A stretch of 42,238 bases of DNA. Source: Paenarthrobacter sp. CM16. GTDB taxonomy: Bacteria > Actinomycetota > Actinomycetes > Actinomycetales > Micrococcaceae. Location: assembly GCF_013179505.1 (NCBI RefSeq), contig NZ_JABMCX010000002.1, forward strand, positions 1-42,238. The letters are read 5' to 3'. The notes below the pieces were generated by a model. That model was not told the origin of the DNA, did no database searches, and worked only from the letters and a program-made list of their open reading frames with translations. The position numbers and the translations under genes were made by a program. This document shows positions 1-42,238 of this stretch, piece by piece (position 1 is the stretch's first letter; the number at the start of each line of letters is the position of its first letter).

Positions 1-515
1 GATACTTAAGGGGACAAGCGTGGTTAATGGGCTTAAAACCCTTAAGCCGTCTGTGGATCGTTAAAAACCGCCCTGGGAGTTGTCCCCATCCACACCCTGT
101 TTAAAACCCAGTTAACGCACAATCCGTGAACAGGGCTTAACCGCGGAACGACGCGGTGGGATCGGGTTATCCACAGTTTCCACAGCAGTTATTAACACTA
201 CGAATCCCAAAAAATTGAAATCCCTCAAATAACAATCTCGTTCTGCCACCTCCCGCACCAGGCCAAAGACCCACCACCGGCCAAGCCGGGGCCGGGTTGC
301 GACTGCCCATGAAGCCGGGGGACCAGCAGACGGGGATGGGTTAATCGCGGATGTTCCGGCTAAGCTGTCAGCAGCGCTCCCATCCTTGGGTCTGTTTGTA
401 GTTCGCTGAGTGCGGACCATGCAGGTTCCGGTGCCGGATTGCGAAGATTTAGCGGCTTCCAAGCAGGAATCCGCGGCTACTACTTGGCAGCAGCAATGAA
501 AGGCGGCACCCCTCC
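1..515. other. dnaA-dnaN intergenic region (right part), oriC-proximal
   Basis: No gene is supported here. The stretch lies directly before dnaN, where actinobacteria usually have dnaA and oriC to the left; dnaA is outside the window. One perfect DnaA box, TTATCCACA, is at 167-175 (+). Weaker copies are TTGTCCCCA at 80-88, CCATCCACA at 86-94, GTTTCCACA at 176-184, and minus-strand copies at 9-17 and 52-60. Similar AT-rich words (GCTTAAAACCC at 31-41, GTTTAAAACCC at 99-109) and a run of A/T around 186-240 could be part of an unwinding element. The left side is cut, so the box count for the full intergenic region is unknown. Confidence 0.6.
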
Positions 516-1640
516 GTGAAGTTCAGAGTCGACCGCGACGTCCTGGCAGAAGCCGTTACGTGGACCGCGCGGTCGTTGTCTCCGCGGCCGCCTGTTCCGG
601 TGCTTTCCGGCCTACTCCTCAAAGCTGAGGCAGGAACAGTCAGCCTCTCGAGCTTCGATTACGAGACCTCTGCCCGTTTGGAAATTCCTGCGGACATTGC
701 TGTTGAGGGCACCATTTTGGTCTCCGGTCGCTTGCTGGCTGACATCTGCCGCAGCCTTCCCTCGGCTCCCGTGGAGGTGGAGACCGATGGCAGCAAGGTC
801 ACACTGACCTGCCGGCGAAGCAGCTTCCACCTCGCCACCATGCCTGAGGGTGAATACCCCGCACTCCCGGCACTGCCTACCATCAGTGGAACGCTGCCCG
901 GCGATGCCTTTGCCCAGGCTGTTTCACAGGTCATCATTGCGGCCAGCAAGGACGACACCTTGCCCATCCTTACCGGCGTCCGGATGGAGATCGAGGACGA
1001 CCTCATCACGCTCCTCGCCACGGACCGTTACCGCCTGGCCATGCGCGAAGTTCCGTGGAAACCTGTCACTCCGGGCATTTCCACCAGCGCTTTGGTCAAG
1101 TCCAAGACCCTGAACGAGGTTGCCAAGACCCTCGGTGGCAGCGGGGACATCAACCTGGCCCTGGCAGATGACGACAGCAGGCTGATCGGCTTCGAAAGCG
1201 GCGGACGTACCACCACATCGCTGCTGGTGGACGGTGACTACCCCAAGATCCGCTCGCTCTTCCCGGATTCCACACCCATCCACGCCACGGTCCAGACCCA
1301 AGAACTGGTAGAGGCTGTGCGCCGTGTTTCCCTCGTGGCCGAGCGAAACACTCCGGTACGCCTGGCCTTCACCCAGGGGTTGCTGAATCTCGACGCCGGC
1401 ACGGGCGAAGACGCACAGGCTTCCGAAGAGCTCGAAGCCCAGCTTTCCGGCGAAGACATCACAGTGGCCTTCAATCCGCACTACCTCGTTGAGGGTCTGA
1501 GCGTCATCGAGACCAAGTACGTTCGCTTCTCCTTCACCACCGCCCCCAAGCCGGCCATGATCACGGCCCAGGCTGAGGCGGACGGCGAAGACCAGGACGA
1601 CTACCGCTACCTCGTGATGCCGGTCCGCCTCCCCAACTAA
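516..1640 (+). CDS. dnaN: DNA polymerase III subunit beta (sliding clamp)
   Basis: This is the ring-shaped processivity clamp that tethers the replicative polymerase to DNA. The product is 374 residues, the usual family length, and has the three-domain clamp layout. Recognisable parts are the early FRVDRDVL strand, ATDRYRLAMRE in domain 2 and the typical C-terminus ending VMPVRLPN. The GTG start at 516 is supported by a purine-rich GAAAGG about a dozen bases upstream and fits the family N-terminus. It is the first gene of a plus-strand run with gnd, recF and dciA. Its position next to the presumed dnaA-dnaN gap is the standard actinobacterial arrangement. Confidence 0.97.
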   Translation: MKFRVDRDVLAEAVTWTARSLSPRPPVPVLSGLLLKAEAGTVSLSSFDYETSARLEIPADIAVEGTILVSGRLLADICRSLPSAPVEVETDGSKVTLTCRRSSFHLATMPEGEYPALPALPTISGTLPGDAFAQAVSQVIIAASKDDTLPILTGVRMEIEDDLITLLATDRYRLAMREVPWKPVTPGISTSALVKSKTLNEVAKTLGGSGDINLALADDDSRLIGFESGGRTTTSLLVDGDYPKIRSLFPDSTPIHATVQTQELVEAVRRVSLVAERNTPVRLAFTQGLLNLDAGTGEDAQASEELEAQLSGEDITVAFNPHYLVEGLSVIETKYVRFSFTTAPKPAMITAQAEADGEDQDDYRYLVMPVRLPN

Positions 1641-1680
1641 CCGGAACGTACCGCCACCTTCGCAGAAAAGAGTCCACACT

Positions 1681-2565
1681 GTGCACATCGGTCTGATCGG
1701 CCTTGGAAAAATGGGTTTCAACATGCGGCAGCGCATGCGGAACGGCGGCATCGAGGTCACCGGTTTCGACCGCAATCCCGACGTCACCGATGTTGCTTCC
1801 GTGGATGAACTCATCGCGGCACTTCCCACACCTCGGTTGGTATGGGTCATGGTCCCGTCAGGCGCGATCACTGATGCAGTGTTGACCGAACTTGGTGAGA
1901 AACTCAGCCCGGGTGACCTGGTGATCGACGGCGGCAACTCACGTTTCACCGAAGACCAGAAGCACGCTGCGGCACTTGCCGAAAAAGGCATCCGGTTCGC
2001 TGACTGTGGTGTCTCCGGTGGCGTATGGGGTCTGGAGAACGGCTACGGCCTGATGGCCGGCGGCGCGGACGAAGACATTGAACTGGCCATGCCGGTCTTC
2101 GATGCACTCCGGCCCGAAGGCGATCGTGCAGACAGTTTCGTCCACGTTGGCGGCGTTGGCGCGGGACATTACGCGAAGATGGTCCACAACGGCATCGAGT
2201 ACGGCCTGATGCAGGCCTACGCCGAGGGCTACGAATTGCTGGCTGCCAAGGACATCGTGAAGGATCTTCCGGGGACTTTCCGGGCTTGGCAAAAGGGTAC
2301 CGTGGTCCGCTCCTGGCTGCTGGACCTCATGGTCAAGGCATTGGATGAAGATCCCGGCCTCGCGTCGATCGATGACTATGTTGAGGATTCCGGCGAGGGA
2401 CGTTGGACCGTGGAAGAAGCGATCGCCAACGCAGTACCGGCACCAGCCATCACGGCTGCGCTTTTCGCCAGGTTCGCTTCCCGCGAGGATAACTCGCCGG
2501 CCATGAAGATGGTTTCCGCCCTGCGCCACCAGTTCGGCGGACACGCCACCCGTCCGGCCAACTAG
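1681..2565 (+). CDS. gnd: 6-phosphogluconate dehydrogenase, short decarboxylating type
   Basis: It is expected to oxidise and decarboxylate 6-phosphogluconate to ribulose 5-phosphate in the pentose phosphate pathway, using NAD(P). At 294 residues it is the short form of the family (the long form has about 470). The N-terminus carries the Rossmann motif GLGKMG (residues 7-12). DGGNS follows at about 83, a CGVSGG substrate loop at about 107, and [13 protein letters not shown] at about 163 contains the catalytic lysine. [11 protein letters not shown] near 240 matches the C-terminal signature. The start is GTG, 40 bases after dnaN. Its place between dnaN and recF is conserved in many actinobacteria although the enzyme has no replication role. 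Confidence 0.93.
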
Positions 2566-2588
2566 GCCGCAGGAGTCCTGCAAACGGC

Positions 2589-3782
2589 GTGTACCTCGAA
2601 CATCTTTCGCTGACGGATTTCCGCAGTTACGCACAGGTTGACCTTAAACTTGGTCCTGGCGTGACTGTCCTGGTTGGTTCCAACGGAATCGGCAAGACCA
2701 ACCTGATGGAAGCAATCGGATACTTGGCGACCCTGAGCTCCCACCGGGTCAGCACTGACGCGCCGCTGCTGCGTTTCGGTGCGGAGCGCGCCATGATCCG
2801 TGCCCGGCTCGTCCGAGGAGAACAATCCACGGTTATTGAGGTGGAAATCAATGCCGGGCGGGCCAACCGGGGACGCATTAACCGTGGAAATCCAGTGCGG
2901 GCAAGGGACATTCTGGGAATCTGCCAGACGGTATTGTTCGCCCCGGAGGACTTGGCGCTGGTCAAGGGCGATCCCTCCAACCGCCGCCGGTTTCTGGATG
3001 AGCTGCTGGTCAGCCTCGTTCCACGGCATGCCGCTACGCGGAGCGACTACGATCGCGTGCTGAAACAGCGCAACGCCCTCCTGAAATCAGCCCGCGCGGG
3101 CAAATTCACTGCCGGCCACGAAGCTACTTTAGATGTTTGGGACCAGCACATGGCCCGGGCCGGTGCCGAGCTGCTCCATGCCCGGCTTGAGCTGGTTGAA
3201 CGTTTGCGGCCACACCTGAACAGCGCTTACGCGCAGCTCACTGATGGTTCCAAAGAGGCTGGTGCGGTTTACCGCTCAACCATCCAGGGCGTACTGGACG
3301 ACGACGGCGGTCCGGCCGATCCCGGTACGGAACCTTCGGCGTCGGTTGACGACCTCCGGCTGTTGTCCGTGGATGAGCTCACCGAACGCTACATCCAGGC
3401 CTTCGCTGCCTCGCGTAAGAAGGAATTGGAACGCGGCATCTCGCTGGTGGGTCCGCACCGCGACGAGCTTGAACTGGTGCTGGGACAAGCCCCGGCCAAG
3501 GGCTATGCCTCCCATGGTGAAACCTGGTCCATGTGTTTGTCGCTGCGCTTGGCTTCCTACTATGTGATGTTGGATGATGCCCGCACCGGGGGCACCGCTC
3601 CGATCCTCATCCTTGACGACGTTTTCGCCGAGCTCGATGTGCAGCGTCGGCGTAAACTTGCTGCAATAGTTGCCGGTGCCGAGCAAGTGCTGGTGACTGC
3701 CGCCGTCGACGCCGATATCCCCGAGGAGCTGGCCGGACGGCGCGTAACCGTTGTTCCGGGAGGCATCGATGGCGAAGGATAG
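2589..3782 (+). CDS. recF: DNA replication/repair protein RecF
   Basis: RecF is an SMC-like ATPase that helps RecO and RecR load RecA at single-strand gaps. The 397-residue product has the Walker A motif GSNGIGKT (residues 30-37), the GPHRDELEL segment of the RecF family, and a C-terminal Walker [13 protein letters not shown]. The GTG start gives the family N-terminus [14 protein letters not shown]. An AGGAG at 2571-2575 precedes it, though it lies 13 bases away and inside a small inverted repeat (2569-2581). The last 14 bases overlap the start of dciA, so the two are probably translated together. Confidence 0.95.
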
Positions 3783-4323
3783 CCGCGACGGACTTCAGCC
3801 CGGCCGCGATCCGGATGAAATCGACGCTGCCCAGGCGGCTCTGAACCGGATGCGAGAGGCCGCTGCGGCCCGCGGTGAGGTCCGGCAACGGGCGCCGAGG
3901 CCCGGATCTGCTCCGAAACGGAAGGGCATCCGCGATACCAGGGGTTTCGCGCAATTCCATGGCAGCGGCCGGGATCCGTTGGGACTTGGCAATGTTGTGG
4001 GCCGTTTGGTGGCCGAGCGCGGTTGGACGTCACCTGTGGCGGTGGGCTCGGTCATGGCGGAGTGGGAAACGTTGGTGGGGCCGGACATCTCCGCTCACTG
4101 CACACCGGAGAGTTTTACCGATACCACGCTCCATGTCCGCTGTGATTCAACTGCTTGGGCAACCCAACTCCGCCTGCTGAGCACCAGCCTCCTTGAGATG
4201 TTCCGCAACGAACTGGGCGAAGGCGTGGTGACCAGCATCCAGGTGCTCGGTCCATCGGCTCCGAGTTGGCGAAAAGGCGGGCGCAGCGTCAACGGTCGCG
4301 GACCACGGGACACTTACGGCTGA
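3769..4323 (+). CDS. dciA: DUF721 / DciA-like protein
   Basis: This is a 184-residue protein of the DUF721 family, whose members include DciA, the helicase operator that helps load DnaB in bacteria lacking DnaC or DnaI. The N-terminal half is charged and probably flexible; the conserved domain begins near [33 protein letters not shown] and runs through [31 protein letters not shown]. The ATG at 3769 is chosen because GGGAGG ends 5 bases before it and it overlaps the recF stop; a longer reading from 3751 lacks this support. The neighbours dnaN, recF and gyrB fit a replication role. The function is inferred from the family. Confidence 0.85.
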
Positions 4324-4331
4324 ACGGCGTG

Positions 4332-4352
4332 CAGGGGCATTCAACGCCCCTG
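4332..4352 (+). terminator. Hairpin after dciA
   Basis: CAGGGGC (4332-4338) and GCCCCTG (4346-4352) form a perfect 7-bp stem with a 7-base loop, just after the dciA stop and before the gyrB leader. There is no T tract, so it may be an inefficient or actinobacterial-type terminator. Confidence 0.4.
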
Positions 4353-6740
<2,388 letters not shown>

Positions 6741-6803
6741 GGCCCCGCAAAGGCATCTGAATATTCCAGAACTGACATATACCTGAAACGGAAACCTTAG
6801 ATT

Positions 6804-9476
6804 ATGAGTGACGAAACTCCCGAAGTCCCGGCGGAATCAAACGACGCCGAGGAAGTTGTTCTTGAGGGTGATGTGCTGACCGACCGCGTGGAGCAGGTGG
6901 ACCTGCAGACCGAAATGCAGCGGTCCTACCTGGACTACGCCATGGCCGTGATTGTTGGCCGCGCCTTGCCGGATGTCCGTGACGGCTTGAAGCCGGTGCA
7001 CCGCCGCGTTCTGTACGCAATGTTCGACGGCGGTTACCGCCCGGACCGCTCGTTCAATAAGTGTGCCCGCGTGGTGGGCGATGTCATGGGTACCTACCAC
7101 CCGCACGGTGACATGGCGATCTACGACGCCTTGGTCCGCCTGATCCAGGACTGGACCATGCGGTACCCGCTGGCACTTGGCCAGGGCAACTTCGGTTCAC
7201 CGGGCAATGACGGCGCTGCCGCACCGCGTTACACCGAAACCAAAATGGCACAGCTGGCCATGGAAATGGTCCGGGACATTGACGAGGAAACCGTCGACTT
7301 CCAGGACAACTACGACGGCAAGAACCAGGAACCCACCATCCTGCCGGCGCGTTTCCCCAACTTGCTGGTCAACGGGTCCTCCGGCATCGCCGTCGGCATG
7401 GCCACCAACATTCCGCCGCACAACCTTCGCGAGGTTGCCGAGGGTGTGCAGTGGGCGCTTGAAAACCCCACAGCCACGCGCGAAGAGCTCCTAGAGGCTC
7501 TGCTGGTCCGCATCAAGGGCCCCGATTTCCCCACCGGCGCCACCATTCTGGGCCACAAGGGAATAGAAGACGCTTACCGCACGGGCCGTGGCTCCATCAC
7601 GATGCGCGCCGTGGTCAACGTCGAGGAACTCCAGGGCCGTACCTGCCTGGTGGTCACCGAGCTTCCCTACCAGGCCAACCCGGACAACCTGGCGATCAAG
7701 ATTGCCGAACTGGTCAAGGACGGAAAGATCTCAGGCATTGCGGACCTCCGCGATGAAACCTCAGGCCGTACCGGCCAGCGCCTGGTGATCGTGCTCAAGC
7801 GCGATGCCGTGGCCAAGGTGGTCCTGAACAACCTTTACAAGCACACGCAGTTGCAGGACAACTTCTCGGCAAACATGCTGGCAATTGTCGACGGCGTCCC
7901 GCGCACCTTGAGCCTGGACGCCTTCATCCGGCACTGGGTTGCGCACCAGATGGACGTCATTGCTCGCCGCACCCGCTACCGCCTGCGTAAGGCAGAGGAA
8001 GAAGCGCACATCCTGCGTGCACTCCTCAAGGCACTGGACATGCTGGATGAAGTCATTGCCCTCATCCGAGCTTCCAACACCACAGAGGCTGCGCGTGAAG
8101 GCCTGATGGAACTGCTGGAGATCGACGAACTCCAAGCCCGCGCCATCCTGGATATGCAGTTGCGCCGCCTTGCTGCCTTGGAGCGCCAAAAGATCCAGGA
8201 CCGCCACTCCGAGCTCGAGGCAATGATCCAGGAGTACAACGCGATCCTGGCTTCCGAAGAGCGGCAGCGCCAGATCATCAGCGAAGAACTTGCCGAGATC
8301 GTGGCCAAGCACGGCGATGACCGGCGCACCCACATCCTGATGGGCTTCGACGGGGACATGTCCATGGAGGACCTGATCCCTGAAGAGGAAATGGTTGTCA
8401 CTATTACGCGTGGCGGCTACGTCAAGCGCACACGCAGCGACAACTACCGTTCCCAGCAGCGCGGCGGCAAGGGCATCAAGGGTGCCCAATTGCGCGGCGA
8501 CGACGTCGTGGAGCACTTCTTCGTCACCACCACCCACCACTGGCTCCTGTTCTTCACCAACCTGGGGCGGGTCTACCGTGCCAAGGCTTACGAGCTCGCC
8601 GAGGCGGGACGCGATGCCAAGGGCCAGCACGTTGCCAACCTGCTCGCTTTCCAGCCGGACGAGCATATCGCCCAGGTCCTGGACTTGCGGGACTACCAGC
8701 AGGCCCCCTACTTGGTGCTCGCCACCAAGAACGGGCTGGTCAAGAAGACAAGGCTGGAAGACTATGACACCAACCGCACGGCCGGTGTCATTGCCATCAA
8801 CCTGCGCGACGAGGACGAGCTGGTTTCTGCCCAGCTGGTCAGCGAGACAGATGACCTTCTTCTGGTCTCACGCAAGGGCCAGTCCATCCGCTTCACAGCC
8901 ACCGATGACGCATTGCGGCCCATGGGCCGTGCCACGTCGGGTGTAACGGGTATGAAGTTCCGTGAAGACGACGAACTGCTTGCCGCAGACGTAGTCCAGG
9001 ACGGCTCTTTCGTGTTCATCGTGACCGAAGGCGGCTACGCCAAGCGGACCGCAGTGGACGAATACCGCCTGCAGGGCCGTGGCGGCCTGGGCATCAAGGT
9101 AGCCAAGCTTGCCGAAGACCGCGGTGACCTTGTGGGCGCCTTGATCGTGCAGGAAGAGGACGAAGTCCTGGTGGTTATGGAAGGCGGCAAGGTGGTCCGC
9201 TCGGCGGTAACCGGCGTCCCTGCCAAGGGCCGCGACACCATGGGCGTCATCTTTGCCAAGCCGGACAAGAATGACCGCATTATTGAGGTTGCGCGCAACA
9301 GCGAACGCGGCCTGGAAGTCGAAGAGTCAGAAGACGGACTCGACGATGACGTAACGTTGGCTGCAAACGACGGCGCCTCTGAGGCGACCGTGACGGCCGA
9401 AACGGAAAACGACGCAGACCCGGAAACCGAAACGGGCGCGGAGCTGAACGAAGACAACACCGGAGGTAACGAGTGA
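6804..9476 (+). CDS. gyrA: DNA gyrase subunit A
   Basis: GyrA carries the DNA-cleaving tyrosine and the DNA-wrapping C-terminal domain. The 890-residue product has the catalytic Tyr143 in AAPRYTE and the quinolone-binding region [15 protein letters not shown]. Position 104, equal to E. coli Ser83, is Met, while Asp108 (E. coli Asp87) is kept. The C-terminal domain has a GyrA-box ([10 protein letters not shown]) and a second related motif (QGRGGLGIK) like that described in mycobacteria. The last 50 or so residues are strongly acidic, a tail known in other GyrA proteins to modulate DNA wrapping. The stop overlaps the GTG of the next gene by 4 bases (GTGA), so the two are coupled. Confidence 0.96.
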
Positions 9477-10177
9477 GTAATTCCGACTCATATCCCAAGC
9501 CGAGCACAGGTGTCCCCGGCGGACTCCGGCAGCCCTCAGGCAGCGCACAGGCAGGCACGCCTGCACGGCCCCAGCAGCGTCCAGGAACCGGCGCTGCCGG
9601 AACCGATGCCGCCGGGGCACGCCCCGCAAGCAGCGCCACCTCCGGGCAGCGTCCTGCGGGCGCTCCCGGCCAGCGGCCGGCACAGTCGGGCCAGCGTCCC
9701 GCCCAGGGTGCTCCCGGTCAGCGCCCGGCGCAGCCCGGACAGCGTCCCGCCCAGTCAGGTCAGCGTCCCGCCCAGGGTGCCCCCGGCTTGGTGAAGCCTG
9801 CGCCCAAGGCAAAGGTTCGCCGCGCACGCCTGCTGGTCAGCAAGGTTGATCCGTGGTCTGTCCTGAAAATGGCGTTCCTCTTGTCTGTAGCGCTGGGCAT
9901 CGTCACTGTGGTGGCTGCCATCGTGCTGTGGACTGTGCTGGATCTCACCGGCATCTTCAACCAGGTGGATAGCCTCCTGGGTACCTTGGCGGGATCGGAA
10001 GGCAGCGGATTCGAACTGAAGAAGATCGCTTCGCTGGGCCAGGTAGCTTCCTTTGCCACGATCATTGCCGTGGTGAACGTCGTCCTGCTGACGGCACTGT
10101 CCATGCTTTCCGCCGTTCTCTATAACATTTCCGCAACGTTGGTTGGTGGCGTCGGCGTCACCCTGACCGACGACTAA
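9473..10177 (+). CDS. DUF3566 membrane protein
   Basis: The gene after gyrA encodes a 234-residue protein of the actinobacterial DUF3566 family, usually found in this position. The first 105 residues are low-complexity, rich in Gly, Gln, Pro and Ala, with repeated GQRPAQ words. A basic stretch ([19 protein letters not shown]) leads into two membrane segments (about 124-150 and 190-220), with a conserved C-terminus ending VGVTLTDD. The GTG start overlaps the gyrA stop and follows GGAGGT at 9462-9467. The function is unknown; the long disordered N-terminus is probably cytoplasmic. The tight link to gyrA may reflect only conserved operon structure. Confidence 0.88.
9655..9790 (+). repeat. In-frame GQRPAQ coding repeat
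   Basis: Short direct repeats inside the DUF3566 gene encode GQRPAQ followed by S, P or G. A 20-bp stretch starting CAGCGTCCCGCCCAG is identical at 9692-9711 and 9761-9780, exactly 23 codons apart. The array is prone to slippage and its copy number may vary between strains. Confidence 0.75.
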
Positions 10178-10188
10178 GAAAAATCCGC

Positions 10189-10212
10189 GGAATTCCGCCC
10201 AAAAAGGCGGAA
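10189..10212 (+). terminator. Terminator of the gyrBA-DUF3566 operon
   Basis: AATTCCGCC (10189-10197) and GGCGGAATT (10204-10212) pair perfectly around a CAAAAA loop, 11 bases after the DUF3566 stop, followed by a short T/C-rich run. Confidence 0.7.
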
Positions 10213-10233
10213 TTTCCTCTCGGAAATGCCTCG

Positions 10234-10281
10234 ATTTGAGATCGGGCCGGGATGTGCTGTACAGTCATATCTCGGCCCGAT
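10234..10281 (+). promoter_or_regulatory. Candidate tRNA-Ile promoter inside an inverted repeat
   Basis: TTGAGA (10234-10239) and TGTACA (10256-10261) with a 16-base spacer could be the -35 and -10. Inverted arms ATCGGGCCG (10239-10247) and CGGCCCGAT (10273-10281) flank the -10. They may form a leader hairpin or a protein site. The promoter call is weak; the inverted repeat is exact. Confidence 0.35.
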
Positions 10282-10290
10282 GAGGCATCG

Positions 10291-10364
10291 GGGCGTATAG
10301 CTCAGGCGGTTAGAGCGCTTCGCTGATAACGAAGAGGTCCCAGGTTCAAGTCCTGGTACGCCCA
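10291..10364 (+). tRNA. tRNA-Ile(GAT)
   Basis: A complete 74-base cloverleaf: acceptor arms GGGCGTA (10291-10297) and TACGCCC (10357-10363), anticodon stem CTTCG/CGAAG around the loop CTGATAA with GAT at 10325-10327, and a T arm with GGTTCAAGTCC. The CCA end is not encoded. In actinobacteria a tRNA-Ile, a DLW-39 gene and a tRNA-Ala commonly follow gyrA. Confidence 0.97.
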
Positions 10365-10411
10365 CGGAACCGAAAGAGGTTCAGGTAAAACTGAACCGGA
10401 ATGAGGTACTT

Positions 10412-10531
10412 GTGAAGAAGTTGCTGGTAGTTGTAGCAGCGGCAGTCGCAGGTGTCCTGGTCTATAAAAAGGCGCAGGAATCCGAAGCCCGGAAGGATGT
10501 CTGGAGCAAGTCAACCGACACGGTGGACTAG
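10412..10531 (+). CDS. DLW-39 family small protein
   Basis: A 39-residue protein encoded between two tRNA genes. It starts at GTG with GAGG about 7 bases upstream. The N-terminus is a hydrophobic helix (residues 3-18, KLLVVVAAAVAGVLVYK), followed by a charged segment ending DVWSKSTDTVD. This matches the actinobacterial DLW-39 family in exact length, position between tRNA-Ile and tRNA-Ala, and the D-L/V-W motif. The function is unknown; it is probably a tail-out single-pass membrane peptide. It is short enough for automated callers to miss it. Confidence 0.85.
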   Translation: MKKLLVVVAAAVAGVLVYKKAQESEARKDVWSKSTDTVD

Positions 10532-10550
10532 CCGAGGAACCCGGTCCGAA

Positions 10551-10583
10551 CTGGTAATTACCAGCCTGGACATGGGGTATGAT
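10551..10583 (+). promoter_or_regulatory. tRNA-Ala promoter region with palindrome
   Basis: TATGAT at 10578-10583 is a good -10 about 19 bases before tRNA-Ala. The expected -35 position falls in a perfect 14-bp palindrome, CTGGTAATTACCAG (10551-10564), which could be an operator or chance. Confidence 0.4.
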
Positions 10584-10601
10584 TGACGGGTTGCTTCTTA
10601 T

Positions 10602-10677
10602 GGGGGCATGGCGCAATTGGTAGCGCACCTGCTTTGCAAGCAGGGGGTTCGGGGTTCGAGTCCCCGTGCCTCCACCA
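10602..10677 (+). tRNA. tRNA-Ala(TGC)
   Basis: The acceptor arms are GGGGGCA (10602-10608) and TGCCTCC (10667-10673), the anticodon stem CCTGC/GCAGG encloses TTTGCAA with TGC at 10635-10637, and the T arm has GGGTTCGAGTCCC. The 3' CCA is encoded at 10675-10677. A strong terminator follows. Confidence 0.97.
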
Positions 10678-10681
10678 TAAG

Positions 10682-10713
10682 AAAAGTCCCGGTCAGAAAT
10701 GGCCGGGACTTTT
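10682..10713. terminator. Terminator after tRNA-Ala
   Basis: AAAAGTCCCGG (10682-10692) pairs with CCGGGACTTTT (10703-10713), a near-perfect stem of 11 or more base pairs with a small loop and flanking T/A tracts. It can act in both directions, ending the tRNA transcript and the minus-strand GH84 gene. Confidence 0.85.
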
Positions 10714-10757
10714 GCTTTTAAGACACAAGGCCTTATCGCCGCTGAAGCTGCAGCGGT

Positions 10758-12758
10758 TCAGGCTGCTGGAACCCGCTGCAGCGCCCGCTCGAGGAATGCC
10801 GCCAGCTCGCTGTTGCCCAGGACAGGTGTCACTACGCCGAGCTCCAAGGTGGGCTGTGTCTTCGCCCCGGCTGTCTTGAGGGCGGCCTCCACATTGCGCC
10901 GGGCTGCTGTCGCGGCCTGGGTATCCCCGCGCTTGGCCGCCTCCAGCATGGTGACCGCCTCTTCCACGCCCCGGCCGTACTCCGCCGCCGCTGCAATCCA
11001 TGCGGTGCCGTCCTGTGCGAATCCCGGCTCGGCCATGCGCGGCAGGAGCTCGGGCAGTTTGCGGAGCAGCCCAGCGCGTGCCTTGAGGTCGCCCGAAGGT
11101 GACTTGCCGGCGTCGTACTCCGCCCAGAACCGGTCGATGTCCCGTCGCAGCTCCGGCGCGGAGGGCGTGAGTTCGTCGTCCTGCCAGTCCTGGTTCAGGT
11201 CCACGAAGGCCCGCACGGCGTCTTGTACTTCCGGTTCGGGACCGGAGAGCAGCGACAACGCGGCGTCCATGGACGTGGCGGGCTGGTATGCCGGTCCGTT
11301 CCATGACAGATCGGCGTAATTGAAGATGGCGGGCAGGGAGAGGTAAGGCTGGATCATCGGGTTGGTGACAATGCCCTGAACGGAACGGTGGAGATCTGCC
11401 TCCCTTCCAATCACCGGCGCAAGGAAGAGATGGTCCTGCGAGAAGTCGTTGACCGGGTAGTTGTCCCAAATGACGATGCTGCGGGGGTCCCCGGGCGTCC
11501 CGTAGCTCTGGCCGGCAGTTTCTGCCGACTTTCCGGTGATCCGGTGGGAAACTACGTCTTCACCCGTCCACTGCACCACGATCCCGGGGTTCAGTGCCCG
11601 GCCAAGTTCGGCTTTGTACGGGGTGGTCCCGGATCCGTTGTAGAAGGTGGGAACCGTTTCCAGCGGCAGGACGCCTGCTTTGCCGGAGATGAACTTGGCA
11701 TTCACATCGTTGACAAAAGATGCCTGAGCCTTGGCCAGGTTCACTTGCCCCGCTCCGAATTCGCGGAGGTCTTCCGCGCATTGGACCTTGGTGGCGATGT
11801 CATCCAGGGGAATAACGAACGAACGTACCCCCAGCGAATACAGGGATTCAAGCTTTGCCACAGCGTCCTCGAGGTCGGCCTCACGCGAATAACAAACATC
11901 GATCCCCGGCGAGAGCGCGTAACTGAATCGGACGTGGTTGGCCGCAGTGGCGTCGATCAGTTCCTGGAGTTCCTCGAGTTCCTGGTCTGTGTACAGCTCG
12001 CGCCACTTATCCCGCAGCAGGGGGTCGTCCTTGGGCGAGTAGATGTAGGTGTTCATCTTTTGGGCGCCCGCAAATTCGATGACATCCAAACGGGCCTGAT
12101 GGGACCACGGCGTTCCGTAGAAGCCCTCAATGACCCCGCGCGTTGCCATCAATGGCCAGTCACTCACCAGGACCGGGGCCACTGAGCCGTCCTTGAGCAA
12201 CTGCCGAAGTGTCTGGACAGCGTGGAAGACGCCGTCGTTGTCCCGTCCGGCGAGTACCGCCGTCGGAATCCCATCAGACTGTCCAGTAGCGATTGAATAA
12301 CCTTCAGCGCGTCCAAGGGCGTCGCGTACGGAAGAGTCGCCGTCAACTTGCAGGGCCTTGAGGACCGGATCCATGGCTGACTCAGTACCCAGATGGATGG
12401 CAGCTGATCCGTCACGGGGACTGGAAAGCGCTGTGACCACCTCCGCGGTACCTCCTGCGTCCGCCACGAGGTCCTGGACGGCTGCGGTGGAGGCCGCATC
12501 TGTTCCGGCGGGGGCCACAACGTAGACGTAACCGGTCATGGGAACGGGGTCTCCCTTTCCCGCCCGGGCATGCTGCGGTACCGGGAAGATCTTTGGGACG
12601 CCTGCCGTATCTCCACCAGGACCGCCGGTTCCCCCAGCGTCACGGGAAACGGCGAACCATCCAGCGACCACCAGAGCAGCAGCGAGCACCACCGCCGCCA
12701 CCAGCAGCAGGATGGACCGCCGGCGCTTGGCGCCGGAACCGATGGGCGCCGTATTCAA
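10758..12758 (-). CDS. GH84 beta-N-acetylglucosaminidase, membrane-anchored
   Basis: A 666-residue family 84 glycoside hydrolase that probably removes beta-linked GlcNAc from glycans or glycoproteins outside the cell. An N-terminal hydrophobic helix (about 14-36) after a basic KRRR acts as signal anchor. A GH20b-like domain spans roughly 55-200. The catalytic barrel begins RGVIEGFYG (207-215) and has the paired acidic residues Asp244-Asp245 in YSPKDDP, used for substrate-assisted catalysis, and WDNYPVND. A helical C-terminal region follows. The start is TTG at 12758 with AAGGGG 8 bases upstream. It stands alone, convergent with the tRNA locus and divergent from the EamA gene. The substrate is not known. 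Confidence 0.88.
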   Translation of the reverse strand: MNTAPIGSGAKRRRSILLLVAAVVLAAALVVAGWFAVSRDAGGTGGPGGDTAGVPKIFPVPQHARAGKGDPVPMTGYVYVVAPAGTDAASTAAVQDLVADAGGTAEVVTALSSPRDGSAAIHLGTESAMDPVLKALQVDGDSSVRDALGRAEGYSIATGQSDGIPTAVLAGRDNDGVFHAVQTLRQLLKDGSVAPVLVSDWPLMATRGVIEGFYGTPWSHQARLDVIEFAGAQKMNTYIYSPKDDPLLRDKWRELYTDQELEELQELIDATAANHVRFSYALSPGIDVCYSREADLEDAVAKLESLYSLGVRSFVIPLDDIATKVQCAEDLREFGAGQVNLAKAQASFVNDVNAKFISGKAGVLPLETVPTFYNGSGTTPYKAELGRALNPGIVVQWTGEDVVSHRITGKSAETAGQSYGTPGDPRSIVIWDNYPVNDFSQDHLFLAPVIGREADLHRSVQGIVTNPMIQPYLSLPAIFNYADLSWNGPAYQPATSMDAALSLLSGPEPEVQDAVRAFVDLNQDWQDDELTPSAPELRRDIDRFWAEYDAGKSPSGDLKARAGLLRKLPELLPRMAEPGFAQDGTAWIAAAAEYGRGVEEAVTMLEAAKRGDTQAATAARRNVEAALKTAGAKTQPTLELGVVTPVLGNSELAAFLERALQRVPAA

Positions 12759-12887
12759 TCAGATAACCCCTTGGGTACGCCGTTGCCGGCTCACTGGAAT
12801 GCTCACTGGAATGCTGAGTCAAGACAATCACACTGTTGGAGCATCAGATAGGGGCTGGAACGCTCCCCGCCCCACTAGTGTTGATCC

Positions 12888-13796
12888 GTGACCCTTCTCA
12901 TTGCCGCCCTGGGTGTCCTGGGTGTGGCCTCCTCCGGACCGCTCATTGCCGGCACCCTCGGAGCCACCTCCGTGACGGCATTGGCCATAGCTTTCTGGCG
13001 GAATGCGATCGGTGCAGTGGTCATGGCGGCTCCGGTGGTGATCCGTGAGCCACGAGCCTTTGGCAGGATCACCCGGCGGGAATTTGGCTGGTCCACGGTT
13101 GCTGCTGTTGCGTTGGCCTTCCACTTCGCCTGCTTTATCACGGCCCTGCAGCTGACGTCGGTGGCGGCCGCGACTGCCCTGGTGTGCCTGCAGTCCGCGT
13201 GGATTGCAGTGTTCCAGCTATTCCGGGGCACACGGCACCGGTGGCCGGTGTTGTTGGGCCTCGGGATCGCTTTCGGCGGAGTAGTAGCCATTACCGGCTT
13301 CGACATGGGCTCGTCCCCCGAAGCGCTGCTGGGAGACCTTCTGGCACTGGCAGGTGGCGCACTTGCCGGCCTCTATACGCTTGCGGGTGGAAAGGCCCGG
13401 CAATCCATGGGAACCGGCACCTACACCACGCTCTGCTATGGCATGTGCGCGGCGATCGTGGCGGTGCTGGCTTTGTTCAGCGCCCAGCCCCTGACAGGGT
13501 TCGACGCCGGAGGCTGGCTTGGCATTATCGCCATCACCGTCTGTGCGCAGTTGGTAGGGCATACAGCCTTCAACCACTTGCTGGCCACGATGAGCCCGTT
13601 GCTGGTTTCCATGATCATCCTGCTGGAGATCCCCGGGGCTGCAATCCTGGCCGCTGTCTTCCTGGCTGAGACCTTGCCTGCCGGGACTTATGCGGGCCTG
13701 GCGCTGATCCTGGTAGGCCTGGCCGTGGTCGTTGCCGGGCAGCGGCGGGGACGGGCTGAAGCAGACCGGCGCGAAGCCGAGCTGGGCACTGACTGA
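12888..13796 (+). CDS. EamA/DMT family transporter
   Basis: A 302-residue drug/metabolite transporter with about ten hydrophobic helices in two EamA repeats (roughly 1-135 and 148-280). The second repeat has the typical AGLALILVGLAVVVAGQRR ending, then a charged tail. Proteins of this type export amino acids, nucleobases or other small metabolites; the substrate cannot be told from sequence. The GTG start has no clear Shine-Dalgarno, so the mRNA may be leaderless or have a short leader. It is divergent from the GH84 gene across about 130 bases. Confidence 0.88.
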   Translation: MTLLIAALGVLGVASSGPLIAGTLGATSVTALAIAFWRNAIGAVVMAAPVVIREPRAFGRITRREFGWSTVAAVALAFHFACFITALQLTSVAAATALVCLQSAWIAVFQLFRGTRHRWPVLLGLGIAFGGVVAITGFDMGSSPEALLGDLLALAGGALAGLYTLAGGKARQSMGTGTYTTLCYGMCAAIVAVLALFSAQPLTGFDAGGWLGIIAITVCAQLVGHTAFNHLLATMSPLLVSMIILLEIPGAAILAAVFLAETLPAGTYAGLALILVGLAVVVAGQRRGRAEADRREAELGTD

Positions 13797-13835
13797 ACGT
13801 CCGGCGTCGTGCGCTGGTGAAGTGGCGCTGTACGC

Positions 13836-14711
13836 CTAGAGGCCACCACGCCGGGCGCCCTGGGTGGCGTTCGCCGTGTGGATGGCACGGAGTATCTTGG
13901 CCGGGAAATAAACCGAGAAAAACACCACCATGGGTGCCTTCAGGGCCATCTTCTTTACGTTGTGGGCCTTGTACGTCCGGTCGAAACGCTGCACGTAGTA
14001 GCGGTAATCGCGGGGTGAATCCTCCAGGCGGCGGGCAGACATCCCGGACACCATCTGGGGAACGTACTGCACCTTGAGGTCGTGCTCGAAGAGGTGCAGG
14101 GAGAGATCGATGTCCTCGTGCATCTCATCCTTGGGATCCAGGCACGCTTCGTCGCGGATGGTCTCCCAAGCGGTGCGGCGAAGAGCCATGTTGGATCCGA
14201 AGAGGAAATGATACTGATGCTTGGCCAGGCGCAACATGAGCTGGCGCATTTTGTCGTCCGCCTTGAGGCCGAAGCGGCGCATGGGCATGTCGTAGTAGAC
14301 CACGGGACCTGTTGCCGCAGCGATCGACTGGTCCATGAACGCTTTTTGGACCTGCTCAACCCAGTCCGGCTCCAGGACGGAATCTGCATCGATGCGCCCC
14401 ACGACCTCGCCTGTGGCGCTGTTCAACCCATGGTTCCGAGTGGGGATCAGGCCCTGGGCGGCTTCCTGCCGCAGGAGGATGATGGGGCTTTCCGGGTATT
14501 CCTGCTGCATCTGGCGCACAATCCGTGCGGTGCGATCCGTGGAGAGGTTGTCCACCACAATGATCTCGTCAGCTGGAACGGATTGGTAAACGGCCGCGAT
14601 GAGACACTGGCGAATGACGCTTTCCTCGTTATACGCCGGGATGACGATGGACACGCCCGGGGGCACCGGACCATCCTGAAGGGCACCCGCAGAGGGTCTA
14701 TCGGCTGACAT
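13836..14711 (-). CDS. Family 2 glycosyltransferase
   Basis: A 291-residue GT-A fold transferase expected to move a sugar from a nucleotide-sugar onto a cell-surface acceptor. It has the N-terminal VSIVIPAYNEE motif, IIVVDNLSTDRT, a DxD-type DAD in GRIDADSVLEPDW, and HEDIDLS as the likely catalytic base region. The C-terminal 40 residues include a hydrophobic stretch (APMVVFFSVYFPAKIL) that may sit at the membrane. The start could be ATG at 14711 or the adjacent GTG at 14714; a GGAG lies very close upstream. No cell-wall genes adjoin it, so its acceptor is unknown. Confidence 0.83.
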   Translation of the reverse strand: MSADRPSAGALQDGPVPPGVSIVIPAYNEESVIRQCLIAAVYQSVPADEIIVVDNLSTDRTARIVRQMQQEYPESPIILLRQEAAQGLIPTRNHGLNSATGEVVGRIDADSVLEPDWVEQVQKAFMDQSIAAATGPVVYYDMPMRRFGLKADDKMRQLMLRLAKHQYHFLFGSNMALRRTAWETIRDEACLDPKDEMHEDIDLSLHLFEHDLKVQYVPQMVSGMSARRLEDSPRDYRYYVQRFDRTYKAHNVKKMALKAPMVVFFSVYFPAKILRAIHTANATQGARRGGL

Positions 14712-14774
14712 CACTCCAAATCTAACACTCCGGGCAGCGCGTCCGATGGAGGCTTCGGTTACAAGCCGGCAAAC

Positions 14775-14812
14775 ACTGAAGGGACCCCGGCAATGACCGG
14801 GATCCCTTCAGT
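14775..14812 (-). terminator. Terminator after the 11-mer repeat protein gene
   Basis: ACTGAAGGGA, CCCGG, a short loop, then CCGGG and TCCCTTCAGT form a long stem with one internal mismatch, 40 bases after the stop of the 14853-15821 gene and before the glycosyltransferase gene. Confidence 0.75.
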
Positions 14813-14852
14813 TACTGGATGCACTGCCTCTGTTCGAGGCGTCATTGAGTGC

Positions 14853-15821
14853 TTAGTGCTGTGCACCCTTGGCGTCGGAATCCGAGCCGTCAGCGTCCTT
14901 GTGCAAGCTGGCGGCAATGTTCTTGACAGCAGTCTTGGCGTCCGTTGCAACCTTGGCGGAGGAGTCCTCAACGTTCTTGAAGGCATCCTTGGTGGCCTGC
15001 TCTGCTTCGGCTGCGGCTTCCTCCGGTGTGAGGTCACTGGTGCCGGAATCAGTCACTGCGGCCGCCGATGCTGATGCCGAGGCATCAGCGGGGGCTGAAG
15101 CAGCAGGAACCGGAGCGGGCGTCGGTGTGACCGGGGAAGGCGTCTTCCACGGATCCTCCACGGGCTTGGAAGCCTTCCAGGCAGCAACGCCGGCGGCAGC
15201 GGCCGCAGCAATGACGGTAACGATCAGCCAGCCGCGCTTCTTGGGCTTGGGCTGTTCCTTCACCAGTGCGGTGGTAACTGCCTTGCTGGCCTGGTCCGTT
15301 ACGGCCTTGATGTGCTTCCCGGTGGCCTGGGCTTGCTCCTGGACGCTGTGCACAACACCGGAATCAACCAGTTTCTGCGCCACGGCGTCCACCTGTGCCG
15401 GTGCATTCTCCAAAACGTGGTGAACTGCTACCGAGGCTTGGCCCAACTGCTCGGACAGCTTGGGCAAGTACTCATCCACCACTTTGTCCCGGGCAAGGCC
15501 GAGAGCCGGAGTGGCTTTGTTGAGCGTCTCCTGGATCCTGGGCGTTGCGTCCTCCACTACGTCATGGATCTTCGGCGCGAGGTGCGCCAACCCATCCTGA
15601 ATCCGCGGCGTAACCACAGCAACGCCGTCGGCGAGGTTGTGCGCAGCAGACTTCAGCCCCTCTTGGATCTTGGGGGAAGCGGTATCAATGCCGTGCTGGA
15701 TACGCGGAACAGCCCAATTGACGGCAGCTTCCACGCGGGGTGCCGCCCAGTCGCGGGCGTTGTCTACTCCGGCCACAACGGATTGTTCGAGGTCGCGGGC
15801 AATACGGTCTGATTTCTTCAC
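14853..15821 (-). CDS. Membrane protein with 11-residue amphipathic repeats
   Basis: A 322-residue protein of no recognised family. Residues 28-115 form about eight units of exactly 11 residues. Prolines are at 28, 39, 50, 72, 83, 94 and 105, usually as P-R/K-I-Q-x-G-L (PRIQHGI, PKIQEGL, PRIQDGL, PRIQETL); the unit at 61 is degenerate. Such 11-mers form long amphipathic helices in apolipoprotein- and LEA-like proteins. A helical region, basic KPKKR (192-196) and one membrane segment (about 197-216) follow, then a Pro/Ala/Ser-rich acidic tail, probably outside the cell. The GTG at 15821 is chosen because GGGAGG ends 6 bases upstream. A role in membrane or envelope stabilisation is a guess. Confidence 0.7.
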   Translation of the reverse strand: MKKSDRIARDLEQSVVAGVDNARDWAAPRVEAAVNWAVPRIQHGIDTASPKIQEGLKSAAHNLADGVAVVTPRIQDGLAHLAPKIHDVVEDATPRIQETLNKATPALGLARDKVVDEYLPKLSEQLGQASVAVHHVLENAPAQVDAVAQKLVDSGVVHSVQEQAQATGKHIKAVTDQASKAVTTALVKEQPKPKKRGWLIVTVIAAAAAAGVAAWKASKPVEDPWKTPSPVTPTPAPVPAASAPADASASASAAAVTDSGTSDLTPEEAAAEAEQATKDAFKNVEDSSAKVATDAKTAVKNIAASLHKDADGSDSDAKGAQH

Positions 15822-15974
15822 AACTACCTCCCGATACACATGCTCGTTTGTTGCTAGCCTACGTCGCTTGGGGAACACCGGCTATTCATCCGGCGGATTC
15901 GTCCCGGATTTCACCGAGCGCGGAACCGGCTTTACAACTGCACCGGCGTTGACCCTGCATGGAAGAATGGGGCC

Positions 15975-16517
15975 ATGACCATCGCAACCGCAAAAGCAAC
16001 GATCCACACGACCCTCGGCGACATCAAGGTTGACCTCTTCGGCAACCATGCGCCCAAGACGGTCGCCAACTTCATTGGCTTGGCCACGGGCGAAAAGTCC
16101 TGGAACCACCCCGAGACAGGCGAGGACAAGACCGGCACGCCGCTGTACGACGGCACCATCTTCCACCGCATCATCAAGGACTTCATGATCCAGGGCGGCG
16201 ATCCCCTGGGCCGCGGCGTTGGCGGACCGGGCTACCAGTTCGACGACGAAATCCACCCGGAACTGACCTTCAACGCTCCGTACAAGCTGGCCATGGCCAA
16301 CGCCGGTATCCAGATGGGCAAGGGCACCAACGGGTCACAGTTCTTCATCACCACCGTGAACACCGACTGGCTCTTCGGCAAGCACAGCATCTTCGGTGAG
16401 GTCACGGATGAGGAATCCCGCAAGGTTGTGGATTCCATCGAGGCCGTCCGTACCGGCATGGGCGACCGCCCGGTCGAGGACGTCGTCATCAACAGCATCG
16501 ACATCGAACAGCTCTAG
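15975..16517 (+). CDS. ppiA: Peptidyl-prolyl cis-trans isomerase, cyclophilin type
   Basis: A 180-residue single-domain cyclophilin without signal peptide, so cytoplasmic, that speeds proline isomerisation during folding. The signatures FHRIIKDFMIQGGD (catalytic Arg), GTNGSQFFIT and the tryptophan-containing TDWLFGKHSIFGEV are all present. The gene sits between gyrA and crgA as Rv0009 does in M. tuberculosis. The ATG at 15975 follows a GGGG run. A rhomboid gene follows after 21 bases on the same strand and is probably co-transcribed. Confidence 0.94.
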   Translation: MTIATAKATIHTTLGDIKVDLFGNHAPKTVANFIGLATGEKSWNHPETGEDKTGTPLYDGTIFHRIIKDFMIQGGDPLGRGVGGPGYQFDDEIHPELTFNAPYKLAMANAGIQMGKGTNGSQFFITTVNTDWLFGKHSIFGEVTDEESRKVVDSIEAVRTGMGDRPVEDVVINSIDIEQL

Positions 16518-16538
16518 TCCCACTCTGAACCTGAGCTC

Positions 16539-17393
16539 ATGAGTTACGGAATCCCGTCGGCAGAGCCGTCCGCTGATATTCCGGTGTGCCCGAGGCACCC
16601 GGACAGGCCCTCCTATGTGCGGTGCCAGCGCTGCGGGCGCCCTGCATGCCCCGAGTGCCAGCGGGCGGCCGCCGTCGGGTTCCAATGCGTTGACTGCGTC
16701 AACGAACAAAAACGTACGACGCCGGTCTACCGGTCTCCGTACGGCGGCGCCTTGGCTGTGGGCAAGCCCCTGGTGACGTACGTGATCATTGGGCTGTGCC
16801 TGTTGATCTTTGTCCTTCAGTGGATTGTGCCCGGCGAGGCGGTGTTCCAGAACTTCGCGTTCGCCAACGTTTTTGCAGATACCGAGCCTTGGCGCATGCT
16901 GACGGCCGCTTTCCTGCATTCCCAGGGTTTCCTGCTCCATATTGTGCTGAACATGTACACGCTGTGGATCTTCGGACAAGCCCTTGAGCCCTTGCTCGGA
17001 CGGATCCGGTTCCTTGCTGTGTACCTGCTCTCGGCAATCGGCGGCTCGGTGGGCTTCCTGTTGTTGACCCCTGACCGGCCCCTGGTGGGTGTGGTGGGTG
17101 CATCCGGCGCCATCTTCGGCCTCTTCGGCGCCATGCTGGTGGTCCAGCGACACCGAGGCGGCGAAACCAAACAACTCTGGGTCCTGATCGCCATCAATGG
17201 CGCCATCGGCTTCTTTGTTCCAAGCATCGCCTGGCAGGCACACCTGGGCGGTTTGATCACGGGCGGCCTCGCTGCTGCCGTTATTGCTTATGCCCCTCGC
17301 GGCAAGAACCAGGCTTTGCTGCAAGCAGGCGGCCTCGCTTTGGTAGCCGGACTGTTAGCCGTAGCGACCTGGTTCCGAGTCACTTCCGGCTGA
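16539..17393 (+). CDS. Rhomboid intramembrane serine protease with N-terminal zinc finger
   Basis: A 284-residue rhomboid that should cut transmembrane substrates within the bilayer. Residues 17-53 form a B-box-like zinc-binding domain (Cys17, His20, Cys29, Cys32, Cys37, Cys40, Cys50, Cys53). Six or so membrane helices follow. The catalytic pair is visible as Ser189 in GASGAIFG and His235 in AWQAHLGG, with the supporting HIVLNMYTLW segment (134-143). The zinc module probably sits in the cytoplasm and may bind substrates or partners. The stop codon lies in the loop of an inverted repeat at 17384-17400. Substrates are unknown. Confidence 0.92.
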   Translation: MSYGIPSAEPSADIPVCPRHPDRPSYVRCQRCGRPACPECQRAAAVGFQCVDCVNEQKRTTPVYRSPYGGALAVGKPLVTYVIIGLCLLIFVLQWIVPGEAVFQNFAFANVFADTEPWRMLTAAFLHSQGFLLHIVLNMYTLWIFGQALEPLLGRIRFLAVYLLSAIGGSVGFLLLTPDRPLVGVVGASGAIFGLFGAMLVVQRHRGGETKQLWVLIAINGAIGFFVPSIAWQAHLGGLITGGLAAAVIAYAPRGKNQALLQAGGLALVAGLLAVATWFRVTSG

Positions 17394-17400
17394 GCCGGAA
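17384..17400. terminator. Small hairpin between convergent genes
   Basis: TTCCGGC (17384-17390) and GCCGGAA (17394-17400) pair around the rhomboid stop codon TGA. There is no T tract; it may end both the rhomboid and the facing GyrI-like transcript. Confidence 0.35.
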
Positions 17401-17402
17401 CC

Positions 17403-18032
17403 CTACCTTTCCTGACTTCCAGCCGGCCCGACCGGTTGCCGCAGGATGGTCTTGAGCTTTTCCGGCGCGGTCCGGCGAGGATCGCTGAGATAGATCTCGT
17501 GATGCTTGCCTGTCATAACCATCGACTGCGCGGGAATGAAGCCGTTGTGCATCTCCTCTAGCACGGGTGCCTCGTCATCGTAGGACCCTATGTGTAGTGT
17601 TTGCACGCTCAAGCCCTCCTCAAGCGGCTCCAAGCGAAGAGCATCCAACGCCGGGGCCTCCCCCTTCTTCGCTACCACCTCGCGCGCCGCATCAAAGTGC
17701 CCGGGCCCAATCCAGTCCGGGACCATGGTCATCAGCGTCCAATCCCACTGTGACTTGTCCCTGGCGCTGGTGAAGGACTCCATGTCCGCCGCCCACCAGA
17801 GGGCCTCCAACGGCATCACTGCATAATCCTGACCCAACTGGTCCTTGCTGAAGAACTTGAGCTTGTAGGCAACCGGATACAGCGTTGCCAGAGCATCCTT
17901 GTAAGCCTGTGCGCTATTGGGGTCTCCGTGGCCGTCAATCATGAGGAATTGCAGCGTGGGAACGTTGACCACCGCGAACTCGCCGTGCTTGGCGCTATAG
18001 GTGGGGACCAGCTTTTTAAAGTCGCTCTTCAT
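17403..18032 (-). CDS. GyrI-like small-molecule-binding domain protein
   Basis: A 209-residue protein resembling the GyrI-like/effector-binding fold (FAVVNVPTLQFLMIDGHGDPNSAQAYKDALATLY, later YAVMPLEALWW). Members bind small molecules, and some inhibit gyrase or act as multidrug sensors, but most are uncharacterised, and the name does not prove a link with the gyrase genes nearby. The ATG at 18032 is preferred to the upstream start at 18089 because GGTGATC lies just before it and the 19 extra residues do not look conserved. Its promoter must lie at the left edge of the DnaA-box region. Confidence 0.7.
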   Translation of the reverse strand: MKSDFKKLVPTYSAKHGEFAVVNVPTLQFLMIDGHGDPNSAQAYKDALATLYPVAYKLKFFSKDQLGQDYAVMPLEALWWAADMESFTSARDKSQWDWTLMTMVPDWIGPGHFDAAREVVAKKGEAPALDALRLEPLEEGLSVQTLHIGSYDDEAPVLEEMHNGFIPAQSMVMTGKHHEIYLSDPRRTAPEKLKTILRQPVGPAGSQER

Positions 18033-18111
18033 GTGATCACCGTACGCCCAGGTGGGCTGAACCTTCCGGGCCCGACAGTCCGCGGCCATCAGCGGTGGTT
18101 ATCCACATCTG

Positions 18112-18147
18112 TTATCCACACTGTGTGTAACTTACAATCGTGTAGTT
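18112..18147 (+). repeat. 36-bp box-containing module, copy 1
   Basis: A DnaA box (18112-18120), 7 bases, then TAACTTACA-AT-CGTGTAGTT (18128-18147). It matches copy 2 at 18331-18366 in 29 of 36 positions, and the last 20 bases differ only at two central positions. A second box lies just upstream at 18099. Confidence 0.8.
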
Positions 18148-18207
18148 AGCCCTTCTTCCCCTCACGCGCACCGTTAAACGAGCAGATATCCCCCGAAAGG
18201 CATGCTT

Positions 18208-18227
18208 TTCTCCACACCTGTGGATAA
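18208..18227. repeat. Head-to-head DnaA double box, copy 1
   Basis: TTCTCCACA, CC, TGTGGATAA: two facing boxes with a 2-base spacer. The same layout recurs at 18429-18448 and 18751-18770. A further minus-strand box starts 33 bases after the right half. Confidence 0.8.
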
Positions 18228-18330
18228 CTTTGTCCCCTTCGGGTGCTGTTTTGTGGACAAAAGCGGTCTCGAACGGCCAGCTGGGGATAACCCTGTTAAT
18301 GACTCACCACAGCTCTGGCTATCAACAGGC

Positions 18331-18366
18331 TTATCAACATTGTTAATAACTTACACACGTGTAGTT
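18331..18366 (+). repeat. 36-bp box-containing module, copy 2
   Basis: TTATCAACA (18331-18339), 7 bases, then TAACTTACA-CA-CGTGTAGTT (18347-18366), spaced exactly as in copy 1, 219 bp away. It is the most AT-rich part of the region. A weaker box, CTATCAACA, precedes it at 18319. Confidence 0.8.
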
Positions 18367-18428
18367 CAGCGTCCGGACCGCGCTTGGATGACCGGCATTG
18401 CAGGGATGTGTTCAGGGAAACCCACAAG

Positions 18429-18448
18429 TTTTCCCCACCTGTGGATAA
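18429..18448. repeat. Head-to-head DnaA double box, copy 2
   Basis: TTTTCCCCA, CC, TGTGGATAA. The left half is degenerate, the right half perfect. A related minus-strand word TGTGGGTAG starts 11 bases after the right half (18451). Confidence 0.7.
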
Positions 18449-18750
18449 CTTGTGGGTAGGGCGATGTTATTAAGTGGGTAACTTCAATGTTCCGCGGTTT
18501 CCCCAAGCGCCGGCCTGAACACTGCTGTCGCGACGGGATCATGTCCGTTGACCTATTGGGTGTTTCTGATGAGCCCTTGACGTGGCTCGAGGCAAAACCG
18601 GCAATCCCGGGTTGTTGAACTTTGCGTGAAGACTGGAGCACTATCCACAGTTCGGTCCACAGTGGGTATAACCGACCACGCACATCGATACGCCAAAATC
18701 CGGTGCGGGTCCAACGATCAGCGCGATATTTGCATGGATGTCCACAGAGT

Positions 18751-18770
18751 TTATCCACGCCTGTGGATAA
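18751..18770. repeat. Head-to-head DnaA double box, copy 3
   Basis: TTATCCACG, CC, TGTGGATAA. A TGTGGACAA box starts 22 bases after the right half (18784). It is the last dense group before the tag gene. Confidence 0.8.
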
Positions 18771-18841
18771 AGTTGCGCACTTCTGTGGACAAGGGTTGGG
18801 GATTTCCGGCCGCCCGCTCTACGCCGTGCCGGGGCCGGGTC

Positions 18842-19441
18842 TCAGGCCCAAACTCCGGACGAACCGCGGCGATGACTGTCCAGAAGGTGGGTGTCGATGA
18901 TGCCGACTGCTTCCATGAGGGCGTACATCGTGGTGGGTCCAACGAAAGCGAAGCCCTTCTTCCGCAGTGCCTTGGAGAGCGCGATCGACTCAGGGGACGT
19001 TGTGGGGATGTCAGCAAAGGTGCGTGGAGCCGGGGTTGCTTCCGGCTGAAAAGACCAGACGAAGTCAACCAGGCCACCTTCTTCGCGCAGGGCAATGGTG
19101 GCCTTGGCATTGGTGATGGCCGCGCGGATCTTGAGACGGTTCCGGACGATGCCGGCATCCAGCATGAGCCGTTCGACGTCCTCTTCCGTGAAGGCGGCAA
19201 CACTCTCCGGATGGAAGTCCAGGAAGGCGGCCCGGAATGCCTCCCGTTTCCTCAGGATGGTGGCCCAGGACAGACCTGCTTGAAACGCCTCGAGGCTGAT
19301 GCGTTCATACATGCCCTGCTCATCGCGGACAGGCATACCCCACTCGTGATCGTAGTAAGCCTGCATGAGAGGGTCTGAAGCTGCCCACACAGGGCGGGCG
19401 AGGCCGTCTTCACCAATGATGGTTCCGTTGTCCGGGCTCAT
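18842..19441 (-). CDS. tag: DNA-3-methyladenine glycosylase I (Tag-like), altered zinc site
   Basis: A 199-residue helix-hairpin-helix glycosylase expected to remove 3-methyladenine from DNA. It keeps LEAFQAGLSW (with the conserved Glu), DAGIVRNRLKI, DFVWSF and GFAFVGPTTMYALMEAVGI. Aligned by eye with E. coli Tag, zinc ligands Cys4, His17 and Cys179 are replaced by Pro17, Tyr30 and Ser189; only His185 (E. coli His175) remains. So the zinc clasp is probably absent, while the substrate pocket looks intact. The ATG at 19441 follows GGAGGAG. The gene is 91 bases after alkB on the same strand and may belong to the alkylation-repair operon. Confidence 0.88.
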   Translation of the reverse strand: MSPDNGTIIGEDGLARPVWAASDPLMQAYYDHEWGMPVRDEQGMYERISLEAFQAGLSWATILRKREAFRAAFLDFHPESVAAFTEEDVERLMLDAGIVRNRLKIRAAITNAKATIALREEGGLVDFVWSFQPEATPAPRTFADIPTTSPESIALSKALRKKGFAFVGPTTMYALMEAVGIIDTHLLDSHRRGSSGVWA

Positions 19442-19532
19442 GCATGCTCCTCCGCGGCCAGGGTTGGTGGACCCAGGCCAGTTGTTGTGGCTTCCGGGGA
19501 TATTCTGCCGTGCGGCCCTGACATTCAGGGTC

Positions 19533-20249
19533 CTAGGACAACCCGGTGACCCTCATGGTGATGTTGATTCTGCCGTGCGTGAGGCCACAATCCGTCGGAG
19601 CCGTTCCAGGAAGGACTTTGGGAATGCCGTGATAGGCAAACCTGGAGGGCCCACCGAAGACGAACAGGTCTCCGGAGCGGAGCTCCACGTCCGTATACGG
19701 CTTGGTCCGGGTCTCGGTGTTGCCGAACCGGAAAAGGCAGGACTCCCCGATGCTGAGGGACACTACCGGGGCGGTGGAGCGTTCGTCCTTATCCTGATGC
19801 ATACCCATCGCCGCGCCGTCGTCGTAGAAGTTCACCAGCGCGGCGTCGGGCGTGTAGTCCTCGGCGGGATCCGCCAAAGTCCCGTCAACGACGCCTACGG
19901 AGCTGTATGCGTCCGCAACAGCCTTCCGCCCCAAACGAACCATCCAGTCGGGGAAGTCGAGTACAGGACGGCCGTTGACGTCGGTAGCTTCCCGCGTGTA
20001 CTTGTACGGCTGCCAATGCCAGCCAAGGCACACGGTACGCACTGACATCCGGCGCCCGCCCGGAAGGGTTGCCGCCCGCAAAGGAACCGGACCCTGGGTC
20101 CATTCGCCGAAGCGTCCCACAATCCACCGCTGCTGTTCCGAAGTGAGCCAGCCCGGAACATGAACCGCACCTGGCGCAATCAGCCGGGGTTCGGCGTCGT
20201 ACGCTTCCGGTTGCACCAACTCCAACGGGAACAGGGCGTCCTCGCTCAC
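19533..20249 (-). CDS. alkB: AlkB-type 2-oxoglutarate/Fe(II) dioxygenase
   Basis: A 238-residue oxidative demethylase expected to repair 1-methyladenine and 3-methylcytosine in DNA or RNA. Iron ligands are His151 and Asp153 in MHQDKDE and His207 in FAYHGIP; the 2-oxoglutarate-binding arginines are Arg227 and Arg233 in HGRINITMR. The GTG at 20249 is chosen because it overlaps the preceding methyltransferase stop as GTGA and has GGAGG 7 bases upstream; a longer frame lies inside that gene. It is the last tightly coupled gene of the ogt-sigma-ogt-alkB unit. Confidence 0.92.
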   Translation of the reverse strand: MSEDALFPLELVQPEAYDAEPRLIAPGAVHVPGWLTSEQQRWIVGRFGEWTQGPVPLRAATLPGGRRMSVRTVCLGWHWQPYKYTREATDVNGRPVLDFPDWMVRLGRKAVADAYSSVGVVDGTLADPAEDYTPDAALVNFYDDGAAMGMHQDKDERSTAPVVSLSIGESCLFRFGNTETRTKPYTDVELRSGDLFVFGGPSRFAYHGIPKVLPGTAPTDCGLTHGRINITMRVTGLS

Positions 20250-20875
20250 GCCGCTGCCTCCAAGGTCAGCAGCGCAAGTTTGGCCTCCGGCCCCCCGAGG
20301 TAACCGCCAAAGCTGCCATCCGACTTCACAACTCGATGACACGGGAGGATGACGGGAAGCGGATTGGTGGCGCAGGCTGTTCCGACAGCCCTGACAGCAT
20401 GGGGGCTGCCCGCGGCCAAAGCAACTTCCGCGTAGCTTTCCGTGCGGCCGTAGGCGATGCGAGGCAGGTGCTGCAGAACGCTCAGCCTGAACCCGCGTGT
20501 GAGGCGGAAGTCCACTATGAGATCGAACTCCGTCCGCGTGCCGCCAAAATACTCCTCGAGTTGCCGCGCAGCATCATCCAACCGTGCCGGGGCCTCGAGG
20601 ATGCGGGGGCTGATGGTCTGGGACAGGCGCTGCAGGACCTCGGCATGGTTCTCCACCTCAAAGGCCACCCGGACTATTCCGCGGTCAGTGGCAGCCAACA
20701 GGAGCTTGCCCACAGGCGAGTCCACCACTCTGTAGGCAACGTCCAAGGTGTGGGTCAGCTGGGCGTCGCGGGCAAGCCGGGCACGAAGGCTCGCAAGCGC
20801 GGGTTCCAGGCCGGCGTCCAGGGGCTCCAGGAGCGACAGCACGTCCACATGGTCAGGGCTTGATTCAAGGGTCAT
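20246..20875 (-). CDS. Methylated-DNA--protein-cysteine methyltransferase with N-terminal extension
   Basis: A 209-residue suicide repair protein that takes a methyl group from O6-methylguanine onto Cys179 in LPCHRVV. The helix-turn-helix region (TESYAEVALAAGSPHAVRAVGTACATNP) and GGYLGG after the active site are typical. Compared with the 169-residue paralogue two genes upstream, it has about 45 extra N-terminal residues (LLEPLDAGLEPALASLRARL and on) predicted helical. Its ATG overlaps the sigma factor stop as ATGA. A gene in this place is often a sigma-factor partner, so a sensor or anti-sigma role for the extension is possible but unproven. It could also serve only in repair. Confidence 0.9.
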   Translation of the reverse strand: MTLESSPDHVDVLSLLEPLDAGLEPALASLRARLARDAQLTHTLDVAYRVVDSPVGKLLLAATDRGIVRVAFEVENHAEVLQRLSQTISPRILEAPARLDDAARQLEEYFGGTRTEFDLIVDFRLTRGFRLSVLQHLPRIAYGRTESYAEVALAAGSPHAVRAVGTACATNPLPVILPCHRVVKSDGSFGGYLGGPEAKLALLTLEAAA

Positions 20876-21420
20876 CGGATTTCTCCCTTCGGAAGTGAAT
20901 GTGCCAGTTCGGGCCCATCAACCAACGCCGACGGACCAGCCAGTGCGCTGCGGAGGGCCTTGACGCCGTCCGCCCCGGCGCGTCGTGCAGCCTCGGGAGT
21001 GCCTCCCAGCATTACGGCTATGTCCTTATAGGGAAGTCCAGCCAGATAGTGGTACGCCACGGCTTGCCGTTGCTTCGGTGGAAGGTGGGTCACTGCGTCC
21101 AGCAACTCGGTGTGGTCCTCACCCGGAAGGCCAAGGTTGGAAGCATGCTCCGGCGGGGAATCCATCGGCAGGGCCCGGCGACTGCCGGCACGCAGGTGGT
21201 CGATGCATTTCCGGTGTGCGATGGTGACCAACCACGCCTGAACGTTGGCCTCCTGTGGAAGGTCCGGATACGCCTGGAGGGCCGCGAGGAAGGTATCGGA
21301 CCAGGCGTCGTCAGCGTCGTGCACGCCCAAGACCGCCCGGCACACCCGCAGCACAGTGGCGCCCTGTTCATCCACCACCAACTCGAAAGGCTTTTTGCTG
21401 ACCGCCTGCCGCTTACCCAT
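20872..21420 (-). CDS. Sigma-70 family (ECF-like) RNA polymerase sigma factor
   Basis: A 182-residue two-domain sigma factor. The region 2 part includes VLRVCRAVLGVHDADDAWSDTFLAAL and WLVTIAHRKCIDHLRAGSRR; region 4 is LPPKQRQAVAYHYLAGLPYKDIAVMLGGTPEAARRAGADGVKALRSAL, with a helix-turn-helix. It lies between two methyltransferase genes and overlaps both by 4 bases (ATGA each side), so all are translated from one message. No zinc-type anti-sigma gene is adjacent. The context suggests it directs transcription of the repair genes, probably its own operon, after alkylation damage; this is inference. Confidence 0.85.
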   Translation of the reverse strand: MGKRQAVSKKPFELVVDEQGATVLRVCRAVLGVHDADDAWSDTFLAALQAYPDLPQEANVQAWLVTIAHRKCIDHLRAGSRRALPMDSPPEHASNLGLPGEDHTELLDAVTHLPPKQRQAVAYHYLAGLPYKDIAVMLGGTPEAARRAGADGVKALRSALAGPSALVDGPELAHSLPKGEIR

Positions 21421-21929
21421 CAGAAGAGCTTTCCTTCTTTCACACTCACCGGTTCTTCCAGTTCAAGAAGGAAGCGCTTGTTCGGCAGCCCGCCCGCGTA
21501 CCCCGTCAGTTGACCCTTGCGCCCCACCACGCGGTGGCACGGAATGATGATGCTGATGGGATTGCGACCGACCGCGGAGCCCACGGCCTGCGCCAAGTGG
21601 GGATCGCCCAATTCAGAGGCCAACTCGCCGTAGCTGACGGTTTCTCCGAAAGGGATATTTTGAAGCCGGGTCCAGACTTTCTCCTGGAACGGGTTCCCGC
21701 GTGCCTCGTGCGGGACATCGAAAGCAGTGCGGTGGCCACCAAGATACTCATCAAGTTCGCGCCGGGTGTTGGCGAACACGGGATCATCAAGCCCCGCGGG
21801 GGTCCCGAAGTAGTCGGGTGGAGGCATATGCCAGTGGCCCTCGTAGAAGATACCCGTCAAAAATTCCCCGCGGGCAGTCAGCGTCAACTGCCCCAACGGG
21901 GAATCCATGATGGTGTGCCGGATGCTCAT
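21420..21929 (-). CDS. ogt: Methylated-DNA--protein-cysteine methyltransferase
   Basis: A 169-residue O6-alkylguanine-DNA alkyltransferase of usual length. It begins MDSPLGQLTLTA, with NPFQEKVWTRLQNIPFGETVSYGELA and the active-site Cys131 in IPCHRVVG, followed by LTGYAGGLPNKRFLLELE. It is the first gene of the minus-strand repair unit. The ATG at 21929 has no clear Shine-Dalgarno, consistent with the short leader predicted from the promoter at 21951-21975. Its stop overlaps the start of the sigma factor gene. Confidence 0.94.
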   Translation of the reverse strand: MSIRHTIMDSPLGQLTLTARGEFLTGIFYEGHWHMPPPDYFGTPAGLDDPVFANTRRELDEYLGGHRTAFDVPHEARGNPFQEKVWTRLQNIPFGETVSYGELASELGDPHLAQAVGSAVGRNPISIIIPCHRVVGRKGQLTGYAGGLPNKRFLLELEEPVSVKEGKLF

Positions 21930-21950
21930 ATCTTGTAGACGTCCACGGCC

Positions 21951-21975
21951 ACGGAGATGTGAGGTGCGGGTTTCC
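21951..21975 (-). promoter_or_regulatory. ECF-type promoter candidate of the alkylation-repair operon
   Basis: On the minus strand GGAAAC (21975 to 21970) and CGT (21953 to 21951) are separated by 16 bases, the spacing of ECF sigma promoters. The -35 starts at the last base of the crgA stop codon and the -10 lies about 20 bases before the ogt ATG. It would suit the sigma factor encoded in the operon, but the match is to a short consensus. Confidence 0.45.
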
Positions 21976-22229
21976 TACGAGCGCCAGCGCGTGGTCATCA
22001 GGAAGCCCACAATGGCAATGCCGAAGCCGGCAACAATGTTCCAGGAAGCCCAGTCGCGGACAGGGAACTGCCCCTCGGTGATGTAAAAGGTGATGATCCA
22101 GATGAGTCCGAGGATCATCAGTCCAAACATGACTGCTTTGTACCAAACAGGGTTCGGCTTGTACTGCTGCGCTGCGGAAGCCTGCTGGTCCTGACGGGCA
22201 GGCCGCTTGCGGGGCTTGGACTCGGGCAC
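21975..22229 (-). CDS. crgA: Cell division protein CrgA
   Basis: An 84-residue actinobacterial septation protein that, in relatives, interacts with FtsZ, FtsQ and cell-wall enzymes. A basic, Gln-rich N-terminus (about 25 residues) leads to YKPNPVWYKAVMFGLM and two membrane helices (about 31-48 and 60-79) ending TTRWRS. The GTG start has AAGGAGG 5 bases upstream. It is divergent from the sortase gene. The crgA - sortase-like - pabA/trpG - pknB order matches other actinobacteria. Confidence 0.95.
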   Translation of the reverse strand: MPESKPRKRPARQDQQASAAQQYKPNPVWYKAVMFGLMILGLIWIITFYITEGQFPVRDWASWNIVAGFGIAIVGFLMTTRWRS

Positions 22230-22401
22230 GGATCCTCCTTGGCTGTACGTGGTACCCGTTCCAGCCAGCCTTGATATCCTGCAGGAAGGAAAAATTCCAG
22301 CGGTTAACGGCCACGCGGCGTTCCGGGTTGGTTCTAGCTGTCAAGTCTAGCCGCAACTCGGGGTCCGCCCGCCGCGCCCGCGCCCGATCCGAGGAGACGC
22401 T

Positions 22402-23214
22402 GTGGCGCATCAGCAGACGACGACGGCTTCCGCCGTGCCGTCCAGGCGCCGGGGGCAGGAACAAGTTCCCCGCAGGCCTCTCCGTGCCTCGGACGTCATC
22501 CGAAAAATCAGCCAGGTGCTGGGTGAACTCCTCATCACCGGCGGTGTTGTGCTGTTGCTCTTTGTGGGCTGGCAATTGTGGTGGACCAACGTTGAGGCGG
22601 ACGCCAAACAGACCGAAGCCATACAAAACTTCGCCGGGCAACTCACCAGTCCTGTGATACCGGCAGAGTCCGTGGACCCAACGACGTTCGGGGATCCGGT
22701 AGTGGGGACAGCCCCTGCCAACGGGGAAACGATCGGGATCATGTACATCCCCCGCTTCGGCGCTGACTACACGCGTCCCATTATTGAGGGCACCGGCGCC
22801 GACGTCCTGGACACGCTGGGCCTGGGGCACTACGGAAGCACCAGCATGCCGGGTGCCGTGGGCAATTTTGCGGTGGCCGGCCACCGGCAAACGCACGGAG
22901 CAGTTCTCGACAGCATCCACACGCTGGTCCCCGGGGACAAGATCTACGTCCAGACTGCCGACGGGTTCTACACCTACGTCTTCCGCAACAACCAGATCGT
23001 GCTCCCCAACCGCACTGATGTGCTGTTGCCTGTGCCAACCCAGCAAGGCGTTGCGCCGGAGGAAAGAATCCTGACAATGACCAGTTGCAACCCGCGCTTC
23101 GGGTCACAGGAACGCATCATCGCCTACTCCGTCATGGAGGGGTGGCAACCGGCCTCGGCAGGACCGCCGTCGGACATTGCCGCCCAAGTAGCCAAGGCGC
23201 AAGGAAAGGGGTAA
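22402..23214 (+). CDS. Class E sortase
   Basis: A 270-residue membrane-anchored cysteine transpeptidase that attaches surface proteins to the cell wall. After a basic N-terminus one membrane helix spans about 43-62. The catalytic domain has MYIPRFGADYTRPIIEG, the His in NFAVAGHR, and the Cys in LTMTSCNPRFGSQERII, with the downstream Arg. Actinobacterial sortases of this group usually recognise LAXTG motifs, but no substrate with such a tail is in the window. The GTG follows GAGGAG at 22391-22396. A small membrane protein and pabA follow almost without gaps. Confidence 0.92.
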   Translation: MAHQQTTTASAVPSRRRGQEQVPRRPLRASDVIRKISQVLGELLITGGVVLLLFVGWQLWWTNVEADAKQTEAIQNFAGQLTSPVIPAESVDPTTFGDPVVGTAPANGETIGIMYIPRFGADYTRPIIEGTGADVLDTLGLGHYGSTSMPGAVGNFAVAGHRQTHGAVLDSIHTLVPGDKIYVQTADGFYTYVFRNNQIVLPNRTDVLLPVPTQQGVAPEERILTMTSCNPRFGSQERIIAYSVMEGWQPASAGPPSDIAAQVAKAQGKG

Positions 23215-23217
23215 CGG

Positions 23218-23388
23218 ATGTACGCGTGGATATTCCGCAACCTGCCAGGACCCGTCTGGGTGCGGATCCTGACCTGTTTGGTACTGGTGGCAGCGGCCCT
23301 GGTACTGATGGTCCAGTTCCTTTTTCCCTGGTTCTCCCAATTCACCACTTTGACTGACTCAACGATTGGTTTAGTGCAGCAGCCATGA
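23218..23388 (+). CDS. Small single-pass membrane protein
   Basis: A 56-residue protein starting 3 bases after the sortase stop, with AAAGGGG just upstream, and overlapping the pabA start as ATGA. It has a short polar N-terminus (MYAWIFRNLPGPVWVR), one hydrophobic helix (about 17-38) and a polar tail ending GLVQQP. It has no recognised family. The tight linkage on both sides strongly supports translation; it may work with the sortase or only couple pabA translation. Confidence 0.75.
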   Translation: MYAWIFRNLPGPVWVRILTCLVLVAAALVLMVQFLFPWFSQFTTLTDSTIGLVQQP

Positions 23389-24026
23389 GCACAACAAAAA
23401 TTCTTGTAGTAGATAACTACGACAGCTTCGTTTACACCTTGGTGGGGTACCTCCAGGAGCTCGGCGCGGAGACCACCGTGGTCCGCAACGACGACGTGAC
23501 ACTCGCCGAGGCCATTGAGCTCGCAGCAACGCGCGACGGCGTCCTCATCTCGCCGGGTCCGGGCACCCCTGCTGAAGCCGGCGTCTGCATCGAGCTCATC
23601 AAGTGGTGCGGTGATAACAACAAGCCGATGTTCGGCGTCTGTCTCGGCCACCAGGCACTGGCCGAAGCCTACGGCGGGGTTGTGACCCACGCGCCTGAAC
23701 TCATGCACGGCAAGACGTCCCCTGTTCAACACGAAGGCAAGAGTGTTTTCGCCGGACTCCCCTCGCCCGTCACGGCAACGCGGTACCACTCACTCGCTGC
23801 GGTTCGCGACTCAATCCCGGACGTCCTGGAGATCACCGCCGAAACCACCAACGGCGTAGTGATGGGCCTTCAGCACAAGACCGCACCTCTCTGCGGAGTC
23901 CAGTTCCACCCGGAATCGGTCCTCACGGAAGGCGGCTACCAGATGCTCGGCAACTGGTTGGAGTCCTTGGGCATGACCGGAGCGGCCGAACGCGCCTCCA
24001 AGCTGAGCCCGCTGATCAAGCAATAG
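23385..24026 (+). CDS. pabA: Glutamine amidotransferase, aminodeoxychorismate/anthranilate synthase component II
   Basis: A 213-residue class I amidotransferase that supplies ammonia from glutamine to a chorismate-using partner, for folate (p-aminobenzoate) or tryptophan synthesis. The nucleophile Cys is in FGVCLGHQALAEAYGG and the His/Glu pair in QFHPESV; the N-terminus ILVVDNYDSFVYTL is typical. The partner (PabB or TrpE) is not nearby, so the pathway cannot be fixed; the M. tuberculosis gene in this place is called trpG. The start overlaps the preceding gene and lacks its own clear ribosome site. Confidence 0.92.
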   Translation: MSTTKILVVDNYDSFVYTLVGYLQELGAETTVVRNDDVTLAEAIELAATRDGVLISPGPGTPAEAGVCIELIKWCGDNNKPMFGVCLGHQALAEAYGGVVTHAPELMHGKTSPVQHEGKSVFAGLPSPVTATRYHSLAAVRDSIPDVLEITAETTNGVVMGLQHKTAPLCGVQFHPESVLTEGGYQMLGNWLESLGMTGAAERASKLSPLIKQ

Positions 24027-24037
24027 GTGGCGGGGCT

Positions 24038-24061
24038 GCGGCGGTCGGCAGCGACCGCCGC
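24038..24061. terminator. Strong hairpin between convergent pabA and pknB
   Basis: GCGGCGGTCG (24038-24047) and CGACCGCCGC (24052-24061) form a perfect 10-bp GC-rich stem with a GCAG loop in the gap between two facing genes. No T tract follows. Confidence 0.55.
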
Positions 24062-24134
24062 CCTCCGCGTGCCAGCTCGTTCCTCGCTTTGATGCACGCT
24101 TCCGGGCGCCGGCCCGCTGCCTTCGGTGATCCAG

Positions 24135-26006
24135 CTATTTCTTGGTGGCCGTCGGTTTGGGGCTCGGCTTGTCCGTCTCCGTGGGGGTTGGAGTGGGGGT
24201 CGGCGTCGGGGTGACGGGGGCTTTGGCGACTGTCAGTGTGACGGTCTTGCCCTGATCCACCTCGGTGTTAAAGGTCGCGCTCTGTGCCGTGACGGTGCCT
24301 GCAGCGACCTCGGAGTTCTCCTGCTCCACCACCACCATGGGCAGCCCATTGGTCTTGAGGGAAGCTTCAGCTTCGGCCAGCGGCAGTCCAATCAGCTGGG
24401 GCATGAGGACCTTGCCGGAGGAGACCTGAAGTTCCACCTTGGTGCTGATGGCGATCGCCCCGCCGGGAGCCGGCCCGGTGTTGATGACCAGCCCGATGGG
24501 AACGGTAGCGCTGTGGGTCCGGACCGTGACGATGTCGCCGGTGATGCCCAGCCTGCGCAGGGCGTCACGAGCGTCCGCCTCAGTACGGCCCACGATGTCG
24601 GCAGGAATGGTCACGGAGTTTGGACCGCTGGAGATCTTCAAGACAACTTCGGCGTCTTGATCCAGCATGGAACCGGCGGTGGGAGAGGTACCGATGGTCA
24701 TATCCTTGGCCACAGTATCGCTGGCCTCGCGCACGGTCTTGGGCACCAGCTTGGCTGAATACAGTTCCTGGATGGCCTGGGATTCGGACATATTGGCCAC
24801 CACGGGGACAGCGATCTTGGCCGGGGGCGGTGGCTGCGTGTTCATGAGGTTGTAGAGCCAGAACCCGCCTCCCGCCAATACAAGGAGCGTGAAGATCACC
24901 AGGGTGGCGATCCAGGTACGACGCCGCTTGTTCTGTACGGCGGTCCGCTCACGTTCCGGTGGGAGGCCCAACGGAAGCGGCTCTTCCGGCTGCTGGTCCA
25001 CCAGCTCGTTCTTGTACTCCGCGTCCTTGAACTGATCAGCAGCAAGGAAACCCACGGCCGTTGAACTGAGGAGCTGGGTAGCAGGGTCTTCTTGATCCAC
25101 GAGGTCGTTCGGATCCGTTGGCGCCTCACTGGCCGGCAGGGCCGGAACTGGAATGCCGTTGCTTGCCGCGCGCAGTGCCCGGCGGAACGAGGCAGCGTCC
25201 TGGAAACGGTCTGTCCGGCTCTTCTGCAGGGCCTTTGCCAGGACCGAGTCGAGGGCCTCTGAAACATCAGGGTTGTGGGCGCTGGGCATGTCAGGGATTT
25301 CACGGACATGCTGATAGGCCACGGAGACCGGGCTGTCGCCCACAAAAGGCGGCCGGCTGGTCAGCAGTTCGTAGAGAAGGCAACCCGCGGAGTAGAGATC
25401 GCTGCGGGCGTCCACGGTTTCGCCGCGGGCCTGCTCGGGTGAGAGATATTGCGCTGTGCCTACAACGGCTTGTGTCTGGGTCATGGTGGCAGCGGAATCT
25501 GCCATGGCACGTGCAATGCCAAAGTCCATGACTTTGACGTCTCCGGTGTCGGCGCAGACCATGACGTTGGCCGGTTTGATGTCCCTGTGGACAATGCCCG
25601 CACGGTGGCTGTACTCCAGGGCCGCAAGGACGCCGAGGGTAAAGCCGATGGAGTTCTCCACCCCCAGCTCATTGGCCTTGATCATGTCCCGCAGGGTCCG
25701 CCCGGCCACGTACTCCATGACGATGTACGGGACACGGACGTCCTCGCCGGGACCACCTGGGACCGAGTATTCGCCGGTATCAAAGATGGCCACGATGGAC
25801 GGGTGGTTCAACGCCGCCACAGCCTGGGCCTCGCGTTTGAAGCGGGCCTGGAACTGGGGATCGCGGGCAAGGTCTGCACGCAGGACCTTGACCGCGATGG
25901 TCCGTCCCAGCAAAGTATCCGTTCCGCGGTATACGTCCGCCATCCCGCCACGACCGATCAGATCACCGAGTTCGTAGCGGTCATTGAGGATGCGCTGAGA
26001 AGACAC
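24135..26006 (-). CDS. pknB: Serine/threonine protein kinase PknB with PASTA domains
   Basis: A 623-residue receptor kinase that senses peptidoglycan fragments and phosphorylates growth and division proteins. The kinase domain (about 8-275) has the glycine loop IGRGGMADVY, Lys40, HRDIKPANV (Asp142) and DFG (161-163). Activation-loop Thr176 and Thr178 in MTQTQAVVGT match the PknB autophosphorylation sites. A membrane helix (about 364-385) leads to three PASTA units outside, then a Thr/Pro-rich tail. The GTG at 26006 is preferred over an ATG at 26054 because AGGAG lies 9 bases upstream and it gives MSSQRILNDRYEL, close to the usual N-terminus. It ends the minus-strand operon. Confidence 0.93.
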   Translation of the reverse strand: MSSQRILNDRYELGDLIGRGGMADVYRGTDTLLGRTIAVKVLRADLARDPQFQARFKREAQAVAALNHPSIVAIFDTGEYSVPGGPGEDVRVPYIVMEYVAGRTLRDMIKANELGVENSIGFTLGVLAALEYSHRAGIVHRDIKPANVMVCADTGDVKVMDFGIARAMADSAATMTQTQAVVGTAQYLSPEQARGETVDARSDLYSAGCLLYELLTSRPPFVGDSPVSVAYQHVREIPDMPSAHNPDVSEALDSVLAKALQKSRTDRFQDAASFRRALRAASNGIPVPALPASEAPTDPNDLVDQEDPATQLLSSTAVGFLAADQFKDAEYKNELVDQQPEEPLPLGLPPERERTAVQNKRRRTWIATLVIFTLLVLAGGGFWLYNLMNTQPPPPAKIAVPVVANMSESQAIQELYSAKLVPKTVREASDTVAKDMTIGTSPTAGSMLDQDAEVVLKISSGPNSVTIPADIVGRTEADARDALRRLGITGDIVTVRTHSATVPIGLVINTGPAPGGAIAISTKVELQVSSGKVLMPQLIGLPLAEAEASLKTNGLPMVVVEQENSEVAAGTVTAQSATFNTEVDQGKTVTLTVAKAPVTPTPTPTPTPTETDKPSPKPTATKK

Positions 26007-26064
26007 AGGTGTGCTCTCCTCTCGATGCGCGGGACCTTGGCGTGGCGTAGACATGGGAACTCAG

Positions 26065-27906
26065 TTAGCTGCTCGGGCTGCCGGTGCCACTGGGGCTGGA
26101 GCTCGGGGAACCGGGGTTGGTGGGCGCGGCTGCCCGGGACAGGAAGTAGGTGACGGTGGAACCCGCGGGAACCTCGGCTCCAGCGGCGGGCGAAGACCTC
26201 ACGAACGTGCCGGGCTGTTGACCCACGGCTCCGTTGACGGGGTCTCCAGCTACCCATCGCAGTCCGGCGCCTTCAATGGCGGCACGCACTTGTGACTCGC
26301 TGGCTCCCACACTGATCGTGGGGACGGCCACGGCCTCCGGGCCCTTGGAGTACTGAACCGTGATGGTTTGTCCCGGATCAACAGGTCCCGTGGGGTTGAG
26401 ATCCACCACAGTCCCTGGAGGGGCCGGGTTGAAGACCTCCACACCGTTAACGCCGAGGCCAAGATCGCGGAGTTGCGCGCTGACGGTCTGGAACGGCTGA
26501 CCCAGGTATTGCTCGGGGATCACGTTGACCTTCTGCGGCGTAGACTGCGTCGGCGTGGGAGACGGTGACTCCGACGTCGGCGTTGGTGTTGGCGTAGCCG
26601 AAGTGGATGTCGGGCTCGCCGGCCGGCTGGGACTGGCAGAGGTGGACTGGCTCGGGCTGGGGCTCGGAGAGAAGAACCCGGACTGGGAAATCAGGAAACC
26701 TACCAGTGCAAAGAGCACCAACAGGATCAAGGCAACCAAGGGCCAGGTCCAGGGGCTGCGCTTCTTGCGTTCGGGATCGCGATCGTCGAAGTTCTCGTCG
26801 TCGGTGTAGGCGACTTCCTCGTCGTCGTTCAGCTGGCGCTCGGCCTCCAAGGCATTGGCGCGCGACAGCGGATTATCGGACGAGGCGGCAGCCGCTCCCA
26901 CAGCAGCTCCGGCTGCACCTGCACCCAGCACCGGAAGTGCGGAGGTCGCCGTCGAGGACTGCTCTTTTCCGTAAGGCGAGGTGACGACGCCGGTGGGGGC
27001 CGTTGCGGTGTCGACCGGGGCAGTGATGGGTCCGGTAGCGGACTCGAACAGCAGCATGCCGGGGACGGCGGCGTGGGCGGTGGCGATATCGCCGTTGCGG
27101 ATGGCGTCGGCAGCTTCGGCCAGCTTGATGGCGTTGGCAGGACGGTTCTTGGGGTCCTTGGCCAGCATGGACATCAACAGGGCGCGCACGGGCGTGGGAA
27201 GGGTCTCCGGCAGGGGCGGCGGAGCATCGTTGACCTGTGCCAGGGCGATGGCGATCTGCGACTCGCCGGAGAACGGACGGTGCCCGGTGAGGCACTCGTA
27301 GCCGATCACACCTAGCGAGTAGATATCCGAGGAACCCGTGGCAGTTTGGCCGGTGGCCTGCTCAGGAGCCAGATACTGGGCGGTACCCATGACCTGGCCG
27401 GTCTGTGTCAGCGGGACCTGGTCTGCCAGGCGGGCGATACCGAAGTCGGTGACCTTGACCCTGTTGTCCGGAGTGATCAGCAGGTTGCCCGGCTTGATGT
27501 CCCGGTGGACCAGGCCCTGCGCGTGGGCAACTGCCAGGGCCCGTGCAGTCTGGGAAATGATGGACAGGGTCATGTCCGGGGACAGCACCTGCTCGCGCTC
27601 AAGGATTCCACTCAAGGGGTGTCCAGGAACGAGCTCCATGACCAAATAGGCCGAGCCGGCTTCTTCGCCGTAATCGAAGACGTTGGCGATGCCCACGTGG
27701 TTGAGCAGCGCGGTGTGCCGCGCCTCGGCACGGAACCTCTGGAGGAACCCGGGGTCACCCGTGTATTCCTCCTTGAGCACCTTGATGGCAACAATCCGGC
27801 CGAGGATCTGGTCCTTGGCCTTCCAGACCTCGCCCATGCCGCCAATCGCAATGCGACTGGTCAGTTGGAACCTGCCGCCGAGTGTGATTCCCGAAGTAGG
27901 CCTCAC
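26065..27906 (-). CDS. pknA: PknA-position serine/threonine kinase with two PASTA domains
   Basis: A 613-residue membrane kinase in the pknA position. The kinase domain (about 10-270) has IGGMGEVW, Lys42, HRDIKPGN (Asp136), DFG and [11 protein letters not shown] linker rich in Ala, a membrane helix (about 393-412) and a Ser/Pro/Thr-rich stretch precede two PASTA-like units and a Ser/Pro tail. M. tuberculosis PknA lacks PASTA domains, so here both kinases may sense cell-wall ligands. The GTG start overlaps the pbpA stop as GTGA. Both kinases share the adjacent phosphatase PstP. Confidence 0.9.
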
Positions 27907-29360
27907 TTATTCAACACCGCCTCAAAAATCTTCTTTGCGTTCGGACTGGTTAGCTGGGCACCGCTGAGCACATCCACACTCTCCATGACAATGGTGACGG
28001 CTACTTGCGGGTCGTTTGCCGGGGCGAACCCGGTAAACCATGAATTGTTCAAACCTGAATCACCGAGTTCGGCCGTACCGGTTTTTCCGGCCACCTTGAT
28101 ACCGGGAACGGCAGCTCCCCTGGCAATGCCGTTGTCCACCGCACTTGTCATCCACTCGCTGATTTGGGCCGCTATGGGCTGCGTGGTGCTGGTACGGAGG
28201 GCCTCGGGCCTGAGTTCGCTGATGACCCGGAGGTCAGGGGCGCGGACCGTCTTGATCAGGTTCGGCTTCATCTGCACACCGCCATTGGCGATCGCGGCAG
28301 TCATCATGTTGATCTGCAGCGGAGTTGCCTTGACGTCGCGCTGGCCCACGGAAGACTGGGCGAGCTGCGCCTGGTCCAGGTCCTCGGGGAAAATACTGGG
28401 ATTCTGCTGGAGCTTGAGCTGATCACCGAAGGTCTCGCCGAAGCCAAACTTCTGTGCCTGTTCGCGGATGGCATCCTGGCCGAGGTCCAGCGCAATGCTG
28501 GCAAACGGCGTATTACAGGACTGCTCCAAAGCAAAGGCGAACGACGCCGTCTCCCGGACGTTGCAGTTACCGCCGGCGTAGTTGGGCAGGCTGGCACTGG
28601 AACCAGGCAACGGCAGGGCGCTGGGATTCGGGAGCTCGCTGTCCTTGTTGTACTTGCCCGAGTTCAAGGCAGCAGCAGTATCGATGAGCTTGAAGACCGA
28701 ACCCGGGGAAAGAAGGTTGCCCGTGGGGCCGCTGACGTTCTGGTTCAGGTTGATACCAGGAACCTGGTTCAGCTCGGCGTAGCTTGCTTCAGCTGCAGCC
28801 GTGTCATGGGTCGCGATCAAGTTGGGGTCGTAGGACGGTTTGGACACCATGGCCAGGACGGCGCCGGTCCTGGGGTTGGTGACCACGATGGATCCACGCT
28901 GGCCATCCGGGATGAGATCGAAAGCCAACTTTTGGATTTCGGGATCCAAGGTCAGTTCAACCGAGGCACCCTTAGGCTCGTTGCCCAGGAACATCTGGCT
29001 GATCCGGTCCAGGAAAAGCTGGTCGGAGTTGCCGGCCAGGGTATCGCCCATGGACTGCTCAAGGCCGGTCGAACCAAACCCCTTGGAGAAGTAACCGGTG
29101 ACACCGGCGTAGAGCTCAGGCTGGTTGTACTTGCGCTGGAATGCGCAGGACTCTGTTCCGGCAACAGACTCAACCACGGGCTTACCACCGACGATGATTG
29201 CGCCGCGGTCGTTGCAGAAGGAGGCCAGGATGGCGCGCTGGTTCCAGGGATTGGCGTTGAGGTCGTCGGCGCCAATGACCTGGACATAGCTGATGGCACC
29301 GAAGATCAACGCAAACATGGCGACGGCGGCCATCCAGGAACTGCGAATTGCCTGGTTCAT
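27903..29360 (-). CDS. pbpA: Penicillin-binding protein (class B transpeptidase) PbpA
   Basis: A 485-residue monofunctional D,D-transpeptidase that cross-links peptidoglycan with the SEDS protein encoded upstream. A membrane helix (about 10-28) is followed by the dimerisation domain. The three active-site motifs are SVFK (Ser221, Lys224), SCN (280-282) and KTG (425-427). Its start and stop overlap rodA and pknA by 4 bases each. In M. tuberculosis PbpA is controlled by PknB phosphorylation; the same could hold here. Confidence 0.94.
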
Positions 29361-30784
29361 TGGTGCTTCACCGCCTCTGTTGGTGCGCTGGGTGTCTGTC
29401 CTGTGGTGGGTCTACGTGCGGGCGCGCTGCTGCTGGCCGGGGGTTTGCCAACCATGGGAGTGGTATCCACCGGGCCGCGGGCCGTGTTGGAAATCATGAG
29501 CAGCAATCCGACGATGATCCAGTTGGCCAGGAGCGAGGAACCACCGGCTGCCAGGAAAGGCGTGGTCAGCCCGGTCAACGGAATGAGCCGGGTGACACCG
29601 CCAATGACCACGAAGCACTGCAGGGCGATCGCGAAGGACAGGCCGCAGGCCAGGAGCTTCCCGAAGGCATCGCGGGTGCCGAGCGCAGCGCGGAAGCCCC
29701 GGGTAAAGAGCAGCAGGTAGAGCATGACGACGGCGAAGAGTCCGATCAGGCCGAGTTCCTCGCCAATGAGGGCCACAATCATGTCGCTGTTGGCGAACGG
29801 AACCAGGTCCGGGCGGCCTTGGCCCAGGCCCGTTCCAACCAGCCCGCCATCGGCCATGCCGAACAAGCCCTGCACGATCTGTCCGCTGCCACCGGGCGAC
29901 CTGCCGAAGACCTCGGGGGTGAAGGCATTGATCCAGCTGTCGATGCGGAAGGCCACGTGGGAGAAGATCTGCGAGGCGATGAAGCCGCCGCCGAGGATCA
30001 GCAACAGTCCGATGACAACCCAGGAGATACGGCTGGTGGCCACGTAGATCATCACGATGAACAGGCCGAAGAAGAGGATGGAGGAACCGAGGTCGCGTTG
30101 GAAGACCAGGACGCCGATGCTGACCAGCCAGGCGGTGATCATGGGACCGAGGTCCTTGAAACGCGGGAACTGCATGGGGCCGATCTTGCGGCCGGCCAAG
30201 AGAATGAGATCCCGGTTGGAGGAAAGATACCCGGCGAAGAATATGGCCAGGGTGATTTTTGCGATTTCACCCGGCTGGAAGGTCATGGGACCCACGCGAA
30301 TCCAGACGCGGGCACCGAGGATTTCGCCCGCGGAAATGCCCGGAATCAGCGGAAGGATCAGCAGGAACGCACTGGCTGCCAAGGAGATGTACGTGAAACG
30401 GCGCAAAATCCGGTGATCCTTGAGGAACCAGATCACGGCGATTGATACGGCCATGGCAATCAGTGTCCAGCGGAGCTGGTTGTTGCCCGTGTCATCTCCG
30501 GGGCCGTCCATGCGGTGGATCAGGGCAAGGCCCAAGCCGTTCAAAGCCACGACAATAGGAAGTATTACCGGATCTGCATACTTCGCGCGGAGCCTGAGAA
30601 CCATATGGAAGGCGAATGCCGCTAAAGCCAGCAAGCTCGACTGGAACCAGAAGTCCCGGTCCAAGCCGACGTCGGAGTTGATGCTCACCAAGGCACTCGC
30701 GCCCACGCCCACGGCAAGAGCCAGGACAATAAGGACAAGCTCAACATTCCGGCGGGGTTTGGGTGCAGTTTCAGTCTGGATCAT
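29357..30784 (-). CDS. rodA: SEDS family peptidoglycan glycosyltransferase RodA/FtsW
   Basis: A 475-residue polytopic protein (10 or more membrane helices) that polymerises lipid II into glycan strands. It has the SEDS pattern: the extracellular NQLRWT region, PGISAGEILGARVWIRVGPMTFQPGEIAKI, QRDLGSSILFFGLF, and the C-terminal NSDMIVALIGEELGLIG and GLTTPFLAAGGSSLLANWI. The C-terminus is Pro/Ala-rich and cytoplasmic. The ATG overlaps the pstP stop as ATGA. It pairs with the neighbouring PbpA for elongation-type synthesis. Confidence 0.94.
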   Translation of the reverse strand: MIQTETAPKPRRNVELVLIVLALAVGVGASALVSINSDVGLDRDFWFQSSLLALAAFAFHMVLRLRAKYADPVILPIVVALNGLGLALIHRMDGPGDDTGNNQLRWTLIAMAVSIAVIWFLKDHRILRRFTYISLAASAFLLILPLIPGISAGEILGARVWIRVGPMTFQPGEIAKITLAIFFAGYLSSNRDLILLAGRKIGPMQFPRFKDLGPMITAWLVSIGVLVFQRDLGSSILFFGLFIVMIYVATSRISWVVIGLLLILGGGFIASQIFSHVAFRIDSWINAFTPEVFGRSPGGSGQIVQGLFGMADGGLVGTGLGQGRPDLVPFANSDMIVALIGEELGLIGLFAVVMLYLLLFTRGFRAALGTRDAFGKLLACGLSFAIALQCFVVIGGVTRLIPLTGLTTPFLAAGGSSLLANWIIVGLLLMISNTARGPVDTTPMVGKPPASSSAPARRPTTGQTPSAPTEAVKHQ

Positions 30785-32475
30785 TTGGCCGCCTCACAGG
30801 GAGTCGGGACGGACGAAGGCGTGGCAACAGCCGCTGTGCTCGGTACCGGCACAGTGCTGGTGGGCGACGGTGTGGCTGTTGTTGTCGCCGGAGCAGTGGT
30901 GGGGCAGTTTGCCGATGCGCTGCCGGTGTTCTTGAGGTTTTCCACAATGGCCTGCGCATCGTCCAGGTCACCTGCAGGAACCGTCTGGCGTACGCTTTGC
31001 TGGCCGTATTCCGGCAATGAATCCACCCTGATATCGGTTACGGCCTCGAGCCGGGAGAGCTGAATGGGGCCCAGGCGCTGCGAAATTCCATTGAATATTG
31101 CGACGCGCTGGTCGAATTCGCCCACGTAGTAGCGGGTCTGGGTCCAGGCGTAGCCAAGCCAGAGGCCCACCACGACGCCCACCACTACAACTGCCGCAAC
31201 AGCCGGCATGAGCCAGCGGACGCGCCGCCGGGGGGGTTCTTCAACGTCCAGGCGATCCTGCTCGGCCTTGTGGGTGAGGACCGTGGCAGCCCTTCGGGCA
31301 ACTGTCCGGCCTGCGACAGTGGGAATGGAGCCCGTCTCGGCAGCTGTTGCCGCGGCGCCCACCAGCTCGTGGGGGCGGCTGGCCAGTTCTTCGCGCAGGA
31401 CCTCTGCGGAGAGGTGCTCACCCAAGTGGGGATCCGTGGTGGTGGGAGGTTCTTTGGACTCTTCCGAGGACGTGGAGGCCTCATCGGAATCGTCGCCTGG
31501 GGCGGTGGGATCGCCGGCACTGAAGGACGATCCGGCATCTGCGTCCCTGGCCGCTTTCGCCTTGGAGTCTGAGGTCGCATCCTCAGCGGACTTGGTTGCG
31601 GTTGGACCCTCCGGCGACTTGGAAGCGGTCACCGTCCCGGGTTCGTCTACGGCGGCAAGCGCCGCGGCCGGAACGACGTCGACGGCGGCCGTGTTGACGT
31701 CGTCGTCGGTCTCTTCCACGATCTCCAACATCACCACGGTGACATTGTCCGGAGCACCGGCTTCCAAGGTGAGGTCAACCAGGATCTCTGCGCATTCACG
31801 GAGGTCTTTGGTCTCGCGGACCATCCGCTCCACGACGTGCCCGGCCACATAGTTCAGGCCATCGGAGCAGAGCAGCCAGCGTTCGCCGGGCTCGACGTCG
31901 AGGACGTCCAAATCCAGTTCAGGGCTGGCATCGACGTCGCCAAGCACGCGCATGAGAACGTTCTTGTGGGGATGCGTTTCGGCTTCCTCGGGGCGGAGCC
32001 GTCCCTCATCGATGAGGCGCTGCACGAAGGTGTGGTCAATGCTGACCTGCTCAAACTTCTTGTTCCGCAGCCGGTAGGCCCTCGAGTCGCCGATGTGCGC
32101 GAAGTGGAGCTTGCGGTCTTCCAAGAGAAGGGCTGTCACGGTGGTTCCCATGCCGGAAAGCTTGGGATTCTGGTGAACAAGCTCGGAAAGCAGCGAGTTG
32201 GCCGTCTGGATCTCGTCTGCCAGGACAGTCTCGGCACCGTCGGGGTAGTCGTCGTGGTCCAAATGGATCATGTCCAGGACCGTTGAAGCGGACGCCACAT
32301 CACCGCCGGCGTGGCCACCCATGCCATCGGCAACCACCGCCAGATGACGACCCACGTACGCGGAGTCGTCATTCTTGGAACGGATCCGTCCGACATCGGA
32401 ACGGGCTGCGTAGCGCATGATGAGCGGGCGCTCCGCAGGCGTTTCCTTGCCTTCGGGGGTCTCGGGGGAGGCCAT
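30781..32475 (-). CDS. pstP: PP2C-family protein phosphatase PstP
   Basis: A 564-residue metal-dependent Ser/Thr phosphatase that reverses PknA/PknB phosphorylation. The catalytic domain (about 18-255) shows RSKNDDSA, ADGMGGHAGGD, GDSRAYR, SDGLN and APDNVTVV with the metal-binding aspartates. A long acidic Ser/Glu/Ala linker follows (about 255-410), then one membrane helix (about 422-446) and an extracellular Thr/Pro-rich end. It starts 3 bases after the fhaB stop and its own stop overlaps rodA, so it is part of one operon. The linker is longer than in the mycobacterial enzyme. Confidence 0.94.
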   Translation of the reverse strand: MASPETPEGKETPAERPLIMRYAARSDVGRIRSKNDDSAYVGRHLAVVADGMGGHAGGDVASASTVLDMIHLDHDDYPDGAETVLADEIQTANSLLSELVHQNPKLSGMGTTVTALLLEDRKLHFAHIGDSRAYRLRNKKFEQVSIDHTFVQRLIDEGRLRPEEAETHPHKNVLMRVLGDVDASPELDLDVLDVEPGERWLLCSDGLNYVAGHVVERMVRETKDLRECAEILVDLTLEAGAPDNVTVVMLEIVEETDDDVNTAAVDVVPAAALAAVDEPGTVTASKSPEGPTATKSAEDATSDSKAKAARDADAGSSFSAGDPTAPGDDSDEASTSSEESKEPPTTTDPHLGEHLSAEVLREELASRPHELVGAAATAAETGSIPTVAGRTVARRAATVLTHKAEQDRLDVEEPPRRRVRWLMPAVAAVVVVGVVVGLWLGYAWTQTRYYVGEFDQRVAIFNGISQRLGPIQLSRLEAVTDIRVDSLPEYGQQSVRQTVPAGDLDDAQAIVENLKNTGSASANCPTTAPATTTATPSPTSTVPVPSTAAVATPSSVPTPCEAAK

Positions 32476-32478
32476 GGA

Positions 32479-32967
32479 CTACGGCCTCAATTCAATGACC
32501 GTCTTGCCGATTCTCACGGGGACGCCAAGCTCCACCGGCAAAGCGCGGGTGAGCTGTTGATCGGCCAGGTAGGTGCCGTTGGTGGAACCGAGGTCCTCAA
32601 TAAACCAACGGCTGCCCTGTGGGAACAGGCGCGCGTGCCGGCCCGAAGCGTAGTCGTCTTCCAGGACCAAGGTGGCTTCCTGCGCGCGGCCCAACAGGAT
32701 GGGGCTGGCAGCCAAGGGAACAGTAGTGCCCTTGAGCGGGCCCTCCGTTACCACCAGATTGCGGGCATGCTGAATGGCTGGCGGCGGGGACGCGGCCAGT
32801 TCCGGGTGCTTGCGGACCTCACGAGCCGTAGGAACTCCGGTCACAGCTTTGCGGCCGATCTGGAAGTCGCGGCGCATGGTGGACACGATGCTGAAGATCA
32901 AGACCCACAGCAGCAGGAGGAACCCGAAGCGAAGCGCTGTGATGGTCAGTTCGCTGATGTCGTTCAC
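32479..32967 (-). CDS. fhaB: FHA domain protein FhaB
   Basis: A 162-residue phosphothreonine-binding adaptor. It has an N-terminal membrane helix (about 8-27, ITALRFGFLLLLWVLIF), a short linker, and a C-terminal FHA domain (about 72-155) with ILLGRAQEATLVLEDDYASGRHA and DLGSTNGTYL. The GTG at 32967 overlaps the fhaA stop as GTGA and gives the family N-terminus; the longer frame lies inside fhaA. In relatives FhaB binds phosphorylated kinases and cell-division partners. Confidence 0.92.
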   Translation of the reverse strand: MNDISELTITALRFGFLLLLWVLIFSIVSTMRRDFQIGRKAVTGVPTAREVRKHPELAASPPPAIQHARNLVVTEGPLKGTTVPLAASPILLGRAQEATLVLEDDYASGRHARLFPQGSRWFIEDLGSTNGTYLADQQLTRALPVELGVPVRIGKTVIELRP

Positions 32968-33713
32968 GCGTTGCCACCCGGGGCTTGGGGGAGAAGGCGG
33001 AAAATGATCTTGGTACGTCCCATCGTGATGGTTGAGCCGTCTGTAAGTTCCACGCTGCCGTTTACCTTGTGGCCATTGACGTAGCTGCCATTGGTGGAGC
33101 CAAGGTCCACGGCCCACGTGCTGCCGTTCTGTGTGCGGATCTCAAGATGCTTTCGCGAAACTCCGGTGTCATCCACCAGGATGTCGGCTTCCGAGGAGCG
33201 GCCCAGCACCACGGACCGGGCATTGAGCGAGTACCGCTGGCCGCCGATGTCCAGGACAGGCTGAAGGCGGGTGGGCTGCCGTGCAGGGGCTGCCGGAACG
33301 TGTGCCCGCGGGGCCGGGGGAGCCGAAACGGCGTCGTCCGAGGGCTTCTCAGTCCGGGAGGTGATTTCAAAGTGCCCGGCGCGTTCCTCGTCATTGCGTC
33401 GGAACGAAATCCTGACCGCGCCCTGAAGCGTGTAGCCCTGGCTGCGGACGTGCTGAATAACGACGTCGCACAATTCCTCTGCCAAGGGCGTTCCCCATTC
33501 CTGGGCCCTGGCGAAATCCTCGTCACTGAGCAGGACATCAAACACATTGGGAGCGAGCGTGCGGCCGGCGGCGATGGTGATGGACTTGTTGTCCAACTCG
33601 CGCCTCAGCTTGCTCGCAATCTCCACCGGCTCAACACGTGCCCGCGACCCTGTGGAGAAGACGTTGCGAACGGCTTTTTCAATGCCGCGCTCGACTTTGT
33701 CCAGCAAACCCAT
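32964..33713 (-). CDS. fhaA: FHA domain protein FhaA with DUF3662
   Basis: A 249-residue adaptor: DUF3662 domain (about 1-115, MGLLDKVERGIEKAVRNVF to RISFRRND), a linker, and a C-terminal FHA domain (about 165-245) with VVLGRSSEADILVDDTGVSRKHLEI and DLGSTNGSYVNG. In mycobacteria FhaA binds phosphorylated MviN and PbpA and tunes peptidoglycan synthesis. The ATG at 33713 is chosen for AAGGAGAAGG just upstream. It is the first gene of the seven-gene operon; its promoter must lie in 33714-33850. Confidence 0.93.
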   Translation of the reverse strand: MGLLDKVERGIEKAVRNVFSTGSRARVEPVEIASKLRRELDNKSITIAAGRTLAPNVFDVLLSDEDFARAQEWGTPLAEELCDVVIQHVRSQGYTLQGAVRISFRRNDEERAGHFEITSRTEKPSDDAVSAPPAPRAHVPAAPARQPTRLQPVLDIGGQRYSLNARSVVLGRSSEADILVDDTGVSRKHLEIRTQNGSTWAVDLGSTNGSYVNGHKVNGSVELTDGSTITMGRTKIIFRLLPQAPGGNA

Positions 33714-34086
33714 GTCCTTCTCCTTTCCTTGCCGCGGCACCCGCTGTGCCTGATCCGATAGTCCGTCCACGCACACAGCAAAGTACGCGCCTGACGGCCC
33801 TTCCACTTCCCGATACTACTGGGACTGACTGGGAATGGCCTTAATCCACAACGCCTTGCGACCCGGAAAAGTTCGCTCCCGGCCCTTGCTGGCGCGGGAG
33901 TCGGGCCATGAAATTTCCGTGGCGTTCAGCTGTTGATAAGGGATCTTTTGGGTGCTTGGACGCTTCCCGACGGCGGTACGATCCTCCCGATTGGTGTTTT
34001 GCCGGGGATGTCCGTTATGCTTGATCTCGCTGCTTTTGAAGGAAACGAAGCTGGGAAACCCGCAGAACTCCGGAAAAAGAAGTTGC
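33714..34086. other. Intergenic region between divergent fhaA and tRNA-Leu
   Basis: This 373-base stretch has no supported gene. It must hold the fhaA operon promoter (minus strand) and the tRNA-Leu promoter (plus strand). TTGGTG (33991-33996) and TATGCT (34016-34021) with a 19-base spacer is a weak tRNA promoter candidate; on the minus strand only an isolated TAGTAT word near 33815 resembles a -10. Confidence 0.5.
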
Positions 34087-34169
34087 GCGCGAGTGGCGGA
34101 ACGGCAGACGCGCTGGCTTCAGGTGCCAGTATCCGAAAGGGTGTGGGGGTTCAAATCCCCCCTCGCGCA
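34087..34169 (+). tRNA. tRNA-Leu(CAG)
   Basis: An 83-base class II tRNA: acceptor arms GCGCGAG (34087-34093) and CTCGCGC (34162-34168), anticodon stem CTGGC/GCCAG around TTCAGGT with CAG at 34120-34122, a variable arm (ATCCGAAAGGGT region), and T arm GGGGGTTCAAATCCCCC. CCA is not encoded. Confidence 0.96.
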
Positions 34170-34177
34170 CGCAATTG

Positions 34178-34215
34178 AAAGAGCCCCGGTCTTAGGATCG
34201 GGGCTCTTTTGTTTT
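34178..34215 (+). terminator. Terminator after tRNA-Leu
   Basis: AAAGAGCCCCG (34178-34188) pairs with CGGGGCTCTTT (34199-34209) and is followed by TTGTTTT. It is a typical rho-independent terminator that could also serve the facing GntR gene. Confidence 0.88.
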
Positions 34216-34245
34216 CTCTGCTGGGCGAGGCCTCCCACCAATCCG

Positions 34246-34944
34246 TCAGTTGCGCGCGGAACCCGTGAACCGGCGTCGTGAATTGCTCAGGTGCAGGCGC
34301 ATCGCGGCCGCGGCAGCCACTTGGTCGCCCTCCGCAATTGCTGCGTATATAGAGGAGTGTTCGTGGACTACCTGCGCGAAGCGTTCGGGGGAGTCCTGGT
34401 CTTCGCTGGCCACGAGGCGGGGGCGGGGCATGGTGATCATGGTCTGGCCCAAGGCAGAGATGCAGTCCGTATAGAAGGGATTGCCCGTGGCCGCTGCAAC
34501 GGCCCGGTGGAACTCGAAGTCCGCCTTCATGGAGTGCCCCGGGTGGCCTGAGCTCGCGGTGAACTGTTCCAAGGCGCCATGAACAGCCTTGAGCTGGTGT
34601 TCGGTGTGGTTTTTCGCCGCCAACGCCGCGGCTTCAGTTTCGACGCCGATCCGGAAGTCGAGCATCTGCAGCCGCTCTTCCATGCTGCCAACCGCCCGCG
34701 TTCCCGGGGCAGGAGTGGGTCCTTCGGCGGGCGGGGTCAGTGCGAAGCTGCCCCGCCCGCGTTCGGTTTCAACAAGGCCTTCGGCCTGCAAACGTGTCAG
34801 GGCGGAACGGACGACGGTCCGGCTCACCCCGAACTCGCTGATGAGGGTGTTTTCGCTGGGGAGCTTTTCACCGGGCTGGATGACGCCGTCGACGATGCGG
34901 TTGCGGAGGTCGGCGGCGAGATCCGCGGTCAGGTTTCGGCTCAT
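34246..34944 (-). CDS. FadR-subfamily GntR transcriptional regulator
   Basis: A 232-residue repressor-type regulator. The winged helix is in residues 5-70 (LRNRIVDGVIQPGEKLPSENTLISEFGVSRTVVRSALTRLQAEGLVET), followed by a linker and a C-terminal FCD domain with conserved His and Asp that usually bind a metal and an acidic ligand. It lies 10 bases after the dehydratase gene in the same operon, so it most likely represses that operon through the palindromes at 36125-36150 and is relieved by a sugar acid. The ATG at 34944 is chosen because the longer frame runs into the dehydratase gene. Confidence 0.9.
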   Translation of the reverse strand: MSRNLTADLAADLRNRIVDGVIQPGEKLPSENTLISEFGVSRTVVRSALTRLQAEGLVETERGRGSFALTPPAEGPTPAPGTRAVGSMEERLQMLDFRIGVETEAAALAAKNHTEHQLKAVHGALEQFTASSGHPGHSMKADFEFHRAVAAATGNPFYTDCISALGQTMITMPRPRLVASEDQDSPERFAQVVHEHSSIYAAIAEGDQVAAAAAMRLHLSNSRRRFTGSARN

Positions 34945-34954
34945 GGGTTCCAGA

Positions 34955-36082
34955 TTACGCGCCGAACTCCACTGACTCGGTGGTCCACGCACGGGCCTGT
35001 TCGCTGAGCGTGACGCCCAATCCGGGGCGGTCCGGGACGATCATCCGGCCGTTCTTGGTCTCCAGGCGCTCCTCGAACAAGGGGTCCAGCCAGTCGAAGT
35101 GCTCTACCCACGGCTCGCGCGGGTAGGCGGCGGCCAAATGGAGGTGGATCTCCATGGCGAAGTGCGGGGCCAGGCCAAGTCCGCGTTCGTCTGCCAGGGC
35201 GGCGAGGCGCAGGAACTGGGTTATGCCGCCCACGCGCGGGGCGTCGGGCTGGATGATGTCGCAGCTGTTGGCGTTGATGAGTCCCTTGTGTTCGGCAACG
35301 GATGCGAGCATCTCGCCGGTGGCGATGGGGGTGTCCAGGACCTGGGCGAGGTGCGCGTGGCCCTCGAAATCGTAGGCATCCAGCGGTTCTTCGATCCAGA
35401 TGAGGTTGAATTCCTCCAGCTGACGGCCCATGCGCAGGGCCGTGGCGCGGTCCCACTGCTGGTTGGCGTCCACCATCAGCGGGACGTCCCAGCCGATATG
35501 CTCGCGGACTCCGGCCACGCGGCGCAGGTCTTCCTTGGAATCCGGCAGGCCAACCTTGATCTTGATGCCTCCGATGCCCTCGTCAATGGACCGGGTGGCG
35601 CGTTCCTTGACCTCGTCCAGCGTTGCGTTGAGGAAGCCGCCGGAGGTGTTGTAGGTCTGGACGGAGTCGCGGTAGGAGCCCAGCAGCTTGGCCAGGGGGA
35701 GTCCGGCGCGCTTTGCTTTCAGGTCATAGAGAGCGATGTCGATCGCGGCCAGCGCCTGCGTTGCCACACCCGAGCGGCCCACCGAGGCCCCGGCCCAGAG
35801 GAGCTTGGTGTAGATCTTGCCGATGTCGTTGGGGTCCTCGCCGATGATCCCTTCGGCGACTTCCTTGGCGTGGGCGTACTGGGCGGGCCCGCCTGCGCGC
35901 TTGGAGTAGCTGAAGCCGACGCCGCTGTGACCCTGCTCCGTGGTGATCTCGGCGAACAGGAACACTACTTCGGTCATGGGCTTTTGCCTGCCCGTGAAGA
36001 CCTTGGCATCGCTGATGGGCACGGTGAGGGGCAAACGTGCCGTGGATAGCTTGACGTGGCGGATGAGATCAACGGTGCTCAT
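34955..36082 (-). CDS. L-talarate/galactarate dehydratase, enolase superfamily
   Basis: A 375-residue enolase-superfamily enzyme of the mandelate racemase subgroup. By eye it is very close to the Salmonella L-talarate/galactarate dehydratase (SYSKRAGG, KIYTKLLWAGASVGRSG, NLIWIEEPLDAYD, PHFAME, LSEQARAWT). Catalytic Lys176 in KIKVG and His307 and metal ligands Asp205, Glu231 and Glu257 align with Lys197, His328, Asp226, Glu252 and Glu278 of that enzyme. It should dehydrate aldarates to a 2-keto-3-deoxy product. The ATG at 36082 follows AGGAG. No transporter or later pathway enzymes are adjacent, so the rest of the pathway must be elsewhere. Confidence 0.9.
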   Translation of the reverse strand: MSTVDLIRHVKLSTARLPLTVPISDAKVFTGRQKPMTEVVFLFAEITTEQGHSGVGFSYSKRAGGPAQYAHAKEVAEGIIGEDPNDIGKIYTKLLWAGASVGRSGVATQALAAIDIALYDLKAKRAGLPLAKLLGSYRDSVQTYNTSGGFLNATLDEVKERATRSIDEGIGGIKIKVGLPDSKEDLRRVAGVREHIGWDVPLMVDANQQWDRATALRMGRQLEEFNLIWIEEPLDAYDFEGHAHLAQVLDTPIATGEMLASVAEHKGLINANSCDIIQPDAPRVGGITQFLRLAALADERGLGLAPHFAMEIHLHLAAAYPREPWVEHFDWLDPLFEERLETKNGRMIVPDRPGLGVTLSEQARAWTTESVEFGA

Positions 36083-36120
36083 GGTTCTCCTAATGGGTGC
36101 GGCATCCTTGCCTGCCACTT

Positions 36121-36150
36121 AGGATACAAGTAATAAACTTGTACTACAAG
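36121..36150 (-). promoter_or_regulatory. Promoter and FadR-type operator of the dehydratase operon
   Basis: On the minus strand TTGTAG (36149 to 36144) and TATCCT (36126 to 36121) with a 17-base spacer form a good promoter. Three half-sites, TACAAG, CTTGTA and TACAAG, overlap it. TACAAGT-5-ACTTGTA (36125-36143) and CTTGTA-C-TACAAG (36138-36150) are both perfect palindromes. A bound repressor would cover the -35 to -10 region. The regulator encoded downstream is the likely binder. Confidence 0.75.
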
Positions 36151-36161
36151 AGCCGGGGCCC

Positions 36162-36788
36162 TCAGATCCAGCCCTGTTGCCAGGCTTTCTCAGCTGCTTC
36201 GTGCCGCGATACGGCCCCGAGCTTCATCATGGCCGAGGACAGGTAATTGCGGACGGTGCCCGGCGCAAGGCGCAACTGCTCGGCAACCTGCGTCACGCTG
36301 GACGTTGATCGGCTGTACCTCAGTGCATCCAGTTCGCGGTCGGTCAGCGGGCAGCGTTCAGCGGCCAAGGCAGTCGCGGCGATTTCAGGATCGATGTAGC
36401 GTTTGCCGCCCGCCACGTCACGGATCACGTGGGCCAAGTCTTCGGCGGGGGTGGATTTCGGGACAAATCCTGAAACTTTCGATGCCAATGCCCTGCGGAG
36501 GACTCCAGGGCGGGCATGGCGCGTGACGATGATGACGCGCGTCTTGACAGTGGAGAGGATGCGGGCTGCCGCTTCGACGCCATCCATGCGCGGCATTTCG
36601 AGGTCCAGCAGGCAGATATCCGGATGGACTTCCAGTGCCAACTCGGCCGCAGTCACACCATTATCAGCGCTGGCCACTACCTCGATGTCCGGTTCCAGGC
36701 CCAACAGGGCTTCCATGGCCCCGCGGATCAGGTGTTCGTCGTCCGCGATCAACAATCGGATGGGCCGCGGGCTTGCGGGATCGGTCAC
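36162..36788 (-). CDS. NarL/LuxR-family response regulator (DesR-like)
   Basis: A 208-residue two-component regulator. The receiver domain has the acidic pair in IADDEH and phosphorylation site Asp62 in CLLDLEMPRMDG. The C-terminal LuxR-type helix-turn-helix is about 145-200 (LTDRELDALRYSRSTSSVTQVAEQLRLAPGTVRNYLSSAMMKLG). The GTG at 36788 overlaps the kinase stop as GTGA. It should be phosphorylated by the kinase encoded upstream and may bind the palindrome at 38018-38037. Confidence 0.92.
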   Translation of the reverse strand: MTDPASPRPIRLLIADDEHLIRGAMEALLGLEPDIEVVASADNGVTAAELALEVHPDICLLDLEMPRMDGVEAAARILSTVKTRVIIVTRHARPGVLRRALASKVSGFVPKSTPAEDLAHVIRDVAGGKRYIDPEIAATALAAERCPLTDRELDALRYSRSTSSVTQVAEQLRLAPGTVRNYLSSAMMKLGAVSRHEAAEKAWQQGWI

Positions 36789-38002
36789 GGAGCAATTCCT
36801 TTGGAAGGGATGGATGCCAGCAGCTCGAATCGCTCGGCATCCATGGTTGTTTGGAGTTGGCCACCCAGTGCTGAAAGCCGTTCGCGCAGTCCTGCAAGGC
36901 CGTTTCCGAGCGTTTGGACGGCCGGCGTCCCGTTGGTGACACCGTTGTTCTTGATGGTGAGGCTGCAACTGTTAGCTGACGCTGACAGCGTGATGGAAGC
37001 GTTGGTTGCGTTACTGTGCCTGAGTATGTTGGTGGTAGCCTCCCGGACCGCCATGGCCAGTGCTTTGTGAACGTCCGGGTTCCCCGGTATTGGGTCAATC
37101 GTGAGTTCGCAATGTGCTCCAGCGGCAGATAGCACCTCGCGGGCGTTCTCGAGTTCGTTTTCGAGAACCGTTCCGCGATATCCCGAGACCAAGGAGCGCG
37201 TTTCCTCGAGTGCCTGCTTTGCCGTCAGCCGTACGTCATGGATGTGGCCGCGGGCAGCCGCTGCATCGATGGTGAGCAGCCGTTCGGCAAGCTCGGACTT
37301 GAGCGCGATGACCTGAAGGTGGTGGCCCTGTATATCGTGCAGGTCTGAGGCAAAGCGCAAACGCTCCTGGGCCACCGCCAGTTCCCCGGCCATGAGCCGG
37401 TGCCTGTCCAGTTCCACCACGATGCGCCACCACCACAGGCTGCTGATCAAAACCACGGGCATCAAAGCCGCATAGCTGAAGAGCATGCGGAGGCCGGAGT
37501 CTTCCGGGAAGGCATAGCTCCGGTGATGCAGCAGCTGGTACGCGACCGGATGCAGGGCTGTGAGCGCCAGCCCGGCAGCCAGGGTGGCCAGGCGCTGCCG
37601 GGTAGGAAGCAAGCAAGCAATCAAGCAGGCAGCCAGCCACAGCGGCACGCTCCACATCAAGGCATTGGTGGTTGCAAAAAGGCCCAGTATCCAGACCACA
37701 GCCGAGGTGCCTATCAGTGCCAGGTTCCAAGCAACATGCGGAAGACCTCCGCCGAGCCCTGCTCGCAGGAACCAGCAGTAACGAATTTGGGCGGCTACCG
37801 CGCAAGCCAGGCTGATGAGGAGTATTCCCGTGACGGACTCCAACGGCGGCGTGGCCGGCTCCAATGCAAGTGCGAACAGCATGAAATCGAGAACCAGGAG
37901 GATGAACACCATGCAACCGAGGGTGTATGTCCAGGTTGTCCGCACACTGCGACCAGGGAGGGCAGTGGGCTGTAAAACATCAGGGTTGGCGGCTACGGGC
38001 AT
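36785..38002 (-). CDS. DesK-like sensor histidine kinase
   Basis: A 405-residue membrane histidine kinase. About five membrane helices (roughly residues 20-190) precede a HisKA_3 domain with phospho-acceptor His222 in SDLHDIQGHHLQVIALKSELAERLL, and an HATPase domain with VREATTNILRHSNA, NNGV and GLAGLRERL. The histidine motif resembles B. subtilis DesK. The ATG at 38002 is preferred to an in-frame start at 38125 because a perfect palindrome occupies 38018-38037 and the extra residues look non-coding. The signal sensed is unknown; membrane state or envelope stress is plausible. Confidence 0.87.
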   Translation of the reverse strand: MPVAANPDVLQPTALPGRSVRTTWTYTLGCMVFILLVLDFMLFALALEPATPPLESVTGILLISLACAVAAQIRYCWFLRAGLGGGLPHVAWNLALIGTSAVVWILGLFATTNALMWSVPLWLAACLIACLLPTRQRLATLAAGLALTALHPVAYQLLHHRSYAFPEDSGLRMLFSYAALMPVVLISSLWWWRIVVELDRHRLMAGELAVAQERLRFASDLHDIQGHHLQVIALKSELAERLLTIDAAAARGHIHDVRLTAKQALEETRSLVSGYRGTVLENELENAREVLSAAGAHCELTIDPIPGNPDVHKALAMAVREATTNILRHSNATNASITLSASANSCSLTIKNNGVTNGTPAVQTLGNGLAGLRERLSALGGQLQTTMDAERFELLASIPSKGIAP

Positions 38003-38017
38003 GACGATCAGTGTAGG

Positions 38018-38037
38018 CCCATGACATTTGTCATGGG
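38018..38037. promoter_or_regulatory. Perfect palindrome upstream of the sensor kinase
   Basis: CCCATGACA, TT, TGTCATGGG: 9-bp arms with a 2-base spacer, 16 bases before the kinase start and about 108 bases before the divergent exporter gene. It is a likely binding site for the partner response regulator. A weaker inverted repeat, TCATTT-5-AAATGA, is at 38122-38138. Confidence 0.6.
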
Positions 38038-38144
38038 TTTGCCGGCGAATCAGCACATAAATCAGTGACACCAGCGCACTACGCGGGCCCTCAGCATCCC
38101 TGAAGGATGTGATTGTCAACGTCATTTACCTGAAATGAGCAATC

Positions 38145-38618
38145 ATGATCGAGTCCCTGCAAGGTTTCACGTCCTCACTGCCCCCTATGTTGCAATGGCT
38201 CGGGGTGATGTTGATAGCGGGCATCCCGTTTGTGGATTCGTACTTCGGCGCAGTAGTAGGCGTGCTGTCCGGATTGCCGCCCGTGGTGGCCATTGCGGCA
38301 GCGGTTGTGGGAAATGTACTCTCGCTGCTCATTTTCGTCTTTGCCGCGCACAGCGTACGGGCCAAAGTGGCTGCGGGCAGGCCGTCCAAGGAGATCACGC
38401 CCCGGCGGGCAAAACTGCGGGCCACGTTCGATAAGTTCGGAGTAGCCGGTGTCAGCCTGATCGGGCCAACCATCCTGCCCAGTCAGATTACTTCCGTTGC
38501 GATGATCTCCTTCGGGGCCTCCAGGAACGCCGTTATCCTCTGGCAGATCATCTCCATCCTCATCTGGGGGACAGCTTTCGGCGTCCTGGCCACGCTCGGC
38601 ATTTCGTTGGTCCGCTAG
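38145..38618 (+). CDS. Small multi-drug export family membrane protein
   Basis: A 157-residue protein with about four membrane helices, resembling the small multi-drug export family (PPMLQWLGVMLIAGIPFVDSYFGAVVGVLSGLPP, then VSLIGPTILPSQITSVAMISFGASRNAVILWQ). A cytoplasmic basic loop (VRAKVAAGRPSKEITPRRAKLR) lies in the middle. Transport activity is not proven for most members. It is divergent from the sensor kinase across 142 bases that contain the palindrome, so it may be a target of that system. Confidence 0.75.
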   Translation: MIESLQGFTSSLPPMLQWLGVMLIAGIPFVDSYFGAVVGVLSGLPPVVAIAAAVVGNVLSLLIFVFAAHSVRAKVAAGRPSKEITPRRAKLRATFDKFGVAGVSLIGPTILPSQITSVAMISFGASRNAVILWQIISILIWGTAFGVLATLGISLVR

Positions 38619-38709
38619 GAGGCGGGGTTTGATGTGCGTGTCTTTCGAATTCCCGGATTTCTCCGTGTGGCTGCAACACACTTAGCTACGTGGCGGACAA
38701 GTACAGGGT

Positions 38710-39279
38710 ATGAGCTACCTTTCGAGAGCCCCGGATCGGGAAGAGGCCTTTCGGGCGCTGTACGAATCCGCGTACGCCGACCTGCTGAAGTTTGTGCAGC
38801 GTCGCACGGATTCAGCGGACGCCGAGGACATAGTCGCTGAGGCATTCCTTATAATCTGGCGGCGGTTTTCGGAAGCCCCGAAACAACAGGATGACGCCCG
38901 GGCCTGGCTCTTTGGCATCACACGGAATCTCATCCTGAATACTCGCCGCGGAGAGCAGCGACGGCAGGCCTTGGGTGTCCGCTTGGCAGAGGCAACAGCC
39001 ATGTCCCACAGCGATTCCCACGCTGAACTGGTCAGCAGCCGTGTCGATTTGGGCCGAGCCTGGGCGCTTCTTTCCGAAGTCCACCAAGAGGCCCTTGGGC
39101 TTGCGATTTTCGAGAACCTGGCCGCACCACAGGCAGCGCATGTAATAGGTATCTCGCCTGTCGCATTTCGGCTCCGCCTCACCCGCGCAAGGCGGGCCCT
39201 ACGGCTTCTTCTTGACCACGTCCCCCAGAACGAGTCGCCGGCGCCAGCGACATTTCCCGAAAAGGCCACGACACCATGA
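38710..39279 (+). CDS. ECF-type RNA polymerase sigma factor
   Basis: A 189-residue sigma factor with region 2 (FRALYESAYADLLKFVQRRTDSADAEDIVAEAFLIIWRRF, then ARAWLFGITRNLILNTRR) and region 4 (LLSEVHQEALGLAIFENLAAPQAAHVIGISPVAFRLRLTRARRAL). Its stop overlaps the ATG of the next gene by 4 bases. Such pairs usually consist of a sigma factor and its membrane regulator. No clear ECF promoter was found in the 91 bases upstream, so self-regulation cannot be claimed. Confidence 0.9.
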   Translation: MSYLSRAPDREEAFRALYESAYADLLKFVQRRTDSADAEDIVAEAFLIIWRRFSEAPKQQDDARAWLFGITRNLILNTRRGEQRRQALGVRLAEATAMSHSDSHAELVSSRVDLGRAWALLSEVHQEALGLAIFENLAAPQAAHVIGISPVAFRLRLTRARRALRLLLDHVPQNESPAPATFPEKATTP

Positions 39280-40100
39280 AAAACACCCGAAACATCGACA
39301 CACTTCTGCGGTCCATGGATGCTGCCGGGCAGGGAGCAGCTCCGGATCCGCGCCGTTCGCAGAACGATCTGGAACAGATCCTCAGCTCCCGCCCCACCTC
39401 TGTGAGCAGCGACCCCGGAGTCGCTGAATACAAGACGACGACGTCGCGCCCAAGCCGCCGTCGTCGTCGAACCATAGCTTTGGGTGCCGTTGCCTTTGCA
39501 GCGACGGCCGGGTTCTTGGTTGTGCCGGCACTCTCCGGTGGAGACCCTGCCTTCGCAACGTGGACCGCCGCTCCGGGTGGGCTGGTGGGGGCAGAGCGCG
39601 AGAATGCGGTCTCGGCTTGCGTGCGTTCGAGTAAAGGTGTTGGTGATGGAATGTATGCCAATGACTTGGCCGCGGCGGAAGTTGCCATCGCGGAAAGGCG
39701 CGGCGCCTGGACCACGGTTGTCCTTAGCGGCGCTGACGGTTTCGAAGCCAGCTGCACCACGGACTCCACAGCCCCGTGGTTCAAGAAGGGATCCTTCGGC
39801 TCAGTGGGTAAGCCCGGTGATGGACGCAAACCCGTTGCCCGTGAAATCAAGACCACGCAACTGGGGACCGGCGTCATCGCAGACAATCCACTCTCCATGG
39901 CTTCCGGCCAGGTTGGCCCGGACGTTGTTTCTATGACTTACACCAGCAAGGCCGGAGAGGGGATTACGGCCACGGTGTCCAAAGGCCAGTTCGCGTTTTG
40001 GCTTCCGGGTGAGGAGCTACCGAATTCGTCTGGAGAAGGCGTGCCGGTCGAAGTGACCTACACCGACAACACAACCGAAATCCGCTACCTCGGCCTCTGA
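39276..40100 (+). CDS. Membrane-anchored protein, candidate regulator of the adjacent sigma factor
   Basis: A 274-residue protein coupled to the ECF sigma gene by an ATGA overlap. About 60 cytoplasmic residues end in RPSRRRRR, then comes one membrane helix (about 66-86), then an extracellular domain of about 185 residues with two cysteines (VSACVRSS and EASCTTD) that could form a disulfide. No family is recognised, and the His-x3-Cys-x2-Cys motif of zinc anti-sigma factors is missing. Position and topology fit an anti-sigma factor, but this is inference. Confidence 0.7.
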   Translation: MKNTRNIDTLLRSMDAAGQGAAPDPRRSQNDLEQILSSRPTSVSSDPGVAEYKTTTSRPSRRRRRTIALGAVAFAATAGFLVVPALSGGDPAFATWTAAPGGLVGAERENAVSACVRSSKGVGDGMYANDLAAAEVAIAERRGAWTTVVLSGADGFEASCTTDSTAPWFKKGSFGSVGKPGDGRKPVAREIKTTQLGTGVIADNPLSMASGQVGPDVVSMTYTSKAGEGITATVSKGQFAFWLPGEELPNSSGEGVPVEVTYTDNTTEIRYLGL

Positions 40101-40128
40101 CGGGCAACTCTTTGGAGCGAAGGGAAAG

Positions 40129-40812
40129 CTACCCTCGAAGCGCTCCGAACCCCGTAATCAGTGCCTCAAGCCCCAGGCTGAAGGCCACGTCGGTAGGCCT
40201 TGTGTGCTGTTCAGCAGCCAGCCGGTCCACCGCAGCGGTGAGGTTGGGGACCTGCTCGGCGAGGCTGCCGGCGTCGAATATGTCCTCCGGTGCGTTGACG
40301 TCGTAGGCGGCGCCGAACACGAACGCTTCCAAGGCGACGATCGCGGAGATGATCATCTCGTCGGGGAAACCGGCGTCTCGGAAGCCTGCCGTCACGGCCT
40401 CGTACATGGCCAGGGTTTTGGGTGCGTCGGCCACCGGGAGTACTGCAATCACGGGGATGAGCGGCGTATGCTCCGAGAAAACGTCGCGGTAGGACCACGC
40501 CCAGCGACGCACAGCTGCATCCCACGGCTCCACCCCGAAAGCGGAGACGTCAACCATCGCTGCCAAGTGGTCTTCCACCAGCAGCAGTACGTCGTCTTTG
40601 GAGGCCACATGGTTGTAAAGGGCAGAGGGCGCGACGCCAAGGGATCGTGCCAAGGCCGCCATGGTGAGCCCGTTGTAACCCTTGTTGCTGATCAACTTGA
40701 GTGCCGCCGTCGTAATCCCCTCCTGGTCCAGGATGGCCGCCGTCGGACGTCCGGCGCGCCGGCGCACGGATTCGGCGGGGCCTGCGGATGAAGCGGGGAT
40801 GGGTGCGGGCAT
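40129..40812 (-). CDS. TetR-family transcriptional regulator
   Basis: A 227-residue repressor with a TetR N-terminal helix-turn-helix (ITTAALKLISNKGYNGLTMAALARSLGVAPSALYNHVASKDDVLLLVEDHL) and a TetR C-terminal ligand-binding domain. The ATG at 40812 follows GAAAGG 8 bases upstream; a longer frame to 40845 lacks support. It is divergent from the putrescine oxidase gene, and a 23-bp palindrome lies between them, so it probably controls the oxidase in response to putrescine or another amine. Confidence 0.9.
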   Translation of the reverse strand: MPAPIPASSAGPAESVRRRAGRPTAAILDQEGITTAALKLISNKGYNGLTMAALARSLGVAPSALYNHVASKDDVLLLVEDHLAAMVDVSAFGVEPWDAAVRRWAWSYRDVFSEHTPLIPVIAVLPVADAPKTLAMYEAVTAGFRDAGFPDEMIISAIVALEAFVFGAAYDVNAPEDIFDAGSLAEQVPNLTAAVDRLAAEQHTRPTDVAFSLGLEALITGFGALRG

Positions 40813-40892
40813 CGGGAGCCTTTCTGCTGCCTGTGTCCCCAGCATTATTCCATCGGGTCTTCACAGCAACCGCCTCCAGCGCTACTATGGAT

Positions 40893-40915
40893 GTAAATGA
40901 ATGCCATTCATTTAC
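40893..40915. promoter_or_regulatory. TetR operator candidate between tetR and puo
   Basis: GTAAATGAATG, one base, CATTCATTTAC: a perfect 23-bp palindrome centred on 40904, between the divergent genes, 37 bases before the puo start. Size and symmetry are typical of TetR-family operators. Confidence 0.8.
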
Positions 40916-40951
40916 TGGTCAGCCACCACGGACGGCCACGGAGAGGACAAC

Positions 40952-42238
40952 ATGCAGAATCTTGATCGCGACGTTGTGATCGTCGGCGCCGGACCGTCGG
41001 GGTTGACGGCCGCACGCCAACTGAAGAAGGCCGGACTCAGCGTCGCAGTGCTCGAAGCGCGCGACCGTGTAGGCGGCCGCACCTGGACCGACACGATCGA
41101 TGGCGCCATGCTGGAGATCGGCGGCCAGTGGGTTTCCCCGGACCAGACAGTCCTGATGGACTTGCTGGACGAGCTCGGCCTGAAAATGTACTCACGCTAC
41201 CGTGAAGGCGAGTCCGTCTACATCGGCGCAGACGGCAAGCGCACCCAGTACACCGGCGACACTTTCCCGGTCAGCGATGAAACCAAGGCCGAGATGGACA
41301 AGCTTGTTGCCATCCTGGACGGCCTCGCCGCCGAGATCGGCCCCACCGAGCCCTGGGCACACCCCAAGGCACGCGAGCTGGACACCATCTCCTTCCACCA
41401 CTGGCTCCGCCAAAACTCCAACGACGAGGAAGCCTGCAACAACATTGGCCTCTTCATCGCCGGCGGCATGCTTACCAAGCCCGCCCACGCCTTCTCGGCA
41501 CTGCAGGCAGTCCTCATGGCCGCCTCGGCCGGCTCCTTCAGTCATCTGACGGATGAAGACTTCATCCTGGACAAGCGCGTCATCGGCGGCATGCAGCAGG
41601 TTTCACTGCTGCAGGCAGCAGAGCTGGGTGACGACGTGGTCCTTAACAGCCCGGTCCGCACCATCAAGTGGGACGACAACAACGTCACGGTCGTCTCTGA
41701 GCAGGCAACCGTGAACGCGCGCTATGTGATCATGGCTGTGCCGCCGAACCTGTACTCCCGAGTCTCCTTCGAGCCCCCGCTGCCGCGCCGCCAGCACCAG
41801 ATGCACCAGCACCAGTCCCTGGGCCTGGTCATCAAGGTCCACGCTGTCTACGACACACCCTTCTGGCGTGAAGAGGGACTGTCCGGCACGGGCTTCAGCG
41901 CCGGCGCGCTGGTCCAGGAGGTCTACGACAACACCAACCACGGCGACACCCGCGGCACCTTGGTGGGCTTCGTTTCCGACGAAAAGGCCGACGCCGTGTT
42001 CGAGCTCAGTGCCGAAGACCGCAAGAAGGCCATCCTCGAATCGATCGCCGGCTTCCTGGGCGACAAAGCCCTCACCCCTGAGGTCTACTACGAGTCCGAC
42101 TGGGGTTCTGAAGAATGGACCCGCGGCGCCTACGCGTCCAGCTACGACCTCGGTGGCCTGCACCGCTACGGCAAGGACCAGCACGCCAACGTGGGACCGA
42201 TCTACTGGTCCTCGTCCGACCTCGCAGCCGAGGGCTAC
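40952..42238 (+). CDS. puo: Putrescine oxidase (flavin amine oxidase), 3' end cut by window
   Basis: The visible 429 codons encode an FAD-dependent amine oxidase. The N-terminal Rossmann motif VVIVGAGPSGLTAARQL and EARDRVGGRTWT bind FAD, and SPDQTVLMDLLDELGLKMYSRY, GGMLTKPAHAFSALQ and YIWSSS-like end sequence match the Arthrobacter putrescine oxidase as I remember it. It should convert putrescine to 4-aminobutanal, ammonia and hydrogen peroxide. The ATG follows GGAGAGG. The frame is open to the last base of the window (GGC TAC), so the C-terminal FAD-covering part is missing only because the window ends. A TetR gene is divergent. Confidence 0.9.
   Translation, partial: MQNLDRDVVIVGAGPSGLTAARQLKKAGLSVAVLEARDRVGGRTWTDTIDGAMLEIGGQWVSPDQTVLMDLLDELGLKMYSRYREGESVYIGADGKRTQYTGDTFPVSDETKAEMDKLVAILDGLAAEIGPTEPWAHPKARELDTISFHHWLRQNSNDEEACNNIGLFIAGGMLTKPAHAFSALQAVLMAASAGSFSHLTDEDFILDKRVIGGMQQVSLLQAAELGDDVVLNSPVRTIKWDDNNVTVVSEQATVNARYVIMAVPPNLYSRVSFEPPLPRRQHQMHQHQSLGLVIKVHAVYDTPFWREEGLSGTGFSAGALVQEVYDNTNHGDTRGTLVGFVSDEKADAVFELSAEDRKKAILESIAGFLGDKALTPEVYYESDWGSEEWTRGAYASSYDLGGLHRYGKDQHANVGPIYWSSSDLAAEGY

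Follow-up and report, generated by a model that had tools for sequence, protein, structure and literature searches.

A conserved CTCACA-N16-CGTCTAC element as the probable, self-controlled promoter of an actinobacterial alkylation-repair operon with its own ECF-type sigma factor

Comparison of the sequence upstream of a DNA alkylation-repair operon of Paenarthrobacter sp. CM16 with that of its relatives reveals a strongly conserved bipartite element, CTCACA-N16-CGTCTAC, directly before the first gene of the operon. We propose that this element is a promoter read by the ECF-type sigma factor encoded in the same operon, that the two constitute a positive loop, and that the message of the first gene, ogt1, is leaderless; we put the probability of this reading, which is built on sequence comparison, at roughly 0.88. 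RNA polymerase carrying the operon's sigma factor would read CTCACA, the 16-base spacer and CGTCTAC, and would drive the sigma gene itself together with the repair genes (ogt1-sigma-ogt2-alkB, perhaps also tag), in a response that alkylation would be expected to induce. The predicted start of transcription coincides with the ogt1 ATG or lies no more than one or two bases from it, which would make the message leaderless. The operon lies in the window, by which we mean the whole stretch of 42,238 nucleotides analysed (NCBI RefSeq assembly GCF_013179505.1, contig NZ_JABMCX010000002.1, positions 1 to 42,238), and its features are collected in Table 1.

Table 1. Genes of the operon, its upstream neighbor and the sequence elements between them (positions in the window)
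Feature	Coordinates	Strand	Description and evidence
crgA (cell division), upstream neighbor	21975..22229	-	PF06781 6.2e-32; stop TAG = 21977-21975
-35 element ACCTCACATCT, core CTCACA 21963-21958	21955..21965	-	column identity, motif counts, consensus
16-base spacer between CTCACA and CGTC	21942..21957	-	spacer scan 10-22
-10 element CGTCTAC	21935..21941	-	100% identical in 32 distinct crgA-linked loci
AAGAT + ogt1 ATG, likely leaderless start	21927..21934	-	fixed motif-to-ATG distance
ogt1	21420..21929	-	O6-methylguanine-DNA methyltransferase, 169 aa, first gene of the operon; PF01035 1.1e-33, PF02870
ECF-type sigma factor	20872..21420	-	182 aa, regions 2 and 4 only; PF04542 4.6e-12, PF08281 2.2e-11
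ogt2	20246..20875	-	second methyltransferase, 209 aa, N-terminal helix ahead of enzyme core; PF01035 2.1e-27
alkB-type 2-oxoglutarate/Fe(II) demethylase	19533..20249	-	GTG start; PF13532 4e-52
tag, 3-methyladenine DNA glycosylase	18842..19441	-	PF03352 1.1e-67; 91-base gap after alkB
GGAAAC-N16-CGT	21951..21975	-	present; judged a chance match

Reading along the minus strand, crgA is followed by ogt1, the sigma gene, ogt2, alkB and then, across the gap given in Table 1, tag. The ATG of the sigma gene overlaps the ogt1 stop by one base, the sigma gene and ogt2 share the four bases ATGA, and the ogt2 stop overlaps the GTG of alkB in GTGA (the Pfam score of alkB was obtained with the frame taken from 20252, one codon upstream of this GTG). 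The membership of tag in the operon is uncertain: it perhaps stands outside, given that in G001 (L380, about 8120-9002), the one sigma-less genome inspected for this, tag is found directly behind crgA, as would result from an insertion or a loss of the block ogt1-sigma-ogt2-alkB between the two. The window opens with dnaN, recF, gyrB and gyrA, which places the locus near the chromosome origin. The noncoding stretch 18090-18800, between an unnamed open reading frame (17403-18089) and tag and about 17 kb from dnaN, contains seven exact DnaA boxes (TTATCCACA/TTGTCCACA); the window has nine of them, against 0.43 expected for its whole length, and all 8 relatives compared, one of them sigma-less, have clusters of 4 to 8 closely set boxes in the equivalent region.

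The product of the sigma gene scores above the cut-off of TIGR02937 as well as those of PF04542 and PF08281, with the other sigma-70 regions absent, as in the ECF (group 4) sigma factors. Its PDB relatives are likewise headed by ECF sigma factors, and its structure model is helical (mean pLDDT 84.0). No anti-sigma domain of a known type was detected in the operon, for which Pfam finds repair domains only.

Relatives of the locus were collected with the sigma protein at an E-value of 1e-20, which gave matches in 37 of 150 genomes from the genus and in 151 of 295 from the family; 30 loci were taken from the 37 matched genus genomes and 30 from the 151 matched family genomes. The first comparison set comprised 59 family loci, to which 40 more, picked by hand, were then added. 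A wider set of 109 loci was composed of 30 of 81 class-wide matches (one being the window, and the weakest possibly belonging to other ECF groups) and the best 80 of 564 from a scan of named genomes; it consists mostly of named Actinomycetota, among them Arthrobacter, Paenarthrobacter, Streptomyces, Rhodococcus, Nocardia, Mycobacterium, Amycolatopsis, Leifsonia, Kocuria and others, and also takes in a few metagenome bins. Joined, these sets hold 208 loci, or 191 after the removal of duplicates.

Throughout these sets the same bipartite element recurs. CTCAC[AG]-N16-CGT[CT]T is present near the first operon gene in 56 of the 59 loci, against a mononucleotide-shuffle mean of 0.045; a slightly looser pattern is found in 34 of the 40 further family loci, and a looser pattern within 900 bases of the sigma gene in 107 of the 109 wider loci. 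The strict form CTCAC[AG]-N16-CGT[CT] occurs in 176 of the 191 distinct loci (dinucleotide-shuffle mean 1.0, maximum 2), and its spacing is equally strict: when the spacer was varied from 10 to 22 bases, 176 loci were recovered at 16, none at 15 or 17, and no more than 4 at each of the remaining lengths. The 15 loci missed by the strict form include five cut by the edge of the region, in which the looser scan recovers the site, one CTCACT variant and nine with no recognizable site within 800 bases of the sigma gene; 19 of the 191 loci have at least two sites within that distance. The 175 distinct sites yield the consensus A(C/T)CTCAC(A/G)TTT-N13-CGTCTAC, with the T and the C after CGT[CT] each retained in 99%. 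Conservation at the level of the genus is partly due to shared ancestry; where the sigma gene is the first gene, the motif precedes the sigma gene, in upstream sequences that are otherwise different. In L146 (G110), L239, L241, L259 and others, ogt1 and the sigma gene are each preceded by a copy of the promoter. A sigma-methyltransferase pair with the motif also turned up in L286, from a metagenome bin titled Dehalococcoidia, with a sigma factor 63% identical to the one described here; this locus reflects either transfer or a mis-binned actinobacterial contig.

In the 34 loci in which the operon is linked to crgA (32 of them distinct), the position of the element relative to the gene is invariant: it stands at -34 from the ogt1 ATG in all 34, with a crgA-ogt1 gap ranging from 42 to 55 bases. 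The strict motif is seen in 33 of them and CTCACT in L048, and the CTCACA columns are 97-100% identical across the distinct loci. A conserved -35 and a conserved -10 at a fixed spacing of 16 bases constitute the architecture of an ECF-type promoter, and the conserved -35 is not of the GGAAC type.

The sequence-only reading had also placed an ECF promoter directly before ogt1, in a different pair of boxes: GGAAAC at 21975-21970 as the -35 and, 16 bases on, CGT at 21953-21951 as the -10, both on the minus strand. The letters are there, with GGAAAC beginning at the crgA stop and the CGT ending 21 bases before the ATG (21929-21927), close to the 20 or so that had been given; likewise, we find no Shine-Dalgarno-like sequence ahead of this ATG. 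Actinobacterial ECF promoters often have a -35 of the GGAAC type, which together with the correct spacing speaks for this pair. Its frequency is, however, that expected by chance, with 11 copies in the window at up to one mismatch against a shuffle mean of 10.45, and it is kept upstream in 4 of the 59 family loci and in 4 of the 191 distinct sigma loci (shuffle mean 0.55); in the genome of 4.98 Mb, GGAAAC-N15..17-CGT has 202 copies and the reversed control pattern 139. Moreover, among the crgA-linked loci the six GGAAAC columns match the window in 34-91% and the three columns of this CGT in 47, 88 and 59%, whereas the CTCACA and CGTCTAC columns do not vary in this way. GGAAAC was rejected as the -35 for its chance-level frequency in the window, its presence in 4 of 191 loci and its variable columns, and a promoter made of these two boxes is hardly credible. 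What survives of the claim is a bipartite promoter with a 16-base spacer directly before ogt1, its conserved boxes lying about 12 bases nearer to the gene.

Scans of whole genomes tie the element to the sigma gene. In the genome of Paenarthrobacter sp. CM16, CTCACR-N16-CGTCTAC occurs exactly once, at this site, so that the promoter looks dedicated to the operon; a wider regulon in this genome was rejected on the same count, and the suggestion that a motif scan might lead to other DNA-repair genes was not borne out by the corrected motif. Six matches with one mismatch lie beside no operon gene (the true site is itself overlapped by a long open frame), and at up to two mismatches there are 141 matches against 194 for the reversed control, a number that is not enriched and in which weak targets are indistinguishable. 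Across the 150 genus genomes the exact motif occurs at 42 places in 40 genomes. Thirty-seven of these places belong to the operon and are spread over 36 of the 37 genomes that have the sigma gene, the exception being G008 with CTCACT; the other five are in G008, G031, G055, G070 and, as a second occurrence, G114. No operon gene lies within 3 kb of the stray places in the first four of these genomes. Among the 113 sigma-less genus genomes three have an exact match (G031, G055 and G070), none beside operon genes. A search with ogt1 in 30 of these 113 genomes found only a distant methyltransferase in each (32-36% identity in the matched part), and the motif is present at none of these 30 methyltransferase loci; in sigma-less genomes from other families it is present at 2 of 30 (L345 and L367). 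G012 provides a natural test in trans: there the motif is kept before a crgA-linked ogt1-alkB-tag, while the sigma gene and ogt2 lie half a megabase distant, with a copy of the motif in front of them. A second natural test is G110, which carries one copy ahead of ogt1 and another ahead of the sigma gene. The element is thus conserved and tracks the presence of the sigma gene, an association that favors the self-control suggested by the sequence-only reading and from which we infer direct control by the sigma factor.

Bipartite conserved sites can also be operators and, as the dependence of the element on the sigma factor is deduced by comparison, the conserved pair might instead serve another regulator. 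The strict co-occurrence of the motif with the sigma gene and the fixed spacing of 16 bases argue against this, as do the absence of inverted symmetry between the halves and that of any sigma-70-like promoter in a scan of 18800-22500. The CGTC of the -10 and the TCAC core of the -35 are also those of the measured ECF41 promoters (PMC3426412), and we consider an operator very unlikely. Another possibility is that most transcripts of the operon arise by read-through from crgA or from another housekeeping promoter, with the ECF site adding little. The gap between the co-oriented genes crgA and ogt1 is only 45 bases, and the scan of 18800-22500, which returned two terminator-like sites against 3.0 expected, found none between these genes; furthermore, some sigma factor must already be present for a positive loop to begin. 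On the other hand, the ECF site is kept where there is no crgA neighbor and where the sigma gene has a site of its own, and we regard read-through as an unlikely main source of transcription. It is in any case compatible with transcription from an ECF promoter and does not exclude it.

If the element is read as a promoter by the sigma factor of the operon, the start of ogt1 can be interpreted in the same terms. Given that its ATG lies five bases behind CGTCTAC, ogt1 is probably translated from a leaderless message, and such a transcript would account for the missing Shine-Dalgarno sequence. A purine-rich stretch precedes the ATG in some relatives with longer leaders (e.g. L068 and L079). Leaderless messages are reported to be frequent in mycobacteria (PMC4633059, PMC3898074).

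The gene-neighborhoods further point to a candidate for the sensor of this system. An ogt-type gene is found directly downstream of the sigma gene in all 208 loci (59 of 59, 40 of 40 and 109 of 109), and the pair stays together in G012, where the rest of the operon is elsewhere. Taking the first available start, the four-base overlap between the sigma gene and ogt2 is seen in 52 of 59 loci and in 37 of 44, the latter being those of 48 picked loci with usable ogt2 starts (four were dropped). Ogt2 thus occupies the usual place of an anti-sigma factor, apparently in translational coupling with the sigma factor, and is the best candidate for the sensor. All 44 aligned sequences retain its active-site PCHR, and its structure model (mean pLDDT 90.9) has a fold like that of E. 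coli Ada-C and other O6-methylguanine methyltransferases. The N-terminal helix spans residues 9-40 and is modeled with modest confidence (block pLDDT 52-81); in this helix L30 and A38 do not vary and L34 scarcely does. When half of the sigma-linked Ogt2 proteins were used to train a profile, its match to the held-out half began no later than position 25 in all 44 proteins. For methyltransferases of sigma-less class genomes the match begins no earlier than position 36 in 27 of 30, a contrast that may partly reflect the distance of this more divergent set. A distant sigma-like frame is found beside one of these 30 methyltransferases (L346). As the divergence of the sigma-less set weakens this contrast, we advance only tentatively, and with less than even odds, the idea that Ogt2 is a DNA-damage-sensing anti-sigma factor. 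In such a scheme Ogt2 would retain the sigma factor through its N-terminal helix; when an alkylated base is repaired, the active-site cysteine of Ogt2 would be irreversibly methylated, or damaged DNA would occupy it, and the sigma factor thereby released would fire the CTCACA-N16-CGTCTAC promoter. Were this true, it would amount to a sigma/anti-sigma form of the Ada response across Actinomycetota, and it would concern a group for which PMC8999054 gives the mechanism as unknown.

Autoregulated ECF promoters are a known kind, and the nearest measured promoter is that of the ECF41 sigma factors, TGTCACA-n16-CGTC (PMC3426412). The 16-base spacer, the CGTC of the -10 and the TCAC core in the -35 are common to both, as is a single dedicated target operon of which the sigma gene may be a part, but the -35 is TGTCACA there and CTCAC[AG] here. 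The sigma factor described here also differs in being without a SnoaL-type C-terminal extension, its 182 residues comprising regions 2 and 4 only, and in having alkylation-repair genes as neighbors. Membership in ECF41 was rejected on the lack of this extension and on a -35 consensus, from 175 distinct sites, that is not TGTCACA. GGAAC-type ECF promoters are those of the SigE/SigH/SigR kind; they share the bipartite architecture and differ in the -35, the GGAAAC present here being unconserved.

By its gene-neighborhood the sigma factor instead fits ECF122, a name that follows Casas-Pastor et al. 2021 as given in PMC8999054. The entry for this group in PMC8999054 describes an ECF-type sigma factor that has no recognized anti-sigma factor and adjoins an O6-methylguanine DNA methyltransferase, with an example from Cellulomonas; it lists the mechanism as unknown and gives no promoter. 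The methyltransferase neighbor and the absence of an anti-sigma factor of known type are the features shared with the operon described here (PMC8999054), and a Cellulomonas genome is among our loci (L300). No description of the motif was found in the literature searched, a scope that left aside most subscription papers, supplements and the original ECF classification. The element gives this widespread alkylation-repair operon a precisely defined promoter that can be put to the test and is tied to one sigma factor; a promoter read by eye had been 12 bases wrong and had nevertheless indicated the right regulator.

In its overall logic the operon resembles the Ada adaptive response, with ogt, alkB and a glycosylase under apparently self-amplifying control and a methyltransferase as the candidate sensor; it differs in having no Ada domain in the operon and in its control by a sigma factor. 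A canonical Ada zinc domain is encoded elsewhere in the genome of Paenarthrobacter sp. CM16 (G000, C617:11011-11205), which implies that two alkylation responses coexist. As the domain is present in 150 of 150 genus genomes searched, this one included, the idea that the sigma system replaces Ada was rejected. If the methyltransferase is indeed the sensor, the operon would represent a second actinobacterial adaptive response to alkylation, based on a sigma factor and functioning alongside Ada.
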